Source: Flavobacteriaceae bacterium | GTDB lineage: Bacteria > Bacteroidota > Bacteroidia > Flavobacteriales > Flavobacteriaceae | DNA length: 64,000 nucleotides | Assembly (NCBI GenBank): GCA_018608625.1 | Contig: JABAZC010000071.1 | Location: forward strand, 1 to 64,000 | Direction: 5' to 3' | Shown: one piece after another, positions 1-64,000 of the stretch | Numbering within the stretch: the stretch's first letter is position 1 | Layout of the letters: every line of letters starts with the position of its first letter | Notes under the pieces: model-generated | Database searches by the model: none | The model's input: the letters and a program-made list of their open reading frames with translations, nothing else | What the model was told of the DNA's origin: nothing | Position numbers and translations under genes: made by a program

Positions 1-1969
1 CAATATTAGCAATTTTCAATTCTAAAATCCCACTTTGTTGAGTCCCCATCATATCTCCTGGGCCGCGTAGTCTAAGATCTACTTCCGCAATTTCAAACCC
101 ATCGCTAGAGTGAACCATCGTTTGCATGCGTGTTTTACTATTTTCCCCTAATTTATGACTGGTCATTAAAATACAGTAACTCTGTTCACTTCCACGTCCC
201 ACGCGTCCTCTTAACTGATGGAGTTGCGATAATCCAAAACGTTCGGCACTTTCAATAATCATGACCGATGCATTGGGTACATTCACTCCTACCTCAATTA
301 CTGTTGTGGCCACCATAATATGAGTTTCCCCTTTTACAAATCGTTGCATTTCAAATTCTTTATCTGCAGGTTTCATTTGACCGTGCACCATAGATACTTG
401 ATACTTTGGCATTGGGAAATCACGAACTATGCCTTCATAGCCATCCATTAAGTCCTTAAAATCTAAGGATTCACTTTCGTTTATTAATGGATATACAATA
501 TAAATTTGTCGTCCTTTTGCAATTTCTTCCCTAATAAAACCAATAACTTTTAGTCGATTGGTATCATAGCGATGAACAGTTTTAATTGGCTTTCTTCCTG
601 CCGGTAGCTCATCGATTACGGAAATATCTAAATCGCCATAAACAGACATTGCCAAAGTACGTGGAATCGGAGTTGCTGTCATGACTAAAATATGAGGTGG
701 AGAATCATTCTTTTTCCATAGCTTACTGCGTTGTGCGACTCCAAATCGGTGTTGTTCGTCAATAATTGCCAGGCCAAGGTTTTTAAATTTCACCTTATCC
801 TCTAGAAGTGCGTGAGTTCCCACAATAATTTGTAATTCACCAGATTCTAATTGTTCGTGAATGACGCGACGAGCAGCGATTTTACTTGATCCAGTTAATA
901 ATGCAATTTTAACTCCAATTAAATCACAAAAAGGTTTCAGTCCGTTGTAATGTTGAAATGCTAAAATTTCTGTGGGTGCCATTAAAGTCGATTGAAAATC
1001 ATTATCGATAGCAATAAACATAGACATCAAAGCTACAATCGTTTTTCCAGAACCAACATCTCCTTGTAAAAGACGATTCATTTGAGCATTACTCCCCATA
1101 TCAATTCGAATCTCTCTCAAGACTCTTTTTTGAGCATTGGTCAATTCAAAAGGAAGATGTTTATTATAAAACGTATTAAAGTAATCTCCTACGGTTTCAA
1201 AACGATAGCCTTTAATTTTAGACTTGTGAATAATATTTTTTAGAATAAGTTGAAGTTGTATGTAAAAAAGTTCTTCGAACTTTAATCGAAACTGAGACCG
1301 GCTTAATAAGTTTTTATTTTTTGGAAAATGAATATTTAAAAGCGCTTCACTTTTAGAAATTAATTTTTGATGCTCAAGAATCTCTAAAGAAAGTGATTCT
1401 TCAAAACGGCCATTTAATTGTAGAAAAAGCTGTTCCATTACTTTACAAATAACGCGGTTTGAAATCCCTCGATTAGATAACTTTTCGGTTGAAGGATATA
1501 TTGGCTGTATCGCCTTAGAGAGGCTTTTATCATAGTCCGTCTTTAGTTCTATGTCTGGATGCGGCATGCTAAACACACTATTGAACAGGTTGACTTTTCC
1601 GAAAATAACATAATCAGTATGTGTTTTTAAATGCTCCCGAATCCATTTATGCCCCTTAAACCAAACCAGTTCAATGAAGCCTGAATCATCTCTAAAAGTG
1701 GCAACCAGTCGTTTGCCTCGCTTTTGTGCAATTTCTTTAAATCCTGTAATTTGTCCAATGATTTGAACTTCCGAATTTGAAGGCTGAAGTTCTGTGGTTT
1801 TATAAAACCGAGTGCGGTCTATATATCTATTTGGAAATAAATTTATAAGATCTTGAAACGTACGAATCCCCAATTCTTTACGTAAGACTTCAGCGCGACT
1901 CGGCCCGACGCCTTTTAAATAATCAATAGGAGTTTGAAGAATGGTCGCTGTGTTGGATGAATTTTTAAT
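1..1969 (-). CDS. recG: ATP-dependent DNA helicase RecG (3' end cut by window edge)
   Basis: RecG remodels stalled replication forks and branch-migrates Holliday junctions in the cytoplasm. Read on the minus strand, the frame opens with a wedge/OB region beginning around LQTPIDYLKGVGPSRAE. It then shows the superfamily 2 helicase motifs: GDVGSGKT near residue 300, DEQHRFG, TATPIPRT, and the RVGRG motif close to the left edge. About 656 codons are present; family members are about 700, so only the last few dozen residues are missing. The start is odd. The in-frame stop at 1973-1975 is followed by no ATG, GTG or TTG before the conserved N-terminal motif; ATT codons at 1967-1969 and 1940-1942 are the only near-start codons. 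I used ATT 1967-1969. It is divergent from the PNGase F-like gene. Function is certain, the start is not. Confidence 0.95.
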   Translation of the reverse strand, partial: MKNSSNTATILQTPIDYLKGVGPSRAEVLRKELGIRTFQDLINLFPNRYIDRTRFYKTTELQPSNSEVQIIGQITGFKEIAQKRGKRLVATFRDDSGFIELVWFKGHKWIREHLKTHTDYVIFGKVNLFNSVFSMPHPDIELKTDYDKSLSKAIQPIYPSTEKLSNRGISNRVICKVMEQLFLQLNGRFEESLSLEILEHQKLISKSEALLNIHFPKNKNLLSRSQFRLKFEELFYIQLQLILKNIIHKSKIKGYRFETVGDYFNTFYNKHLPFELTNAQKRVLREIRIDMGSNAQMNRLLQGDVGSGKTIVALMSMFIAIDNDFQSTLMAPTEILAFQHYNGLKPFCDLIGVKIALLTGSSKIAARRVIHEQLESGELQIIVGTHALLEDKVKFKNLGLAIIDEQHRFGVAQRSKLWKKNDSPPHILVMTATPIPRTLAMSVYGDLDISVIDELPAGRKPIKTVHRYDTNRLKVIGFIREEIAKGRQIYIVYPLINESESLDFKDLMDGYEGIVRDFPMPKYQVSMVHGQMKPADKEFEMQRFVKGETHIMVATTVIEVGVNVPNASVMIIESAERFGLSQLHQLRGRVGRGSEQSYCILMTSHKLGENSKTRMQTMVHSSDGFEIAEVDLRLRGPGDMMGTQQSGILELKIANI

Positions 1970-2084
1970 AAATTACTTGTTTAATTTTTATAACTATAGT
2001 ACACGCAACTAAGTTAATAGTTTTTATCACTGTTTATTTAAAAATGTTTAACTTGTTTCCTTAAAAAATTTATTTAAATAAATT

Positions 2085-3794
2085 ATGAAACTATTAATTA
2101 AATCTACAAATTATTTTATAATTTTTACATTCTCAATATTAATTAATTGTAGTAGTGACAACCCCACCTCACCTCCAGTAGAAGTAACCACTCCTTTAGT
2201 TTCGGTTAGTGTTGAAGCGCTTAGTTTTAATGATACCGAAACTCTAATGTTTTCAGACTCCAAAACTCTTAATTTTAGCGGTGAATATTTATCAGAAAAT
2301 TTATCAATAAACAGTGGAGTGAATTTTGAAATATCCTTAGATAATGAAAATTATGAAACTCAAATAATTATAGAACTAACAAATTCTGAAGTCAGTTCAC
2401 AGACTTTATTCGTACGCTTTGCACCTGGAGAGGACGCTATTGGTCAGACTCAAGGAACCTTAACTTTATCAAGTACTGGGGCAACTTCTCGAACGGTAAA
2501 TCTAATTGCAAACGCATTGGGAACTATTCCTTATTTGAGTATCAACTACGCTGAATTTTCGTTTACTGAAACCAGTATCGGGGCAACTACAGAATCAATC
2601 CCTCTTGAAGTAACTGCTAATAATTTATTAACATCTTTGACTATTTCTACTGAAGGTCCATTTATGATATCTCTAAACAATTCAGAATTTAGTTCTACCA
2701 TTCAGGTGGATGAACAAACTGCAAATGAGGATTTCACGTTGTATGCCCGTTTTGAACCAACTGAAATTGGTGAATCAGTAAGTAGTGTAGAATTTAATAG
2801 TGATGGCTTAGGTACTGTTTCCTTGTCCTTGAGTGGAGTTGGCATTGCGATGGTATATAATTATCAAACTTTTAACCAAACCCGTTTGGCTTATGGGGGT
2901 GGTTTTAGCCAATCTTCTATACAAACATTCTCTCTTCACGAAGACATGACAACTATTGAAACCATAAATATGTATCTACAATTAAACTGTCCTTTAGGAG
3001 GGTGTAATGCATGGGATGTTTATTCAAATATTTTAGTGAAAGACCCCTCTACAAACGAATGGTATGAAATAGGTCGTTACATCACTCCATACGGAGTTGG
3101 CACAGGACAACTAGAAAGAGGATTAGAAATTGATGTTACTGATTTCAAGTCTTTGTTAAACGGGACTGTTGAATTAAAAGCCTTTATTGAAGTATGGGGT
3201 AGCGATGGTTGGGAGTTGAGTGTAGATTTTGACTATGTTCAAGGGACACCTGATTATCAATATTATGAAATTGCTCCGATTATACAATACAACAACAACT
3301 CTTTAGGAGGTGTGATTTATGGAGAAGATGATTCTGCGTTTGATTTAACCAAAACTATTTCTCTTCCTTCTAATTCTGAAAGCTCGCATTTACGCACAAT
3401 TATTACAGGTTGGGGACATGCAACTCCAAATGATTCTGATGGTAGGCCATGTGCTGAATGGTGCCACAGAACACACCATGTTAGTATTAATAACAATCAA
3501 ACATATCAGCATTACTTAGGCCCTATCGGATGTGTCTCTAACCCTATAAACCCACAAGGGGGTAATTGGGTTCCAGACAGAGCAGGTTGGTGTCCAGGAA
3601 TGGCTGTTCCAAATCGAATTGACTTACTAGACCAAAGTTTATCGGGAAGTACATTTAGCTTCGATTATGAATTTCAACCCTGGACAAACAATCTTTTGTC
3701 AACTTCATCAAATATCCACGCCTATTATGCATTGTCTAGCTTTATCATTGTAAAAAGCAATACCCCGGTTGAAAAACCAATTGTGATGGATTAA
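2085..3794 (+). CDS. PNGase F-like surface lipoprotein (peptide-N4-(N-acetyl-beta-glucosaminyl)asparagine amidase)
   Basis: PNGase F removes N-linked glycans by hydrolysing the bond between the innermost GlcNAc and asparagine. The protein (569 aa) has a lipoprotein signal with Cys22 in the lipobox, followed by SSDN, resembling Bacteroidota surface-export signals. Two tandem beta-rich domains of about 105 residues follow (about 38-146 and 147-253, both ending in a SLSG/NLIA-type strand), probably Ig-like spacers. Residues about 257-569 match Elizabethkingia PNGase F closely as I remember it (EWYEIGR, GLEIDVTDFKSLL, GWGHA, CAEWC, DRAGWCPGMAVP, SGSTFS, AKSNTP-like end). The three catalytic acids map to Asp311 (AWD), Glu369 (FIEVW) and Glu458 (CAEW), all conserved. 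The classic enzyme is secreted and lacks the spacers; here it looks membrane-anchored. No type IX C-terminal domain is visible. It stands alone, divergent from recG and convergent with the next gene. Confidence 0.9.
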   Translation: MKLLIKSTNYFIIFTFSILINCSSDNPTSPPVEVTTPLVSVSVEALSFNDTETLMFSDSKTLNFSGEYLSENLSINSGVNFEISLDNENYETQIIIELTNSEVSSQTLFVRFAPGEDAIGQTQGTLTLSSTGATSRTVNLIANALGTIPYLSINYAEFSFTETSIGATTESIPLEVTANNLLTSLTISTEGPFMISLNNSEFSSTIQVDEQTANEDFTLYARFEPTEIGESVSSVEFNSDGLGTVSLSLSGVGIAMVYNYQTFNQTRLAYGGGFSQSSIQTFSLHEDMTTIETINMYLQLNCPLGGCNAWDVYSNILVKDPSTNEWYEIGRYITPYGVGTGQLERGLEIDVTDFKSLLNGTVELKAFIEVWGSDGWELSVDFDYVQGTPDYQYYEIAPIIQYNNNSLGGVIYGEDDSAFDLTKTISLPSNSESSHLRTIITGWGHATPNDSDGRPCAEWCHRTHHVSINNNQTYQHYLGPIGCVSNPINPQGGNWVPDRAGWCPGMAVPNRIDLLDQSLSGSTFSFDYEFQPWTNNLLSTSSNIHAYYALSSFIIVKSNTPVEKPIVMD

Positions 3795-3812
3795 TTGGAT
3801 AAATGGCTATTT

Positions 3813-4331
3813 TTATAAAACTATCAGTTTGCTCACTTCATTTTTTAAATAAGCCAAAGCAACACTACTTGGTGGGGGTTTACCTATAGATTTAGTTAAT
3901 ACGAGTTCTCTGAACTTGTCAGCGGTTTTTGTAGTATTTAAAATATCATAATTTCTAATGGATTGTATCGTAGTATTTTTTGCAGTTAAAATCACATTCC
4001 AGCAATCATTCGAAATGTAAATTTGTTGTGATAGATTATGCTCAAATTCTTGTTCTATGGTTTTAATCAATAGCTGTTGATAATCTTCTTTTTTAGTTGA
4101 AATTGGCTGAACTCTGATAAGCAAGCTAGTTAGAGTCATCCGTTCTAAAAATAAGGTCAAACGCTCGTAGGCTTGTAATTTAATAGGAATAATATCACTT
4201 TTTATAGAGTTGTTTTGATAGAAGTAATGCTTTTTATTTTGATTAATCAAATAATCTTTAAAAAACTTATAGACAATAATCAAGGCTAAAAGGGCGAAAA
4301 ACCATTTAAAATTAGTTTCTAAAAAATTCAT
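3813..4331 (-). CDS. Conserved membrane-anchored protein of unknown function
   Basis: I do not recognise a function. The protein has 172 residues with one N-terminal membrane segment (about 9-26) and a soluble, largely helical remainder. The run LQAYERLTLFLERM and the phrase QEFEHNLSQQIYIS feel like a family conserved in Flavobacteriaceae, seen here only by memory of similar proteins. There are no catalytic motifs or cysteine pairs beyond a single Cys. It is convergent with the PNGase F-like gene (18 bp apart) and divergent from the helicase gene. A good -7 element on the minus strand (4368-4375) supports its own transcription. Confidence 0.75.
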   Translation of the reverse strand: MNFLETNFKWFFALLALIIVYKFFKDYLINQNKKHYFYQNNSIKSDIIPIKLQAYERLTLFLERMTLTSLLIRVQPISTKKEDYQQLLIKTIEQEFEHNLSQQIYISNDCWNVILTAKNTTIQSIRNYDILNTTKTADKFRELVLTKSIGKPPPSSVALAYLKNEVSKLIVL

Positions 4332-4367
4332 TTCTAATAAAATTAGTTAATTATAAATTAATAAATA

Positions 4368-4375
4368 CAAAGTTA
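4368..4375 (-). promoter_or_regulatory. -7 element (TAACTTTG) upstream of the 172-aa membrane protein
   Basis: On the minus strand this octamer fits the Bacteroidota consensus TAnnTTTG exactly and lies about 37 bp before the ATG at 4331. No convincing TTG -33 box is seen at the usual spacing. Confidence 0.5.
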
Positions 4376-4527
4376 CTGATTTCAATTAATATAGAGGCTG
4401 AATCGACGAAAGACAAATTAAAAACCGACCTCATTTTAGAGATTCAAAAATTGTTTATAATTTATAAGCGTTCCTTTTAAAATTACGAATAACATTACTT
4501 AATTTCACATCTTATAAAAAATAGAAT

Positions 4528-6849
4528 TTGAAACAGTATTTAAGTCAACTTAACGAAGCACAATTAGCGCCTACATTACAGAAAGAAGGACCAATGATTG
4601 TTATTGCGGGAGCTGGTTCTGGAAAAACAAGAGTTCTCACCTATCGCATCGCCTATTTAATGAGTGAGGGCGTTGATCCCTTCAATATTTTATCCCTGAC
4701 CTTTACCAACAAGGCTGCACGTGAAATGAAAATAAGAATCGCTTCTATTGTAGGTGATAGTGAAACAAAAAACTTGTGGATGGGAACCTTTCACTCTGTC
4801 TTTGCCAAAATTTTGCGTTTTGAAGCCGACAAACTTGGGTATCCGTCTAACTTTACAATCTACGATACACAAGATTCTCAGCGTTTAATTTCATCGATTA
4901 TCAAAGAGAAAAAGTTAGATAAAGACATCTATAAATACAAGCAAGTTCAATCCAGAATATCCTCCTATAAAAACAGTTTAATTACTGTTAAAGCTTACTT
5001 TCAGAACCCTGACCTTAAAGAAGCCGATGTCATGTCTAAGCGACCAGAAATGGGTGAGATTTATAAAGAATATGTCTCTAGATGTTTCAAGGCTGGCGCC
5101 ATGGATTTTGATGATTTATTACTTAAAACCAATGAGCTACTGACCCGTTTCCCTGAAGTATTAGCCAAATATCAAGATCGGTTCCGTTACATCCTTGTCG
5201 ATGAGTACCAAGATACAAACCACTCACAATACTTAATAGTCAGAGCCCTATCAGATCGTTTTCAAAATATCTGTGTTGTGGGAGATGATGCACAAAGTAT
5301 TTACGCCTTCCGTGGCGCAAACATTAACAATATTCTAAACTTCCAAAAAGATTATGAAGATGTGAAAATGTTTAGACTGGAACAGAATTACCGTTCTACC
5401 AAAAACATTGTTAATGCCGCCAACTCTATCATTGAAAAAAATCAGACTAAATTAGATAAAGTCGTTTGGACTGCTAATGAGGTGGGAGAAAAAATTACTG
5501 TCAATCGTTCTTTAACAGATGGAGATGAAGGTCGTTATGTGGCGAGCTCTATCTTTGAAAATAAAATGCAAAACCAGGCTGAAAATGGCGACTTTGCTGT
5601 TTTATACCGAACCAATGCTCAGTCAAGGTCTATTGAAGATGCTTTACGTAAAAGAGGGCTTGATTACAGGATATATGGAGGGCTTTCTTTTTATCAACGA
5701 AAAGAAATAAAAGATGTCCTCTCCTACTTGCGAATCATCATTAACCCTGCGGATGAAGAAGCTTTGAAACGAATTATCAACTTCCCTGGAAGAGGTATTG
5801 GACAAACTACTATTGATCGTTTAATTGTCTCCGCAAACGAATACAACAAATCCATCTTTGAGGTCTTAAAAAACCTTCATAAACTCCCCATAAACATAAA
5901 TGGGGGAACTAAAACAAAATTGCAAAACTTTGCCACCATGATTGAAAGTTTTCAAATCATGAGTAAAACTAATAATGCATTTGATTTAGCAGAACATGTT
6001 TGTAAAGCGAGTGGATTGATTCAGGAGTTTAAAAAAGATGGTACTCCAGAAGGGATGACTCGAATGGAAAACATTGAGGAACTTCTTAATGGAATAAAAG
6101 ATTTTGTTGAAGGACAACAAGAAATAGTAGATTCAACAGGATCATTAGCGGAGTTTTTAGAGGATGTAGCCTTGGCAACAGACTTAGACAACGAGGAAGG
6201 TGAAGACAGTGACAAAGTTGCACTTATGACCATTCATTTAGCCAAAGGACTTGAATTTGAATATGTTTACATCGTTGGCTTGGAGGAAAACTTGTTTCCA
6301 AGTGCCATGAGTATGAATACAAGGAGCGAGCTTGAAGAAGAACGTCGACTGTTCTATGTAGCCTTAACACGAGCAGAAAAACAAGCCTATCTCACCTATG
6401 CCCTATCTAGATACCGTTGGGGTAAATTAGTGGATGCAGAACCTTCTAGATTTATTGAAGAAATTGATGAACAATATCTAGAAATTGTAACCCCAAAAGA
6501 AGAACGTCGATTTAACCCCATGTTAAGTGCTGACATTTTTGGAGATGTTGATCCTAGCACGGTAAGATACAAGAAACCAGCCTATTTAAAAGCAAAGCCA
6601 AAAGCTAAAGAACCTTTTAAAATTACGGCGCCAAAAAACTTGAAAAAAGTTAGTGAAACCACAACCAACACCAACTTATTTGACAATAAATTAATTATTG
6701 GAGATGTGGTTAATCACCTACGATTTGGAAAAGGTAACGTATTAAATATTGAAGGAAAAGGAGCAGATTTGAAAGCAGAAATTAAATTTGAAAATGGCGG
6801 TATCAAAAAGTTGTTACTTAGATTTGCAAAGCTTGAAATCATTTCATAA
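4528..6849 (+). CDS. UvrD/PcrA-like superfamily 1 DNA helicase
   Basis: A 3'-5' DNA helicase of the UvrD/Rep/PcrA family (773 aa), acting in nucleotide excision and mismatch repair and in clearing replication forks. All motifs are visible: Q-motif LNEAQ, Walker A GAGSGKT (28-34), LTFTNKAAREM, DEYQDT (225-230), GDDAQSIYAFRG (252-263), QNYRS, TIHLAKGLEF (about 567-577) and RRLFYVALTRAEK (about 603-615). The C-terminal tail from about 690 ends in a basic Tudor-like segment (GDVVNHLRFGKG), as in PcrA. The start is TTG; the residues after it match the usual N-terminus and no nearby ATG fits. It begins a run of four genes with short gaps (15, 30 and 20 bp) that also holds uvrA. Confidence 0.95.
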   Translation: MKQYLSQLNEAQLAPTLQKEGPMIVIAGAGSGKTRVLTYRIAYLMSEGVDPFNILSLTFTNKAAREMKIRIASIVGDSETKNLWMGTFHSVFAKILRFEADKLGYPSNFTIYDTQDSQRLISSIIKEKKLDKDIYKYKQVQSRISSYKNSLITVKAYFQNPDLKEADVMSKRPEMGEIYKEYVSRCFKAGAMDFDDLLLKTNELLTRFPEVLAKYQDRFRYILVDEYQDTNHSQYLIVRALSDRFQNICVVGDDAQSIYAFRGANINNILNFQKDYEDVKMFRLEQNYRSTKNIVNAANSIIEKNQTKLDKVVWTANEVGEKITVNRSLTDGDEGRYVASSIFENKMQNQAENGDFAVLYRTNAQSRSIEDALRKRGLDYRIYGGLSFYQRKEIKDVLSYLRIIINPADEEALKRIINFPGRGIGQTTIDRLIVSANEYNKSIFEVLKNLHKLPININGGTKTKLQNFATMIESFQIMSKTNNAFDLAEHVCKASGLIQEFKKDGTPEGMTRMENIEELLNGIKDFVEGQQEIVDSTGSLAEFLEDVALATDLDNEEGEDSDKVALMTIHLAKGLEFEYVYIVGLEENLFPSAMSMNTRSELEEERRLFYVALTRAEKQAYLTYALSRYRWGKLVDAEPSRFIEEIDEQYLEIVTPKEERRFNPMLSADIFGDVDPSTVRYKKPAYLKAKPKAKEPFKITAPKNLKKVSETTTNTNLFDNKLIIGDVVNHLRFGKGNVLNIEGKGADLKAEIKFENGGIKKLLLRFAKLEIIS

Positions 6850-6864
6850 TATAGAGATATAATA

Positions 6865-7485
6865 ATGGCTGAACTCCTCAAAATATTTCCAGAAAACCCA
6901 AACCCTAAAGCACTAAAAAAAGTATTTGAAGTGCTTAAAAAGGGCGGATTAATCATTTACCCTACAGATACAGTTTATGGATTAGGTTGTGATATCACAA
7001 ATATCAAGGCGCTCGAAAAGATTGCAAAATTAAAAGGCCTTAAACTTGAACGGTCAAATTTTTCTTTCATCTGTAATGACTTGAGTAATTTAAGTGATTA
7101 TGTAACTCAGATAGACACACCGACATTCAAACTCCTTAAGCGTACGCTTCCTGGCCCCTATACTTTTATATTGCCCGGCGCTAGTACCCTTCCTCATCCC
7201 TTTAAAAAAAGAAAGACAGTTGGTATTCGAATTCCTGATAACAGTATTGTTTTAGAAATTGTTAAAATGCTAGGAAACCCTATTGTGTCCACTTCAATAC
7301 GAGATGATGATGAATTATTGGAATACACAACAGACCCAGAACTCATTTATGAAAAATGGAATTCTAAAGTGGATTTAGTTATTGATGGTGGTTATGGGGA
7401 TAACCAACCCTCTACTATTGTAGAAATTAAAGATTCTGAAGTCACTATTTTAAGAGAAGGAAAAGGGGATATTGATATATTTTAA
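6865..7485 (+). CDS. Sua5/YciO/YrdC-family protein, YciO type
   Basis: The protein (206 aa) has the YrdC-like fold: VLKKGGLIIYPTDTVYGLGCD near the N-terminus, then RSNFSFICNDLSNLS, LPGPYTFIL, KRKTVGIRIPD and the closing ILREGKGDI. YrdC/Sua5 enzymes make threonylcarbamoyl-AMP for the t6A37 tRNA modification. The sequence resembles the YciO subgroup (for example PGNYTFIL, KRKTIGMRVP and VVREGVGD in E. coli YciO) more than TsaC/YrdC, so the exact activity is less certain than the fold. It sits 15 bp after the helicase gene and 30 bp before uvrA and is probably co-transcribed with them. Confidence 0.85.
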   Translation: MAELLKIFPENPNPKALKKVFEVLKKGGLIIYPTDTVYGLGCDITNIKALEKIAKLKGLKLERSNFSFICNDLSNLSDYVTQIDTPTFKLLKRTLPGPYTFILPGASTLPHPFKKRKTVGIRIPDNSIVLEIVKMLGNPIVSTSIRDDDELLEYTTDPELIYEKWNSKVDLVIDGGYGDNQPSTIVEIKDSEVTILREGKGDIDIF

Positions 7486-7515
7486 AATTGACAAAAGAGA
7501 TTATAGAATTGATTT

Positions 7516-10347
7516 ATGAGCAAGTTTGATGAATTTATTGAAGTAAAAGGAGCACGCGTACACAATTTAAAAAACATTGATGTTAATATTCCTAGAGACC
7601 AATTGGTCGTCATCACTGGGATGTCAGGAAGTGGAAAATCTTCTTTGGCATTTGACACGATTTATGCCGAAGGACAACGTCGTTATATTGAAACGTTCTC
7701 TGCCTATGCACGTCAATTTTTGGGAAGTTTAGAACGTCCTGACGTTGATAAAATTGATGGACTTTCTCCAGTCATTGCTATTGAACAAAAAACAACCAGT
7801 AAATCTCCAAGGTCTACAGTAGGAACAATTACTGAAATATATGATTTCTTAAGACTTTTATTTGCACGTGCAGCAGATGCTTACAGCTTTAATACTCGTG
7901 AGAAGATGGTGAGTTATAACGACATTCAAATAAAAGATTTAATACTTGAATCATTTAACGGAAAACGTATTTCTATTTTATCTCCTGTAATCCGTTCTAG
8001 AAAGGGGCATTACAGAGAGTTATTTGAACAGATTGCTAAGCAGGGCTTTGTAAAGGTAAGAACAGATGGTGTCATTGTTGATCTTTCAAAAGGGATGAAG
8101 CTGGACCGTTATAAGATGCATGACATAGAGATAGTTATTGACAGACTTAAAATTGACACAACAAGCGCAGCTACAAGCCGTCTTAGCGAAAGTATCAATA
8201 CAGCCATGTACCACGGCGAAAATGTACTGATAGTGATTGAAGAAGACAGTAAAGAAGTTCGTTATTTTAGTCGTAATTTAATGTGCCCTACTTCTGGTAT
8301 CTCTTATCCTAATCCAGAACCAAATAATTTTTCATTCAACTCTCCAAAAGGGGCTTGCTCCGACTGTAGTGGTATTGGTACTTTATACAAAGTCAACGCC
8401 TCTAAAATAATTCCAGACCACTCAATCTCCATAAAAAATGGAGGGCTTGCACCACAAGGGGAACAAAAAGACTCTTGGATCTTTAAACAGTTAGAACTCA
8501 TCGCGCAACGCTATAAGTTTAAACTAACAGACCCAATATCAAAAGTACCTAAAGAAGCATTAGACATTATACTGTATGGCGGAAAAGATAAGTTTTCTGT
8601 AGACAGTAAAACCTTAGGGGTCTCTCGAAATTATAATATTGACTTTGAAGGGATTGCAAATTTTATTGAAAACCAGTATAAACATTCAGACTCTACCTCT
8701 ATTAAGCGTTGGGCTAAAAGATATATGGATAAGATTAAGTGCCCTAGCTGTGAAGGTTCACGACTAAAAAAAGAATCCTTATACTTCAAAATCAACGATA
8801 AAAACATCTCAGAGCTCTCTGAAATGGATATTATAGAACTTGTGGCGTGGTTCAAAAAACTACCCACCAAGTTATCTAAAAGCCAAACCATAATATCCAA
8901 GGAAATATTGAAAGAAATCTCTACACGTTTACAATTCCTTTTAGATGTTGGCTTGGATTATTTATCCATAAGTAGAAGTTCTAAATCTCTTTCTGGAGGC
9001 GAAGCACAGCGAATACGTTTGGCGACTCAAATTGGATCACAATTAGTAGGCGTTTTATACATTCTAGATGAGCCAAGTATTGGTTTGCACCAAAGAGATA
9101 ATGAAAAACTAATCAAGTCTTTAATAGCCTTGCGAGATGTTGGAAACTCCGTCATTGTCGTTGAGCACGACAAAGATATGATTGAGCAAGCAGACCATGT
9201 GATTGACATTGGTCCGATGGCTGGAAAATATGGCGGTGAGATTATCAGTCAAGGGACGCCAAAAGATATTTTAAATAGTGGCACAATGACAGCGGACTAT
9301 TTAAGTGGCATTAGAGAAATTGAGATCCCAAAACAACGTCGAACTGGAAACGGAAATTTCTTAGAATTAAAGGGATGTACTGGAAATAATTTGAAAAATG
9401 TTTCTATTAAACTTCCATTAGCGCAAATGATTGGAGTTACTGGGGTTTCAGGAAGTGGGAAATCTACATTGATAAATGAAACACTTTATCCAATTCTAAA
9501 CAACTATTATTTCCATGGGGTCATGGAACCAAAGCCCTATAAAACAATTAAAGGATTAGATAATTTAGATAAGGTTATTGACATTAACCAATCTCCAATT
9601 GGACGTACCCCAAGAAGCAATCCAGCAACCTATACGGGGGTATTTGGAGAAATAAGAGCTTTATATGCCAAAATACCAGAGGCAATGATACGGGGCTATA
9701 AATTAGGGCGGTTTAGTTTTAATGTGGTTGGAGGGCGATGCGAAACCTGTAGAGGTGGTGGTATGAGAGTTATAGAAATGAATTTTTTACCAGATGTCTA
9801 TGTAGAATGCGAAAACTGTCAGGGAAAACGCTTTAACAGAGAAACGCTAGAAATTAGATACAAAGGGAAATCAATTAGCGATGTGCTAAATATGACGATT
9901 GAAGAGTCCGTAGATTTCTTTGAACATATTCCTAAAATATACAGGAAATTAAAAACCATTAAAGAAGTTGGATTAGGATACATCACTTTAGGGCAGCAAA
10001 GCACTACATTATCTGGAGGTGAAGCACAACGAATCAAGTTAGCATCCGAATTAAGTAAGCGAGATACCGGAAATACTATTTATATTTTGGATGAACCAAC
10101 TACGGGTTTGCATTTTGAAGACATTAGAGTGTTAATGAACGTTTTAAATAAATTAGTTGATAAAGGAAATACCGTTCTTATCATAGAACATAATTTAGAT
10201 GTTATCAAAACAGTTGATTACATAATTGACATTGGACCTGAGGGGGGGCATGGAGGTGGAAAGATTATTGCAAAAGGAACTCCAGAAGAGGTTATAAAAA
10301 ACAAGATCAGCCATACAGCTAGATTTTTAAAAAAAGAGCTAACTTAG
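7516..10347 (+). CDS. uvrA: Excinuclease ABC subunit UvrA
   Basis: UvrA is the damage-sensing ATPase of nucleotide excision repair; it loads UvrB onto lesions. At 943 residues it has family length, with two ABC modules: Walker A GMSGSGKSS (35-43) and GVSGSGKST (about 645), signatures LSGGEAQRIRLA (about 491) and LSGGEAQRIKLA (about 831), and two LDEP Walker B boxes. The C-terminal zinc finger is intact (CETC and CENC, about 741-768). The first zinc site is unusual: it reads CPTSG where most bacteria have CPxCG, although its later pair CSDC is present. I believe this variant is common in Bacteroidota. It lies between the YciO-type gene and the LOG gene. A G7 run near 10247 encodes part of a glycine-rich segment. 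Confidence 0.97.
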   Translation: MSKFDEFIEVKGARVHNLKNIDVNIPRDQLVVITGMSGSGKSSLAFDTIYAEGQRRYIETFSAYARQFLGSLERPDVDKIDGLSPVIAIEQKTTSKSPRSTVGTITEIYDFLRLLFARAADAYSFNTREKMVSYNDIQIKDLILESFNGKRISILSPVIRSRKGHYRELFEQIAKQGFVKVRTDGVIVDLSKGMKLDRYKMHDIEIVIDRLKIDTTSAATSRLSESINTAMYHGENVLIVIEEDSKEVRYFSRNLMCPTSGISYPNPEPNNFSFNSPKGACSDCSGIGTLYKVNASKIIPDHSISIKNGGLAPQGEQKDSWIFKQLELIAQRYKFKLTDPISKVPKEALDIILYGGKDKFSVDSKTLGVSRNYNIDFEGIANFIENQYKHSDSTSIKRWAKRYMDKIKCPSCEGSRLKKESLYFKINDKNISELSEMDIIELVAWFKKLPTKLSKSQTIISKEILKEISTRLQFLLDVGLDYLSISRSSKSLSGGEAQRIRLATQIGSQLVGVLYILDEPSIGLHQRDNEKLIKSLIALRDVGNSVIVVEHDKDMIEQADHVIDIGPMAGKYGGEIISQGTPKDILNSGTMTADYLSGIREIEIPKQRRTGNGNFLELKGCTGNNLKNVSIKLPLAQMIGVTGVSGSGKSTLINETLYPILNNYYFHGVMEPKPYKTIKGLDNLDKVIDINQSPIGRTPRSNPATYTGVFGEIRALYAKIPEAMIRGYKLGRFSFNVVGGRCETCRGGGMRVIEMNFLPDVYVECENCQGKRFNRETLEIRYKGKSISDVLNMTIEESVDFFEHIPKIYRKLKTIKEVGLGYITLGQQSTTLSGGEAQRIKLASELSKRDTGNTIYILDEPTTGLHFEDIRVLMNVLNKLVDKGNTVLIIEHNLDVIKTVDYIIDIGPEGGHGGGKIIAKGTPEEVIKNKISHTARFLKKELT

Positions 10348-10367
10348 TAAACACTAAAAATTAAACT

Positions 10368-11057
10368 ATGGGACCAGAAAAGAAACACAAAGGATGGAAT
10401 GAAATAAAAACAAATGACTCGTGGGCGATTTTTAAAATCATGGGAGAGTTCGTAAATGGATTTGAAAAAATGAGTAAAATTGGCCCATGTGTCTCTATTT
10501 TTGGATCTGCTAGGACCAAGTCAGAAGACAACTATTACAAACTATCTACAGAGGTAGCGACTGCAATTGTAAAAGCGGGATATGGCGTTATTACTGGTGG
10601 TGGACCTGGAATAATGGAAGCAGGAAATAAAGGAGCACATTTGGCGGGAGGCACATCTGTAGGATTAAATATTGAATTGCCTTTTGAACAACATAATAAC
10701 CCTTACATTGATTCTGATAAAAGTATAGACTTCGACTATTTTTTTGTAAGAAAAGTAATGTTTGTCAAGTATTCTCAAGGGATTGTAGTAATGCCTGGGG
10801 GGTTTGGAACCTTAGACGAACTATTTGAAGCTATTACATTAATTCAAACTCACAAAATTGAAAAATTCCCTGTTATATTAGTTGGTAAAACATTTTGGAG
10901 TGGTTTATTAGAATGGATAAAAGAAACACTATTGGAGCAATTTGAAACAATTAGTCCAAAAGATCTTGACTTAATTCACCTGGTAGACACATCAGATGAA
11001 GTGATTGATATTCTTGATGCTTTTTATAAAGAATACCAATTAAGTCCAAATTTCTAA
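10368..11057 (+). CDS. LOG-family Rossmann protein (putative nucleotide 5'-monophosphate phosphoribohydrolase)
   Basis: LOG proteins release the base from (cytokinin) riboside 5'-monophosphates or from ordinary nucleotides. The diagnostic motifs are present: SIFGSAR, GGGPGIMEAGNKGA (about 79-92) and PGGFGTLDELFE (about 143-154), the last carrying the substrate-binding and catalytic residues of the family. Length (229 aa) suits the longer bacterial form, with an extra N-terminal arm. It follows uvrA by 20 bp, suggesting co-transcription. Substrate cannot be told from sequence. Confidence 0.9.
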   Translation: MGPEKKHKGWNEIKTNDSWAIFKIMGEFVNGFEKMSKIGPCVSIFGSARTKSEDNYYKLSTEVATAIVKAGYGVITGGGPGIMEAGNKGAHLAGGTSVGLNIELPFEQHNNPYIDSDKSIDFDYFFVRKVMFVKYSQGIVVMPGGFGTLDELFEAITLIQTHKIEKFPVILVGKTFWSGLLEWIKETLLEQFETISPKDLDLIHLVDTSDEVIDILDAFYKEYQLSPNF

Positions 11058-11124
11058 TATTTATTAATTTTTTAAAATCAATTAAATACTCACTGAATAA
11101 TCAAGCCCTTTAGCCTCAATTTTT

Positions 11125-13956
11125 TTGAAAAATTATATCTTATATTTTATATTTATGTTCTGTTTATTCACTGTTAGCAGTCAAAATATAATAGAAATTC
11201 ATGGCGTATTAAATACCGAGACCAATACCCTCTTGGTAAAACAAAAAATTACATATTACAATAATTCTAATTCCTCATTGAGTGAATTATATTTTAATGA
11301 TTGGAGTTCTAGTTTCAGCAGCCCAGACTCGCCTCTATCTCAAAGGTTTGTTGAAGAATATAATGGAAGTTTACTAAACCCCAAACAAAAACACAGAGGC
11401 TTTACTTCGATTCAATCTGTGAAAAACGAACAAAAAACAAACCTTTCCTATTCATACCTTGAAAACCAATCTGATTTATTTAAAATCCAGCTTGACACTA
11501 CTTTATTACCCTATAAATCTACAAGCATATTTATTGAATATACAATTCAAATTCAAAGCGATCGATTTACCGGATACGGAGTAACTAATAAAAAAGACTA
11601 TTTATTAAACTACTGGTATATTACTCCTGCCGTATATGAAAACTCGGATTGGAAACTATATAGCAATAAAAACCTAGACGATTATTACACCCCTAGATCA
11701 GAACTAAAACTCACTCTAGAAATCCCTAAAGACTACAATGCAACTACAGAACTAAATCTAAAAAATATAAGTAATAAGTTAAATTCACAAGAATTTTCCT
11801 TCGAAGGAAAAGGTCGAACAGATTCAAGACTTAATATTTCCAAAAAACCATTCTTTAAATTTAAGACAGGAAACTTAAACATTATAAGCAATAGCTTGAA
11901 GGCAGATGAATCTATGAGTCATCAAATCAATTCATTTGATAAAGTAGTGGCTTTTTTAAATGATAAGTTAGGAGAATATCCCCATGAAAATTTAATGGTT
12001 TCCAAATTAGATTTAAAGAAAAACCCAATTTATGGTTTAAATATACTCCCTGGTATTCTAAGTCCATATTCTAAAGATTTCGAATATGAGTTAACCATTG
12101 CTAAAAACTTAATTAGGATTTACTTGGACCAGTATTTAAACATGAATCCAAGGGAAGAACATTGGCTTAAATCAGGGCTTGGAAACGCATTACTAATGAA
12201 ATATGTAGATACGTATCATAAAGACCAAATGATGCTTGGTAAGTTTTCTAACGTATGGGGTTTAAAAAGTTATAATTTGGCAAAATTAAAATATAACGAA
12301 CAATACCAACTTGCCTACATAAACATTGTTAGGAATGGAAGAGACCAGGCCTTAATTTTACATAAAGACGAATTATTAAAATTCAATGCAAACTTAGCAT
12401 CAAGATATAAAGCTGCTAAGGGATTAATTTTTCTAGAAGATTTCATTGGAGACTCAAAAATTGATGACTGGATTAAAGAATTTGTGGTTAAGAATAAAGA
12501 CAAACTTAAAACTACAAAAGATTTCGAGTTGTTTATTAGTGCAAAAAGCAGCAAAGATCTAAGTTGGTTTTTTGACTCGTTTATTACAAACACTCAACAG
12601 ATAGATTATAAAATATCAAGGATACGGAGCGATAAAGACTCTATATACTTTACTGTTAAAAATATGAAACGGGGGCAAACTCCAGTCTCATTATTTACGA
12701 TAAAAGAGGACACGGTACTTACCAAAAGTTGGTTAACCGGAATTGGAAAAGAGAAAGACTTTGTTGTTCCAAATAACTCCGCTGACAAATTGGTTTTAAA
12801 CTACGATCAGAAAGTTCCAGAATTTAATATAAAAAATAACTGGAAGTCGGTTAGTGGTACTGATTTTTTCAACAGACCTTTCCAGTTTAGACTTTTAAAA
12901 GACTATACCTCTCCATATAACAATCAACTTTACTTATTGCCGACTATAGAATATCGAAATATTTATGATGGGATTAATTTGGGGCTAAATATTAATAACA
13001 GTGGAATCGTAGACAAACCATTTATTTTTGGACTAGCTCCAAACTATAGTTTAAATTCAAAATCCATAACAGGATTCACAAAATTTGAACATAACACCTA
13101 CTTTCAAGACCAAGATTTGTATAATATTAAATTTGGTGTCTCCGTTTCTCGCTCAAGTTTTGCGGCAAATTCATTTGTAAATAAGGTACTACCCTACCTA
13201 TCTATCAATTTTAAGGATGCTACTGACTTAAGATCTAATAAATTTAAAAGTCTAATATTTAGATATGTAGGGATAGATAAGGATTATGTAGAAGAAGTTG
13301 AAAATGAAATAGCTCTGCCATCATATGGAGTATTCAATGTAAGATATCTAAATTCAAACCATGGCTTTAAAAAACACTACAGTTGGTTTGTTGATTCACA
13401 ATTTTCTAATGAATTTGGAAAACTATCTTTTAACTATGAATTTAGAAAACGTACCAACAAAAAAAGTTTCTATAACCTACGACTATTTGCGGGAACCTTT
13501 TTGTATTCAAAAATCAAATCAAATCAAACTAATTTTGACTTTGCTCTTGATAGACCAACAAACTATTTATTCGATTACAACTATTTAGGACAATTTGAAT
13601 CCTCAGGAATATTTAGTCAACAAATTATAATTGCAGAGGGCGGATTCAAATCCAAACTAGACAAAGCATCGGCCAACCAATGGATGACAACTCTAAACGC
13701 TAGCGCTTCACTATGGCGCTATATCCAAGCTTATGGAGATATTGGATATCTTAAAAACAAAGGAGTAAACGCTGAATTTGTATATGACACTGGAATACGA
13801 TTAAACTTTATTACAAATTATTTTGAAATTTATTTTCCTTTTTATTCAAATTTAGGATGGGAAATTGCTGCCCCTCAATACAGCCAAAAAATCAGATTTG
13901 TTTTTACTGCTGACCCTATTGCTCTTTTTGGTCTATTCAAAAGGAAATGGTATTAA
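11125..13956 (+). CDS. M1 aminopeptidase-like outer-membrane protein lacking the HExxH motif
   Basis: A 943-aa exported protein: signal peptide (about 1-19, ending VSSQ), an M1-type N-terminal beta domain (LNTETNTLLVKQKITYYNNS), a helical peptidase-like middle, and a C-terminal third (about 580-943) of alternating strands ending KRKWY that looks like an outer-membrane beta-barrel. In active M1 enzymes the middle holds HExxH and, about 18 residues on, the helper Glu. Here the corresponding helix reads ELTIAKNLIRIYLDQY followed by REEHWLKSGLGNALLMKYV, so the WLxEG-like segment survives but both metal histidines are absent. I recall related Flavobacteriaceae proteins with the same loss. Start is TTG. 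It is probably a non-catalytic or altered member; its role is unknown. Confidence 0.75.
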   Translation: MKNYILYFIFMFCLFTVSSQNIIEIHGVLNTETNTLLVKQKITYYNNSNSSLSELYFNDWSSSFSSPDSPLSQRFVEEYNGSLLNPKQKHRGFTSIQSVKNEQKTNLSYSYLENQSDLFKIQLDTTLLPYKSTSIFIEYTIQIQSDRFTGYGVTNKKDYLLNYWYITPAVYENSDWKLYSNKNLDDYYTPRSELKLTLEIPKDYNATTELNLKNISNKLNSQEFSFEGKGRTDSRLNISKKPFFKFKTGNLNIISNSLKADESMSHQINSFDKVVAFLNDKLGEYPHENLMVSKLDLKKNPIYGLNILPGILSPYSKDFEYELTIAKNLIRIYLDQYLNMNPREEHWLKSGLGNALLMKYVDTYHKDQMMLGKFSNVWGLKSYNLAKLKYNEQYQLAYINIVRNGRDQALILHKDELLKFNANLASRYKAAKGLIFLEDFIGDSKIDDWIKEFVVKNKDKLKTTKDFELFISAKSSKDLSWFFDSFITNTQQIDYKISRIRSDKDSIYFTVKNMKRGQTPVSLFTIKEDTVLTKSWLTGIGKEKDFVVPNNSADKLVLNYDQKVPEFNIKNNWKSVSGTDFFNRPFQFRLLKDYTSPYNNQLYLLPTIEYRNIYDGINLGLNINNSGIVDKPFIFGLAPNYSLNSKSITGFTKFEHNTYFQDQDLYNIKFGVSVSRSSFAANSFVNKVLPYLSINFKDATDLRSNKFKSLIFRYVGIDKDYVEEVENEIALPSYGVFNVRYLNSNHGFKKHYSWFVDSQFSNEFGKLSFNYEFRKRTNKKSFYNLRLFAGTFLYSKIKSNQTNFDFALDRPTNYLFDYNYLGQFESSGIFSQQIIIAEGGFKSKLDKASANQWMTTLNASASLWRYIQAYGDIGYLKNKGVNAEFVYDTGIRLNFITNYFEIYFPFYSNLGWEIAAPQYSQKIRFVFTADPIALFGLFKRKWY

Positions 13957-14089
13957 TCATTAAATTTAATATAATAAAATGAACTAATTTGTGATTATTC
14001 TATATAATTAAGTTCAATAAATGTGTTTATTTTATCAATAATTCATTTAATTATCATTCCAAAGGATAGGTCAAAACCTTCAAATTTTT

Positions 14090-14097
14090 TATCTTTG
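14090..14097 (+). promoter_or_regulatory. -7 element (TATCTTTG) for the fused E1 gene
   Basis: Exact TAnnTTTG match 22 bp before the ATG at 14120, placing the transcript start a few bases before the start codon region. The 163-bp gap before the gene holds no other clear signal. Confidence 0.6.
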
Positions 14098-14119
14098 CGA
14101 ATTATTAGAATTTTAAAAA

Positions 14120-16531
14120 ATGCTGATTAATAACGACCCAACTAAAGATATTACATTTGAAGACTTCAAAACAGACGTCTTAAATGATTACAAGATAGCT
14201 TACACTAGTCGCGAGTGCAGTCTTCTTGGAAGACGAGAAGTGTTAACTGGAAAAGCTAAGTTTGGGATTTTTGGGGATGGTAAAGAGTTGCCACAAATTG
14301 CTTGGGCCAAAGCATTTCAAAAAGGGGATTTTAGGTCAGGCTATTACAGAGATCAAACCTTTATGATGGCTATTGGGAAATTAAGCATCCAACAATTTTT
14401 TGCGGGACTCTATGCCCATACTGATATTACACACGACCCTATGAGTGCTGGCAGACAAATGGGAGGCCATTTTACAACTCATTCTTTAGATGAAGATTTC
14501 AAGTGGAAAAACCTTACCGAACAATATAATTCTAGCTCAGACATCTCTCCTACTGGAGCGCAAATGCCAAGATTACTGGGTTTAGCGCAAGCTTCCAAAG
14601 TATATCGTCAGTTAAAAGTATTTAATGCAGAAAATTTTTCTAAATCTGGAAATGAAGTTGCCTGGGGCACTATTGGTAATGCAAGTACTAGTGAAGGTGT
14701 ATTCTTTGAAACGATAAATGCTGCTGGGGTTCTTCAGGTTCCTATGGTTATTAGTATTTGGGATGATGAATATGGTATTTCTGTACACGCAAAACACCAG
14801 ACAACAAAAGAAAATATTTCTGAAATCTTAAAAGGATTTCAAAGAGATTCTGATAGTAATGGATATGAAATTTTAAGAGTTCATGGATGGGATTATGTAG
14901 AGCTTATTAATGCTTATCAAAAAGCAAGTGAGATTGCAAGGAATGAGCACGTTCCAGTAATGATTCACGTTAATGAATTGACACAGCCTCAAGGGCATTC
15001 AACTTCAGGCTCTCATGAAAGGTATAAATCTACCGACCGATTAAAATGGGAACAATCTAATGATTGTAATTCCAAATTTAGAGAATGGATTATATCCAAT
15101 GATATTTCAAACGAAGAAGATATTATAGCTCTAGAACGAAGCATAAAAAAAAGTGTCAAAGAAGGAAAACAAAAAGCATGGACAGACTTCTGTAATCCAA
15201 TTTTAAATGAAAAAATAGAAGTAATCCAATTAATGAAATCTGCTTCAGAAGCATCTACTCAGAGCGTTTTTATTCAAAAAATTATAAATCAGTTAGAAAG
15301 TATTAACGAGCCGCTAAGAAATGACATCTTGAGTAGAGCTCGTAATATATTAAAGTACTTAATCCACGAAGACAATAAAGCAAAAAATCAATTAGTTGAA
15401 TGGGTTAATTCTTATTTCAAAGAAATTCAGCCAAAATACAGTTCATTATTATACAGTGAATCTGAATTTAGAGCAACTAACATAGCGGAAGTACTACCCG
15501 TATTTGATTCAAACTCAAAATTAGTTGATGGACGTGTCATTTTAAGAGATAATTTTGAGAAGATATTAAGAAATAAGCCTGAAGTTTTAATTTTTGGAGA
15601 AGACACCGGAACTATTGGAGATGTTAACCAAGGTTTAGAAGGCCTACAAGAGAAATTTGGAGAAGCAAGAGTCTCAGATACAGGAATACGCGAAACAACT
15701 ATAATTGGTCAAGGAATTGGATTGGCTTTACGTGGACTAAGACCAATCGCAGAAATCCAGTACCTAGATTATATGGTGTATGCGCTTCAAATCATTAGTG
15801 ATGATTTATCAACATTACATTACAGAACTTTTGGAAAGCAAAAGGCACCTATGATCATTCGTACTCGTGGGCATCGCTTGGAAGGTATTTGGCATTCTGG
15901 CTCGCAATTAGGAGGTATTTTAAATTTAATAAGAGGAGTATACGTGTTAGTTCCTAGAAACATGACAAAAGCTGCTGGTTTTTATAATACATTATTAGAA
16001 AGTGACCAGCCAGCCATGGTAGTAGAATGCTTAAACGGGTATCGACTAAAAGAAAAAGAGCCTTCAAATTTAGGTGAATTTAGAACGCCTGTTGGAATCG
16101 TAGAAACGATTAAAGTTGGCGCTGACCTCACGATTGTTTCATATGGCTCAACGCTTCGAATCATAGAAAAAGCGGCTAAGGATTTACAAGAAGTAGATAT
16201 TGATGTTGAAATTATTGACATTCAGTCGCTGATTCCATTTGATCTTCAAAAAGACATTGCAAAAAGTGTTGAAAAAACAAATCGACTTCTAATTGTTGAT
16301 GAGGATATTCCTGGAGCTGCCTCCGCTTATATTCTCAATGAAATTCTGCAAAACCAAAATGTTTACCAACACCTGGACAGTAAGCCACAACTGTTAACTG
16401 CAAAAGAACATCGCCCAGCTTATGGAAGTGATGGAGATTATTTCAGTAAACCTTCTTCAGAAGATGTTTTTGAAACTATTTATAGTATGTTTAATGAAGT
16501 AGACCCTAACTCCTATCCAAAGTTAAGATAA
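14120..16531 (+). CDS. 2-oxoacid dehydrogenase E1, fused alpha and beta subunits (probably branched-chain type)
   Basis: E1 is the thiamine-diphosphate enzyme that decarboxylates 2-oxoacids and passes the acyl group to the lipoyl domain of E2. The 803-residue protein joins the alpha part (about 1-330; FGDGKELPQIAWAKAF, FRSGYYRDQT, and the ThDP motif region GTIGNASTSEG near 184-194) to the beta part (about 455-803; LIFGEDTGTIGDVNQGLEGL, DTGIRETTIIGQGIGLALRG, EIQYLDY, IVDEDIPGAA). In Bacteroidota such fused E1 proteins usually serve branched-chain or unspecified 2-oxoacids, while pyruvate dehydrogenase has separate subunits; that assignment is from family knowledge. No E2 gene is adjacent, though two E3 (lpd) genes occur elsewhere in the window. 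It has its own promoter and appears monocistronic. Confidence 0.92.
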   Translation: MLINNDPTKDITFEDFKTDVLNDYKIAYTSRECSLLGRREVLTGKAKFGIFGDGKELPQIAWAKAFQKGDFRSGYYRDQTFMMAIGKLSIQQFFAGLYAHTDITHDPMSAGRQMGGHFTTHSLDEDFKWKNLTEQYNSSSDISPTGAQMPRLLGLAQASKVYRQLKVFNAENFSKSGNEVAWGTIGNASTSEGVFFETINAAGVLQVPMVISIWDDEYGISVHAKHQTTKENISEILKGFQRDSDSNGYEILRVHGWDYVELINAYQKASEIARNEHVPVMIHVNELTQPQGHSTSGSHERYKSTDRLKWEQSNDCNSKFREWIISNDISNEEDIIALERSIKKSVKEGKQKAWTDFCNPILNEKIEVIQLMKSASEASTQSVFIQKIINQLESINEPLRNDILSRARNILKYLIHEDNKAKNQLVEWVNSYFKEIQPKYSSLLYSESEFRATNIAEVLPVFDSNSKLVDGRVILRDNFEKILRNKPEVLIFGEDTGTIGDVNQGLEGLQEKFGEARVSDTGIRETTIIGQGIGLALRGLRPIAEIQYLDYMVYALQIISDDLSTLHYRTFGKQKAPMIIRTRGHRLEGIWHSGSQLGGILNLIRGVYVLVPRNMTKAAGFYNTLLESDQPAMVVECLNGYRLKEKEPSNLGEFRTPVGIVETIKVGADLTIVSYGSTLRIIEKAAKDLQEVDIDVEIIDIQSLIPFDLQKDIAKSVEKTNRLLIVDEDIPGAASAYILNEILQNQNVYQHLDSKPQLLTAKEHRPAYGSDGDYFSKPSSEDVFETIYSMFNEVDPNSYPKLR

Positions 16532-16614
16532 CTTTTTGTAGCCTAGGAATTCAACTTGCAAAATTCTTTGTAAAATCGTAACATTACATATATAAATAAC
16601 TGACACTATTTTCT

Positions 16615-18093
16615 ATGGGAAGTCCCAATACTACCTCAAAACAATACAACCAACTACAAGAAACTAAAGAGCTGACCATTTGGGAAGCATTAATTCCTGT
16701 AATAGCACTAGTAGCAATGTTGTTTTATAATGTTTTTTATGTCTTTGGAGATGATGCCTTGGGTGGTAGTAATCAATTTATTCTTCTCTTAGGTGCAGCC
16801 ATCGCAGCGGTTATTGGGTATTTTAAAAAAGTAAAATACAAATACATGTTGGAGGTGATTGCTGAGAATGTGAAATCTACTACGGGTGCACTTCTTATTT
16901 TACTCTTAGTTGGCGCCTTGGCCGGTACTTGGCTTATTAGTGGTATTATTCCATCTATGATTTATTATGGATTACAAATATTAAACCCCACTTTTTTCTT
17001 GGTTTCTTCTGTAATTATCTGCTCAGTCATATCCATTGCTACAGGTAGTAGTTGGACAACTTCTGCAACGGTAGGTATTGCTTTAATTGGAATTGGAAAT
17101 ACTTTAGGTATTTCGGCAGGAATGACTGCAGGAGCAGTTTTATCAGGTGCTTACTTCGGAGACAAAATGTCCCCACTTAGTGATACAACCAATTTGGCTC
17201 CAGCAATGGCTGGAAGTGAATTATTTGATCATATTAAGTATATGGCCTATACAACGGTTCCAACAATTATAATTACATTAATTATTTTCTTAATTATTGG
17301 ATTAAATATAGAGACTAATGGAAGCCCCGATATTTCCGACAAACTGGAAGCCATAGACGGAGCTTTTAATATTTCTCCTTGGTTATTCTTTGTTCCTCTA
17401 ACAGTTATTGTTTTAATAATTAAAAAAACACCGCCTTTAGTCGCTCTTTTACTAGGTACTCTTTTTGGAGCAGTAGCCGCGATTATTGCACAACCTCAAA
17501 TCGTCATATCTATTGCAGATGCTAGCGTTCTAAATTTTGAATCTGCTTATAAAGGAGTTATGAAAGCGATAACTGTTGATACCGCTGTAAAAACATCTAG
17601 TGTAGAGCTTAATGATTTGTTTACTGCTGGAGGCATGAACGGAATGTTGGGAACTATATGGCTAATTATTTGTGCCATGGTATTTGGAGGAGCTATGGAG
17701 GCTATAGGGGCTCTTTCAAGAATTAGTAAAGCCTTACTAAGCTTAGCAACAACAACCTTTGGTCTATTTGCAAGCACAGTAACTAGTTGCTTGGCACTAA
17801 ATGTAACAGCCTCAGATCAATATTTGGCGATTGTAGTGCCTGGTAAAATGTTTAAAAAAGCCTATGAAGATAGAGGGCTAGCACCTGAAAACTTGAGTAG
17901 AACTCTTGAAGACTCCGGAACGGTGACCTCTGTGCTAATTCCTTGGAATACATGCGGTGCTTATCAAAGTGGTGTTTTGGGTGTATCTGTAGCTGATTAT
18001 TTTGTTTTCGCATTTTTTAATTGGATCAGTCCATTTATGACACTCTTATTTGCTGCATTTTCTATCAAAATCAAAAAATTAGTGAAGTCATAA
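16615..18093 (+). CDS. nhaC: NhaC-family Na+/H+ antiporter
   Basis: An inner-membrane antiporter of 492 residues with roughly eleven to twelve hydrophobic segments. Family features include ATGSSWTTSATVGIALIGIG, the GAYFGDKMSPLSDTTNLAPA loop (about 181-200) with conserved acidic and polar residues, and the second-half SGTVTSVLIPWNTCGA. NhaC proteins exchange sodium for protons; substrate variants such as malate/lactate exchange exist (MleN-like), so the substrate is inferred. It stands 83 bp after the E1 gene. The 128 bp that follow contain only a weak hairpin (18123-18138). Confidence 0.9.
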   Translation: MGSPNTTSKQYNQLQETKELTIWEALIPVIALVAMLFYNVFYVFGDDALGGSNQFILLLGAAIAAVIGYFKKVKYKYMLEVIAENVKSTTGALLILLLVGALAGTWLISGIIPSMIYYGLQILNPTFFLVSSVIICSVISIATGSSWTTSATVGIALIGIGNTLGISAGMTAGAVLSGAYFGDKMSPLSDTTNLAPAMAGSELFDHIKYMAYTTVPTIIITLIIFLIIGLNIETNGSPDISDKLEAIDGAFNISPWLFFVPLTVIVLIIKKTPPLVALLLGTLFGAVAAIIAQPQIVISIADASVLNFESAYKGVMKAITVDTAVKTSSVELNDLFTAGGMNGMLGTIWLIICAMVFGGAMEAIGALSRISKALLSLATTTFGLFASTVTSCLALNVTASDQYLAIVVPGKMFKKAYEDRGLAPENLSRTLEDSGTVTSVLIPWNTCGAYQSGVLGVSVADYFVFAFFNWISPFMTLLFAAFSIKIKKLVKS

Positions 18094-18221
18094 TTTATGC
18101 TGGCTTCAATAGATAACTTAAACTTATAGTTGTATAAGAAATTATAATTTTTAACAAAAAAAAAGGTGATGTGATACGGTATCTTTACATAAAATATTAT
18201 TATTAATTTAAAAATCATACT

Positions 18222-18860
18222 ATGGCAATTGTAGGGAAAAAATTTCCAAATTTAAATGTTGACGCAATGAATGAAATGGGCGATACTTTTAAAGTAAACG
18301 TTCTTGAAGAAGCAATCAACAATAAGAAAAAAGTACTTTTATTCTGGTACCCAAAAGATTTCACATACGTCTGTCCAACTGAACTACATGCTTTTGAAGC
18401 GGCGAAGGCAGATTTTGAAAAAAGAAACACAATAGTTATTGGCGCCTCATGTGATACTCCTGAAGTTCATTTTGCTTGGTTATCAACTGCAAAAGATAAT
18501 GGCGGCATTGAAGGGGTTACCTACCCTATCTTAGCAGATTCTAACAGAAACCTAGCATCAACACTTGGAATTTTAGACATCTCAGACGAAACTTACAATG
18601 AAGAAACAGGTGTAGTACTTGTCGAAGGAGACAACGTCACTTACAGAGCGACTTATATTATTGACGAAGAAGGAACTGTTGTTCATGAAAGTATAAATGA
18701 CATGCCACTTGGACGAAACATTGCGGAATTTTTAAGACTTGTAGATGCATACACTCACGTTCAAGAAAAGGGAGAAGTTTGTCCTGCAAATTGGGAAGAA
18801 GGTAAAGACGCAATGAAAGAAAATGCAGAAGGTGCAAAAGATTACTTGACTAATCATTAA
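18222..18860 (+). CDS. Typical 2-Cys peroxiredoxin (AhpC/TSA family)
   Basis: Reduces hydrogen peroxide and organic peroxides in the cytoplasm. The peroxidatic cysteine is Cys51 within DFTYVCPTE, and the resolving cysteine is Cys187 in GEVCPANW near the C-terminus, so this is a typical 2-Cys enzyme of normal length (212 aa). A thioredoxin-like gene starts 12 bp downstream and is a plausible partner. Upstream, TATCTTTA at 18180-18187 is one base away from the -7 consensus. Confidence 0.95.
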   Translation: MAIVGKKFPNLNVDAMNEMGDTFKVNVLEEAINNKKKVLLFWYPKDFTYVCPTELHAFEAAKADFEKRNTIVIGASCDTPEVHFAWLSTAKDNGGIEGVTYPILADSNRNLASTLGILDISDETYNEETGVVLVEGDNVTYRATYIIDEEGTVVHESINDMPLGRNIAEFLRLVDAYTHVQEKGEVCPANWEEGKDAMKENAEGAKDYLTNH

Positions 18861-18872
18861 ATCACATTTATC

Positions 18873-19184
18873 ATGCAAGAACTCTCTGAAGACAATTTAC
18901 AGTCTATTATTAATGAACACCCTTTCGTAGTAGTGCAATATTCAGCTACATGGTGTGGGAATTGTAGAATAATGAAACCTAAATTTAAAAAATTAGCTTC
19001 TGAAATGTCTGACGCTAGCTTTGTAATTGTAGATGCAGAAAAATTTCCTGAAAGTAGAAAATTAGCGACCGTAGATAATCTACCCACATTTGCAATTTTT
19101 AAATCAGGTCAATTTGTTAACCAGACACAAACAAATAAGTTTGATGTCCTAAAAGATCTTGTGGATGAAGCTTCCAGTAATTAA
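18873..19184 (+). CDS. Thioredoxin-family protein
   Basis: A 103-residue single-domain thioredoxin fold without signal peptide, hence cytoplasmic. The active site is WCGNC (Cys28 and Cys31) rather than the classical WCGPC; the cis-Pro follows in DNLPTFAIF (about 69-77). Position directly after the peroxiredoxin suggests it reduces that enzyme. The changed dipeptide GN should alter redox potential, which is inference. Its last 20 bases overlap the next gene. Confidence 0.92.
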   Translation: MQELSEDNLQSIINEHPFVVVQYSATWCGNCRIMKPKFKKLASEMSDASFVIVDAEKFPESRKLATVDNLPTFAIFKSGQFVNQTQTNKFDVLKDLVDEASSN

Positions 19185-19422
19185 ACATTTAACCCAATTT
19201 ATTGAGAACAACGATGAAGACTATATTATCGAAACGTTGGAAACTCTAGAAGCACTAACAGAAGTTCCAAGTCTAAAAGACGAGGAATTGGATGTTATTG
19301 GTGAGCTTATATCAAATATGTACGGAGCACTTGAAGTGCATAAAATGGTTAAAGAAGGAACGCCTCCGAAAGAGGCTTTGAATAGCTTCATGAAACGAGT
19401 CTTAGGTTCTATTGATAGTTGA
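19165..19422 (+). CDS. Conserved small acidic protein in the peroxiredoxin-thioredoxin unit
   Basis: No function known to me. The product is 85 aa from ATG 19165 (a TTG two codons upstream is possible but less likely). It begins MKLPVIKHLTQFIE and is predicted to be all helical and acidic, with no cysteine. I recall near-identical proteins in other Flavobacteriaceae, so it is a real gene. It overlaps the end of the thioredoxin gene by 20 bp, implying coupled translation and a role tied to Prx/Trx. Confidence 0.85.
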   Translation: MKLPVIKHLTQFIENNDEDYIIETLETLEALTEVPSLKDEELDVIGELISNMYGALEVHKMVKEGTPPKEALNSFMKRVLGSIDS

Positions 19423-19441
19423 ATTCTTAATTATAGCATAA

Positions 19442-19475
19442 AAAAAAACCCTTCTCAAATGAGGAGGGTTTTTTT
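19442..19475. terminator. Bidirectional intrinsic terminator
   Basis: A 15-bp stem (A7-CCCTTCTC / GAGGAGGG-T7, one G-T wobble) with loop AAAT. The A and T tracts flank the stem symmetrically, so it can end both the Prx-Trx operon (+) and rpsA (-), whose stop codon lies 20 bp to the right. Confidence 0.9.
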
Positions 19476-19494
19476 ATATAATAGAATTAACGGA

Positions 19495-21327
19495 TTATTT
19501 ACCGTCCATCTTATCTTTAAGTGCTTGTAATGCATCATTAGCATCTCCTAAAGTAGGTTTTGCTTCAGCTGCACTAGTAGCTGCCTTTTTAACGGCTGCT
19601 TTCACATGCTTAACTTCTTCAGCTTTGAAAAGAGCAGTATGAGACGCTACAACGCGTTTGAACTCTTTATTGAATTCAATAACTACGAATTCAGCTTCTT
19701 CACCTTTTTTAAGCTTGGTTCCGTCTTCTTTTTCAAGATGACGAGAAGGAATAAATGCTACAACATCTTCATTGAATTTAACAGTTGCTCCTTTATCAAC
19801 GATTTCATCGATTGAAGCAGTATGCTTAGAGTTTAATCCAAATTCAGTTTCGTATTTGTTCCAAGGGTTGTCAGTAGTTTGTTTATGACCTAAGCTTAAT
19901 TTTCTAGCTTCTACGTCTAATTCAAGTACAACAACTTCTAGGTTATCTCCTACAGCACAAAATTCGCTTGGATGTTTTACTTTCTTAGTCCAAGATAAAT
20001 CAGAGATATATATTAATCCATCAATACCTTCTTCTAGTTCAACAAAAACACCAAAGTTTGTAAAGTTTCTGACAATTCCTGTATGCTTAGAAGCTACTGG
20101 GAATTTAGAAGTAATATCTGTCCATGGGTCAGCGGATAATTGCTTGATACCTAATGACATTTTACGATCTTCTCTATCTAAAGTTAAGATTTGAGCTTTA
20201 ATTTTGTCACCTACTTTAACGAAATCTTGAGCTGAGCGTAAGTGCGTAGACCAAGACATTTCAGAAACGTGGATTAAACCTTCAACTCCTTCAACAACTT
20301 CAATAAATGCACCGTAATCAGCGATTACAACAACTTTACCTTCAATTTCATCACCAATTTTAACTTCTTCACCAAGGGCATCCCATGGGTGTTTGCTTAG
20401 TTGTTTAAGGCCTAATTGAATTCTTGATTTATTTTCATCAAAGTCAAGTATTACAACATTGATTTTCTCATCTAATTCAACAATCTCACTTGGATGATTG
20501 ATTCTAGACCATGAAAGATCTGTAATGTGTACTAATCCATCTACGCCACCAAGATCCATAAAGACTCCGTAAGAAGTAATGTTTTTAACAACACCTTCTA
20601 ATACTTGACCTTTTTCTAATTGACTGATGATTTCTTTTTTCTGGATTTCAATATCTGCTTCAATAAGCGCTTTATGCGAAACAACAACATTTTTGAATTC
20701 GTGGTTAATTTTAACCACTTTGAATTCCATTGTTTTGTTTACATACTGATCATAATCTCTAATAGGCTTCACATCAATTTGAGAACCTGGTAAGAAAGCT
20801 TCAATACCAAATACATCGACGATCATACCACCTTTAGTACGACATTTAACAAAACCGTTAACGATTTCTCCAGTTTCATTAGCAGATATCACACGATCCC
20901 AAGCTTTGATAACTCTTGCTTTACGGTGAGATAATATCAACTGACCTGTAGCGTCTTCACGTACATCAATCAATACTTCTACTTTGTCACCAACCGCTAG
21001 GTTAGGATTGTAGCGAAATTCATTCAACGAGATAACCCCTTCAGATTTTGCATTAATATCAATAATCGCATCACGATCAGAAATATGTATAACTACACCT
21101 TCTACAACTTGATCATCAAGAGTGTCAACAAAATTGCTTGCAACTAATTTCTCAAACTCAACAAGTTTAGCGTCATCAACAGGGTCGATGCCTTCTTCGT
21201 AGTTATGCCAATTAAAATCTTTAAGGAATTGCTCAGGATTTGCTTGAGCTTCGTCTGGTTGTGGTACTTCAACTGCTGTAGTTTCTGCAGTTACTTCTTC
21301 CACATTTGTGTTTTTTTCTTCAGCCAT
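19495..21327 (-). CDS. rpsA: 30S ribosomal protein S1
   Basis: Six S1/OB-type RNA-binding repeats can be picked out in 610 residues: around VVEGVVIHISDRDAIID, GEIVNGFVKCRTKGGMIV, GQVLEGVVKNITSYGVFMD, GDEIEGKVVVIADYGAFIE, HTGIVRNFTNFGVFVE and the weaker last one HTASIDEIVDKGATVKF. The N-terminal 40 residues are acidic and low in complexity (TAETTAVEVPQ), and the C-terminus has an alanine-rich tail. S1 helps the 30S subunit bind mRNA; Bacteroidota rely little on Shine-Dalgarno pairing, so this role may matter more here. It has a 232-bp upstream region with a near-consensus promoter and a hairpin. Confidence 0.97.
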   Translation of the reverse strand: MAEEKNTNVEEVTAETTAVEVPQPDEAQANPEQFLKDFNWHNYEEGIDPVDDAKLVEFEKLVASNFVDTLDDQVVEGVVIHISDRDAIIDINAKSEGVISLNEFRYNPNLAVGDKVEVLIDVREDATGQLILSHRKARVIKAWDRVISANETGEIVNGFVKCRTKGGMIVDVFGIEAFLPGSQIDVKPIRDYDQYVNKTMEFKVVKINHEFKNVVVSHKALIEADIEIQKKEIISQLEKGQVLEGVVKNITSYGVFMDLGGVDGLVHITDLSWSRINHPSEIVELDEKINVVILDFDENKSRIQLGLKQLSKHPWDALGEEVKIGDEIEGKVVVIADYGAFIEVVEGVEGLIHVSEMSWSTHLRSAQDFVKVGDKIKAQILTLDREDRKMSLGIKQLSADPWTDITSKFPVASKHTGIVRNFTNFGVFVELEEGIDGLIYISDLSWTKKVKHPSEFCAVGDNLEVVVLELDVEARKLSLGHKQTTDNPWNKYETEFGLNSKHTASIDEIVDKGATVKFNEDVVAFIPSRHLEKEDGTKLKKGEEAEFVVIEFNKEFKRVVASHTALFKAEEVKHVKAAVKKAATSAAEAKPTLGDANDALQALKDKMDGK

Positions 21328-21406
21328 AGCTGTTTAAAATTTGTATTTTACAGAAGTTAGATTCGATTAAGCACGACTATAAAAGCGTTATTAATTTGTT
21401 TTATTT

Positions 21407-21437
21407 TCCTTTACTAAATCTATTAATTGCTAAAGGA
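21407..21437 (-). other. Inverted repeat in the rpsA upstream region
   Basis: Perfect 7-bp arms TCCTTTA / TAAAGGA separated by 17 nt, located 80-110 nt before the rpsA ATG and close to the predicted transcript start. It could be a leader hairpin or an operator. AT-rich context makes chance occurrence possible. Confidence 0.35.
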
Positions 21438-21440
21438 GTG

Positions 21441-21448
21441 CAATTTTA
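21441..21448 (-). promoter_or_regulatory. Near-consensus -7 element (TAAAATTG) for rpsA
   Basis: On the minus strand TAAAATTGCA differs from TAnnTTTG at one base and would give a leader of about 105 nt before rpsA. No other candidate was found in the 232-bp gap between cmk and rpsA. Confidence 0.4.
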
Positions 21449-21559
21449 CGATTTATTTACAATTTTACCTAATGTTTTTTACGCTGTTTTTAAGGGAGAG
21501 ATATAGTACGTGTATAAATCATTATTAAATCGGATAAAATTCAAGTTTTTAATGTCTGA

Positions 21560-22249
21560 TTATGACTCTAATTTTGAATTAACTAACTTCATAACTTGTT
21601 CAAACTGATCTTGCTTGGATAAATTTGAATTATCAATTTCTACAGCATCATTCGCTTTAAAAAGTGGAGAATCTTCTCTTGTAGAATCAAGGTGATCTCT
21701 TAAGTTAATGTTGTCTAGTACAGCTTGAAAAGAGAGATTAGAATCATTTACTGCAAGTTCTTCATAGCGTCTTTTTGCACGAATATTCGCCGAAGCCGTC
21801 ATAAACAACTTTAATTCTGCATTTGGAAAAACAACTGTTCCTATATCCCTTCCATCCATCACAATTCCTTTTTGACGTCCAATTTGTTGTTGCAGGGTTA
21901 CCAACTGCTGACGAACTTCAGGAACAGTGGCAACAATGCTCACTACATTTGAGACTTCCATAGATCGAACTACTTCATTAACATTAGTACCATTTAAATA
22001 GACTTCAGATGATTTTAGAACTTTATTATTTTCGAAAGTGACCTTAATCAAGGGTAATTTATGAATCAATTGATCGGTCTTTAAATCGGATCCATTAGTT
22101 AGGTTATTTTGTAATACATATAATGCAACTGCCCTGTACATGGCACCAGAATCTACATACACATATTGAAGTTGCTGGGCCAACAACTTAGCAAGTGTAC
22201 TTTTTCCTGTTGATGAAAACCCATCGATTGCGATTATAATTTTTTTCAC
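21560..22249 (-). CDS. cmk: Cytidylate kinase
   Basis: Phosphorylates CMP and dCMP with ATP. The P-loop is GFSSTGKST (10-18), followed by YVDSGAMYRAVAL and the later DGRDIGTVVFPNAELKLFMTAS, all typical of bacterial Cmk; length 229 is normal. The start codon is GTG and shares its first base with the last base of the porQ stop (TAGTG at 22247-22251), which suggests coupled translation. rpsA follows 232 bp downstream with its own promoter. Confidence 0.96.
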   Translation of the reverse strand: MKKIIIAIDGFSSTGKSTLAKLLAQQLQYVYVDSGAMYRAVALYVLQNNLTNGSDLKTDQLIHKLPLIKVTFENNKVLKSSEVYLNGTNVNEVVRSMEVSNVVSIVATVPEVRQQLVTLQQQIGRQKGIVMDGRDIGTVVFPNAELKLFMTASANIRAKRRYEELAVNDSNLSFQAVLDNINLRDHLDSTREDSPLFKANDAVEIDNSNLSKQDQFEQVMKLVNSKLES

Positions 22250-23268
22250 TATTGTAAATTTATTTGTAATCCAATAAAGCTAGTATTTGCTGCGGATGAA
22301 TATCGCGCATGCGTATAGCTAAATCTAATATTATTAAATTTTATACCAATTCCTAAAGACAAGCCTGAAAAATTTCGTTGTTCTAATATTTTAAGTTCGG
22401 CCGCCCTTCTAAAACTATATCCTAATCTAAGGTTAAATCCTTTTTCCGGAAACAATTCTACTCCAACAATAGTGTGCCGAAACAAATCACTAATAAAGCT
22501 TACTTTTTCTTCTGTTTGATTTCCATTCAAATCGGTAGTACTTCTTGCCGGATTAGGAGACACTATGGGCCACTTTTGCAAATTCTCAAAAGTAAGGTGC
22601 CATCGAATCGGTACGTTTTCAAGAGTTTGGGAGAATCCAAGATCAATCTCAAAGGGCAACGATTCCTTCATACCTGCGTAGGTTGATAACTGAGTTCCAA
22701 AATTACGAACAACTAAGGCAGCATTAAAATCTAAATACTCATATATATAAATGAACCCTATATCGGTCGCAATTCCTAACGAACTATATTGCTCTAATTT
22801 GGAGGTAATGAATTTAATATTGGTACCAACATAAAAATCAGAATACCCTATTTGTGTTGCATAACCAACGGAGAGAGCAGCTTCATTACCGGTGAAAGCA
22901 CCTGTACTAACCCCATTTTCATCATACCCATCAAAACTTCCATAGTTAACGTAAGTCATCCCTACATGAAAAGTCTGAGTTCTCCGATCAACAGTGTAAG
23001 CATAAGCAGCTGTTCCATAACGAATATCCCCTAAGTAACTTGAGTAATTGATTGCTAATTGATTGTCCATATCAACGTTTATGGTTGCAGGGTTATACAA
23101 CCCTTGGGTGACGTCATAATCGACATTAGTAAGCACTTTGCCTCCAAGGGCTGCTTGTCTAGGAGACGACATTAAGTTTAAAAACTGATAAGTCGATTCA
23201 CCACCAAGTTGAGCTTGAACTTGAGCAATGCCAGAAAAAACGATAATAAACGTGACAACTAATCTCAT
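22249..23268 (-). CDS. porQ: Type IX secretion system protein PorQ
   Basis: PorQ is an outer-membrane component of the Bacteroidota type IX secretion system, associated with PorV/PorU-type surface attachment. The protein has a signal peptide (about 1-19, ending VQAQ), then LGGESTYQFLNLMSSPRQAALGGK, a hallmark start shared by PorV/PorQ-like FadL-type barrels, and alternating amphipathic strands to the C-terminus. Length 339 fits. The order lon-porQ-cmk is, as I recall, common in Flavobacteriaceae. It indicates that the organism has type IX secretion, although no cargo with a clear C-terminal signal is seen in this window. Confidence 0.9.
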   Translation of the reverse strand: MRLVVTFIIVFSGIAQVQAQLGGESTYQFLNLMSSPRQAALGGKVLTNVDYDVTQGLYNPATINVDMDNQLAINYSSYLGDIRYGTAAYAYTVDRRTQTFHVGMTYVNYGSFDGYDENGVSTGAFTGNEAALSVGYATQIGYSDFYVGTNIKFITSKLEQYSSLGIATDIGFIYIYEYLDFNAALVVRNFGTQLSTYAGMKESLPFEIDLGFSQTLENVPIRWHLTFENLQKWPIVSPNPARSTTDLNGNQTEEKVSFISDLFRHTIVGVELFPEKGFNLRLGYSFRRAAELKILEQRNFSGLSLGIGIKFNNIRFSYTHARYSSAANTSFIGLQINLQ

Positions 23269-23346
23269 TTGAGTACAAAAGTAAATAAATCAATTCTAAA
23301 ACGAATATAAGAGTGGTTTATTTCATTCCAACTCAAAGAGTTTAAA

Positions 23347-25794
23347 CTATAAGGACTTGGCGTTTTTTACTTTTTGATTTGTAATTGCTATTTCAATAAC
23401 TTCGCTCATCTCCGAAACAAAATGAAACTTCAAGCCCTTCAAATAAGTGGAATTAATCTCATCAATATCACTTTTGTTTTCTTTGGAAAGAATGATTTCT
23501 TTTATTTTGGCACGTTTAGCAGCCAAAATCTTTTCCTTAATCCCTCCTACTGGTAAAACCTTGCCTCTTAGAGTTATTTCACCTGTCATGGCTAAGCTCT
23601 TTTTAATTTTTTTCTGAGTGAATAAAGAGACTAAAGACGTAAGCATTGTAACACCAGCACTAGGCCCATCTTTGGGAGTAGCCCCTTCGGGAACATGGAT
23701 ATGAACATTATACTTTTCAAACACAGTAGCATCTAAACCATATAAATCAGCATTGGCCTTGATATATTCCATGGCTATAGTCGCAGACTCTTTCATGACT
23801 TTCCCTAGATTTCCAGTAATATTTAAGGTTCCTTTTCCTTTTGATAAAATCGACTCAATAAATAATATATCCCCACCAACACGAGTCCAAGCTAAGCCTG
23901 TGACAACACCAGCTACATCATTATTTTCATATTTGTCTCTTTCTAACTTAGGACTCCCCAGAACATCAACTATGACCTCATTACTAACTTTAACAGTATA
24001 GGTTTCTTCCATGGCTATATTCTTTGCCGCAAATCTGACCATTTTTGCAATTTGCTTCTCTAGACCTCTAACTCCAGATTCCCTAGTATACCCTTCAACA
24101 ATCTTCTCTAACTGAGGTTGAGCAATTTTTAAATCCGAAGGTTTCATTCCATGCTCTTTGATTTGCTTGGGTAGTAAATATTTTTTACCTATTTGAACCT
24201 TTTCTTCAATAGTATACCCTGTAACATTAATTAATTCCATTCGATCTAATAGCGCTGGCTGAATGGTGTTCAAACTGTTAGAAGTGGCTATAAACATGAC
24301 TTTGGAAAGGTCATAACCCATTTCTAAAAAGTTATCATAAAATTCAGAGTTCTGCTCTGGGTCTAAAACCTCTAACATAGCGGATGAAGGGTCTCCTTGG
24401 TGAGAACTTGACAATTTATCAATTTCATCCAATACAAAAACAGGATTAGATGTTCCTGCCTTTTTCAAACTCTGTAGAATTCGACCAGGCATAGCACCAA
24501 TATATGTTTTACGGTGACCTCTGATTTCAGCTTCGTCTCTAAGTCCTCCTAGAGAAATTCTAACATATTCTCTGCCCAATGCCTCTGCTATCGATTTTCC
24601 AAGAGAGGTTTTACCAACTCCTGGTGGTCCATATAAACATAGAATAGGCGATTTCATATCGTTCCTAAGTTTTAAAACGGCTAGGTATTCTATGATCCGT
24701 CTTTTAACTTCTTGCAAACCAAAATGATCACGGTCTAATATTTTTTGAGCACGTTTAAGGTCAAAGTTATCCTTACTGAATGAGTTCCAAGGCAAGTCTA
24801 AAAATAAGTCTAAGTAATTTCTTTGGATTGAGTACTCCGCCACTTGAGGGTTCATTCGTTGTAGTTTTCCAATCTCTTTATTGAAGTGGGATTTTACGGA
24901 GTCGTCCCATTTTTTTATAGAAGCACGCCCTTTCATGGCTTCAATTTCTTCTTCATAACTAACCCCTCCCAATTCCTCTTGAATAGTTTTGATTTGTTGT
25001 TGTAAGAAATACTCTCGTTGTTGCTGGCTCATGTCGTTTTGAACCTTAGACTGGATGTCATTTTTAAGTTCTAAACGTTGAAACTCAACATTCATGTGTT
25101 TTAAGGTTAATAAGGCGCGCTCTTGTAAATCGTTTACCTCTAGTAAATTCTGTTTTTCAACAACAGAAAGATTCATGTTAGAAGAAACAAAATTGATTAA
25201 AAACGAATTACTTTCTATGTTTTTAATAGCAAATGAGGCCTCGCTAGGAATGGTTGGGCTTTGTTTAATTATTTGAAGTGCTAATTCCTTAATAGATTCA
25301 ATAATAGCGGGGAACTCAGTACTATTTGAAGGACTAATTTCTGGAACGTTCTGAATATTAGCAACCATGTAAGGCGTTTCAGAAGTAACCTCAGATATTT
25401 TAAATCGTTTTTTACCCTGAATGATAACCGTCGTATTTCCATCGGGCATTTTAAGTACTTTTAAAATCCTTGCGATAGTTCCTGTAGTATGGATATCATT
25501 TATAGAGGGGTCTTCGACTTTTTCATCGATTTGAGACACCACTCCAATCACTTTGGAGCCAGAATTGGCATCATTAATTAATTGAATTGATTTATCACGT
25601 CCCGCAGTAATCGGAATCACAACTCCAGGAAATAACACGGTATTTCTAAGAGAAAGTATGGGAAGAGAATCAGGAAAAGATTCATTTTTTATAGCCTCTT
25701 CGTCCTCGGTTGTCATCAATGGGATAAGCTCTGAATTTTCATCAAAGTCTTGTAATGACAAACTGTCAAGCATTGTAAATTTTGAGTTGCTCAT
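23347..25794 (-). CDS. lon: ATP-dependent protease Lon (endopeptidase La)
   Basis: Degrades misfolded and regulatory proteins. Domain order in 815 residues: N-terminal LON substrate-binding domain (about 40-240), AAA+ module with GPPGVGKTS (about 388-396) and [11 protein letters not shown] (about 449-459), and the C-terminal Ser-Lys protease with Ser712 in KDGPSAGV and Lys755 in GGIKEK. Everything needed for activity is present. The gene lies 78 bp upstream of porQ on the same strand. A perfect 7-bp inverted repeat sits 15-34 bp before the start codon. Confidence 0.97.
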
Positions 25795-25808
25795 AAGTAT
25801 ATTAGGTC

Positions 25809-25828
25809 ATTCTGTCATAAAACAGAAT
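25809..25828 (-). promoter_or_regulatory. Inverted repeat upstream of lon (possible operator or 5' UTR hairpin)
   Basis: ATTCTGT-N6-ACAGAAT, perfect 7-bp arms, 15-34 nt before the lon ATG. Its size and place suit a dimeric repressor site or an mRNA hairpin near the ribosome site. It does not resemble the CIRCE heat-shock element. Confidence 0.45.
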
Positions 25829-25957
25829 TAGTTTCATATTAATAGTTCGTCTTATGGTTATATAAAACTGAATCAACAGAGAAAGTCTTATAATCACAAA
25901 ACATGGAGTTCAATTGTTGTGCCATTAAAGTTAATGAGGATGATAATAATATGTTTA

Positions 25958-27271
25958 TTAAGAGAAATCTGTATTCTTTACACGACTTAAAACAATATAA
26001 GCAAAAGCAAAAAACACAGCTAAAAATAGTACTGAATACTGCATTGACCCTGTTATTGAAATTAGTAAACCAAAGATAAACATGCCTAAGACAATGGCAA
26101 TTTTCTCTGTTACATCATAAAAGCTAAAATAGGTAGCATGGTCGTGAGTTTCAGGAAGAAGTTTAGAATAAGTAGAACGACCTATCGATTGGGTCGCTCC
26201 CAAAACAAATCCTAGTATAATTCCTAAACCGTAAAAATAATAATCGACATTTGCTTGGTTAATATCTAATGAGAAGGCTGTAAAACAAACTACTCCCCAA
26301 ATAATTAACGTTATTTTTAATGTTTTAATATTTCCGATTTTTTTAGACAATTTAGAAAATAAATAAGCTCCAAAAATAGCGACGATTTGCACTAATATTA
26401 TGGTAAAAATTAAATTAGATGTAGGTAATCCCAGTTCCTGACTACCAAAAATACCTGCCATAAGAACCATCGTCTGCACACCAACGCTAAATAAGAAAAA
26501 AGAGATTAAAAAATATTTCAGCTGGGGTAGACCCTCCAACTCTTTAAGCACTATTCTTAGTTCTTTAATCCCTTTCCATATATAATCCTTTTCAGGTTTA
26601 TGATTAAAGATGTTATTTGGTAAACGTTTATATGTAATTTGCGCAAAACCTAACCACCATGCACCAACCAAAAGAAAAGTAATTCGAGGAGCTAAAGTAG
26701 GATCAATAATCCCAAACCATTCAGGCTTTTGAACCATAACTAAACTAAAAACTAATAACAACACAGATCCGCTATACCCATAAATAAACCCTTTGGCACT
26801 CACTTCATCTTGCTGTTCAGGAAATGCAACTTCAGGTAAATAGGCATTATAAAACACCATACTTCCCCAAAACCCGATGCTAGCAAGAATTGTAAAAGTA
26901 AGTGCGACCCATAATGTTTCAATCCCAGTGAAGAAAAACAGACACATGACGGAAAGTGAGCCTAATAAACAAAAGAATTTCATGAATTTGAGTTTATTAC
27001 CCATATAATCGGCAATCGCAGAAAGTACTGGAGAGCAAAAAGCTACAATTAAAAAAGACAAGGATAGGGTGTAATCATATAAGGAAGTTGGATTCCACAT
27101 AATACCTAAAAAAGACACATCGCCTGCGTCGTTAGCAAATGTACTAGTAATACTGCTGTAATAAATTGGAAACACTGCAGTGCTAATTACAAGGGGGTAA
27201 ACAGAGTTAGCCCAATCATAAAAAGCCCATGCTTTGGTAAGTTTCTTACTACCTTTTTCTAATATCTTCAT
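25958..27271 (-). CDS. MFS transporter, Atg22/UMF1-like
   Basis: An inner-membrane transporter (437 aa) with about twelve hydrophobic segments. The N-terminal KAWAFYDWANSVYPLVISTAVFPIYY and the central FGSQELGLPTSNLIF-type region are typical of the Atg22-like subfamily of major facilitators. In yeast Atg22 exports amino acids from the vacuole; the bacterial substrate is unknown. It is preceded by the M48 peptidase gene (63 bp upstream) on the same strand and followed, 163 bp on, by lon. Confidence 0.88.
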   Translation of the reverse strand: MKILEKGSKKLTKAWAFYDWANSVYPLVISTAVFPIYYSSITSTFANDAGDVSFLGIMWNPTSLYDYTLSLSFLIVAFCSPVLSAIADYMGNKLKFMKFFCLLGSLSVMCLFFFTGIETLWVALTFTILASIGFWGSMVFYNAYLPEVAFPEQQDEVSAKGFIYGYSGSVLLLVFSLVMVQKPEWFGIIDPTLAPRITFLLVGAWWLGFAQITYKRLPNNIFNHKPEKDYIWKGIKELRIVLKELEGLPQLKYFLISFFLFSVGVQTMVLMAGIFGSQELGLPTSNLIFTIILVQIVAIFGAYLFSKLSKKIGNIKTLKITLIIWGVVCFTAFSLDINQANVDYYFYGLGIILGFVLGATQSIGRSTYSKLLPETHDHATYFSFYDVTEKIAIVLGMFIFGLLISITGSMQYSVLFLAVFFAFAYIVLSRVKNTDFS

Positions 27272-27334
27272 AAATAGCTACTTTGTTATTTAAGAATCCA
27301 CAAAATAAGGTTTTAATTCAAAATATATTGAATA

Positions 27335-28150
27335 TTATTTAAAAGATGTCACTCCATATTTACTTGCTTCTAATTTTGCGTCTTTAGCTAAGGACTTTAA
27401 GTTTGAGATTCTAGAATCATTAGAAGGGTGCGTACTTAAAAACTCTTTAGGTGCTTTATCTCCACTATTCGTTTTCATACGCTCCCATAGTCTAGAAGCT
27501 TCATCAGGGTTATACCCTGCAATAGCCATAAGGTATAAACCAATTTGATCCGCTTCTGTTTCATGGCTTCTACTAAATGGTAACATACCACCAACAGATG
27601 TGCCTGCACCATAAGCCTGCATCCAAATATCTTGTTCTACACTACTTTTTTCTTTGGTTACTGCCGCTACTCCCGCAGCACCTACTTGTTGAATCATTCC
27701 TGCACTCATACGTTGTTGGCCATGATTTGCCAATGCATGAGCTACTTCATGCCCCATTATAGCAGCAACCCCAGACTCACCAGCTGCAATCGGAAGGATT
27801 CCTGTATAGAAAACAATCTTGCCACCTGGCATGCACCACGCGTTGATAGATTCATCATCGACTAAATTATATTCCCATTTATAATTATTTAAATACCCTT
27901 GATAATTATTAGCATCCAACCAACGTTCTGCAGCTAACGATATACGTTCACCTACCCTAGTAATCATGTCCGCATCTGTAGTGCCTTTTAAAACTTTATT
28001 ATCTAACAAAAACTGATCGTATTGGGCAAAAGCTATTGGAAGCAATTGAGAGTTTGGCATAAATGCCAACGTCTTTTTGCCTGTAAATGGATTAGTAGCA
28101 CAAGAAATTGTTAATACAATTAACAGAAAGACGTAAAATATATTTTTCAT
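27335..28150 (-). CDS. M48-family metallopeptidase lipoprotein
   Basis: A 271-aa periplasmic or outer-membrane lipoprotein with Cys17 in LTISC. The zinc motif HEVAH spans 134-138, and the third ligand Glu lies in SRHETEADQIGLYLM (about 190-205). This matches BepA/LoiP/YggG-type M48B peptidases that act in envelope protein quality control. The substrate is unknown. Its promoter is the exact TAACTTTG at 28220-28227, about 70 bp before the ATG. It may be co-transcribed with the MFS gene and lies in the same orientation as lon. Confidence 0.93.
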   Translation of the reverse strand: MKNIFYVFLLIVLTISCATNPFTGKKTLAFMPNSQLLPIAFAQYDQFLLDNKVLKGTTDADMITRVGERISLAAERWLDANNYQGYLNNYKWEYNLVDDESINAWCMPGGKIVFYTGILPIAAGESGVAAIMGHEVAHALANHGQQRMSAGMIQQVGAAGVAAVTKEKSSVEQDIWMQAYGAGTSVGGMLPFSRSHETEADQIGLYLMAIAGYNPDEASRLWERMKTNSGDKAPKEFLSTHPSNDSRISNLKSLAKDAKLEASKYGVTSFK

Positions 28151-28219
28151 TTCATAAGATTTTATATTAAAACGCTAAAAACGTTTCAGTATTAAAATAA
28201 TAGCTAATTTAAGTTGTCA

Positions 28220-28227
28220 CAAAGTTA
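28220..28227 (-). promoter_or_regulatory. -7 element (TAACTTTG) for the M48 peptidase gene
   Basis: Exact TAnnTTTG match on the minus strand, about 70 bp before the start codon. No TTG box is obvious at -33. Confidence 0.5.
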
Positions 28228-28291
28228 TGTGAAAATTAAATTTACTAGTTAGAAAATTACTTAATTTTATTGGGAATTTTAATCTTTAGTT

Positions 28292-28771
28292 ATGAAAATT
28301 AATCGAGTTATTTATTTCTGTGTAATTAGCCTCTTTTTATCATGCCAAACAGCCGCTCAAAAAAAGGAAATATTTAAAGTCACTAAAACGGATCAAGAAT
28401 GGCAAAATCAACTTAACGACCTCCAGTATAACGTATTAAGGAAATCCGGTACGGAACGAGCTTTTTCAAGTTCGCTTAACAAAATCTATAAACCAGGTAT
28501 ATATAGCTGTGCAGCTTGCGACACCCCACTATTTAAAGGGAAGCATAAATTTGATTCTGGTTCAGGATGGCCAAGTTTTGATAGAGAAATTGAAGGAAAT
28601 GTGGCCTTTTCTGTAGATTATAATATTGGTATGGCACGAAATGAAGAACATTGTGCAGTCTGCGGAGGACATCTTGGACATGTTTTTAATGATGGCCCGC
28701 GAAAAACAACCGGACTGCGTCATTGTGTTAATGGAGCAGCCCTAAAATTTACACCAACAAAAAATGAATAA
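28292..28771 (+). CDS. msrB: Peptide-methionine (R)-S-oxide reductase MsrB, predicted exported lipoprotein
   Basis: Repairs methionine-R-sulfoxide in proteins. The 159-aa product has a lipoprotein-type signal (Cys18 in LFLSC), then an MsrB domain: zinc cysteines in CAACDTP and CAVCGGH, the GSGWPSFD segment, and the catalytic cysteine in RHCVNGAALKF. Because of the signal it should act in the periplasm, where the electron donor cannot be told from here. Its last 8 bases overlap the start of a second msrB, so the two form a tandem pair. Confidence 0.93.
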   Translation: MKINRVIYFCVISLFLSCQTAAQKKEIFKVTKTDQEWQNQLNDLQYNVLRKSGTERAFSSSLNKIYKPGIYSCAACDTPLFKGKHKFDSGSGWPSFDREIEGNVAFSVDYNIGMARNEEHCAVCGGHLGHVFNDGPRKTTGLRHCVNGAALKFTPTKNE

Positions 28772-29159
28772 TAAAAAACCACAACAAAAAGAAACGGACT
28801 GGAAAAAAATACTTACAGACGAAGAATATAGAATACTACGAAAAAAAGGAACTGAAATGCCCCATTCAGGAAAGTTCAACTTACATTTTGAAAATGGGAC
28901 CTATTGTTGTTCAGGATGTAATGAAACTCTGTTTGAAAGTAACACTAAATTTGATGCGCATTGTGGTTGGCCTAGTTTTGATGAGTCTATCAAAGGGAAA
29001 GTTGCATATGTATTAGACAAAACACACGGAATGATGCGTACTGAAATAGTTTGTAATTCCTGTGGAGGTCACCTTGGACATGTGTTTAATGATGGTCCAA
29101 CAAAAACCGGAACGCGCTACTGTGTAAATTCAGTTAGTTTGAAGTTTAAAAAATCATAA
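28764..29159 (+). CDS. msrB: Peptide-methionine (R)-S-oxide reductase MsrB, cytoplasmic paralogue
   Basis: A second MsrB (131 aa) with no signal peptide. It has zinc cysteines in CSGCNET and CNSCGGH, the HCGWPSFDESIKG segment and the catalytic cysteine in RYCVNSVSLKF. It overlaps the upstream exported copy by 8 bp. Residues differ widely between the two copies, so the duplication is old or the copies have separate origins. It probably uses cytoplasmic thioredoxin, consistent with trxB in this window. Confidence 0.93.
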   Translation: MNNKKPQQKETDWKKILTDEEYRILRKKGTEMPHSGKFNLHFENGTYCCSGCNETLFESNTKFDAHCGWPSFDESIKGKVAYVLDKTHGMMRTEIVCNSCGGHLGHVFNDGPTKTGTRYCVNSVSLKFKKS

Positions 29160-29190
29160 TTAAAATTTAAATATTTACGCATAGGTTTTG

Positions 29191-29198
29191 TAAATTTG
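29191..29198 (+). promoter_or_regulatory. -7 element (TAAATTTG) for lpd
   Basis: Exact TAnnTTTG match 29 bp before the ATG at 29228, within the 68-bp gap after the msrB pair. Confidence 0.55.
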
Positions 29199-29227
29199 CA
29201 CTTTAAAACTAATTCAAAATTAATTTT

Positions 29228-30604
29228 ATGAGTAAATACGACGTTATCGTTTTAGGAAGCGGCCCAGGCGGATATGTAACTGCAATTAGAGCTTCACAAT
29301 TAGGCCTAAAAACTGCCGTAATTGAGAAAGAAAGTTTAGGAGGCGTTTGTCTTAACTGGGGGTGTATTCCTACAAAAGCTCTTTTGAAATCTGCTCAAGT
29401 TTTTGAATATTTAAAGCATGCTAAAGATTACGGGCTTACTATCAAAGAGTTTGATAAAGATTTTGACGCCGTGGTTAAACGAAGTAGAGACGTTGCTGAA
29501 GGCATGAGTAAAGGTGTTCAGTTTTTAATGAAGAAAAATAAAATTGACGTCATTTCAGGTTACGGAACCTTAAAAACTGGTAAAAAAGTTGATGTTGACG
29601 GAACAGAATATACTGCAGACCATATTATTATAGCAACTGGAGCACGCTCGCGTGAATTACCTAATTTGCCTCAAGATGGCAAAAAAGTAATTGGTTACAG
29701 AAAAGCAATGACCTTAAAAGAACAACCTAAGAAAATAGTAATTGTTGGCTCTGGCGCCATTGGAGTTGAGTTTGCTTATTTTTATAACTCTATGGGTACT
29801 GATGTAACCATCGTGGAATACATGCCACGTATAGTTCCTGTTGAAGATGAAGATGTATCTAAACAACTTGAACGCTCATTCAAAAAGAGTGGGATCAAAA
29901 TATTAACCTCAACAGAAGTAACTGCAGTAGATACTTCTGGAGACGGAGTCAAGGCTATGATTAAGTCTAAAAAAGGAGATGAGATACTAGAAGCTGATAT
30001 GGTTTTATCAGCTGTTGGAATTAAAACCAATATTGAAAATATTGGTTTAGAAGACGTGGGAATTGTAACTGATAGAGATAAGATATTAGTTAATGACTTT
30101 TACCAGACCAATATTCCAGGATATTATGCAATTGGTGATGTCACTCCTGGTCCTTCCCTAGCCCATGTGGCTTCAGCAGAAGGAATTCTATGTGTAGAAA
30201 AAATTGCAGGTCAACACGTGGAAGCTTTGGATTATGGAAACATACCAGGGTGTACATATAGCACCCCTGAGATCGCAAGTGTTGGTCTAACCGAAGCGCA
30301 AGCAAAAGATAAAGGAATCGACATTAAAGTTGGTAAATTCCCGTTTTCAGCATCAGGAAAAGCAAGTGCTGGTGGTCATAAAGAAGGATTTGTAAAAGTT
30401 ATTTTTGATGCTAAATATGGAGAATGGCTAGGCTGTCACATGATTGGAACTGGAGTTACAGATATGATAGCGGAAGCTGTTTTAGGCCGAAAACTCGAAA
30501 CAACTGGACATGAAGTTCTTAAAACAATTCACCCACACCCAACTATGAGTGAGGCAGTCATGGAAGCAGTTGCCGATGCATACGACGAAGTGATACATAT
30601 TTAA
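29228..30604 (+). CDS. lpdA: Dihydrolipoyl dehydrogenase (E3), first copy
   Basis: The flavoprotein that reoxidises dihydrolipoamide in 2-oxoacid dehydrogenase complexes. In 458 residues it shows the FAD motif GSGPGGYV (10-17), the redox disulfide GGVCLNWGC (Cys41, Cys46), the NAD motif GSGAIGVEFA, the second FAD segment YAIGDV, and the His-Glu dyad region HPHPTMSEAVMEA at the C-terminus. A second lpd lies at 47406-48806. Which complex each serves cannot be told; the fused E1 at 14120 is one candidate partner. Confidence 0.95.
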   Translation: MSKYDVIVLGSGPGGYVTAIRASQLGLKTAVIEKESLGGVCLNWGCIPTKALLKSAQVFEYLKHAKDYGLTIKEFDKDFDAVVKRSRDVAEGMSKGVQFLMKKNKIDVISGYGTLKTGKKVDVDGTEYTADHIIIATGARSRELPNLPQDGKKVIGYRKAMTLKEQPKKIVIVGSGAIGVEFAYFYNSMGTDVTIVEYMPRIVPVEDEDVSKQLERSFKKSGIKILTSTEVTAVDTSGDGVKAMIKSKKGDEILEADMVLSAVGIKTNIENIGLEDVGIVTDRDKILVNDFYQTNIPGYYAIGDVTPGPSLAHVASAEGILCVEKIAGQHVEALDYGNIPGCTYSTPEIASVGLTEAQAKDKGIDIKVGKFPFSASGKASAGGHKEGFVKVIFDAKYGEWLGCHMIGTGVTDMIAEAVLGRKLETTGHEVLKTIHPHPTMSEAVMEAVADAYDEVIHI

Positions 30605-30628
30605 AATTATTAAATAGATATATAAAGA

Positions 30629-30655
30629 GGCTGTCCGAAAGACAGTCTTTTTTTT
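30629..30655 (+). terminator. Intrinsic terminator after lpd
   Basis: Seven-bp stem GGCTGTC / GACAGTC (one G-T wobble), short loop CGAAA, then T8. The T-tract runs into the reverse-strand stop codon of aroQ (30654-30656), so the two convergent genes share this boundary. Confidence 0.85.
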
Positions 30656-31073
30656 ATGAAATAAAACTTTGTAAAGCTAATTCATAACTTTGCAAACCAA
30701 ATCCGAGGATAACCCCCTTGGCATTAGCTGATATATAAGATTGATGTCTAAATTCTTCTCTGGAATAGGTGTTTGATATATGTACTTCTATCACAGGAGC
30801 TTCAATAGCTTTAATGGCATCTCCGATACCAACTGAAGTGTGTGTATAGGCAGCGGCGTTTAGTATAATACCATCATATGAAAATCCAACTTCTTGAATT
30901 TTATCTATTAATTCCCCTTCAATGTTAGACTGAAAATGAGATAGCTCGAATGAATTGTACTTAACAGTTAGATCCTTAAAAAAATCATCAAAAGATTTTG
31001 AACCATAGATACCCGGTTCTCTTTTACCTAACAAATTTAAATTTGGACCGTTAATAATTATGATTTTTTTCAT
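30654..31073 (-). CDS. aroQ: 3-dehydroquinate dehydratase, type II
   Basis: Third step of the shikimate pathway, cytoplasmic. Diagnostic features of the type II enzyme in 139 residues: INGPNLNLLGKREPGIYG with catalytic Tyr23, QSNIEGELID, ILNAAAYTHTSVGIGDA and VEVHISNTYSREEFRHQS. Normal length. It ends inside the terminator of lpd, and 91 bp separate it from the end of the porin gene. Confidence 0.96.
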   Translation of the reverse strand: MKKIIIINGPNLNLLGKREPGIYGSKSFDDFFKDLTVKYNSFELSHFQSNIEGELIDKIQEVGFSYDGIILNAAAYTHTSVGIGDAIKAIEAPVIEVHISNTYSREEFRHQSYISANAKGVILGFGLQSYELALQSFIS

Positions 31074-31113
31074 TTGACAAGTGTTATAATTTAAATTTTT
31101 TATAAAATTAAAT

Positions 31114-31144
31114 AAAAAAAGGGAACCTACTGGCTCCCTTTTTA
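31114..31144 (-). terminator. Intrinsic terminator of the porin gene
   Basis: On the minus-strand RNA the stem is AAAAAGGGAGCC / GGUUCCCUUUUU with one G-U pair and loop AGUA. On the plus strand the same site would have an A-C mismatch, so it favours minus-strand transcription, as expected for the porin gene ending at 31165. Confidence 0.85.
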
Positions 31145-31164
31145 ATTTTTATAAACTTAATCGA

Positions 31165-32220
31165 TTAGAAACTGTAAACAGCAGCTAAATTAAAAGCAGT
31201 TAAACCACCTGCAGCAGCACCGTCATTATCAAAAAAGACATCTTCGCTAGCAGCATCTAATCTTAATTCTGGCTTGATAGTTAATGCACCAACAGTATAA
31301 TTAGCTGTTAATGTTGGACTAAATACATTTAAGCCATCTTCTACATAAAATGCACCCATATCAAACATCATGTACTCTAAACGCATTCCCCAAGACAAAT
31401 TATCAGAAGTCTTGTATTGTGGATAAGCAGAAATAGATTTGAATCCTTCATGAAGGTAAACGCCTCCACCTAACGGAATAGTTTGGTAAGCGTCTCCACC
31501 TACTTTAAAATCAGCAATGTGCGCATTTAAAGCAACACTAAAAGATTCAGAAACATCAAAAGCAGTATTAAAATCTATATAAGAAGTTTCTTTGCTAGAT
31601 GCAAATGATATACCACTCTTTCCTTTCCAAAAACCAGCTGCAATAGAATATGCTCCAGAAGCATTTTGATTTCCTTCAATTACATTTACGGGATTCATAA
31701 GACCTAAACCAAGTCCCCAGTCGTTACCTAAATCAAATGCTGCAGTTATACCGTTAAAGTTTCTTGCAGAAAAAGAAAACATATGAGACATGCTGTAATG
31801 GAAATTCTTAGCAGCTGAAAGTTCTTCATTTGGATTCATCCAAGAATTAAAACGTCCCATTTGCAATCTTACTTTATCAGAAACATTCCAATACATGTAA
31901 GCCTCATTTACAATTGAACCTTCTCCATTGTACTCATTAGCTCTTTGACCCATAGCTAAATCAGCTACAAATCCAACTTTTTCTCCCATATAAGAAAAGT
32001 TAACATTTGCCATACCCAAAGAAAAACCAGAATCATTGTTAAATGCACTGAAATCTCCTTGTTCTCCTAGAATTGTATTAACACCTCCATCATTTGAAGA
32101 TGTTAAATTAGTTCTAAAATAAGCATCAATAGAACCACTTACAGTAAAAGTAGGTTCTTGTTCTTGAGCGAAGGCAAAACCAACAACTGCAAGAGATAAA
32201 ATAGTAATTAATTTTTTCAT
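31165..32220 (-). CDS. Outer-membrane porin, bbp2/OmpL-like beta-barrel
   Basis: A 351-aa secreted protein with a clean signal peptide (about 1-18, AFAQ), then FTVSGSIDAYFRTN and alternating strands throughout (VNEAYMYWNVSDKVRLQMGRF is a typical porin strand pair), ending AAVYSF with a terminal aromatic as in outer-membrane barrels. It resembles the putative beta-barrel porin-2 family common in Bacteroidota; the solute is unknown. It has a strong promoter arrangement and its own terminator, suggesting an abundant protein. Confidence 0.85.
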   Translation of the reverse strand: MKKLITILSLAVVGFAFAQEQEPTFTVSGSIDAYFRTNLTSSNDGGVNTILGEQGDFSAFNNDSGFSLGMANVNFSYMGEKVGFVADLAMGQRANEYNGEGSIVNEAYMYWNVSDKVRLQMGRFNSWMNPNEELSAAKNFHYSMSHMFSFSARNFNGITAAFDLGNDWGLGLGLMNPVNVIEGNQNASGAYSIAAGFWKGKSGISFASSKETSYIDFNTAFDVSESFSVALNAHIADFKVGGDAYQTIPLGGGVYLHEGFKSISAYPQYKTSDNLSWGMRLEYMMFDMGAFYVEDGLNVFSPTLTANYTVGALTIKPELRLDAASEDVFFDNDGAAAGGLTAFNLAAVYSF

Positions 32221-32251
32221 AATAATTGTTTTAGTTTATTATTAATATATA

Positions 32252-32284
32252 CAAATTTAATACAAAAAAATAAAATTAACCAAA
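32252..32284 (-). promoter_or_regulatory. Promoter of the porin gene (-33 TTTG, -7 TAAATTTG)
   Basis: On the minus strand TAAATTTG (32252-32259) is an exact -7 match, and TTTG (32281-32284) lies 21 bp upstream, inside the range known for Bacteroidota promoters. It gives a leader of about 25 nt. Confidence 0.6.
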
Positions 32285-32399
32285 TAAAAGTGCATTTAAT
32301 CGATGAAAAAGACGTTTTATAGGTTATTTAATTGTGAAACAAAACTTATTTTAGGTGTAAAAATTTAAATAATACATTAAAAATGATCATTATTTATAA

Positions 32400-32407
32400 T
32401 ATATTTG
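32400..32407 (+). promoter_or_regulatory. -7 element (TATATTTG) for the M28 peptidase gene
   Basis: Exact TAnnTTTG match 28 bp before the ATG at 32436. No TTG box at -33 is clear. Confidence 0.5.
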
Positions 32408-32435
32408 AATGAATTAAAACGCTTAAAAACCAACT

Positions 32436-33941
32436 ATGAAATACTCCTTATTAATTCTATTATTTACATTAGTTCCGTTCCAATTTTTTGGGCAAGTACA
32501 AAATCAAGAATCTTATGCTAATAGCATTACTGCCTTAGAATTAAAAGAAAAGCTTTACACCTACTCTTCCGATGAATTCGAAGGTCGAGAAACGGGAACC
32601 AAAGGATTAACAATCGCAATTAATTATTTAAAAGAGCATTATATCGATTTGGAAGTTCCATCTGCCAAAGCTGATGGGAGTTATTTTCAAAATGTTCCGC
32701 TAAAACTAATAAAAACCCCTAAAGTATCTATGAGCGTTAAAGAGCAATCATTTGATTATTTCCAAGATTTTATCAGTATTTCTGGTGGAGAATCTATATT
32801 CATGAATGAAGATACGATTCTTGTTGGTTACGGAATAAATGATGACAACTATAATGATTATGAAGATATAGATGTTACTGGAAAAATAGTAGTTGCTATC
32901 GGAGGTGAACCAAAAGGGGAAAATAACAACTATCTTGTTAGTGGTACTGCCGAAATATCTAAATGGTCTAATAACCGCCAAGAGTTAAGTTCGAAACTAA
33001 ATACAGCTAAAGAGCAAGGCGCTAAAGCATTCTTTTTAATTAATGACTCAATGTTTAAACTTTATGCCCCTTACTATAGAGCAAGGGATGAACAGGGGGG
33101 TGAAAGCAATTTATCATTAGATGTGAACGAAGACGATGCTATGTACGGTTTTTTAGTAGGACAATCTATGGAAGCAGTCTTACTTAATGGAAATGAAATT
33201 AAAATTGATTATAACCAAGAAAGTGAGTCTATTTCATCAGATAATGTTGCTGCAATGATTAAAGGGTCTGAAAAACCAGATGAATACATTGTTCTTTCAG
33301 CGCATTTAGACCATATAGGTATGCATGATGGAGAAGTTTTTAACGGAGCAGATGATGACGGTTCAGGAACCGTTGCTATTCTAGAAATAGCAGAAGCTTT
33401 TAAATCAGCTTTAAAAGAGGGTAATGGTCCAAAACGTTCCATTATATTCTTACACGTAACAGGCGAAGAAAAAGGGCTCTTAGGTTCTCAATACTATACA
33501 GACTATGACCCAATTGTACCTTTAGCACAAACCGTGGCTAATTTAAATATAGACATGATTGGACGAACTGACCCTAAACGACTAGAAGGCAAACGTAATT
33601 ATATTTACCTCATTGGAAGTGATAAGCTGAGTACTGATTTGCATACACTTTCTGAAGAGGTGAATTCAAAGTATACAAACATTGAATTAGACTATACGTA
33701 TAACGATGAAAATGACCCAAATCGCTACTATTACCGATCAGATCATTATAACTTTGCGAAAAATAATATCCCAGTTATATTCTATTTTAATGGAACCCAT
33801 GATGATTACCATCAAGCCTCTGATACGCCTGATAAAATTCAATACGATTTATTGGAAAACAGGACCAGATTGGTATTCCATACAGCATGGGAGTTAGCGA
33901 ATAGAGACGAAGCTGTACGCGTTGACAAAGCTGTTGAATAA
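32436..33941 (+). CDS. M28-family metallopeptidase (exported aminopeptidase-like)
   Basis: A 501-residue exported peptidase: signal peptide (about 1-19, FFGQ), a PA-domain-like insert (about 110-240), and a two-zinc M28 core. The five metal ligands are in SAHLDHIG, GADDDGSG, TGEEKG, LNIDMIGR and DDYHQASDTPD. Family members are aminopeptidases or carboxypeptidases; the exact cleavage preference is unknown. No type IX C-terminal signal is visible, so it is probably periplasmic. It is divergent from the porin gene and ends before a shared terminator. Confidence 0.92.
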   Translation: MKYSLLILLFTLVPFQFFGQVQNQESYANSITALELKEKLYTYSSDEFEGRETGTKGLTIAINYLKEHYIDLEVPSAKADGSYFQNVPLKLIKTPKVSMSVKEQSFDYFQDFISISGGESIFMNEDTILVGYGINDDNYNDYEDIDVTGKIVVAIGGEPKGENNNYLVSGTAEISKWSNNRQELSSKLNTAKEQGAKAFFLINDSMFKLYAPYYRARDEQGGESNLSLDVNEDDAMYGFLVGQSMEAVLLNGNEIKIDYNQESESISSDNVAAMIKGSEKPDEYIVLSAHLDHIGMHDGEVFNGADDDGSGTVAILEIAEAFKSALKEGNGPKRSIIFLHVTGEEKGLLGSQYYTDYDPIVPLAQTVANLNIDMIGRTDPKRLEGKRNYIYLIGSDKLSTDLHTLSEEVNSKYTNIELDYTYNDENDPNRYYYRSDHYNFAKNNIPVIFYFNGTHDDYHQASDTPDKIQYDLLENRTRLVFHTAWELANRDEAVRVDKAVE

Positions 33942-33964
33942 AACACAAACCTTATACAAACAAA

Positions 33965-33994
33965 AAAAGCTTCTCTTAAATAAGAGAAGCTTTT
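33965..33994. terminator. Bidirectional terminator between the M28 gene and tRNA-His
   Basis: Perfect 13-bp stem AAAAGCTTCTCTT / AAGAGAAGCTTTT with loop AAAT. A and T tracts on the two sides allow it to stop both the M28 transcript (+) and the tRNA-His transcript (-). Confidence 0.9.
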
Positions 33995-34002
33995 ACTTTT
34001 TG

Positions 34003-34077
34003 GGTGGAAGACCGGGTTCGAACCGGCGACCCTTGGTACCACAAACCAATGCTCTAACCAACTGAGCTACAACCACC
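34003..34077 (-). tRNA. tRNA-His (anticodon GTG)
   Basis: The minus strand folds as a tRNA: D arm GCTC/GAGC, anticodon stem TTGGT/ACCAA with loop TTGTGGT (anticodon GTG), variable GGGTC, and T arm GCCGG-TTCGAAC-CCGGT. The extra G(-1) typical of tRNA-His is encoded and faces C73. The acceptor stem GTGGTTG/CTTCCAC has two T-T oppositions at pairs 5-68 and 6-67, which is unusual. The 3' CCA is not fully encoded. Confidence 0.93.
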
Positions 34078-34145
34078 GTTTGGCATTCATATAATGCGAT
34101 TGCAAATGTATAGTATTTATGATTTTATACAAACATTTTTTAATT

Positions 34146-34868
34146 TTATTTCAGGTCAAATAACGAATCAATTGCAGGAAGTCGTTCAACATTAAATCCT
34201 TCAGCATAGCCAACACCTATTAATCGTCCTAAATCCGCAGCTCTGTAACGTACGCTATCTACAAAATTCTTTGATGAAATTGGAGTTTCAGGATCCTGAC
34301 TGTTAGGGTTATAGAACTGAGTTGAATAAGCCATTACAGATTCCATTTTTTTATCAATATGATCACTTATATCAACTACAAAATCAGGTTCAAGAGGTTT
34401 CCATTGAATATAATGATATATTGATTTTGGTCGCCATGGCGCCTGAACAGCTTCAGAATCTAAAGATTTGGTCTCTATTTTTATCAATCCGCTTAAAAAA
34501 CAAGCATCACTAACCAACTTACTGGCTACCCCATGGTCAATATGGCGATCGTCAATAGCATTACACAACACTATTTCAGGTTGATGATGTCTTATCAATT
34601 TAATCACTTCCAATTGATGTGCTTTATCATTAGCTATAAAACCGTCCGAAAAACTCAGGTTCTTTCTAAAGGAAACCCCTAATATAGAGGCTGCATTACT
34701 AGCTTCAGTCGCTCTAGTTTGAACGGTGCCACGAGTGCCTAGTTCTCCTTTAGTTAAGTCAATTATTCCAACGGTTTTACCATTGTGAATTTCTTTAAGA
34801 ATCGTACCACCACAACTCAATTCTACGTCGTCGGGATGTGCGCCAAATGCTAGGATATCAATTTTCAT
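34146..34868 (-). CDS. bshB1: Bacillithiol biosynthesis deacetylase BshB1
   Basis: Removes the acetyl group from GlcNAc-malate in the synthesis of bacillithiol, a low-molecular-weight thiol of Firmicutes and many Bacteroidota. The zinc motif AHPDD lies at 10-14, with the second histidine in DDRHIDHG (about 107-114) and the arginine-rich C-terminal YRAADLGRLIGVGYAEGF typical of BshB1. Length 240 is normal. It is 3 bp downstream of a PLP enzyme of sulfur amino acid metabolism, so both are probably one transcript. bshA and bshC are not in this window. Confidence 0.95.
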   Translation of the reverse strand: MKIDILAFGAHPDDVELSCGGTILKEIHNGKTVGIIDLTKGELGTRGTVQTRATEASNAASILGVSFRKNLSFSDGFIANDKAHQLEVIKLIRHHQPEIVLCNAIDDRHIDHGVASKLVSDACFLSGLIKIETKSLDSEAVQAPWRPKSIYHYIQWKPLEPDFVVDISDHIDKKMESVMAYSTQFYNPNSQDPETPISSKNFVDSVRYRAADLGRLIGVGYAEGFNVERLPAIDSLFDLK

Positions 34869-34871
34869 TTC

Positions 34872-36032
34872 TTAACGTTTAGAGTGACTTGCAGAAATAG
34901 CCTGCTCAATGTCATTAATTAAATCTGATTTGTTTTCAATACCTACCGAAAAACGGATCAATTGATCTGTAATCCCTTGTGAGAATCTATCAGAATCGGA
35001 AAGTAAGGCATGTGAAGTTTTCGAGGGCAATAACATGGTGCTCTCAACCCCTGCCAAACTCATTGAGGGTTTGATAAGTTCAAGGGCTTTTAAAAAAGCT
35101 TCAGCATTATACTCCTCTGTTAACTCAAAAGACATCATAGCTCCAAAGCCTTTCATTTGAATTTTTGCTAATCCGTGGTACTCATTTGTTTTTAAGCCTG
35201 GATAATACACCGATTTGACAGCTGTATGTTTGTTTAAAAATTTAGCCAGTCGTTTTGCATTGCGTTGTTGGGCTTTCACTCTAATACCTAAAGTCTTCAT
35301 GCTTCTCTCTAGCAACCAAACTGTATAATCGCTAAGGTTACCACCAAAGTCTTTAGATAAATTCCATATTTTATCCATGATTTCTTGCGACGATGCTACG
35401 GCACCCGCACTGATATCGCTATGGCCTCCGAAATATTTAGTAGCACTGTGCATGACAATATCTACTCCTAAGTCGAGAGGGTTTTGAACAATAGGTGATG
35501 CAAAAGTATTATCGGCAGCTGTAACTATGCTATGACTTTTAGCCAATTTAGCAATAGCGAATAGGTCCACCAGTTTTAATAACGGATTCGAAGGGGTTTC
35601 TATATATATTAATTTCGTATTTTCTTGAATACAGTCTTCAAAAGCCTCTGAAGATAAATCTTTAGTAAAGCTGTAATCTATCCCATAATTCTTGAAATGG
35701 GACTCTATAAAACTACGGGTCCCTCCATAAATATCGTTTTGAATTACTGCATGATCTCCAGATTTTAGGAAAGTTAGCATCGTAGACGATATAGCTGCCA
35801 TTCCAGATCCAAATATCATAGCCGCTTCCGCATGTTCTAGAGCTGCAATTTTCTTAGACAGACATTCTTGGTTGGGAGTATTGAAATAACGCGGGTAACG
35901 CTTCGTGTCAACATCCATGAAGTCATAAGAAGTTGACATATACAAAGGGGAGACAGCACCTTTAAATGTAGTGTCTTCCAAAACACCTGCATGGGTGCAA
36001 ATTGTATTAATTCCTTTTATATTTGAACTCAT
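34872..36032 (-). CDS. Trans-sulfuration PLP enzyme (cystathionine gamma-synthase/gamma-lyase family)
   Basis: A 386-residue Cys/Met-metabolism PLP enzyme. Features: the RYFNTPNQE substrate loop, SGMAAISS, the PLP lysine Lys199 in SATKYFGGHSD, and the terminal RFSVGIE segment. The family covers cystathionine gamma-synthase, beta- and gamma-lyases and O-acylhomoserine sulfhydrylases; sequence alone does not settle which. It is joined to bshB1 by a 3-bp gap, so a role in supplying cysteine for bacillithiol is attractive but inferred. Confidence 0.88.
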   Translation of the reverse strand: MSSNIKGINTICTHAGVLEDTTFKGAVSPLYMSTSYDFMDVDTKRYPRYFNTPNQECLSKKIAALEHAEAAMIFGSGMAAISSTMLTFLKSGDHAVIQNDIYGGTRSFIESHFKNYGIDYSFTKDLSSEAFEDCIQENTKLIYIETPSNPLLKLVDLFAIAKLAKSHSIVTAADNTFASPIVQNPLDLGVDIVMHSATKYFGGHSDISAGAVASSQEIMDKIWNLSKDFGGNLSDYTVWLLERSMKTLGIRVKAQQRNAKRLAKFLNKHTAVKSVYYPGLKTNEYHGLAKIQMKGFGAMMSFELTEEYNAEAFLKALELIKPSMSLAGVESTMLLPSKTSHALLSDSDRFSQGITDQLIRFSVGIENKSDLINDIEQAISASHSKR

Positions 36033-36054
36033 GGTAGAGGATTATAAAATCAAT

Positions 36055-36162
36055 CTAGCTTTTTCCGATATTATTGAATTGTTTGATCAAAACAATGGCC
36101 CATATGACGACACATACCGACACAAATACTGAAAAAGATATAACTATATTATTAGCGGTCAA
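36055..36162 (-). CDS. Possible 35-aa single-pass membrane protein
   Basis: A short frame starting at TTG 36162 and stopping at TAG 36055-36057. It encodes a polar start (TANN), about 20 hydrophobic residues (IVISFSVFVSVCVVIWAIVL) and a basic/polar tail IKQFNNIGKS, that is, a textbook single membrane helix. Its start overlaps the last 11 bases of the 61-aa gene, and the PLP enzyme gene begins 22 bp after it, so it would fit into the same transcript. No homologue is recognised. Real translation is plausible but unproven. Confidence 0.45.
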   Translation of the reverse strand: MTANNIVISFSVFVSVCVVIWAIVLIKQFNNIGKS

Positions 36163-36337
36163 GTCGAAAGAGTTTAAAAAATATCATTAGACCTAAAAGC
36201 ATTGGTGCCCAGATCCCCACAAAAATTCCGTGTAACTTGTCTCCAGAAAAAAACAAATATTCGGAAACACATATAATACCTACACACAAGCATAGCAGTA
36301 ATATATTAGTAACCCCTAGTTTTTTTATAAATTTCAT
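36152..36337 (-). CDS. Small two-helix membrane protein, 61 aa
   Basis: I do not know its function. It has a basic start (MKFIKKLG), a first helix about 11-30, a short loop SGDKLHGIF, and a second helix about 37-56, then a basic end FRLDR. I recall similar short proteins with a GDxLHGIFxGxWxP loop in Flavobacteriaceae, so it is likely a conserved gene. It is the first gene of a unit on the minus strand running into the 35-aa frame, the PLP enzyme and bshB1. Confidence 0.7.
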   Translation of the reverse strand: MKFIKKLGVTNILLLCLCVGIICVSEYLFFSGDKLHGIFVGIWAPMLLGLMIFFKLFRLDR

Positions 36338-36439
36338 GTTAATTATATTAAATTCGAAAGTATAAAAAAAATGTTGTTTATTCTTGTTTTATTTCTAAAA
36401 TCTAACCCTTAATATTAATTATCTTCGTAAAAAAAAAAG

Positions 36440-37099
36440 ATGTTAAAAGCAGTACTTTTTGATATGGATGGGGTCATTGTCGACACCGAGCCCTTACACC
36501 ACAAAGCCTATCAAATGATGTTTGATGATTATGACATACATGTGTCAGATTCAATGTATCGTGGCTTTACTGGCCAATCAACCCGTAGTATCTGTGATTT
36601 TTTGTGTGAGCACTTTAAGCTGAAGGTAAAACCTCATGATTTAGAGACCGCTAAGCGGGCACATTTCACTAAGTTATTTTTTGAAGATTCTGACCTTCAA
36701 TTGCTTGATGGCGTTGAAGACCTTATTAAAAATTACCATGCCAATGGACTCACGTTAGTTATTGCATCTTCAGCATCTATGTTTACCATTAATAATGTGA
36801 TGAAACGTTTTGAATTAGATCCTTATTTTAAAGATAAACTAAGTGGTGCAGATTTAAAAGCCTCAAAACCTCATCCAGAAATATTTATAAATGCCGCAAA
36901 AGCAGCTGGGGTGTCCAACACTGATTGTTTTGTCATTGAAGATTCCACCAATGGAATTATTGCGGCAAAGGAAGGCAACTTCTTTTGTGTTGCCTATAAA
37001 AGTGAAAACTCAAAAGATCAAGAGTATTCAAGAGCAGATTTGTTGATCTCCGATTATAACGATATTAAATATGACAAAGTTAAAAACCTATTTAATTAG
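36440..37099 (+). CDS. HAD-superfamily hydrolase, beta-phosphoglucomutase/phosphatase-like
   Basis: A cytoplasmic 219-aa HAD enzyme. Motif I is FDMDGVIVD with nucleophile Asp8 and Asp10; motif II is the serine in IASSAS; motif III is the lysine in KASKPHPEIF; motif IV is VIEDSTNGIIAA. A helical cap lies between motif I and II. It resembles beta-phosphoglucomutase-type phosphatases (YhcW/YcjU group). The substrate is a small phosphosugar or related compound, unknown. It stands alone, convergent with ccsBA at a 2-bp distance. Confidence 0.88.
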   Translation: MLKAVLFDMDGVIVDTEPLHHKAYQMMFDDYDIHVSDSMYRGFTGQSTRSICDFLCEHFKLKVKPHDLETAKRAHFTKLFFEDSDLQLLDGVEDLIKNYHANGLTLVIASSASMFTINNVMKRFELDPYFKDKLSGADLKASKPHPEIFINAAKAAGVSNTDCFVIEDSTNGIIAAKEGNFFCVAYKSENSKDQEYSRADLLISDYNDIKYDKVKNLFN

Positions 37100-37101
37100 A
37101 C

Positions 37102-40100
37102 TTATTTCAGGAAATACTTTTTATGCTTTCGGTAAGCTAAAATGGATATAAAAGTCAATGAAATTAGGGCAGCTGCAATGTAAGTAATGCTGATTTCTTG
37201 GTCATCTTTTGCATATGAGTGCAAGCCTGCGAGGTAAAAATTAACTCCGAAATATGTCATCATTATACTTCCAAATGCAATCACAGAAGCTACACTAAAA
37301 CCAAATCGACTTCTTAATCCTGGAATAAGTCGCATGTGAATCACAAACGCGTAGATCATAATGCTTATTAAAGCCCATGTTTCTTTAGGATCCCAACCCC
37401 AATAACGTCCCCAACTTTCGTTGGCCCACATCCCGCCTAAGAAATTTCCAATAGTTAACATCACCAAACCAACGGTCAAAGCCATTTCGTTAATAATGGT
37501 AAGCTCTTTAATATTTAAAGCCATCTTTTCCTTATTCTTTGCATTGGTTAATATTATTAATAGAAGCGTAATTAGTCCCAATATCATTCCAAGCGTAAGG
37601 GGGCCATAGCTACCAACTATAATAGCCACGTGAATCATTAACCAATAACTATTTAAAACCGGCTGTAAGTTTCCAATTGAAGGATCCATCCAATTCCAGT
37701 GAGCGATCATCAATATCATAGCGGTTACAAAAGCGGTTGAAGCAAAGGTTAAATCACTTTTCTTTCCTAACATCACACCAAAAGTCATGGTCGCCCAAGC
37801 TACATAAATCATTGACTCGTAAGCATCACTCCAAGGTGCATGACCTGAGATGTACCAACGAGCTATGAGTCCAAGCGTGTGAAGGGCAAAACAAATCCAA
37901 ATTAAATACTTGAATGTTTGAACTGAATAATGCAAAACTTTACTTCGATCTTTAAAAATTTGAATAATCAATAGCAAGAACATTAAGCTACTCGCATACA
38001 TATAATATTCAAATAGTTTCTTGAAAATATCATAGCGGTTGTACAAAATTTCAGTCTCTATCTTTTCTTTACTAATAGTGGTAGCACTTCCATACTTAGT
38101 TTGAGTAGCTTTGATTGCCTGTAATAATTGTTGACTTTTAGAAAAATCTGTTTTTAAAACTTTATCATTTTGAAGAGTTGCCATGTAAGCAATAAAACCA
38201 GTTTTTATAAAGTTTCCGTATAGCGTATCTTTTAACACGTAGCCTGCTTCCCTGAAGCCTTTCGAAGATACCCATGTATTGTTTTCATCATCAGGAATTG
38301 GATATAAACGCAAAGCACTCCCTTCTAAAGTATTAAATAACAAACTTACTCGTTGATCGGTTTCTTTAAATATCTTTTGAATGGCCGTTGGTACTTGTGC
38401 ACTGTAAGCATTCTCTAAATAAGGCCCAAGTTTATAGTCTAAATTTGGGTCTAAAAAATCTACTAAAGCAGCATATTTCGCAGTTTTATTTAGTCCTAAC
38501 AACGTTCGAATAGTATCAGCTTTTTTTGCTTTTAGATAAATTAATGGAACATTATACCAAAGTTGTGGACTCTCTTGCATAGAAAGAAATACTTGGTTAG
38601 CATCAAAACTTTTATAGCTATCTTTTTTACTAAGCTTACGCAGTAATTCGGATGCATAGGTGTTTATTGGCTTCATTCGCCCATCCGTATCTTGAATCAC
38701 TAAATGACCAAAACGATCTGCTTCAATCGCCGGAGTGATATTGAGCTTTAAAATTGAATCTAGCTGTGCTTGTGTTGGGCGTACATTATCATGATCAGAA
38801 CCATGTGGGGTTTGCGTATTCCCGTTAAAGGAAATGAAAAACAAAATAAGCACCGCCAATTTCGATTTCTTTATTTTGATTTTATCAAGCTGACGTCGTA
38901 AGGATTCCATGCGTGCATGCTTAGATAATAAAACGGCCATCAAACCAAAATACAGTAAATAGTAACCTAGGTAGGTGAACCAAGTTCCCCAGTAGTCATG
39001 ATTTACAGACAAAATCGTCCCCTTTTCATCAGGATCAAAAGAGGATTGAAAAAACTTATAACCACGGTGGTTTAATATGTTGTTCATATAAATGTGAAAA
39101 TCAAAATCGCCTTTTTCAGCATCAAATACGCTAACTTTACTTTCGAATGAGGCATAACTCTTCTCTGTACCAGGAAAGCGTTCAGCGATAAAATCATTTA
39201 ATTTAACTTCAAATGGAAGTTCTAGAAGCTTAGATCCGAATTTGAATGCAAATTCTAATCCACCAACTTCAATTTGTTTAAACGGATTGTTAGCCCCCTT
39301 ACCACCAAGTAACCTAACTATTTTCGTCTCGCCGTTAGCCGTTACTTTTAAGGCTATTCCGTCTTCATCTCCTTTAAGTAATTTCGACTTTTTAACAATA
39401 TCAAATTCCCCTTTAATTACTGGTTTTGGAAATACAATAGCTTGATTTCCGATAATGTAACGGGAGCGTAAAACTAAAGTTTGAATACTGTCTTTTACCA
39501 AACGGCCTTGAAAACGCGTTGCCATAGTCATATATTCACCCTCGTATGGCGACTGAATTGTTAAATCGTTTTCAGAATAGGTAATATTAATAGCTCCATC
39601 AGTCGGTTTATTAAGTGCATAGAGTACGTTATGAATACTACTAACCTGCCCTAGTTTAAGAAAGTGATTGTGAGGCGCTCCATCGCCTGCTTCGACAATC
39701 TTTAAATAGTACTCTCCATCTTCGGAAGGGATAACATCCTCTTCAGCACCTTCAATAAAATCAACTAACTCCACAAAAATTTCAGAATTACTATAGGTTG
39801 TATTAAGTGTGTATTTATTTAAAAGTCGTGGAGAAAAGTCTACTTCATCTTCTTCAACACGTCGTACAAGTTGTCCATTGATTTCAAAATCGCCATCAAT
39901 ATAAGTTGTTAAATATGTTTTCTGGGACAAGAAGGTGTTTTCTGTAGCGCCTTCACGGATCGCCATCATCCCTTCAAAACCATGATAGCGAGTAATAAAT
40001 GCCCCTAAAAGTATAAATATAAAAGAAAGGTGAAGGGTTAAAGTGGCCCATTTTTCTTTTCTTAATAATCGGTATCTAAAAATATTCCCTGCAAAATTAA

Positions 40101-40287
40101 TAATAAACACACACATAATTGCTTCAAACCACCTAGCGTTGTATATAAGTGTTCTAGAATAGGGCGTTGGGGATGTGCTTTGCCCTACGTCCATAAACGT
40201 TCCAACAGCCATGGCTGCTGCAAAAACAATGAAAAGTATTCCTGTTAAACGGTTTGAAAAAAGTAGATTAGTTAATTTTTTTAGCAT
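37102..40287 (-). CDS. ccsA: Fused cytochrome c biogenesis protein CcsBA (ResB-ResC)
   Basis: System II cytochrome c maturation: exports heme and attaches it to apocytochromes. The 1061-residue fusion opens with ResB/CcsB-like membrane helices (WATLTLHLSFIFILLGAF, residues about 80-97) and a large periplasmic domain. A further membrane segment near 455-470 and a second soluble region (about 500-740) follow, then the CcsA part with many helices and the heme-handling motif WGRYWGWDPKETW near 963-975. Conserved histidines lie on both sides of the motif. The fusion is normal for Bacteroidota. Its promoter is TACATTTG at 40316-40323. Confidence 0.93.
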   Translation of the reverse strand: MLKKLTNLLFSNRLTGILFIVFAAAMAVGTFMDVGQSTSPTPYSRTLIYNARWFEAIMCVFIINFAGNIFRYRLLRKEKWATLTLHLSFIFILLGAFITRYHGFEGMMAIREGATENTFLSQKTYLTTYIDGDFEINGQLVRRVEEDEVDFSPRLLNKYTLNTTYSNSEIFVELVDFIEGAEEDVIPSEDGEYYLKIVEAGDGAPHNHFLKLGQVSSIHNVLYALNKPTDGAINITYSENDLTIQSPYEGEYMTMATRFQGRLVKDSIQTLVLRSRYIIGNQAIVFPKPVIKGEFDIVKKSKLLKGDEDGIALKVTANGETKIVRLLGGKGANNPFKQIEVGGLEFAFKFGSKLLELPFEVKLNDFIAERFPGTEKSYASFESKVSVFDAEKGDFDFHIYMNNILNHRGYKFFQSSFDPDEKGTILSVNHDYWGTWFTYLGYYLLYFGLMAVLLSKHARMESLRRQLDKIKIKKSKLAVLILFFISFNGNTQTPHGSDHDNVRPTQAQLDSILKLNITPAIEADRFGHLVIQDTDGRMKPINTYASELLRKLSKKDSYKSFDANQVFLSMQESPQLWYNVPLIYLKAKKADTIRTLLGLNKTAKYAALVDFLDPNLDYKLGPYLENAYSAQVPTAIQKIFKETDQRVSLLFNTLEGSALRLYPIPDDENNTWVSSKGFREAGYVLKDTLYGNFIKTGFIAYMATLQNDKVLKTDFSKSQQLLQAIKATQTKYGSATTISKEKIETEILYNRYDIFKKLFEYYMYASSLMFLLLIIQIFKDRSKVLHYSVQTFKYLIWICFALHTLGLIARWYISGHAPWSDAYESMIYVAWATMTFGVMLGKKSDLTFASTAFVTAMILMIAHWNWMDPSIGNLQPVLNSYWLMIHVAIIVGSYGPLTLGMILGLITLLLIILTNAKNKEKMALNIKELTIINEMALTVGLVMLTIGNFLGGMWANESWGRYWGWDPKETWALISIMIYAFVIHMRLIPGLRSRFGFSVASVIAFGSIMMTYFGVNFYLAGLHSYAKDDQEISITYIAAALISLTFISILAYRKHKKYFLK

Positions 40288-40315
40288 GCTAAAACATTCT
40301 CAATTAATTGAAATG

Positions 40316-40323
40316 CAAATGTA
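40316..40323 (-). promoter_or_regulatory. -7 element (TACATTTG) for ccsBA
   Basis: Exact TAnnTTTG match on the minus strand, 28 bp before the ATG at 40287. Confidence 0.5.
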
Positions 40324-40440
40324 CTTATTATAATAAGAAAAGTCATTTATGTTAATCGGTTTTAACAGATATTTAAATAAAATAAAGGCATTGCTTTGGT
40401 TAAACTTTCAAATGACAGATTACTTGTTTATTTTAGCTAA

Positions 40441-41211
40441 ATGATATCAGTCGTTGTTATAGGAGCTGGAAATGTAGGGTCTCATTTAGTGAAGGCCTTT
40501 CAATCTGCAGAAAAGGTAAATTTAGTACAATGGTACAGTCGAGACAAGATGTCGATTAAGGCACCAACTAAAGGCATTGAACTCTGTAACGACTTAAAAG
40601 ATCTCAAAAGTGCAGATATCTATATTATTGCTGTAACTGATAAAGCAATTGAAGCGCTTTCTAAACAATTACCTTTCGAAAATCGATTGGTAGTCCATAC
40701 TTCTGGTAGCGTAGCACTCAAAAAGCTGGATATGAAACACAAAAGAGGTGTTTTTTATCCACTTCAAACCTTTTCTAAGACCTCCGATCTGGAGTTTTCA
40801 GAAGTTCCCTTTTGCATTGAAACAATGAACAAGGAAGATTCTGGTCAGCTTAAAACTCTTGCAACCTACATGGGAAGTCCATCATACATGATCAATACAG
40901 AACAACGACAAGCCTTACACTTATCAGCCGTGTTTATCAATAACTTTTCAAATCAAATGTATCGTATTGCCCACGAGCTTAGTGATTATAAAAGTGTTAA
41001 CTTTGATGTATTAAAGCCCTTAATTCTAGAAACTGCAAAAAAAGTGCAGTTTACGTCTCCATACAATGCACAAACAGGACCTGCTAAACGAAATGACCAA
41101 GTAACCATTAATCACCATTTAAGAACCTTAGAAAGCCACCCGGACTATCAATTATTATATAAAAAACTTACAAATTCAATAAAAACGACTCATGGACTCA
41201 AAAAGCTATAA
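40441..41211 (+). CDS. NAD(P)-binding Rossmann plus DUF2520 protein
   Basis: A 256-residue protein with an N-terminal Rossmann motif VIGAGNVGSH (6-15) and a C-terminal helical domain with the family phrases GVFYPLQTFSK, ALHLSAVFINNFSNQMY and TGPAKRNDQVTI. Proteins of this type resemble pyrroline-5-carboxylate and 6-phosphogluconate dehydrogenases, but no reaction is established to my knowledge. It overlaps kdsC by 20 bp and maf follows, suggesting one operon. Confidence 0.88.
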   Translation: MISVVVIGAGNVGSHLVKAFQSAEKVNLVQWYSRDKMSIKAPTKGIELCNDLKDLKSADIYIIAVTDKAIEALSKQLPFENRLVVHTSGSVALKKLDMKHKRGVFYPLQTFSKTSDLEFSEVPFCIETMNKEDSGQLKTLATYMGSPSYMINTEQRQALHLSAVFINNFSNQMYRIAHELSDYKSVNFDVLKPLILETAKKVQFTSPYNAQTGPAKRNDQVTINHHLRTLESHPDYQLLYKKLTNSIKTTHGLKKL

Positions 41212-41722
41212 AGAATATCTAGAAGACATTACGGCATTTATTTTTGATGTTGACGGCGTATTAACCGACAGCTCGGTTTTAGTAACCAGTGAAGGTGAAA
41301 TGCTAAGAAAAATGAGCACTAGAGATGGTTTTGCTCTAAAAACAGCCGTAGATGCTGGATTTTTAATTTGTATTATTTCCGGAGGTAAAAATGAAGGAGT
41401 CAGAAAACGGCTTAAAGGATTAGGGGTTCAAGAAATTAGTTTAGGATCGCATGATAAAGTCGTTAATTTGAATGCTCTTTTTGCAAAACACCAGCTAAAT
41501 CCTGAAAATGTGGTATATATGGGAGATGATATTCCAGACATACCCCCTATGAAACTTGTGGGACTCCCCGCCTGCCCTCAAGATGCTGTACCTGAAGTGA
41601 AAGCCGTTTCTAAATATATTTCACATAAGAATGGGGGCAACGGATCCGTACGTGATATTATAGAACAAGTTTTAAAAGTGCAAGGACATTGGATGAAAGG
41701 ATTTGATGCACAATATGATTAA
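41192..41722 (+). CDS. kdsC: KdsC-like HAD phosphatase (3-deoxy-D-manno-octulosonate 8-phosphate phosphatase)
   Basis: Removes phosphate from Kdo-8-P in the pathway to lipopolysaccharide core. It is a 176-residue HAD C0 (capless) protein: motif I FDVDGVLTDS with Asp19 and Asp21, then STRDGFALKTA, IISGG, and motif IV GDDIPDIPPM. This matches KdsC; N-acylneuraminate-9-phosphatase relatives share the fold. It starts within the end of the DUF2520 gene (20-bp overlap) and precedes maf by 3 bp. Confidence 0.9.
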   Translation: MDSKSYKEYLEDITAFIFDVDGVLTDSSVLVTSEGEMLRKMSTRDGFALKTAVDAGFLICIISGGKNEGVRKRLKGLGVQEISLGSHDKVVNLNALFAKHQLNPENVVYMGDDIPDIPPMKLVGLPACPQDAVPEVKAVSKYISHKNGGNGSVRDIIEQVLKVQGHWMKGFDAQYD

Positions 41723-41725
41723 ACT

Positions 41726-42313
41726 ATGACTATGCTCACAGATATTTTAAAAAATAAACGCCTCATTTTAGCGTCTTCGTCACCAAGAAGGCAGGAGCTT
41801 ATCAAAGGGTTAGGATTAGAAGTTGAGATACGGATTAAGCCGGTCAAAGAAGAATATCCAGAAAGGTTAAGGCATTTTGAAATACCTGATTATTTAGCAC
41901 AGCTTAAATCAATGCCGTTTGAAGACACTCTCGCTACTAACGACATTCTTATTACTAGTGACACTATTGTTTGGTTTGAGAATTCTGCATTAGGCAAACC
42001 AAAAGACGCGAAGGATGCCTTTCAAATGCTAAAATCCTTGAGTGGACAGACCCATGAAGTAATTACGTCAGTATGCTTCAAATCAATTGGAAAAGAGAAA
42101 ACTATTAATTCCATTACCAAAGTAACTTTTAAACAACTAAGTGATTCAGAAATTAATTTCTATATCAAGAATTTCAAAGTGTTTGACAAAGCTGGTTCTT
42201 ACGGCATTCAAGACTGGATTGGTCAAGTTGCTGTAACAAAGATAGAAGGCTCGTATTTTAACGTTATGGGGTTTCCAATGGACAAAATTTACAACACTTT
42301 ACTTACATTCTAA
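41726..42313 (+). CDS. maf: Maf-family nucleoside triphosphate pyrophosphatase
   Basis: Hydrolyses non-canonical or pyrimidine nucleoside triphosphates to monophosphates, a house-cleaning role. Features in 195 residues: LASSSPRRQEL (15-25), the SDTIVW segment, LGKPKDAKDAFQML and KAGSYGIQDW. ATG 41732, two codons in, is an equally possible start. The 3' end overlaps the convergent YheT-like gene by 15 bp (42299-42313). Confidence 0.93.
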   Translation: MTMLTDILKNKRLILASSSPRRQELIKGLGLEVEIRIKPVKEEYPERLRHFEIPDYLAQLKSMPFEDTLATNDILITSDTIVWFENSALGKPKDAKDAFQMLKSLSGQTHEVITSVCFKSIGKEKTINSITKVTFKQLSDSEINFYIKNFKVFDKAGSYGIQDWIGQVAVTKIEGSYFNVMGFPMDKIYNTLLTF

Positions 42314-43258
42314 GAAGAACTCAAGGGCCCGTTTTTCATTATAATAAAAATCATTGAGTCTGATAAACCCAACATGTCCTCCTTTAGAAGGAGTCTCTAA
42401 ATGTAAATAGGGGTTTTCTTTAGCTTCCTTATATGGAAAACAGTCTTTGGACAAAAAAGAATCATTCAATGCATTTAAAACAAGAACAGGGGTTTTAATA
42501 GTTTTCAAAAACTGAAGACTACTCGCTTTTTTATAATAATCTTGCGCATTTTTAAATCCATGCGCACGAGATGTATAAACTTCGTCAAAATCATTAAGAG
42601 TGAAAATAGATCTGACTTGAGATTTCGTAATTAAATCCGGATACTGTTTTTGTTTTAACTTTAATCGTTTTAGTAACCCCCATAAAAAATTAATTTGGTA
42701 AGGTAGATTTCTGACCTCATGAAGTGCTTTTGCAGACCCCGATAAGTCACAGGGAGCAGAAACAGCCATTCCTCCTTTTACTTGCGAAGGGATATCATTA
42801 CCTTCCCCAAAGTATTTTAAGAGCATATTTGCTCCAAGGCTTATCCCTTTTATGAAAATTGAATCGTACTTGTCAAGTGAAATAACATGCTTAACAACAT
42901 CATCCAAATCTTCTGACATTCCTAAATGATAAGAGGAGTAGTTTAGATTTAGTTCGCCACTACAGCAACGGAAATTTACGCAAATGGCATCTATATTGTT
43001 TTTATTAAACAACAAAGCTGGCCCTGTTATATACGGACGTTGCCCATGCCCTTCCATTCCGTGAAGTAATATGACAACAGATTTTGATGGCTTTTCCCCA
43101 TAACTCCAATCTAAATCTATAAAATCATCATCTCTAAGAGTAATCCGTTCTCTAAATTGATTTATTTTCAAGCGCCTAATGAGGCCCGAATATACAGTGG
43201 CTATGAACCCATTTCTAAACAGGAAAGAAGACTTAAAATGACTAGTGACTATTGGCAT
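42299..43258 (-). CDS. YheT-like alpha/beta hydrolase
   Basis: A 319-aa alpha/beta hydrolase of the YheT (AB_hydrolase_4-type) family: oxyanion segment LLHGMEGH, a conserved NFRCCSGE loop, nucleophile elbow GISLGANMLLKYFGE, acid in LNALNDSF, and histidine in SKGGHVGFI. Substrate unknown; family members are esterase-like. It overlaps tilS upstream by 17 bp and maf downstream by 15 bp, so it ends the pabB-tilS-yheT unit. Confidence 0.88.
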   Translation of the reverse strand: MPIVTSHFKSSFLFRNGFIATVYSGLIRRLKINQFRERITLRDDDFIDLDWSYGEKPSKSVVILLHGMEGHGQRPYITGPALLFNKNNIDAICVNFRCCSGELNLNYSSYHLGMSEDLDDVVKHVISLDKYDSIFIKGISLGANMLLKYFGEGNDIPSQVKGGMAVSAPCDLSGSAKALHEVRNLPYQINFLWGLLKRLKLKQKQYPDLITKSQVRSIFTLNDFDEVYTSRAHGFKNAQDYYKKASSLQFLKTIKTPVLVLNALNDSFLSKDCFPYKEAKENPYLHLETPSKGGHVGFIRLNDFYYNEKRALEFFLECK

Positions 43259-44576
43259 TGTCTTCTATTGAGATTTTTACAAACTTAGTTGTCTTATTGG
43301 TTGGTATAAATCGGTTATCCGCACGCATTCCTAAAACCCATACAACCTGATCATCACTACATAATAAGAGGGCATTTTCCTTATCTAATAATGACATTTT
43401 TTCGTCTTTAAAAAACTTACTCAACTTCTTTTTACCTGTCATGCCACTCGGATAAAAATGATCACCCTCCTTACATGAACGTACTGTTAGAGGGAATTTA
43501 AGAGACTCTGTATCTAAAAGTAGTGATTCGCGTGATGTAGTTGAATTGGAATTAGTTGATTCTATTTTTAAAGCGATGCTATGAGAAGGGATTCTAAACA
43601 ACGATTCTGAACTGTCAATAGAAACATCTACTTCTATTGGAGCTTCCAACTTACATAAAATCAAATGAGATCTATTTTTAATAAGACGGTGGGATGTAGA
43701 TGAAATTTGTTTTCCCGACTGTGCGCCCAAAAGAAAAGTAATTTCATTCCAATCTGTAAAACCATAAGGCTTTAAAAGAAGATACATATAGGCCTTTGGG
43801 TTATTTAAGGTCTGTATCTGGTTTATGTCGTATAAAATTTGATCTTCACTAACAGAAACTATAACCCGATCTTCAATTTCTAAAATATAATCTTCTAATA
43901 CAGATTGTGATTCATTTAAATATTCTTGAGTTTTCTTAAAACTATCAATAAATGATGGATTAATTTCTTTTAAAAGTGGAATTATTGAGTGCCGTAAGTT
44001 ATTGCGTAAATAAGTTGTTTTATTATTGGAACTATCTTCGCGCCATTTTAAATTTTGTGTGGTTGCGAAATTTAAAATCTCATGCCTTGTAAACTCCAAA
44101 ATAGGACGAACAATAGATCCATTTATTGTCGGAATTCCAGTAAGTCCTTCAAGACCTGTTCCTCGAGATAAATTAATTAGAAATGTCTCTAAATTATCGT
44201 CTGCATGATGAGCTGTTAACACAAAATCAAACCCATGCTCTTCTTGCAGCGATTCAAACCATTCATATCGTAGTTGGCGTGCAGCCATTTGAATTGATTG
44301 TTTTGTAGATCTAGCGTAGCTATCTGTTTCAAAAGAAGTTGTAAATAACTCTATGCTGTGGGTTTTAGAATAGGATTTAATAAGATCTTCATCCCCATTA
44401 CTTTCAATTCCTCTTAATTTAAAATTGCAATGCGCTAAAGAAATATTCAGATCTAATTTTTTGCACAAGTCAACCAACACCATACTATCCAAGCCCCCAG
44501 AAACAGCCACCAATAAGTGAGACTCATTTAAAAATGAGAACTTTGCTTGTAAAAGGTTTTGAAAGGATTTAAGCAT
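43242..44576 (-). CDS. tilS: tRNA(Ile)-lysidine synthase TilS
   Basis: Modifies C34 of the tRNA-Ile(CAU) anticodon to lysidine, essential for reading AUA. The PP-loop SGGLDS is at 26-31, followed by AHCNFKLRG and TAHHADDNLETFL. The C-terminal TilS domain runs from about 360 (PLTVRSCKEGDHFYPSGM). Length 444 is typical of Bacteroidota. It lies 16 bp after pabB and overlaps the YheT-like gene. Confidence 0.96.
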   Translation of the reverse strand: MLKSFQNLLQAKFSFLNESHLLVAVSGGLDSMVLVDLCKKLDLNISLAHCNFKLRGIESNGDEDLIKSYSKTHSIELFTTSFETDSYARSTKQSIQMAARQLRYEWFESLQEEHGFDFVLTAHHADDNLETFLINLSRGTGLEGLTGIPTINGSIVRPILEFTRHEILNFATTQNLKWREDSSNNKTTYLRNNLRHSIIPLLKEINPSFIDSFKKTQEYLNESQSVLEDYILEIEDRVIVSVSEDQILYDINQIQTLNNPKAYMYLLLKPYGFTDWNEITFLLGAQSGKQISSTSHRLIKNRSHLILCKLEAPIEVDVSIDSSESLFRIPSHSIALKIESTNSNSTTSRESLLLDTESLKFPLTVRSCKEGDHFYPSGMTGKKKLSKFFKDEKMSLLDKENALLLCSDDQVVWVLGMRADNRFIPTNKTTKFVKISIEDNANSH

Positions 44577-44592
44577 TCAACAAAATTACAAA

Positions 44593-45903
44593 TTAATTCT
44601 CCAATACACTACGCATGGCTTTAGCTTTCACAAGACATTCTTCATATTCTTTCTCTGGGGTGCTTTTAGATGTAATAGCACTTCCCACTGAAAATGAAAC
44701 ATAGGAATTAGATGCATTATACAAAATACTTCTAATAACGACATTAAAATCGAAATCTCCTTGCGGAGAAAAATATCCTACAGCGCCTGAATAAACACCT
44801 CTTTTGGTCTCTTCAAGTTCTTCAATAATAGTCATCGCTGATATTTTAGGAGCTCCTGTCATACTTCCCATAGGAAAAGCAGCAGCTATTACACCCACCG
44901 CAGACACCGTTGGTAAAACTATAGCTTCCACAGTTGATATCATATGATGAACTTGCTTAAAACTATGAATCTCGCATAGTTCTGTGACTTTTACGGTTCC
45001 TTTTTTAGCTATTTTAGATAAATCATTCCGAACTAAATCAACAATCATAATATTTTCACTTCGTTCTTTTTGATCATTTTTTAATGCAAATTTTAGATCT
45101 TCATCTTCATTACTATTGTCGGATCGTCTCGTTGTACCCTTGATTGGCTGAGAAGTAATGATACTCCCCTCTTTTTTAATAAAACGCTCAGGCGAAGAAG
45201 ATAATAAAAATTGATTTCCATTTTTAAGGAAGGTTGCAAACGGCGTTTGCGAAATTGAGTTAAGACTAAAATAAGTTTCCAAGGGGTTCAGCTGAGCTAT
45301 TGCATAAAATTCTTGACAAAAATTAGCCTCATAAATATCGCCTCTTTTGATATGAGACAACATTGCAGTAACCTTTTCTATGTAAGAGGCTTTAGATACT
45401 CGAGATTCGATCTTAATATTATTAGAGACCTTCGATTCAGCCGTTTTAGAAAATGAGCTTATAGTGATTAAATCAGACTCAACCTCATCACAAATACAAT
45501 TTAAATATTTAATAGTTACAGACTTGTCTTTAAATAAAAACAACTTTTTGGGTTGAAAGAAATAAAGGTCTGGAAAATTTAGACCATCAAAATTTTCTGA
45601 ACTTAGCGGCTCTATATCATTTTTCAAATCATATGAAAGATATCCAAAAATCCAATCTTTAGTCACTTCTTGATAATCTTTTAATTTTTCAAAACCATTT
45701 AAAGCATCGGTTTGAATACCTGTAAAAGCATCGACCGCCAAAACAGCATCATAGGTAGCATGAGAGTGCAAACGCTGGTTAGAATCAAGCCAAACAATTT
45801 CTTCATATTGTTGAGCCCAAGAAACTAACTGAGTTTTAAAATCTTTAGTATTAGTAAGTAATATTTCTTTGTGGTGTCGCACTAAATATAATTTAGAAAA
45901 CAA
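44593..45903 (-). CDS. pabB: Aminodeoxychorismate synthase component I (PabB)
   Basis: Makes 4-amino-4-deoxychorismate for folate. The chorismate-binding domain occupies the last 260 residues: YEANFCQEF, FLKNGNQFLLSSSPERF, QPIKGTTRR, ENIMIVDLVRNDL, MGSMTGAPK and GVYSGAVGYF. The lysine in PIKGT (about residue 255) is the PabB catalytic residue, where anthranilate synthase TrpE has alanine (PIAGT), which favours PabB. Length 436 is ordinary. It heads the unit with tilS and the YheT-like gene and is divergent from the DEAD-box helicase, 70 bp apart. Confidence 0.92.
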   Translation of the reverse strand: MFSKLYLVRHHKEILLTNTKDFKTQLVSWAQQYEEIVWLDSNQRLHSHATYDAVLAVDAFTGIQTDALNGFEKLKDYQEVTKDWIFGYLSYDLKNDIEPLSSENFDGLNFPDLYFFQPKKLFLFKDKSVTIKYLNCICDEVESDLITISSFSKTAESKVSNNIKIESRVSKASYIEKVTAMLSHIKRGDIYEANFCQEFYAIAQLNPLETYFSLNSISQTPFATFLKNGNQFLLSSSPERFIKKEGSIITSQPIKGTTRRSDNSNEDEDLKFALKNDQKERSENIMIVDLVRNDLSKIAKKGTVKVTELCEIHSFKQVHHMISTVEAIVLPTVSAVGVIAAAFPMGSMTGAPKISAMTIIEELEETKRGVYSGAVGYFSPQGDFDFNVVIRSILYNASNSYVSFSVGSAITSKSTPEKEYEECLVKAKAMRSVLEN

Positions 45904-45949
45904 AGTTAATCAGTTCTAAATAATAAATCGTCACTTTACAAGAATACCT

Positions 45950-45957
45950 TACCTTTG
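45950..45957 (+). promoter_or_regulatory. -7 element (TACCTTTG) for the DEAD-box helicase gene
   Basis: Exact TAnnTTTG match only 16 bp before the ATG at 45974, so the 5' leader is very short. Confidence 0.55.
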
Positions 45958-45973
45958 TGGCAAATTATTATCA

Positions 45974-47326
45974 ATGTTATCTTTTGAAGACTTTAAACTG
46001 ACAAACCCTTTAAGCAATGCGCTCAAAGATTTAGGATATACAGAACCAACTCCCATTCAGGAAGCTGCATTTAATGTGCTTTGTGCTGGAAAAGATGTGG
46101 TAGGAATAGCTCAAACTGGAACTGGAAAGACATTAGCCTATTCACTACCTATTATTAGAAACTTAGAGTATTCTACCCAAGAGAGCCCGAGAGTTCTTAT
46201 AATGGTGCCTACTCGAGAACTAGTTGTTCAAGTTGTTGACTCATTAAAAGCACTCAATGTTTACACAAACAATAGAGTTTTAGGAGTCTATGGTGGCACA
46301 AATATTAACACACAAAAACAACAAATTTCAGAAGGAATTGATATCCTTGTGGCGACCCCTGGAAGGCTTTATGATTTAGCTTTAAGTAGGGTACTACAAC
46401 TCAAAAACATTCAAAAACTAGTCATTGACGAAGTAGATGTGATGCTTGATTTAGGATTTAGACATCAACTTATAAATATTTTTGACCTTCTTCCTTCACG
46501 TCGACAAAACATTATGTTTTCAGCAACGATGACATCTGAAGTAGATGCTTTAATAACTGATTTTTTCGTTAATCCAGAACGTATTTCCGTTGCACTTTCA
46601 GGAACACCTCTTGAAAATATTCTACAATTTCGATATGAAGTACCTAATTATTACACAAAAGTAAATTTAATTCGCTTTTTAATGAGTGATCGTGAAGCCT
46701 ACTATCGTGTACTTATATTTGTATCAAATAAACGAATGGCTGACAGGCTATTTGATTCTTTGGAGGAAGTATTTCATGAAGAGTGTTGTGTGATTCATTC
46801 AAATAAGACACAAAATTATAGATTGAGAAGTATCGAGCAGTTTAGAAATGGTTTCAATAGAATCCTAGTATCAACTGATGTTATGGCTAGAGGGTTAGAT
46901 ATTGACGACGTCTCTCAAGTAATTAATTTTGATACTCCTGAATATCCAGAAAATTACATGCATCGAATTGGTAGAACTGGAAGAGCTAAAAGAAAAGGAA
47001 CAAGTTTACTTTTATCTAAGCCCGATGAAGCAGATTACAAGAACGAGATTGAGGGATTAATGAAAATGGAAATTGAAACTTTAAAAATCCCTAAAAATGT
47101 TGAAATTTCTAAAGAACTAATTGAAGAAGAACGTCCACAGTTAAAAGAACATTACAATCCTCATAAAAGAACTTTTGAAGATGCACCAGGGCCAGCGTTT
47201 CATGAAAAGAGCGAAAAAAACCAAAAGGAAAACTTAGGTGGTTCTTATCAACGTATTATTGCTAAGAAATATAAGAAACCTCAAACGAGAGGGGACAAAA
47301 ATTATAATAGACGAAACAAAAAGTAA
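45974..47326 (+). CDS. DEAD-box RNA helicase (RhlE/CsdA-like)
   Basis: An ATP-dependent RNA helicase for ribosome assembly or mRNA turnover. Motifs in 450 residues: Q motif TPIQEAA, AQTGTGKT (46-53), PTRELVVQ, TPGRL, then motif II as DEVD (152-155) in place of DEAD, FSATM, ARGLDI and HRIGRTGRAKRKG. The DEVD variant is one I recall from Bacteroidota. The C-terminal tail (about 395-450) is basic and disordered-looking and probably binds RNA. It stands alone with its own promoter and a terminator at 47364-47385. Confidence 0.93.
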   Translation: MLSFEDFKLTNPLSNALKDLGYTEPTPIQEAAFNVLCAGKDVVGIAQTGTGKTLAYSLPIIRNLEYSTQESPRVLIMVPTRELVVQVVDSLKALNVYTNNRVLGVYGGTNINTQKQQISEGIDILVATPGRLYDLALSRVLQLKNIQKLVIDEVDVMLDLGFRHQLINIFDLLPSRRQNIMFSATMTSEVDALITDFFVNPERISVALSGTPLENILQFRYEVPNYYTKVNLIRFLMSDREAYYRVLIFVSNKRMADRLFDSLEEVFHEECCVIHSNKTQNYRLRSIEQFRNGFNRILVSTDVMARGLDIDDVSQVINFDTPEYPENYMHRIGRTGRAKRKGTSLLLSKPDEADYKNEIEGLMKMEIETLKIPKNVEISKELIEEERPQLKEHYNPHKRTFEDAPGPAFHEKSEKNQKENLGGSYQRIIAKKYKKPQTRGDKNYNRRNKK

Positions 47327-47363
47327 ATAGCATGTATTTATGTCTACAAGTTGTATATAATTT

Positions 47364-47385
47364 AAACCTCCAAATGGAGGTTTTT
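47364..47385. terminator. Terminator between convergent DEAD-box and lpd genes
   Basis: Perfect 8-bp stem AAACCTCC / GGAGGTTT with loop AAAT and a T-run on the plus side. It chiefly serves the helicase gene and could also act for the second lpd on the minus strand. Confidence 0.8.
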
Positions 47386-47405
47386 AGATACAAATGATTA
47401 GAAAT

Positions 47406-48806
47406 CTATATGTGCAGTGCACGGTCTTCAGTTGCTGCCAAAGCGGCTTCTTTAATAGCTTCTGAAAAAGTTGGATGTGCATGAGACATTCTTGAAATAT
47501 CCTCTGCAGATGCTCTAAACTCCATAGCAACTACAGCTTCGGAAATTAAATCCGCACAACGAGCTCCAATCATATGAACGCCTAAGATTTCATCGGTTAT
47601 TTTGTCTGCAAGAATTTTTACAAAACCATCTAAATCCATACTGGCACGACTACGTCCTAATGCACGCATTGGAAATTGACCTGATTTATATCCAATACCT
47701 TCATCCTTGAGCTCATCTTCAGTTTTACCAACTGAAGCAACTTCAGGCCATGTATACACAACGCCAGGAATTAAGTTATAGTTAATATGTGGTTTTTGAC
47801 CCGCAATACTTTCGGCAACAAATACGCCTTCTTCCTCCGCTTTATGAGCCAACATAGCTCCTTTTACAACATCGCCTATTGCATAAATATTTGAAGTTGA
47901 AGTCTGTAAATTACCGTTAACCTTTACCTGTCCTCTGTCTGTTAACTTAACTCCAGCAGATTCGGCATTTAATCCTGCAGTATAAGGGCTTCGTCCAACA
48001 GACACTAAACAATAATCTCCTTTAAACTCAATGAGTTCTCCTTTTTTGTTTTCGGCAGTAACCGAAATCTCATTTCCATTTCTTACAACAGAAGTTACCT
48101 TGTGAGACACGTTAATGTTAAATTTCTGTTTTCTAAATACTTTGTTTAGTTCTTTAGACAAGCTAGAGTCCATTGTTGGAATAATTCGATCCATATATTC
48201 AATTACTGTTACATCTGAACCAAGACGTTTATAAACTTGACCTAATTCTAATCCAATAACTCCCCCACCAATAATGATCAAATGTTTAGGAATCTCCTTT
48301 AATTTCAATGCTTCTGTAGAAGTAATTATACGTTCTTTATCAACTTTAGCAAAAGGCAAGGTAGTTGGTTTACTTCCAGTTGCTATAATACTATATTTAG
48401 CTTCTATTTCTTCGTTTGTATCTCCACTAATCTTGATATGAGTAGCATCTTTAAAAGCTCCCATTCCATGGTAAACATCAATTTTATTTTTAGTCATTAA
48501 GAAATCAATACCTACAGTAGTTTGATCAACAACAGCTTGCTTCCGTCCAATCATTTTTTCTAAGTTTACTTTGATTTCTCCAGGGATTTCAATTCCATGA
48601 GTCTCAAAATGCTTTACAGCATCGTCGTAGTGATGTGAAGAATCTAGTAATGCTTTACTAGGAATACATCCAACATTTAAACATGTACCGCCTAAAGTCG
48701 CATACTTTTCTATAATAGCTGTTTTCATTCCTAACTGAGCACAACGTATGGCAGCTACATAACCACCCGGTCCGGACCCTATGATAGCAACATCATATGA
48801 TTTCAT
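47406..48806 (-). CDS. lpdA: Dihydrolipoyl dehydrogenase (E3), second copy
   Basis: Same chemistry as the copy at 29228 but clearly divergent. From ATG 48806 (a longer frame to 48854 adds 16 unlikely residues) it has 466 aa: FAD motif GSGPGGYV (10-17), disulfide GGTCLNVGCIPS with Cys42 and Cys47, NAD motif GGGVIGLELG, AIGDV and the HAHPTFSEA dyad. The CLNVGC form is the classical pattern of pyruvate and 2-oxoglutarate complexes, whereas the other copy has CLNWGC. The promoter is TATTTTTG at 48832-48839. Confidence 0.95.
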   Translation of the reverse strand: MKSYDVAIIGSGPGGYVAAIRCAQLGMKTAIIEKYATLGGTCLNVGCIPSKALLDSSHHYDDAVKHFETHGIEIPGEIKVNLEKMIGRKQAVVDQTTVGIDFLMTKNKIDVYHGMGAFKDATHIKISGDTNEEIEAKYSIIATGSKPTTLPFAKVDKERIITSTEALKLKEIPKHLIIIGGGVIGLELGQVYKRLGSDVTVIEYMDRIIPTMDSSLSKELNKVFRKQKFNINVSHKVTSVVRNGNEISVTAENKKGELIEFKGDYCLVSVGRSPYTAGLNAESAGVKLTDRGQVKVNGNLQTSTSNIYAIGDVVKGAMLAHKAEEEGVFVAESIAGQKPHINYNLIPGVVYTWPEVASVGKTEDELKDEGIGYKSGQFPMRALGRSRASMDLDGFVKILADKITDEILGVHMIGARCADLISEAVVAMEFRASAEDISRMSHAHPTFSEAIKEAALAATEDRALHI

Positions 48807-48831
48807 AATAGTATTATTTTTAATTGAATAA

Positions 48832-48839
48832 CAAAAATA
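48832..48839 (-). promoter_or_regulatory. -7 element (TATTTTTG) for the second lpd
   Basis: Exact TAnnTTTG match on the minus strand 25 bp before the ATG at 48806. It supports that start against the longer frame, whose ATG at 48854 lies upstream of it. Confidence 0.55.
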
Positions 48840-48873
48840 CAAACATATATTCAATGGAAGAATAATTTTGTAT

Positions 48874-49332
48874 CTAAATATTAACGGCAGTTGTATGTTT
48901 AACTTCAGAAATCACAAACATGCTATGTGTACTGCCAATATGGTCTATGTTTGTGAGTTTAGAGACCATGAATTTGCGAAACGACTCCATATTTTCTACA
49001 TGCACTTTAAGCAAGTAGTCATAATCACCACTCAAGTGATAGGCTTCTAATACTTCATCTATATTGACTACTTCTTTTTCAAATTGATTTACAAGTTCTT
49101 GAGAATGTTTCACTAGTTTAATGTGGCAGAAAGCAACAAAAGCCCTTCCAATACTTTGCTTATTGACTAAAGCAACATACTTATCAATAATCCCTGCCTT
49201 TTCAAGTTTTTTAATCCGCTCATAAACAGCTGTCACAGACATCTCAAGTTTAGAAGATAATTCCTTATTAGTTTGTTTTGAATCCTCCTGAAGAAGGTTT
49301 AAAAGCTTAGTATCGATTGCGTCAAGTTTCAT
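48874..49332 (-). CDS. Lrp/AsnC-family transcriptional regulator
   Basis: A 152-residue feast/famine regulator. The N-terminal winged helix (about 4-60) contains LDAIDTKLLNLLQEDSKQTN and SVTAVYERIKKLEKAGII; the C-terminal RAM domain (about 65-145) contains the GDYDYLLKVHV strand that usually frames the amino acid pocket. It is divergent from a methionine gamma-lyase-like gene with 156 bp between them, which strongly suggests it controls that gene in response to an amino acid, possibly methionine or a branched-chain one. Confidence 0.93.
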   Translation of the reverse strand: MKLDAIDTKLLNLLQEDSKQTNKELSSKLEMSVTAVYERIKKLEKAGIIDKYVALVNKQSIGRAFVAFCHIKLVKHSQELVNQFEKEVVNIDEVLEAYHLSGDYDYLLKVHVENMESFRKFMVSKLTNIDHIGSTHSMFVISEVKHTTAVNI

Positions 49333-49393
49333 TTGAAAAAAAATTCTAATTATTAATGTATCTAGTAAAAATATAAATTAATTATCTATATAT

Positions 49394-49410
49394 AAACTAA
49401 TATTTAGTTT
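49394..49410. promoter_or_regulatory. Palindrome AAACTAA-TAT-TTAGTTT, candidate Lrp/AsnC operator
   Basis: Perfect 7-bp arms around a 3-bp centre, in the middle of the 156-bp gap between the divergent regulator and lyase genes. Its length, AT-rich character and place suit Lrp-type operators. A looser flanking pair AGTAAA (49364-49369) / TTTACT (49413-49418) surrounds it. Confidence 0.45.
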
Positions 49411-49488
49411 TATTTACTGCAAACCAATATAGTTGTTGCATTTAATTCTAAAATTAATCAAATTTAAAAAAAAATAAAACTCACCAAC

Positions 49489-50691
49489 ATGGCTATTAAA
49501 CCGGCAAATAAGATACAAGACTTACAATATTTTGGAGAATTTGGAGGGGTCAACCCGTCAATATCAGATGCGTCTACTTTCACTTTTAAGTCCGCAAAAA
49601 CAATGTTTGATACGTTTGAAGGCAATGCAGATGGCTGTTATTTATATGCCAGGCACACCACCCCATCTAGCATGTACCTAGGAGAAGCGCTTGCTGCAAT
49701 GGAAGGGACAGAAACAGCAAATGTTTCTGCTTCTGGAATGGGGTCAATTACTTCAGTTCTAATGCAATTATGTGCTGCTAATGATCACGTTGTTTCTAGC
49801 CGTACAATTTACGGAGGCACCTATGCCTTTCTGAAAAACTTTGCCCCTAGACTGAATATCTATACAAGCTTTGTTGACATCACAAATCTAAAAACTGTAG
49901 AAGCTGCAATTACAACTAAAACTACCGTGCTTTACTGTGAATCTGTAAGCAATCCGTTGCTAGAAGTAGCAGACATCCCTGGCTTGGCAAGACTTGCTAA
50001 AAAATACAACTTAAAACTTGTTGTAGACAACACATTTTCACCACTGTCAATATCTCCGAAAGAGCTTGGAGCCGATATTGTAATACATAGTTTGACCAAA
50101 TTCATTAATGGTTCTAGCGATACAGTTGGAGGTGTTGTTTGTGGAACACAAGAAATGATAGACAGCTTAAAAAGTGTGATTGATGGGGCTGCCATGTTAT
50201 TTGGTGCTACTATGGATAGTCTTCGTGCTTCTTCCATCCTAAAAAACCTTAGAACTCTTCACATACGAATCAAGCAACATAGCTTAAATGCGATGTACTT
50301 GGCTCAGAAATTTGAAAAAGACGGAGTGAAAACAGTCTATCCAGGTTTAAAATCACATCCCTCTCATACAATATTCAAAAGTATGATGAATACTGAATAT
50401 GGATTTGGAGGCATGATGACGATCGATACGGGTAGCTTGGAAAAAGCGAATGCCTTAATGGAGTTAATGCAAAAAGAAAACTTAGGATACTTAGCTGTAA
50501 GCTTAGGGTTTTACAAAACCTTATTTAGCGCACCGGGGAGTTCTACTTCATCTGAGATCCCAGAAGAAGAACAAAAAGAAATGGGACTAACTGATGGGCT
50601 TATTCGGTTTTCAATTGGATTAGACAATGATATTGAACGCACTTACAATATGATGAAGGCCTGCATGAAAACTATTGGAGTGATTTCTTAA
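49489..50691 (+). CDS. Methionine gamma-lyase-like PLP enzyme
   Basis: A 400-residue member of the Cys/Met-metabolism PLP family: YLYARHTTPS loop, SGMGSITSV, VVDNTFSPLSISP, PLP lysine Lys204 in HSLTKFINGSSD, and a C-terminal GLTDGLIRFSIGLD. The arrangement with an adjacent, divergent Lrp-type regulator points to catabolism of methionine or a related amino acid (methionine gamma-lyase), but cystathionine-active relatives cannot be excluded. Quite different from the trans-sulfuration enzyme at 34872. Its last 4 bases overlap the convergent YdjM-like gene. Confidence 0.85.
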   Translation: MAIKPANKIQDLQYFGEFGGVNPSISDASTFTFKSAKTMFDTFEGNADGCYLYARHTTPSSMYLGEALAAMEGTETANVSASGMGSITSVLMQLCAANDHVVSSRTIYGGTYAFLKNFAPRLNIYTSFVDITNLKTVEAAITTKTTVLYCESVSNPLLEVADIPGLARLAKKYNLKLVVDNTFSPLSISPKELGADIVIHSLTKFINGSSDTVGGVVCGTQEMIDSLKSVIDGAAMLFGATMDSLRASSILKNLRTLHIRIKQHSLNAMYLAQKFEKDGVKTVYPGLKSHPSHTIFKSMMNTEYGFGGMMTIDTGSLEKANALMELMQKENLGYLAVSLGFYKTLFSAPGSSTSSEIPEEEQKEMGLTDGLIRFSIGLDNDIERTYNMMKACMKTIGVIS

Positions 50692-51710
50692 ATTCCTTTA
50701 AGTCGAGTCCAAAAAGAGTTTAAAGATCCTCGGTTCACTTCGGGGGCATAAAACGGGGCCGCTTCCCAACGATCCTCTGTTTTTGTAATAGTAAATTTAA
50801 AAATAGTCGAGTTTGAATCTTCTTCGTCCATCAATGGATATCTCAGGTCTTTAAATAAATAAGTTTGAGAATCCGATGTTTCACTTAAATTATAGTACCC
50901 TCCACTGAACCAGGCAAGAGTTTCTAAATCTTTAGGCATATCGCCAATTAAATTATGATTCTTTGGGAGTTTGTGCCAGCGACTTACAGTTGGTTTGGTA
51001 TCCAAAATTGAATAAAACCCAACGAAGTAAGCATCTTCTGTTTCTGCTATTCCGTACCATAGAAAGTTGTTCAGAATTGTCGGCTGAGTTTGAAAACGCA
51101 AATAATCAATCTGCTCATCCGCTAAAGATTGTTTATAAACGCCGTGAACATGGTATTTATTAACCAGTGTAAACATCATATATAGAGAACTAACTCCAAA
51201 ACTTAGCTTTAAAAATAATCGACGTTTGGTTGAAGTTCGTTTAAAAAACATGACAACAATTAACAACCCTAAAAACGGAAGCGTATACAAAGGATCGGCA
51301 ACCGAAATGTTATTAAACGCAACTCTATAGTTTGAAAAAGGCGCAAACAACTGGGTTCCATAAGCCGTAAAAGAATCTAAAATTGGATGGGTAAAAATTG
51401 AAGCGAAAAACAACCAAATCCACTCATTTTGAGTTGTTATTCCATAACGTTTACCTCGATTGTAAAGCCAAAAAACAAGCATTCCAAATACGAGAGCCCC
51501 TAGCAAGGCAAACAGGAACGAATGCATAAAACCTCTGTGGAAAGCCATCGAATCAATTTCATTATTATATAGTAATTTACCGATAAACACATCTAAATCT
51601 GGGACTGTACCTCCAATCGCTCCAAAAAGCAATGCACGATTACCTATCTTCTTTCCGAGAACGGCTTCGCCGCAAGCCGCACCTAATACTATTTGTGTTA
51701 TTGAATCCAT
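50688..51710 (-). CDS. YdjM/LexA-regulated-type membrane-bound metal-dependent hydrolase family protein
   Basis: An inner-membrane protein with about four to five helices in its first half. Its start MDSITQIVLGAACGEAVLGKKIG, followed by GGTVPDLDVFIG, HRGFMHSF and FTHPILDSFTAYGT, carries the histidine and aspartate pattern of the YdjM (DUF457) family of putative metal-dependent hydrolases. The C-terminal 150 residues are soluble. From ATG 51710 it has 340 aa; a frame extension to 51731 (MYFYSLI) is possible but poorly supported. Biological role unknown. Confidence 0.87.
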   Translation of the reverse strand: MDSITQIVLGAACGEAVLGKKIGNRALLFGAIGGTVPDLDVFIGKLLYNNEIDSMAFHRGFMHSFLFALLGALVFGMLVFWLYNRGKRYGITTQNEWIWLFFASIFTHPILDSFTAYGTQLFAPFSNYRVAFNNISVADPLYTLPFLGLLIVVMFFKRTSTKRRLFLKLSFGVSSLYMMFTLVNKYHVHGVYKQSLADEQIDYLRFQTQPTILNNFLWYGIAETEDAYFVGFYSILDTKPTVSRWHKLPKNHNLIGDMPKDLETLAWFSGGYYNLSETSDSQTYLFKDLRYPLMDEEDSNSTIFKFTITKTEDRWEAAPFYAPEVNRGSLNSFWTRLKGI

Positions 51711-51896
51711 AATGAGGCTGTAAAAATACAATTATTGGAGCAATAGAATCTAAAAAAAACAATCAATTAATGATTTAGTTCTGTCTCAGAAAAATCATAA
51801 ATAAAACCAGTCTAAATGAAAATTAAATACTACGTAATAGTAGTCTATCTTGACAACTTGCGTTGCTTCTTTAAAAATTGTATTATTACACATTAT

Positions 51897-52379
51897 ATGA
51901 AAGCGGCCACTGTTATACAACTTAAAAAAGAATTAGAAACTTTAAATGAAGACCATTTAAAGCAATTATGTTTACGACTTGCCCGTTTCAAAATTGAGAA
52001 CAAGGAGCTACTCACATATCTATTATTTGAATCTGAAGATGAAGCCTTTTATATTGAAGGAATAAAAGAACAGACGGATCAATTATTTGAAGAAATAAAT
52101 ACTAAAAGTTATTTTTACATCAAAAAAAGCGTTCGTAAGATTTTGCGTTTGTTGAAAAAATATGCACGCTATTCAAATAGCAAAGAAACTGAAGTTGAAC
52201 TCCTAATCTATTATTGTTACAAACTTCAAACCCTAAAGCCTTCCATAAATAACAACTTGACACTCACTAATATTTATCTTAAACAAATCGAAAATATAGA
52301 AAAGAAGATCATTAAACTACATGAAGATTTACAATTTGATTTCCGAGAAAAACTTGAACAATTGAACTTAAAACATTAA
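51897..52379 (+). CDS. Unknown conserved helical protein upstream of ppgK
   Basis: I do not recognise it. From ATG 51897 (frame open back to 51816, but the extra residues look unlike protein) it has 160 residues, lysine- and leucine-rich and nearly all helical: LKKELETLNEDHLKQLCLRLARFKIENKELLTYLLF, then a second helical block around KSVRKILRLLKKYARYSNS. No membrane segment, no cysteine cluster, no nucleotide motif. The spacing of 10 bp to the polyphosphate glucokinase gene suggests co-transcription. It feels like a Flavobacteriaceae-restricted family. Confidence 0.75.
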   Translation: MKAATVIQLKKELETLNEDHLKQLCLRLARFKIENKELLTYLLFESEDEAFYIEGIKEQTDQLFEEINTKSYFYIKKSVRKILRLLKKYARYSNSKETEVELLIYYCYKLQTLKPSINNNLTLTNIYLKQIENIEKKIIKLHEDLQFDFREKLEQLNLKH

Positions 52380-52389
52380 AATCATATAA

Positions 52390-53136
52390 ATGAAAATATT
52401 AGGTATAGATATTGGAGGAACTGGTATAAAGGGTGCTATCGTAAATGCCAAAACAGGCGAATTGGTTAGTAAGCGATTGCGCATTCCTACTCCGAAGCCA
52501 GCAACGCCTGAAAATGTATCAGATAGCCTAAAAAAAATCATAAAAGAATTTGAATGGGTAGGGCCAGTGGGAGTTTCATTTCCAACCATAATAAAAAATG
52601 GTAAAGCAATGCACTATGGCAATCTTGATCCCTCATGGAAATCAACCCAAGTAGATACTCTATTTAAAAACACTACAGGAAATGACTATTACGTTGTTAA
52701 TGATGCTGACGCAGCTGCTATGGGTGTTATGGAGTTTGGAATTGGGAAAAACAAAATGGGATTGGTTATAACGATAACTTTAGGGACTGGAATTGGCTCA
52801 GGTGTATTTTTTAATGGGCAGTTACTTTCAAATTTCGAACTCGGACGAATGTATGGTCGAAAAGGAGATATTATGGAGTATTTCGCTGCGGACTCAGCAA
52901 GAAAAAGAGAAGACTGGAGCTTTAAATCTTGGGGAAAACGAGTGAATTTTTTCCTAAATCATGTTGAAAATACATTTAATCCAGACTTAATAATAATAGG
53001 AGGAGGCGTGAGTAAAAAGATGAATAAATTTGAGGAATTTATCAGCATAAACACCCCAATAAAAGCAGCAGAATTAAAAAACAATGCTGGCATAATAGGA
53101 GCAGCTATTTTTGCTAAAAAAGCAGTTAAGAGCTGA
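52390..53136 (+). CDS. ppgK: Polyphosphate glucokinase-like ROK-family kinase
   Basis: Phosphorylates glucose using polyphosphate (or ATP). A 248-residue ROK/actin-fold protein: phosphate-1 loop DIGGTGIKGA (6-15), GVSFPTIIKNG, the catalytic aspartate region VVNDADAAAMG, LGTGIGSGVFFNG, and GGGVSKK. The short length and the lack of the ROK zinc-binding cysteine motif are usual for PpgK. It follows the unknown helical protein gene by 10 bp and ends before a 407-bp gap. Confidence 0.88.
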   Translation: MKILGIDIGGTGIKGAIVNAKTGELVSKRLRIPTPKPATPENVSDSLKKIIKEFEWVGPVGVSFPTIIKNGKAMHYGNLDPSWKSTQVDTLFKNTTGNDYYVVNDADAAAMGVMEFGIGKNKMGLVITITLGTGIGSGVFFNGQLLSNFELGRMYGRKGDIMEYFAADSARKREDWSFKSWGKRVNFFLNHVENTFNPDLIIIGGGVSKKMNKFEEFISINTPIKAAELKNNAGIIGAAIFAKKAVKS

Positions 53137-53543
53137 TTTTATTTTTAATACCATCTTAATATTTCAATCTAAATTGCTTCACTAATTTACATACGAACAC
53201 ACCTACAAAACAAGTCTATAAACTTATCACTAGCCCATAAACAATCAAATTTAACGAGATGCTTATTGCTGAAATTTCAATTGTAAAAAACCCAATGGTC
53301 TTATACCAAATTCCTTTTGAGTTTTCAAAACATCTAAGTAGAATCCAGAAGGAACTTTTTTTAGACTCTTGTCAATTTATTTCAAAGCAAGTCGAGCATG
53401 ATTCAGACGCAACAATATCAGCTCACCCAATCGAATTATAACAAATAATTTACCAAGTGAAATAAATAAAGAAGAACCTAGAATATTTAGTATACAAAAC
53501 ACTTGAAAAATCAACAATTGGGTTCGATTCAGAAATCAATAAA
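53137..53543. other. 407-bp intergenic stretch between ppgK and holA
   Basis: Contains one short plus-strand frame (53259-53441, 60 codons starting MLIAEISIVKN), followed in the same frame by two stops with open sequence between and after them (QIIYQVK, then IKKNLEYLVYKTLEKS). This could be the remains of a decayed gene or chance. No hairpin terminator, repeat or promoter box is visible. ppgK ends into it and holA (-) also ends into it. Confidence 0.5.
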
Positions 53544-54545
53544 TTATTTAAGAATATTATAGATCAGCTCGTAGTATAAGTCTCTTGGTCCTAAGTTGGC
53601 ACCCACCCCTTTACTTTTAGAATCATAAACACGTAAGGTTTCTAAAACCCCACTAATACGTTTCATTGGAAAATTTTTAGAAACTGTGATGTATTCGCTG
53701 ACAAAGTAAGGATTAACCCCTAAAGCTTTAGATACGGCTGCAGGACTTTTATCGCTTACTGTGTGAAGTGTCATTAATTTAGTGAAATACATGTATAATA
53801 TAGAAATTGTCAGAACAAAAGGGTGTTGTTTGTGGTTTTGCGCAAAGTAGTTTACAATTTGATATGCTTTTTTATGATCTAGATTGCCTATTGCTTTTTG
53901 TAACTCAAAATTATTAAAGTCTTTAGAGATCCCTATGTTTTCTTCAATAATTTCGGGAGTAACTTGTTTGTCAGACCCCACAATTATCTCTAGCTTATTA
54001 AGTTCATTTGCGATTTTACTGAGGTCATTCCCTAAAAACTCTGATAACATTAAAGCAGCTTTAGGAATGATCGTAATTTGTTTAGATTTTAAAAAATTCT
54101 GAATCCAAGATGGAACCTTGTCTTCGTATATTTTTTTACTATCAAATATCACACCCGATTTAGAAAGCAATTTGTAAAGTGCTTTTCGTTTATCTAAAGT
54201 TTTATATTTATAATTAATTACTAAAACCGTAGAGGGTTGAGGATTCTTAACGTAATCAACAAGCTGATCAATTGTTTTAATAAGGTTTTGCGCCTCTTTT
54301 ACGATTACAACTTGTCGCTCAGCCATCATAGGATAGCGCTTTGCATTAGATATTATATCTTGAATTGAAACCTCTTTCCCATACAACACAACTTGATTAA
54401 ACCCTTTTTCTTCCTCTAGTAGTACATTAGACTCTATATAATCAGAAAGCAAATCAATATAATAGGATTCCTCGCCCATTAAAAAATAAATAGGTGATAT
54501 CTTACCTCCTTTTATGTCATTTATTAGCTGGTTAATCGAATTCAT
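53544..54545 (-). CDS. holA: DNA polymerase III subunit delta
   Basis: The clamp-loader subunit that opens the beta clamp. In 333 residues: ISPIYFLMGEESYYIDLLSDYI (clamp-contacting N-terminus), KRYPMMAERQVVIVKEAQ, the PSTVLVINYKYKTLDKRKALYK segment, LGNDLSKIANELNKLEI and the helical C-terminal collar with GANLGPRDLYYELIYNIL. These are typical of Bacteroidota HolA. It is divergent from the HsdR-N-type gene, with only 26 bp between the start codons. Confidence 0.94.
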   Translation of the reverse strand: MNSINQLINDIKGGKISPIYFLMGEESYYIDLLSDYIESNVLLEEEKGFNQVVLYGKEVSIQDIISNAKRYPMMAERQVVIVKEAQNLIKTIDQLVDYVKNPQPSTVLVINYKYKTLDKRKALYKLLSKSGVIFDSKKIYEDKVPSWIQNFLKSKQITIIPKAALMLSEFLGNDLSKIANELNKLEIIVGSDKQVTPEIIEENIGISKDFNNFELQKAIGNLDHKKAYQIVNYFAQNHKQHPFVLTISILYMYFTKLMTLHTVSDKSPAAVSKALGVNPYFVSEYITVSKNFPMKRISGVLETLRVYDSKSKGVGANLGPRDLYYELIYNILK

Positions 54546-54571
54546 TCAAAAAAAATTACCAAATTTGTAGT

Positions 54572-55027
54572 GTGCAAGATCTAAATTTTCCATCATATAC
54601 GTTCAGGCTCAAAAATAGCGAAAATAATATTCATATTTTTGATGTAATACGTAAAAAATTTGTTCTCCTCCAACCCGAAGAATGGGTAAGACAACATTGT
54701 ATTCATTTTTTGACCAATGAAAAAAAATACCCCATTAGCCTTATTAATGTTGAAAAAGTAGTACATATAAACGGACTCAATAAACGCTATGATGTTGTGG
54801 TCTATAATCCTGATGGAAGTATTCATCTAATTATTGAATGCAAAGCACCTAAAGTGAAAATATCTCAGTCAGCATTTGATCAAATAGCTAGATATAATTT
54901 AGCTTTAAAAGCCTCTTTTTTAATGGTCACCAATGGATTAAATCATTATTTTTGCACCATGGATCACAACTTGGGCGCCTATAATTTTTTAAAAGATCTT
55001 CCGAGTTACACTAATAAAAAGGTTTGA
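54572..55027 (+). CDS. Orphan HsdR N-terminal-type (PD-(D/E)XK fold) protein
   Basis: A 151-residue protein starting at GTG. It contains YDVVVYNPDGSIHLIIECKAPK (about 72-93): the aspartate in RYDVV and the ECK triad fit the PD-(D/E)XK nuclease core seen at the N-terminus of type I restriction HsdR subunits, followed by SQSAFDQIARYN. No helicase motor, specificity or methylase gene is near, so this is not a restriction system. It shares a 26-bp divergent region with holA and overlaps the glycosyltransferase gene by 4 bp. The cellular role is unknown; a repair or RNA/DNA-processing role is a guess. Confidence 0.85.
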   Translation: MQDLNFPSYTFRLKNSENNIHIFDVIRKKFVLLQPEEWVRQHCIHFLTNEKKYPISLINVEKVVHINGLNKRYDVVVYNPDGSIHLIIECKAPKVKISQSAFDQIARYNLALKASFLMVTNGLNHYFCTMDHNLGAYNFLKDLPSYTNKKV

Positions 55028-56022
55028 AACTAGCTATTGTCATACTTAATTGGAATGGAAAAACGCTTTTAGAGATGTTTCTACCCTCAGTTATTGAACA
55101 CTCATCAGACCACGATATCTATGTTGTTGACAATGCTTCAACAGATAAATCCATAGAGTTTTTAGAATCAAAACACCCTTCGATTAATTGTATTAAACTC
55201 AGCGAAAATATCGGATATGCAGCTGGATATAACGAAAGTCTAAAGCAAATTAATGCAGACGTCTATTGTTTGTTGAACTCTGATGTAGAAGTTACAAAAA
55301 ACTGGTTGACGTCTGTTATAGATATTTTTCAGACCGAAGCCGATACGCATATTGTTCAGCCTAAAATATTAGACTACAACAAGAAAAACTACTTTGAATA
55401 TGCAGGTGCCGGCGGAGGCTTTATAGATCAGTTAGGCTACCCCTATTGTAGAGGGCGTATTTTTGACTGTGTTGAAGAAGACAAAGGGCAGTATGATGAC
55501 CGTACAGAAATATTTTGGGCATCTGGAGCCTGCTTATTTATAAGAGCTTCTTCTTTTAAAGCTTTAAAGGGGTTTGACAATACGTTTTTTGCACACATGG
55601 AAGAAATTGATTTATGTTGGCGTGCAAAAAATAAAGGCTTTAAGATAGAATATACAGGAGCATCAACCGTATACCATGTTGGAGGAGCTAGCTTAAATAA
55701 TTCTAATCCGAAAAAAACCTATTTAAACTTCAGAAACAGCCTTTATGCACTGGTAAAGAACTCACAAAACCAACTGATCATTGTTGTTTACCTTCGATTA
55801 GTACTTGATGGACTCGCTGGATTACGTTTTCTATTTCAAGGAAAATTTAAACACATAATTGCAATTATTAAAGCACACGGAAGTTTTTACCGAGCGCTTC
55901 CTCAACTTATAAAGCTAAGAGAACAAACAATTAAGACTACTCCCATTAAAGACCTACTCCCGTCCATTGTTTGGTCACATTTTATACTAAAAGTTAAACA
56001 CTATAATAAAATACATAAATAA
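55024..56022 (+). CDS. Family 2 glycosyltransferase
   Basis: A 332-residue GT2 enzyme, rhamnosyltransferase-like: VILNWNG at the start, VVDNASTDKSIE, ENIGYAAGYNESL, the metal-binding region LLNSDVEV (83-90), SGACLFIRAS, and FFAHMEEIDLCWRAKNKGF. The C-terminus has basic and hydrophobic patches that may touch the membrane. Start is TTG, overlapping the previous stop as TTGA. Lack of other polysaccharide genes nearby leaves its acceptor unknown. The 71 bp downstream hold the promoter region of the OmpA-like gene. Confidence 0.92.
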   Translation: MKLAIVILNWNGKTLLEMFLPSVIEHSSDHDIYVVDNASTDKSIEFLESKHPSINCIKLSENIGYAAGYNESLKQINADVYCLLNSDVEVTKNWLTSVIDIFQTEADTHIVQPKILDYNKKNYFEYAGAGGGFIDQLGYPYCRGRIFDCVEEDKGQYDDRTEIFWASGACLFIRASSFKALKGFDNTFFAHMEEIDLCWRAKNKGFKIEYTGASTVYHVGGASLNNSNPKKTYLNFRNSLYALVKNSQNQLIIVVYLRLVLDGLAGLRFLFQGKFKHIIAIIKAHGSFYRALPQLIKLREQTIKTTPIKDLLPSIVWSHFILKVKHYNKIHK

Positions 56023-56093
56023 TTAACTAAAAAGTCGACTTTAAAAAAAATAAATTTTATAAATTTACGTTGTAATATCAAACTCTGTTAAAA

Positions 56094-56948
56094 ATGAAAA
56101 AATTATATGCATTATTGTTAACCACTTCTATTATGTTGGTGTCATGTGGTCCAAATAAAGAATTAGTGGCTGCCCAAGTAAAATTAAAAAACACTCAAGA
56201 TTTATTAAATACTGCCACTGTAAAACTAAACAGTTGTTTATCAGATAAAGCTGTTTCAGATGCCAGTTTAAACGCTTTAAGGGATCAATTGAACGACCTA
56301 AGAAAAACGAATGATGCCTTAATCACTAACACAAAAGAAATAACTCTTTTAACAGCTAAAGGCGCTGATAACTTAGAAAAAACCCTAGAAAGTCTTCAAG
56401 AAAGAGATTTGAAAATTAATAGATTACAAGATGCGATTACAAGAAAAGACAGTGTAACCCTAGCAATTGTATCTAGTTTGAAAAAATCTGTTGGTATTGA
56501 TGATCCAGACATTGAAATTAATGTTGAAAAAGGGGTTGTATTTATATCAATTGCAGATAAATTACTATTTAAAAGTGGTAGCTTTATTGTGACTGAAAAG
56601 GCAAAAACTGTTTTAGAAAAAGTGGCTAAAGTAATTTCTGATAAACCAGATTTCGAAGCCATGATTGAAGGTCACACAGATAGTCAATCCTACTCAAACG
56701 GAATCTTAGTTGACAACTGGGACCTAAGTGTTAAGCGCTCTACTTCTATTATTAGAGAATTGCAAACAATGGGTGTGAATCCATCACAATTAATTGCTGC
56801 AGGAAGAAGTAGTTACGTTCCTTTAACTGATAACGATACAGCTCTAAATAGATCGAAAAATAGAAGAACACGCGTTGTTGTAATGCCAAAAATTGATCAG
56901 TTCTATGAAATGATCGAAAGTGAAATGAAAGCTCTTTCTGGCCAATAA
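56094..56948 (+). CDS. OmpA-family lipoprotein with coiled coil
   Basis: A 284-aa outer-membrane lipoprotein (Cys18 in MLVSC). Residues about 24-140 form a long heptad-rich helix (KLKNTQDLLNTATVKLNSCLSD, NLEKTLESLQERDLKINRLQ). Residues about 150-270 are an OmpA-like peptidoglycan-binding domain with LLFKSGSFIVTEKAKTVLEKV, IEGHTDSQ and NRSKNRRTRVVV, including the conserved Asp and Arg that grip diaminopimelate. It should link outer membrane and cell wall. A clear terminator follows. Confidence 0.93.
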   Translation: MKKLYALLLTTSIMLVSCGPNKELVAAQVKLKNTQDLLNTATVKLNSCLSDKAVSDASLNALRDQLNDLRKTNDALITNTKEITLLTAKGADNLEKTLESLQERDLKINRLQDAITRKDSVTLAIVSSLKKSVGIDDPDIEINVEKGVVFISIADKLLFKSGSFIVTEKAKTVLEKVAKVISDKPDFEAMIEGHTDSQSYSNGILVDNWDLSVKRSTSIIRELQTMGVNPSQLIAAGRSSYVPLTDNDTALNRSKNRRTRVVVMPKIDQFYEMIESEMKALSGQ

Positions 56949-56967
56949 ATAAATAAAAGTATTTATT

Positions 56968-56995
56968 AAAGCCCACCGTTTTGGATGGGCTTTTT
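56968..56995 (+). terminator. Intrinsic terminator after the OmpA-like gene
   Basis: Stem AAAGCCCA / TGGGCTTT, extended by CC/GG across a one-base bulge, loop of about 5 nt, then a T-run at 56991-56995. It also lies just before the pheT promoter. Confidence 0.85.
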
Positions 56996-56996
56996 A

Positions 56997-57027
56997 TTTG
57001 ATAGCTAATAGCTTTATTTTATATTTG
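56997..57027 (+). promoter_or_regulatory. pheT promoter (-33 TTTG, -7 TATATTTG)
   Basis: TTTG at 56997-57000 and TATATTTG at 57020-57027, spaced by 19 bp, match both Bacteroidota boxes. The ATG follows 23 bp later. It is the best-formed promoter in the window. Confidence 0.7.
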
Positions 57028-57050
57028 CTAAAAAGCTTTAACATCCTACA

Positions 57051-59477
57051 ATGAAAATATCATACAACTGGTTAAAACAATTTATAAAAATTGACTGGAG
57101 CGCTGAGAAAACCTCAGAGCTTCTTACTGATCTAGGATTAGAAGTTGAAGGAATAGATGTTTTTCAATCCATCAAGGGGGCATTAAAAGGAATCGTCGTT
57201 GGACATGTATTAACATGTGAACAGCATCCAAATGCAGATAGATTAAAAATTACAACAATTGATGTTGGAGAAAAACTGCCACTAAATATTGTTTGTGGTG
57301 CGCCTAATGTAGCCAAAGGTCAAAAAGTAGCAGTAGCTAAAATAGGAACTACTTTGTACAATAATGAAGGAGAAGTTTGGACCATAAAAAAAGGTAAAAT
57401 AAGAGGTGAAGAAAGCCATGGAATGTTATGCGCTGAAGATGAAATTGGATTAGGTAAGTCCCATGACGGAATTATGATATTGGAGGCAGCCTTAGAAATC
57501 GGAACGGCCCTAGCGGATCATTATAATTTTGAAGATGATTTAGTATACGAAATTGGACTGACTCCAAACCGATCAGATGCAATGAGTCATTATGGAGTCG
57601 CACGAGATCTGATGGCTGGGCTATCGCAGCATGGGATTAATACCAAATTAATAAGTCCTTCTGTATCAGGGTTTCACATAGACAATAGAGGTCTGAAAAT
57701 CGATATTAATGTTGATGATAAAATTAAAGCTCCTAGATATTGTGGATTAACCATCTCAAATATTGTTGTCAAAGATTCGCCACAATGGTTGCAAAATCGA
57801 CTTAAATCTATAGGATTAAGTCCAATTAATAACATTGTGGATACCACTAACTATGTTTTGCATGATTTAGGTCAACCGCTTCATGCATTTGATGCAGATA
57901 AAATTACTGGTAAAAAAATTAACATTAAGACTGTAAAATCGGGGACGAAATTTATTACTTTAGACGGCGTTGAACGTAGTTTACATGAAGAAGATCTAAT
58001 GATTTGTGACCAAGATAAACCTTTATGTATTGCAGGTGTTTTTGGAGGTGAAAACTCAGGTGTTACGCAAAGTACATCTTCAATATTTTTAGAGAGCGCC
58101 TATTTTAATCCAATAAGTATCCGAAAAACCGCTAAAAGACACGCTTTAAATACAGATGCTTCTTTTAGATTTGAACGCGGTATTGACCCTAATATTACCA
58201 AATACGCACTTAAAAGAGCAGCCTTGTTAATTGCTGAAATTGCTGGAGGTAAAATAACTAGCGATTTAATTGACGAATACCCCAATAAAATTGAAGACTC
58301 TCAAGTATTTTTAAGTTTTGATAAAACATATAAATTAATAGGGCAAGAGATCCCTAAAGAAACCATTAAGAGTATTCTTAGCGCTTTAGAAATTAAGGTT
58401 AATAACATCACAGAAACTGGATTGGGACTTACAATCCCAGCATATAGGAACGATGTACAAAGAGAAGTTGATGTTATTGAAGAAATTCTAAGAGTTTATG
58501 GCTACAATAACATTGGCATTACTAATAAATTAAATGCGTCTATTTCAAATACTTCAAAATTTGAAAATCACAAAATTGAAAATATTGTTGCAAATCAACT
58601 TGTAGGTCAAGGTTTTTATGAAATCATGACTAATTCCTTAACTACTGACAAATACAATTCAATTAGTGAGCAATTAGACCCTGACAACAACGTAAAAATA
58701 TTAAATCCTTTAAGTACTGACTTATCTATCATGCGTCAATCTCTAATTTTTTCAGGATTAGAAACTTTAGCCTTTAATATTAACCGTCAACAGAGTGATC
58801 TAAAGCTTTTTGAATTTGGAAAAACTTATCATGATTTTGACGACCAAAAAGAGGAATTTAATCACTTATCCATTTTAATAACAGGAAATAAGACTGAAAA
58901 ACGTTGGAATTCTAAAAAAACTGAGGTTGGTTATTTTTACTTAAAAGGACTTGTTACAGGAATTTTTGATCGTTTAGGCATCAAAAAATTTAAAAGCCTG
59001 CCATTATCAAATGATATTTTCAGTGAAGGTCAGCAATTAAGCGTAGGGAAACATTCTCTTGTTGAATTTGGAAGTTTAAAAACTAATGCGCTTAACACCT
59101 TTGGAATCTCACAAAATGTTTTTTGTGCTAACTTTAATTGGAATAACCTGTTAAAAGTAATCAATCAAAATACCATAAAGTTCAAAGACATCTCTAAATA
59201 TCCTGAGGTTAAAAGAGATCTTTCATTATTAATCGATGAAGATATAACTTTTGAGAAACTATATAAACTAGCAAAACAATCAGAAAATAACTATTTAAAA
59301 GACATTAATCTGTTTGATGTTTACAGAGGTGATAAATTAGAAAATGGTAAAAAGAGTTACTCCATTAGCTTCACACTTCAAGACAATAAGCAAACGCTTA
59401 AAGATTCTCAAATTGATAAAATAATGTCAAAAATACAAAAACGTTTTGAATCAGAGTTAGGCGCTGAACTTCGATAA
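57051..59477 (+). CDS. pheT: Phenylalanine-tRNA ligase beta subunit
   Basis: Charges tRNA-Phe together with PheS (not in this window). The 808-residue protein has the usual order: MKISYNWLKQFI start, a tRNA-binding EMAP-type domain (about 40-150; HPNADRLKITTIDVG), B3/B4 editing region (NIVDTTNYVLHDLGQPLHAFDA), the B5 domain (about 410-475), the catalytic-like core and the C-terminal anticodon-binding FDX-ACB domain (about 715-808; YPEVKRDLSLLIDED). Length is normal. Its stop abuts the convergent trxB with no gap. Confidence 0.97.
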   Translation: MKISYNWLKQFIKIDWSAEKTSELLTDLGLEVEGIDVFQSIKGALKGIVVGHVLTCEQHPNADRLKITTIDVGEKLPLNIVCGAPNVAKGQKVAVAKIGTTLYNNEGEVWTIKKGKIRGEESHGMLCAEDEIGLGKSHDGIMILEAALEIGTALADHYNFEDDLVYEIGLTPNRSDAMSHYGVARDLMAGLSQHGINTKLISPSVSGFHIDNRGLKIDINVDDKIKAPRYCGLTISNIVVKDSPQWLQNRLKSIGLSPINNIVDTTNYVLHDLGQPLHAFDADKITGKKINIKTVKSGTKFITLDGVERSLHEEDLMICDQDKPLCIAGVFGGENSGVTQSTSSIFLESAYFNPISIRKTAKRHALNTDASFRFERGIDPNITKYALKRAALLIAEIAGGKITSDLIDEYPNKIEDSQVFLSFDKTYKLIGQEIPKETIKSILSALEIKVNNITETGLGLTIPAYRNDVQREVDVIEEILRVYGYNNIGITNKLNASISNTSKFENHKIENIVANQLVGQGFYEIMTNSLTTDKYNSISEQLDPDNNVKILNPLSTDLSIMRQSLIFSGLETLAFNINRQQSDLKLFEFGKTYHDFDDQKEEFNHLSILITGNKTEKRWNSKKTEVGYFYLKGLVTGIFDRLGIKKFKSLPLSNDIFSEGQQLSVGKHSLVEFGSLKTNALNTFGISQNVFCANFNWNNLLKVINQNTIKFKDISKYPEVKRDLSLLIDEDITFEKLYKLAKQSENNYLKDINLFDVYRGDKLENGKKSYSISFTLQDNKQTLKDSQIDKIMSKIQKRFESELGAELR

Positions 59478-60428
59478 CTAACCTTCTTTAGCAGCTAAAT
59501 AGCGTTCCGCATCTAATGCAGCCATACACCCGGTGCCCGCAGCAGTAATAGCCTGTCTGTATACGTGATCAGCGGCATCGCCACTTACAAAAACTCCGTC
59601 AACGTTTGTCTTTGATGTTCCTGGGTTATTAATTATATAGCCTGTTTCATCTAATTTTAAAAAACCATTGAAAATATCAGTGTTAGGCTTATGACCAATG
59701 GCAACAAAGAATCCTGTAGCAGGGATGTCAATCAATTCATTGGATTGATTATTTTTTGCTCTTACACCTGTTACTACTTGTCCGTCTCCGAGAACTTCTT
59801 CTGTTTCTGTATTAAATAAAATGGTAATATTCTCAGTGTTTTTGACACGACTTGCCATGATTTTAGAAGCTCTAAACTCGTCACGTCTTACCAGCATTGT
59901 CACTTTGGCACACAGCTTAGATAAATAATGTGCTTCTTCGCATGCTGAATCCCCAGCCCCAACAATTACAACTTCTTGGTTTTTATAAAAGAACCCATCA
60001 CAAACGGCGCAAGCAGAAACACCTCCACCTAGTTTTAAGTATTTTTGTTCAGACTCTATTCCTAAATATTTAGCAGTAGCTCCCGTTGAAATAACCACTG
60101 TTTCACAATGAATTTCTTTAGTTCCGTTGATCCAAACTTTATGTTCAGAACCTGAAAAATCAACTTTAGTCACCCATCCGTCTCTTACGTCAGTACCAAA
60201 TCTTTCAGCTTGTGCTTGAAGCTCCAACATCATTGCAGGACCTGTGATACCATCAGGATAACCAGGAAAATTCTCAACATCGTTTGTGGTTGTTAATTGA
60301 CCACCGGGTTGAGTTCCTTGATATAAGACAGGGAACATATTGGCACGAGCGGCGTAAATAGCAGCAGTATATCCTGCAGGCCCAGAGCCAATAATCATAC
60401 ATTTTACAGATTCAATAGTATCAGACAT
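59478..60428 (-). CDS. trxB: Thioredoxin-disulfide reductase
   Basis: Transfers electrons from NADPH through FAD to thioredoxin. In 316 residues: FAD motif GSGPAGYT (14-21), active-site disulfide SACAVCDG with Cys140 and Cys143, NADPH motif GAGDSACEEA, and the C-terminal GDAADHVYRQAITAAGTG. All conserved. It ends exactly where pheT ends (0 bp gap). Its promoter has both boxes at 60449-60478. It likely reduces the WCGNC thioredoxin and serves the MsrB proteins. Confidence 0.96.
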   Translation of the reverse strand: MSDTIESVKCMIIGSGPAGYTAAIYAARANMFPVLYQGTQPGGQLTTTNDVENFPGYPDGITGPAMMLELQAQAERFGTDVRDGWVTKVDFSGSEHKVWINGTKEIHCETVVISTGATAKYLGIESEQKYLKLGGGVSACAVCDGFFYKNQEVVIVGAGDSACEEAHYLSKLCAKVTMLVRRDEFRASKIMASRVKNTENITILFNTETEEVLGDGQVVTGVRAKNNQSNELIDIPATGFFVAIGHKPNTDIFNGFLKLDETGYIINNPGTSKTNVDGVFVSGDAADHVYRQAITAAGTGCMAALDAERYLAAKEG

Positions 60429-60448
60429 GTTTTTTAATATTTAGTTTA

Positions 60449-60478
60449 CAAAAATAGACGTTTTAACGAAAAATCAAA
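60449..60478 (-). promoter_or_regulatory. trxB promoter (-33 TTTG, -7 TATTTTTG)
   Basis: On the minus strand TTTG (60475-60478) and TATTTTTG (60449-60456) are 18 bp apart, and the -7 box is 20 bp before the ATG at 60428. Confidence 0.65.
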
Positions 60479-60569
60479 CCTTAAGTTATTAACAGTTAAT
60501 TTAAAAATTGTAGACTAATTCATAACATTATTATTAGGGTTGAATAATCCTAAACCAAGAAAATAATCT

Positions 60570-60577
60570 TAACTTTG
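60570..60577 (+). promoter_or_regulatory. -7 element (TAACTTTG) for the udk operon
   Basis: Exact TAnnTTTG match 22 bp before the udk ATG. It should drive udk-divIC-mutA-mutB. Confidence 0.55.
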
Positions 60578-60599
60578 TTAAAATTGAAAAGAAAAAGAT

Positions 60600-61205
60600 A
60601 TGCTAATTATAGGTATTGGGGGGGGGACTGGAAGTGGAAAAACTACTGTAGTAAATCAAATTATTTCTGAGTTTCCAAAAGGAGAAGTACAAGTAATATC
60701 TCAAGATTCTTACTACAAAGATACCTCCCATTTAACTTTTGAAGAACGCTGTAAAATCAACTTTGATCACCCACAGTCTATTGATTTTGAGCTTCTTGAG
60801 TTTCATCTAAAACAGCTAAGAGAAGGCAAAAGTATTGACCAGCCTGTGTATTCGTTCAAAACACACAACCGGACAGGAAACACAGCGCTTACAGAGCCTA
60901 AAAAAGTAATTATTGTTGAAGGAATATTAATTTTATCAAATACCCAACTAAGATCAATTTTTGATATTAAGATCTTTGTTCATGCCGATAGTGATGAGCG
61001 ATTAATGCGGAGATTGAAAAGAGATATCGCAGAAAGAGGACGTGATTTAGATGAAGTACTTGAACGCTACCAAACAACCCTTAAGCCAATGCATGAGCAG
61101 TTTATTGAGCCGATGAAAGCGTTTGCAGACATCATAATTCCTAACAACCACTTTAATTCCGTGGCTGTAAACGTAGTGAAGTCAATTATAAACGAACAAC
61201 TCTAA
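60600..61205 (+). CDS. udk: Uridine kinase
   Basis: Phosphorylates uridine and cytidine in pyrimidine salvage. In 201 residues: P-loop GGGTGSGKTTV (7-17), SQDSYYKD, FDHPQSIDFELL, the IIVEGILI strand with Walker B, and RLKRDIAERGRDL. The three glycines of the P-loop are encoded by a G9 run at 60618-60626, rare for this AT-rich genome. The stop shares a base with the next start (TAATG). Confidence 0.95.
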   Translation: MLIIGIGGGTGSGKTTVVNQIISEFPKGEVQVISQDSYYKDTSHLTFEERCKINFDHPQSIDFELLEFHLKQLREGKSIDQPVYSFKTHNRTGNTALTEPKKVIIVEGILILSNTQLRSIFDIKIFVHADSDERLMRRLKRDIAERGRDLDEVLERYQTTLKPMHEQFIEPMKAFADIIIPNNHFNSVAVNVVKSIINEQL

Positions 61206-61537
61206 TGCTAAATAAGATAAAAAGGGGGGTAATGCTTCTAAAACCGCTTAAAAGCATCTATGTACTAACGTTGATAGCATTTATAATTTGGATGACATTT
61301 TTTGATGCCAATTCTTGGCTTATTCATGGAGACTTGAATGATGAGATTAATGACTTAGATTCAAAAATCGAGTTTTATAATAGTGAAATAGTAAAAGATC
61401 AAAAAGAAATAAACACACTCAATTCTACAAATGGAATTGAAAAATATGCTCGAGAGCATTATAAAATGAAAAAGGACAACGAAGTCATTTACATCATTGA
61501 AGACCAAGATAGTTTAAAGAACAAAACAAATGAGTAA
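61205..61537 (+). CDS. FtsB/DivIC-like septum formation initiator
   Basis: A small cell-division protein (110 aa): short cytoplasmic basic start, one membrane helix (about 18-35), then a coiled coil (DLDSKIEFYNSEIVKDQKE) and the EKYAREHYKMKKDNEVIYII block typical of the FtsB/DivIC family. It acts in the septal complex with FtsL- and FtsQ-type proteins. It overlaps udk by 1 bp and mutA by 8 bp. Confidence 0.92.
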   Translation: MLNKIKRGVMLLKPLKSIYVLTLIAFIIWMTFFDANSWLIHGDLNDEINDLDSKIEFYNSEIVKDQKEINTLNSTNGIEKYAREHYKMKKDNEVIYIIEDQDSLKNKTNE

Positions 61538-62900
61538 GGCATCTCTTTTTGAAAATTTTGAATCTACTTCTGAAAAGCAGTGGAAGCAAAAGATTCAATT
61601 TGAACTGCAAGGTAAAGACTTTAACGACACCTTGGTATGGAAATCTATTGAAGAAATTGATGTCAAACCATTTTATCATTCAGAGTCCTATTCAAAATGT
61701 CCTGAAATTGACTATAATTCTTCAGACTGGAATATTGGTCATTCTATATTTGTTAATTCGGTTGAAAAAAGTAACACAAATGCTATAAATCTTATTGAGA
61801 GTGGTGTTGAGAGTTTATACTTTATAATCCCTCTAGAACTAATTTCTATTGAAGCGCTTTTAGAAAACATCGATTTAAGTCACATACCTATTTACTTTGA
61901 GACTTTATTTATTTCAGAGAAATTTACAGAAAAATTACAGCAATATTCCGCCAAAAAAAATACAAAATTTTATATCCTAAATGACCCAATCGGGCAGCTT
62001 TCTAAATCAGGTAACTGGTTTGAAAACTTAAAATCTGATATAGAAAACTTAAATAAAATTCTCGTTTCTGGAAACGAACTTAAAGGAGTTGTTTCGGTAG
62101 ATTTAGGAATATTTCAAAATGCAGGTAGTAGCATGGTACAACAGTTAGCCTATACCCTAGCCCATGTGAATGAATATTTAAACCTGTTTAACAGTAAACC
62201 TATAAAGTCGATTGTATTTAAAGTGTCGGTAGGAGGTAATTACTTTTTTGAAATTGCAAAAATTCAAGCGCTTAGACTGTTATGGCAAAGTCTAACCAAA
62301 GACTACGGGGTGTCAATTGAATGCCATATAATTAGTCAACCAAGCAAGCGTAACAAAACAATTTACGATTATAATACTAATATGTTACGCACAACTACCG
62401 AATGTATGAGCGCAATATTAGGCAGTTCGGATACTATTATCAATATGCCCTATGACCACCTCTACCACAAAGACAATGAATTTGGAGACCGGCTATCTAG
62501 AAATCAATTATTAATTCTTAAAAATGAAAGTTATTTTGATGTAGTTTCTAACCCAACAGAAGGTGTTTATTACATTGAAACTCTCACAAAAAGACTCGCT
62601 CAAAAGGCCTTGGAGTTATTTAAAGATATTGAAAAAGAAGGAGGCTACTTAAAACTATTAAAAGAAGGCATTATCCAGCGTAAAATTAAAGTACATGCAC
62701 TAAAAGAACAACTTTCTTATGATGAAGGAAGCGAAGGACTTTTAGGAACACATTTTCAAGAAAATACTTCTGATAAAATGAAAGCTGAATTGGAGCTATA
62801 CCCATTTGTAAAACAAAATATCAGAAAAACTATTTTAGAACCAATAGTTCCAAGACGAATTACAGAAAAATTGGAACAAAAACGGCTAAAGGATGAGTAG
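61530..62900 (+). CDS. mutA: Methylmalonyl-CoA mutase small (beta) subunit
   Basis: The non-catalytic partner of the B12-dependent mutase that interconverts methylmalonyl-CoA and succinyl-CoA. At 456 residues it is a shortened family member. It keeps mutase-barrel-like phrases ([98 protein letters not shown] in outline) but lacks the DxHxxG cobalamin motif of the C-terminal domain, as known for such small subunits. It overlaps mutB by 8 bp. Confidence 0.92.
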
Positions 62901-64000
62901 AAAAAATATCCAACATATCGTACTTGAAGGTTTAAAGTCAAAAAATACTGAAAAAGTCAACTTTAACACTGCAGAAACTATTGACCTCAAATCTCGCTAT
63001 TCCAAAAGCGACATAGAAAGCTTAGAGCACTTGAACTTTCCAGCTGGAAAAGCACCATTTCTAAGAGGCCCTTACAGCACTATGTATGTTCAACGTCCTT
63101 GGACTATACGTCAATATGCTGGCTTTTCAACAGCTGAAGATACCAATGACTTTTATAAAAGAAATTTAAAAGCGGGACAAAAAGGTTTGTCTGTAGCATT
63201 TGACCTTCCGACACACAGAGGCTATGATAGTGATCACGATCGTGTCGTTGGAGATGTAGGGAAAGCTGGAGTTGCTATCGATTCCGTTGAGGATATGAAG
63301 CTCCTTTTTAATGAAATTCCATTGAACAAAATGAGTGTTTCAATGACTATGAATGGAGCTGTTTTACCTATTATGGCCTTTTATATTGTAGCAGCTCAAG
63401 AACAGGGTGTTAAACTGGAAGATTTAAGTGGTACAATTCAAAATGATATTTTGAAAGAGTTTATGGTAAGGAATACCTATATATACCCTCCAGAGGACTC
63501 CATGAAAATTGTATCAGATATTTTTGAATATACGAGTAAGCACATGCCAAAGTTTAACAGCATTAGTATTTCAGGCTACCACATGCAAGAAGCAGGTGCC
63601 ACCGCCGATATTGAATTGGCTTACACATTGGCAAACGGACTTGAATATATTCGTAAAGGACTAAAGGCAGGGCTGGATATTGATACTTTTGCTCCACGTT
63701 TATCCTTTTTCTGGGGAATTGGAATGAATCATTTTATGGAAATTGCCAAACTAAGAGCTGCACGTATGTTATGGGCAAAAATAGTTAAGGAATTTAATCC
63801 GAAAAATCCTAAATCTCTCGCTTTAAGAACCCACTGTCAAACAAGCGGATGGAGCTTAACAGAGCAAGACCCATTTAATAATGTAGCACGGACTTGTATT
63901 GAAGCAACTGCCGCTATTTTTGGAGGCACCCAAAGCTTACACACAAATGCCCTTGATGAAGCCATCGCATTACCTACTGATTTTTCAGCAAGGATTGCAA
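62893..64000 (+). CDS. mutB: Methylmalonyl-CoA mutase large subunit (5' part, cut by window edge)
   Basis: The catalytic, adenosylcobalamin-binding subunit. About 369 codons from ATG 62893 are present, open to the end. Barrel motifs are clear: [22 protein letters not shown] (active-site tyrosine region), [54 protein letters not shown], and [12 protein letters not shown] with [22 protein letters not shown] at the right edge. The cobalamin domain lies outside. It starts within the end of mutA, so the two subunits are translated together. Confidence 0.95.

Follow-up and report, generated by a model that had tools for sequence, protein, structure and literature searches.

PNGase F of Elizabethkingia meningoseptica (EMTypeI; solved as 1pgs, 1pnf and 3pms) is a standard tool of glycobiology and is familiar in secreted form; the literature that we found says little of its setting in nature. 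We take Asp60, Glu118 and Glu206 to be its catalytic acids. Glu118 is also named in PMC9522356, where it is said to block core alpha-1,3-fucose in PNGase F (papers are cited here by accession, each from a portion of its text). According to the same source, PNGase F-II (4r4x, 4r4z) and a Bacteroides group 2 PNGase (7zgn) have Gly at this position and a bowl-like N-terminal accessory domain, and the Bacteroides group 1 enzyme BF0811 (3ks7) has Asp and a type I signal sequence. Accessory modules are likewise present on PNGaseDo, PNGaseL and others described in PMC12381499, which states that prokaryotic PNGases are typically found at the cell surface, that the enzyme could be turned outward by its accessory modules and that the PNGase genes it treats are mostly orphans; PNGaseDo and PNGaseL carry T9SS signals. 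A lipid-anchored Ig stalk is not described in the portion of that paper available to us, and the word 'lipoprotein' is absent from its main text.

Two systems of another enzyme class offer precedents. GpdG of Capnocytophaga canimorsus is an N-glycan-releasing surface lipoprotein whose Cys-to-Gly form cannot deglycosylate (PMC3128124), and BT_3987 (DUF1735 and GH18) carries an Ig-like domain belonging to a class for which a membrane-bound spacer role is proposed (PMC11216935). Both are endo-beta-N-acetylglucosaminidases encoded inside PULs, unlike the gene studied here. Their catalytic fold (GH18) is unrelated to that of PNGase F. N-glycan-releasing surface lipoproteins are already known and Ig spacers already proposed; our literature searches, which covered open-licence papers, found no stalked lipid-anchored PNGase F, and a variable-length Ig stalk on a putatively lipid-anchored PNGase F appears to be new.

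The gene studied here lies in a stretch of 64,000 nucleotides (the window, meaning the whole stretch analysed) from a probably marine flavobacterium (Table 1). By sequence, its product is beyond doubt a PNGase F relative. It matched 1pnf at E=6.8e-121, with residues 258-568 on chain 7-313 (phmmer against PDB chains), it is 56-57% identical to solved PNGase F, and two Pfam profiles scored above cut-off: N-glycanase_C (PF09113) at 2.7e-13 and 50.3 bits (cut-off 25), and N-glycanase_N (PF09112) at 9.4e-5 and 22.7 bits (cut-off 22.4). The initial annotation of this DNA had proposed a PNGase F homologue across the C-terminal half with three catalytic acids kept, and both proposals held: counted along the printed phmmer alignment, chain positions 60, 118 and 206 of 1pnf pair with D311, E369 and E458. 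The check that it had suggested, structure prediction and comparison with the PNGase F structure, came out in the same sense. An AlphaFold model of the protein (pLDDT 91.3, pTM 0.73) superposed on 1pgs with Z 45.6 and an rmsd of 1.1 Å across 310 residues, in agreement with the family fold of two side-by-side eight-stranded beta-sheets. PNGase F-II and 7zgn (Z 26.6-27.4) and BF0811 (Z 27.1, with 18% identity in the structural alignment) share the superfamily fold.

Table 1. Coordinates of the PNGase F-like gene, of the features of its product and of its flanking genes in the window.
Feature	Position	Strand	Basis
recG, preceding gene (in other genera as well); cut off by the window edge	2..1873	-	Pfam; tblastn
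PNGase F-like lipoprotein gene	2085..3794	+	ATG start, 569 aa; phmmer + Pfam
Putative lipoprotein signal peptide, residues 1-21	2085..2147	+	sequence + alignment of 64 proteins
Lipobox Cys22, expected lipid-bearing +1 residue (ILIN/CSSDN)	2148..2150	+	invariant, 64/64 aligned
SSDNP at +2 to +6, one acid; weak resemblance to the lipoprotein export signal	2151..2165	+	alignment; PMC5080379 (in part)
Module 1, ASH/PapD-like Ig domain, residues 40-143	2202..2513	+	module profile; structure prediction
Module 2, ASH/PapD-like Ig domain, residues 153-253	2541..2843	+	module profile; structure prediction; weak Pfam match
PNGase F catalytic region, residues 256-569	2850..3791	+	phmmer; structure match to 1pgs
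Asp311 = PNGase F Asp60	3015..3017	+	alignments
Val312, replaces PNGase F Arg61	3018..3020	+	alignment of 64 proteins
Glu369 = PNGase F Glu118 (type I residue)	3189..3191	+	alignments; PMC9522356 (in part)
Glu458 = PNGase F Glu206	3456..3458	+	alignments
DUF7935 gene, downstream neighbour	3813..4331	-	Pfam; tblastn

The window protein thus has the catalytic region, acids and six Cys of PNGase F, and differs from it by two added N-terminal Ig modules and by Val for Arg61. It differs from the other enzymes in having Ig modules where PNGase F-II and 7zgn have the bowl-like domain, Glu where these have Gly and BF0811 has Asp, and a lipobox where BF0811 has a type I signal sequence and PNGaseDo and PNGaseL have T9SS signals. 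We think it reasonably probable that it is a lipid-anchored, stalked type I PNGase of the cell surface, and infer its lipidation, exposure, activity, specificity and substrate, and the spacer role of its modules, from the comparisons that follow.

Relatives were taken as the best 80 of 524 loci found across named genomes, making 81 proteins with that of the window; the contigs of some loci end close to the gene. An alignment of 64 rows leaves out 17 of the 81: two truncated proteins (L073, L137), three with an unsure start (L105, L117, L121), one with a broken frame (L150), one devoid of a lipobox (L145) and ten by choice, mostly near kept rows (L092, L099, L107, L112, L126, L129, L135, L140, L147, L149). 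Asp311 and Glu458 are invariant across these 64 full-length proteins, of which the window protein is one. Glu369 occurs in 63, with Asp in the remaining one; six Cys matching Cys51, 56, 204, 208, 231 and 252 of PNGase F are present throughout. Against two same-genus orthologues, dN/dS of the window gene was 0.12 and 0.08 in the enzyme part and 0.30 and 0.29 in the N-terminal part, which indicates purifying selection. This constraint and the 1pnf match rule out a pseudogene or a chance ORF.

An orthologue at 50% identity or more was found in 31 of 397 same-family genomes, with a clear gap beneath (the next match is at 40%). Small genomes of flavobacteria (1.1-2 Mb) are among those that carry an orthologue, some having GH92 genes and others none. 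Other PF09113 lineages are common in the 397 genomes, with open frames of about 400, 565, 640, 850 and 1150 aa.

Since Glu118 is kept in the window protein, type I specificity is expected, position 118 being occupied by Glu or Asp, and not Gly, in type I enzymes; Glu369 rules out a type II enzyme such as PNGase F-II. The neighbouring position is less constant. PMC12381499 describes an aromatic-Asp-positive/aromatic motif, to which Arg61 belongs, that contacts chitobiose. PNGase F has W59-D60-R61 and the window protein W310-D311-V312, outside that pattern. As the same source terms the motif broadly conserved in the superfamily, we take Val312 as a difference and not as exclusion from the superfamily. 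The column holds Val in 35, Arg in 23 and Met in 6 of the 64 aligned proteins, and the 41 relatives with Val or Met, window protein included, are candidates for differing specificities.

The initial annotation placed two tandem beta domains of about 105 residues before the enzyme, and these were recovered as modules 1 and 2. The two are homologous (25% identity between them), and each is predicted as a well-modelled beta-sandwich. In structural comparison of the predicted model, module 2 matched 2ys4 (HYDIN PapD-like) with Z 9.9 and an rmsd of 2.7 over 96 residues; the two modules together matched CEP192 SPD-2 (9fh8 and 7ptb, Z 11.2 and 10.6) at an rmsd of about 12, and ciliary central-pair proteins also matched across both at high rmsd (Foldseek included). 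PapD and pilus chaperones came next at Z 8-9, and the fold class is therefore a general one. The Pfam profile Cep192_D4 found module 2 at E=0.0003 and 21.4 bits, below its cut-off of 35.5; it was above cut-off in two relatives (L088, 49.1; L108, 46.5) and not in three others (L077, L081, L087). Since pTM is 0.73 for the whole model and 0.58 for the modules alone, the model does not fix the inter-domain angle or the reach of the stalk.

The signal peptide and lipobox were assigned from sequence and alignment. The lipoprotein signal named in the initial annotation is borne out by Cys22, which is invariant in the 64 aligned proteins, bare or stalked. It can be followed in 80 of the 81 proteins (window and best 80 of 524 loci): the 64, the ten left out by choice, L073, L137 and L150, and the three with an unsure start, L105, L117 and L121. 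The Cys of L105 precedes the first ATG. In L117 (Lacinutrix jangbogonensis), upstream of 9662, an in-frame stop separates the lipobox-bearing first module from the rest, a recent pseudogene or an assembly error; as the Cys and first module lie upstream of this stop, L117 was scored as having one module. The lipid anchor, which the initial annotation saw as setting this protein apart, is by these alignments not distinctive, because module-free relatives bear the lipobox Cys too.

The sole relative devoid of a lipobox among the 81 is L145 of Splendidivirga corallicola (9926-13309, 1128 aa), in which the enzyme is accompanied by F5/8 (two stretches), PKD (three), GEVED and T9SS sorting domains. 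It alone among the 81 runs far past the catalytic region, and its T9SS sorting domain makes it probably extracellular too. T9SS secretion of the window protein is ruled out, its sequence stopping with the catalytic region.

The residues after the Cys bear on which way the anchored protein would face. PMC5080379 describes a surface export signal of Flavobacterium johnsoniae and Capnocytophaga lipoproteins, a polar residue followed by acids just past the Cys, with consensus SDDFE. The acid-rich stretches of the relatives resemble this consensus: positions +2 to +6 hold two or three acids in 40 of the 64 aligned proteins (drawn from the window and best 80 of 524 loci), one in 23 and none in 1. 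The window protein has one, compared with 2-4 in five SusD proteins of its own genome, and its surface exposure is for this reason likely but not secure. That single acid would suit a lipoprotein facing the periplasm, where it would deglycosylate small imported glycopeptides and its modules would position the enzyme inside the envelope, and two Bacteroides PNGases with type I signal sequences are proposed to be periplasmic (PMC9522356). We consider this unlikely, given the acids of the 40 relatives and the T9SS domain of the one non-lipoprotein relative; PMC9522356 itself allows for an error in its signal prediction.

The stalk was counted with a profile built from the two modules of the window protein. 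Among the 81 proteins, 23 have no module, 39 have one, 18 have two and one has three, counts that are not a random sample since the 80 named loci are the best 80 of 524. Stalks are therefore common among relatives by this profile (58 of 81 with at least one module), and the stalk does not single out the window protein any more than the anchor does. Close PNGase F relatives in Bacteroidota would thus be lipid-anchored on a stalk of varying length. In a quick 92-row tree built from the catalytic region (the window, 79 of the best 80 of 524 loci, L150 being dropped, and 12 chosen orthologues), module number changes 18 times on the best topology; high-support branches alone force fewer changes, 8 for one module, 6 for two and 3 for none. 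Bizionia saleffrena has two modules and its sister B. paragorgiae one. The three-module Kordia protein looks like the outcome of a duplication, its modules 2 and 3 each being similar (53 and 58%) to module 2 of a second Kordia.

The modules also change faster than the enzyme. In 16 two-module proteins the modules are on average 34-39% identical to those of the window protein, and the enzyme 63%, and the invariant module columns are Phe, Ser, Pro, Gly and Leu. Module residues of the relatives, including those of the best 80 of 524 loci, contain one Trp in 7,829, compared with 2.9 per 100 in the enzyme. A variable number, few Trp and fast divergence are what a spacer would look like, and they favour the spacer role proposed in the initial annotation. 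ASH/PapD-like folds often bind proteins. It is also proposed that accessory modules of some other PNGases bind substrate (PMC12381499), and the modules here could likewise bind glycan or protein, for substrate capture or docking, instead of being mere spacers. This we hold to be quite unlikely: the near-absence of Trp and the fast divergence argue against a carbohydrate-binding role, and the labile module number and the nature of the invariant columns also count against binding.

For a stalked PNGase of the cell surface, the following course is envisaged. Signal peptidase II would cleave the precursor, Cys22 would be lipidated and the protein, placed in the outer membrane, would most likely be flipped to the cell surface. 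The two Ig modules would form a stalk that raises the catalytic region clear of the surface layer. There the enzyme would hydrolyse the GlcNAc-Asn amide of N-glycoproteins (those of algae, for example), freeing the whole glycan and converting Asn to Asp. The freed glycan could feed the unlinked GH92 genes of the genome, and the bared peptide would become accessible to proteases. Homology, acids, predicted fold, lipobox, modules, constraint and the variable stalk of relatives support this reading, as do the four GH92 genes and the SusC-SusD-GH92 locus of the genome and the precedents of GpdG, the GH18 Ig-like spacer and the cell-surface statement of PMC12381499. It is weakened by the one-acid export signal, the lack of GH92 enrichment (below), Val at the Arg61 position, the unfixed domain angle, the periplasmic site predicted for two Bacteroides PNGases of the wider family (PMC9522356) and the smaller number of module changes forced on well-supported branches than on the best tree. 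The arrangement makes testable whether N-glycans are stripped at the bacterial surface, whether stalk length governs the range of substrates, and whether it is the glycan or the bared protein that is sought. A diffusible deglycosylase, freed by proteolysis of the linker or carried in outer-membrane vesicles, would agree with the secreted archetype, the T9SS tail of one relative and the pLDDT below 50 of residues 19-32, which contain the linker start, but a conserved anchor and stalk would be of little use in a released protein and we think such shedding very unlikely.

The anchored state may extend to the archetype. The precursor of PNGase F itself may have a lipobox too. In searches of 395 + 88 genomes, the best match to the archetype sequence was L152 at 69% identity, and this nearest match among those found bears the lipobox Cys. 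Tentatively, and with rather more doubt than conviction, we suggest that the whole PNGase F clade, archetype included, was ancestrally lipid-anchored, the Ig modules tuning stand-off so that the enzyme would be bare beside SusCD and stalked where alone. On that view the archetype's soluble form would derive from a surface lipoprotein by shedding. This suggestion is supported by the lipobox Cys in bare and stalked forms, L152 included, and by the distribution of transporter genes: a SusC-SusD pair or GH92 lies within the flanks (up to 10 kb) of 8 of 28 bare genes and of 1 among 64 with a stalk (Fisher p=2e-4; best 80 of 524 loci included), a contrast that loses its support once phylogeny is allowed for, with only 3 independent pairs on well-supported branches. 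SusC-like genes without SusD were not scored as linkage, and such matches occur in both classes. That bare enzymes sit beside a transporter and stalked ones alone is only suggestive, and we do not treat a link between stalk and PUL as established. At L201 (6740-19489), a bare PNGase F lipoprotein gene lies among four GH92 genes.

Around the window gene itself, no glycosidase or SusC/D family match was found in 51 of 52 ORFs (Pfam, E up to 1e-5, and up to 1 for the gene itself), the ORF at 49932-50237, antisense inside another, being left out of the scan. The SusC/SusD or glycosidase genes that mark an N-glycan PUL thus do not adjoin the gene in the window, where the initial annotation's statement that partner genes are lacking is accurate. 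It does not extend to the genome: in the source assembly (1.9 Mb, 91% complete) GH92 is matched four times and the SusD family PF14322 five times, always on contigs other than that of the window, and there is one SusC-SusD-DUF4959/DUF5000-DUF4998/DUF5000-GH92 locus (L200, contig C17), a possible alpha-mannan or high-mannose glycan locus.

Genome counts, in which phylogeny is ignored, do not tie the orthologue to GH92. GH92 occurs in 16 of 31 genomes with the orthologue compared with 188 of 366 others (p=1), so that N-glycan catabolism as the common purpose of these genes is not favoured. Genomes with other PF09113 proteins above 150 bits have GH92 in 34 of 37 cases (p=5e-8). By class, judged by the length in front of the enzyme, GH92 is present in 6 of the 7 genomes with a bare enzyme and in 10 of the 24 with a stalked one (p=0.08).

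The position of the gene bears on its origin. In 15 of 18 same-genus genomes recG and the DUF7935 gene are adjacent with no gene between them (96-165 bases between tblastn matches), and the PNGase F-like gene stands between them in the other 3. Among 78 orderable loci of the best 80 of 524, 15 from several genera (one being a same-genus genome) have recG as the ORF immediately preceding the orthologue, and one further locus has it one ORF off. As recG adjoins the orthologue in several genera, loss in the 15 same-genus genomes is likelier than insertion, and the window gene would be at a long-standing site of the family, the gene having probably been lost from much of the genus. Recent gain by the window genome is disfavoured on the same ground, gain at the same site being the form it could still take. 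In 11 loci of other genera (among the best 80 of 524), M1 peptidase, patatin and DUF7935 genes follow the orthologue; co-operation with this M1 peptidase is a weak proposition, the locus being housekeeping-like.

Three of the 51 scanned ORFs of the window lacked any Pfam match. The ORFs at 22252-23268 (339 aa) and 51816-52376 (187 aa) had none at 1e-5. A 943-aa protein encoded at 11125-13953, likewise without a Pfam match, appears by eye to be of M1 peptidase type; its metal site looks degenerate and its C-terminal part resembles a barrel.
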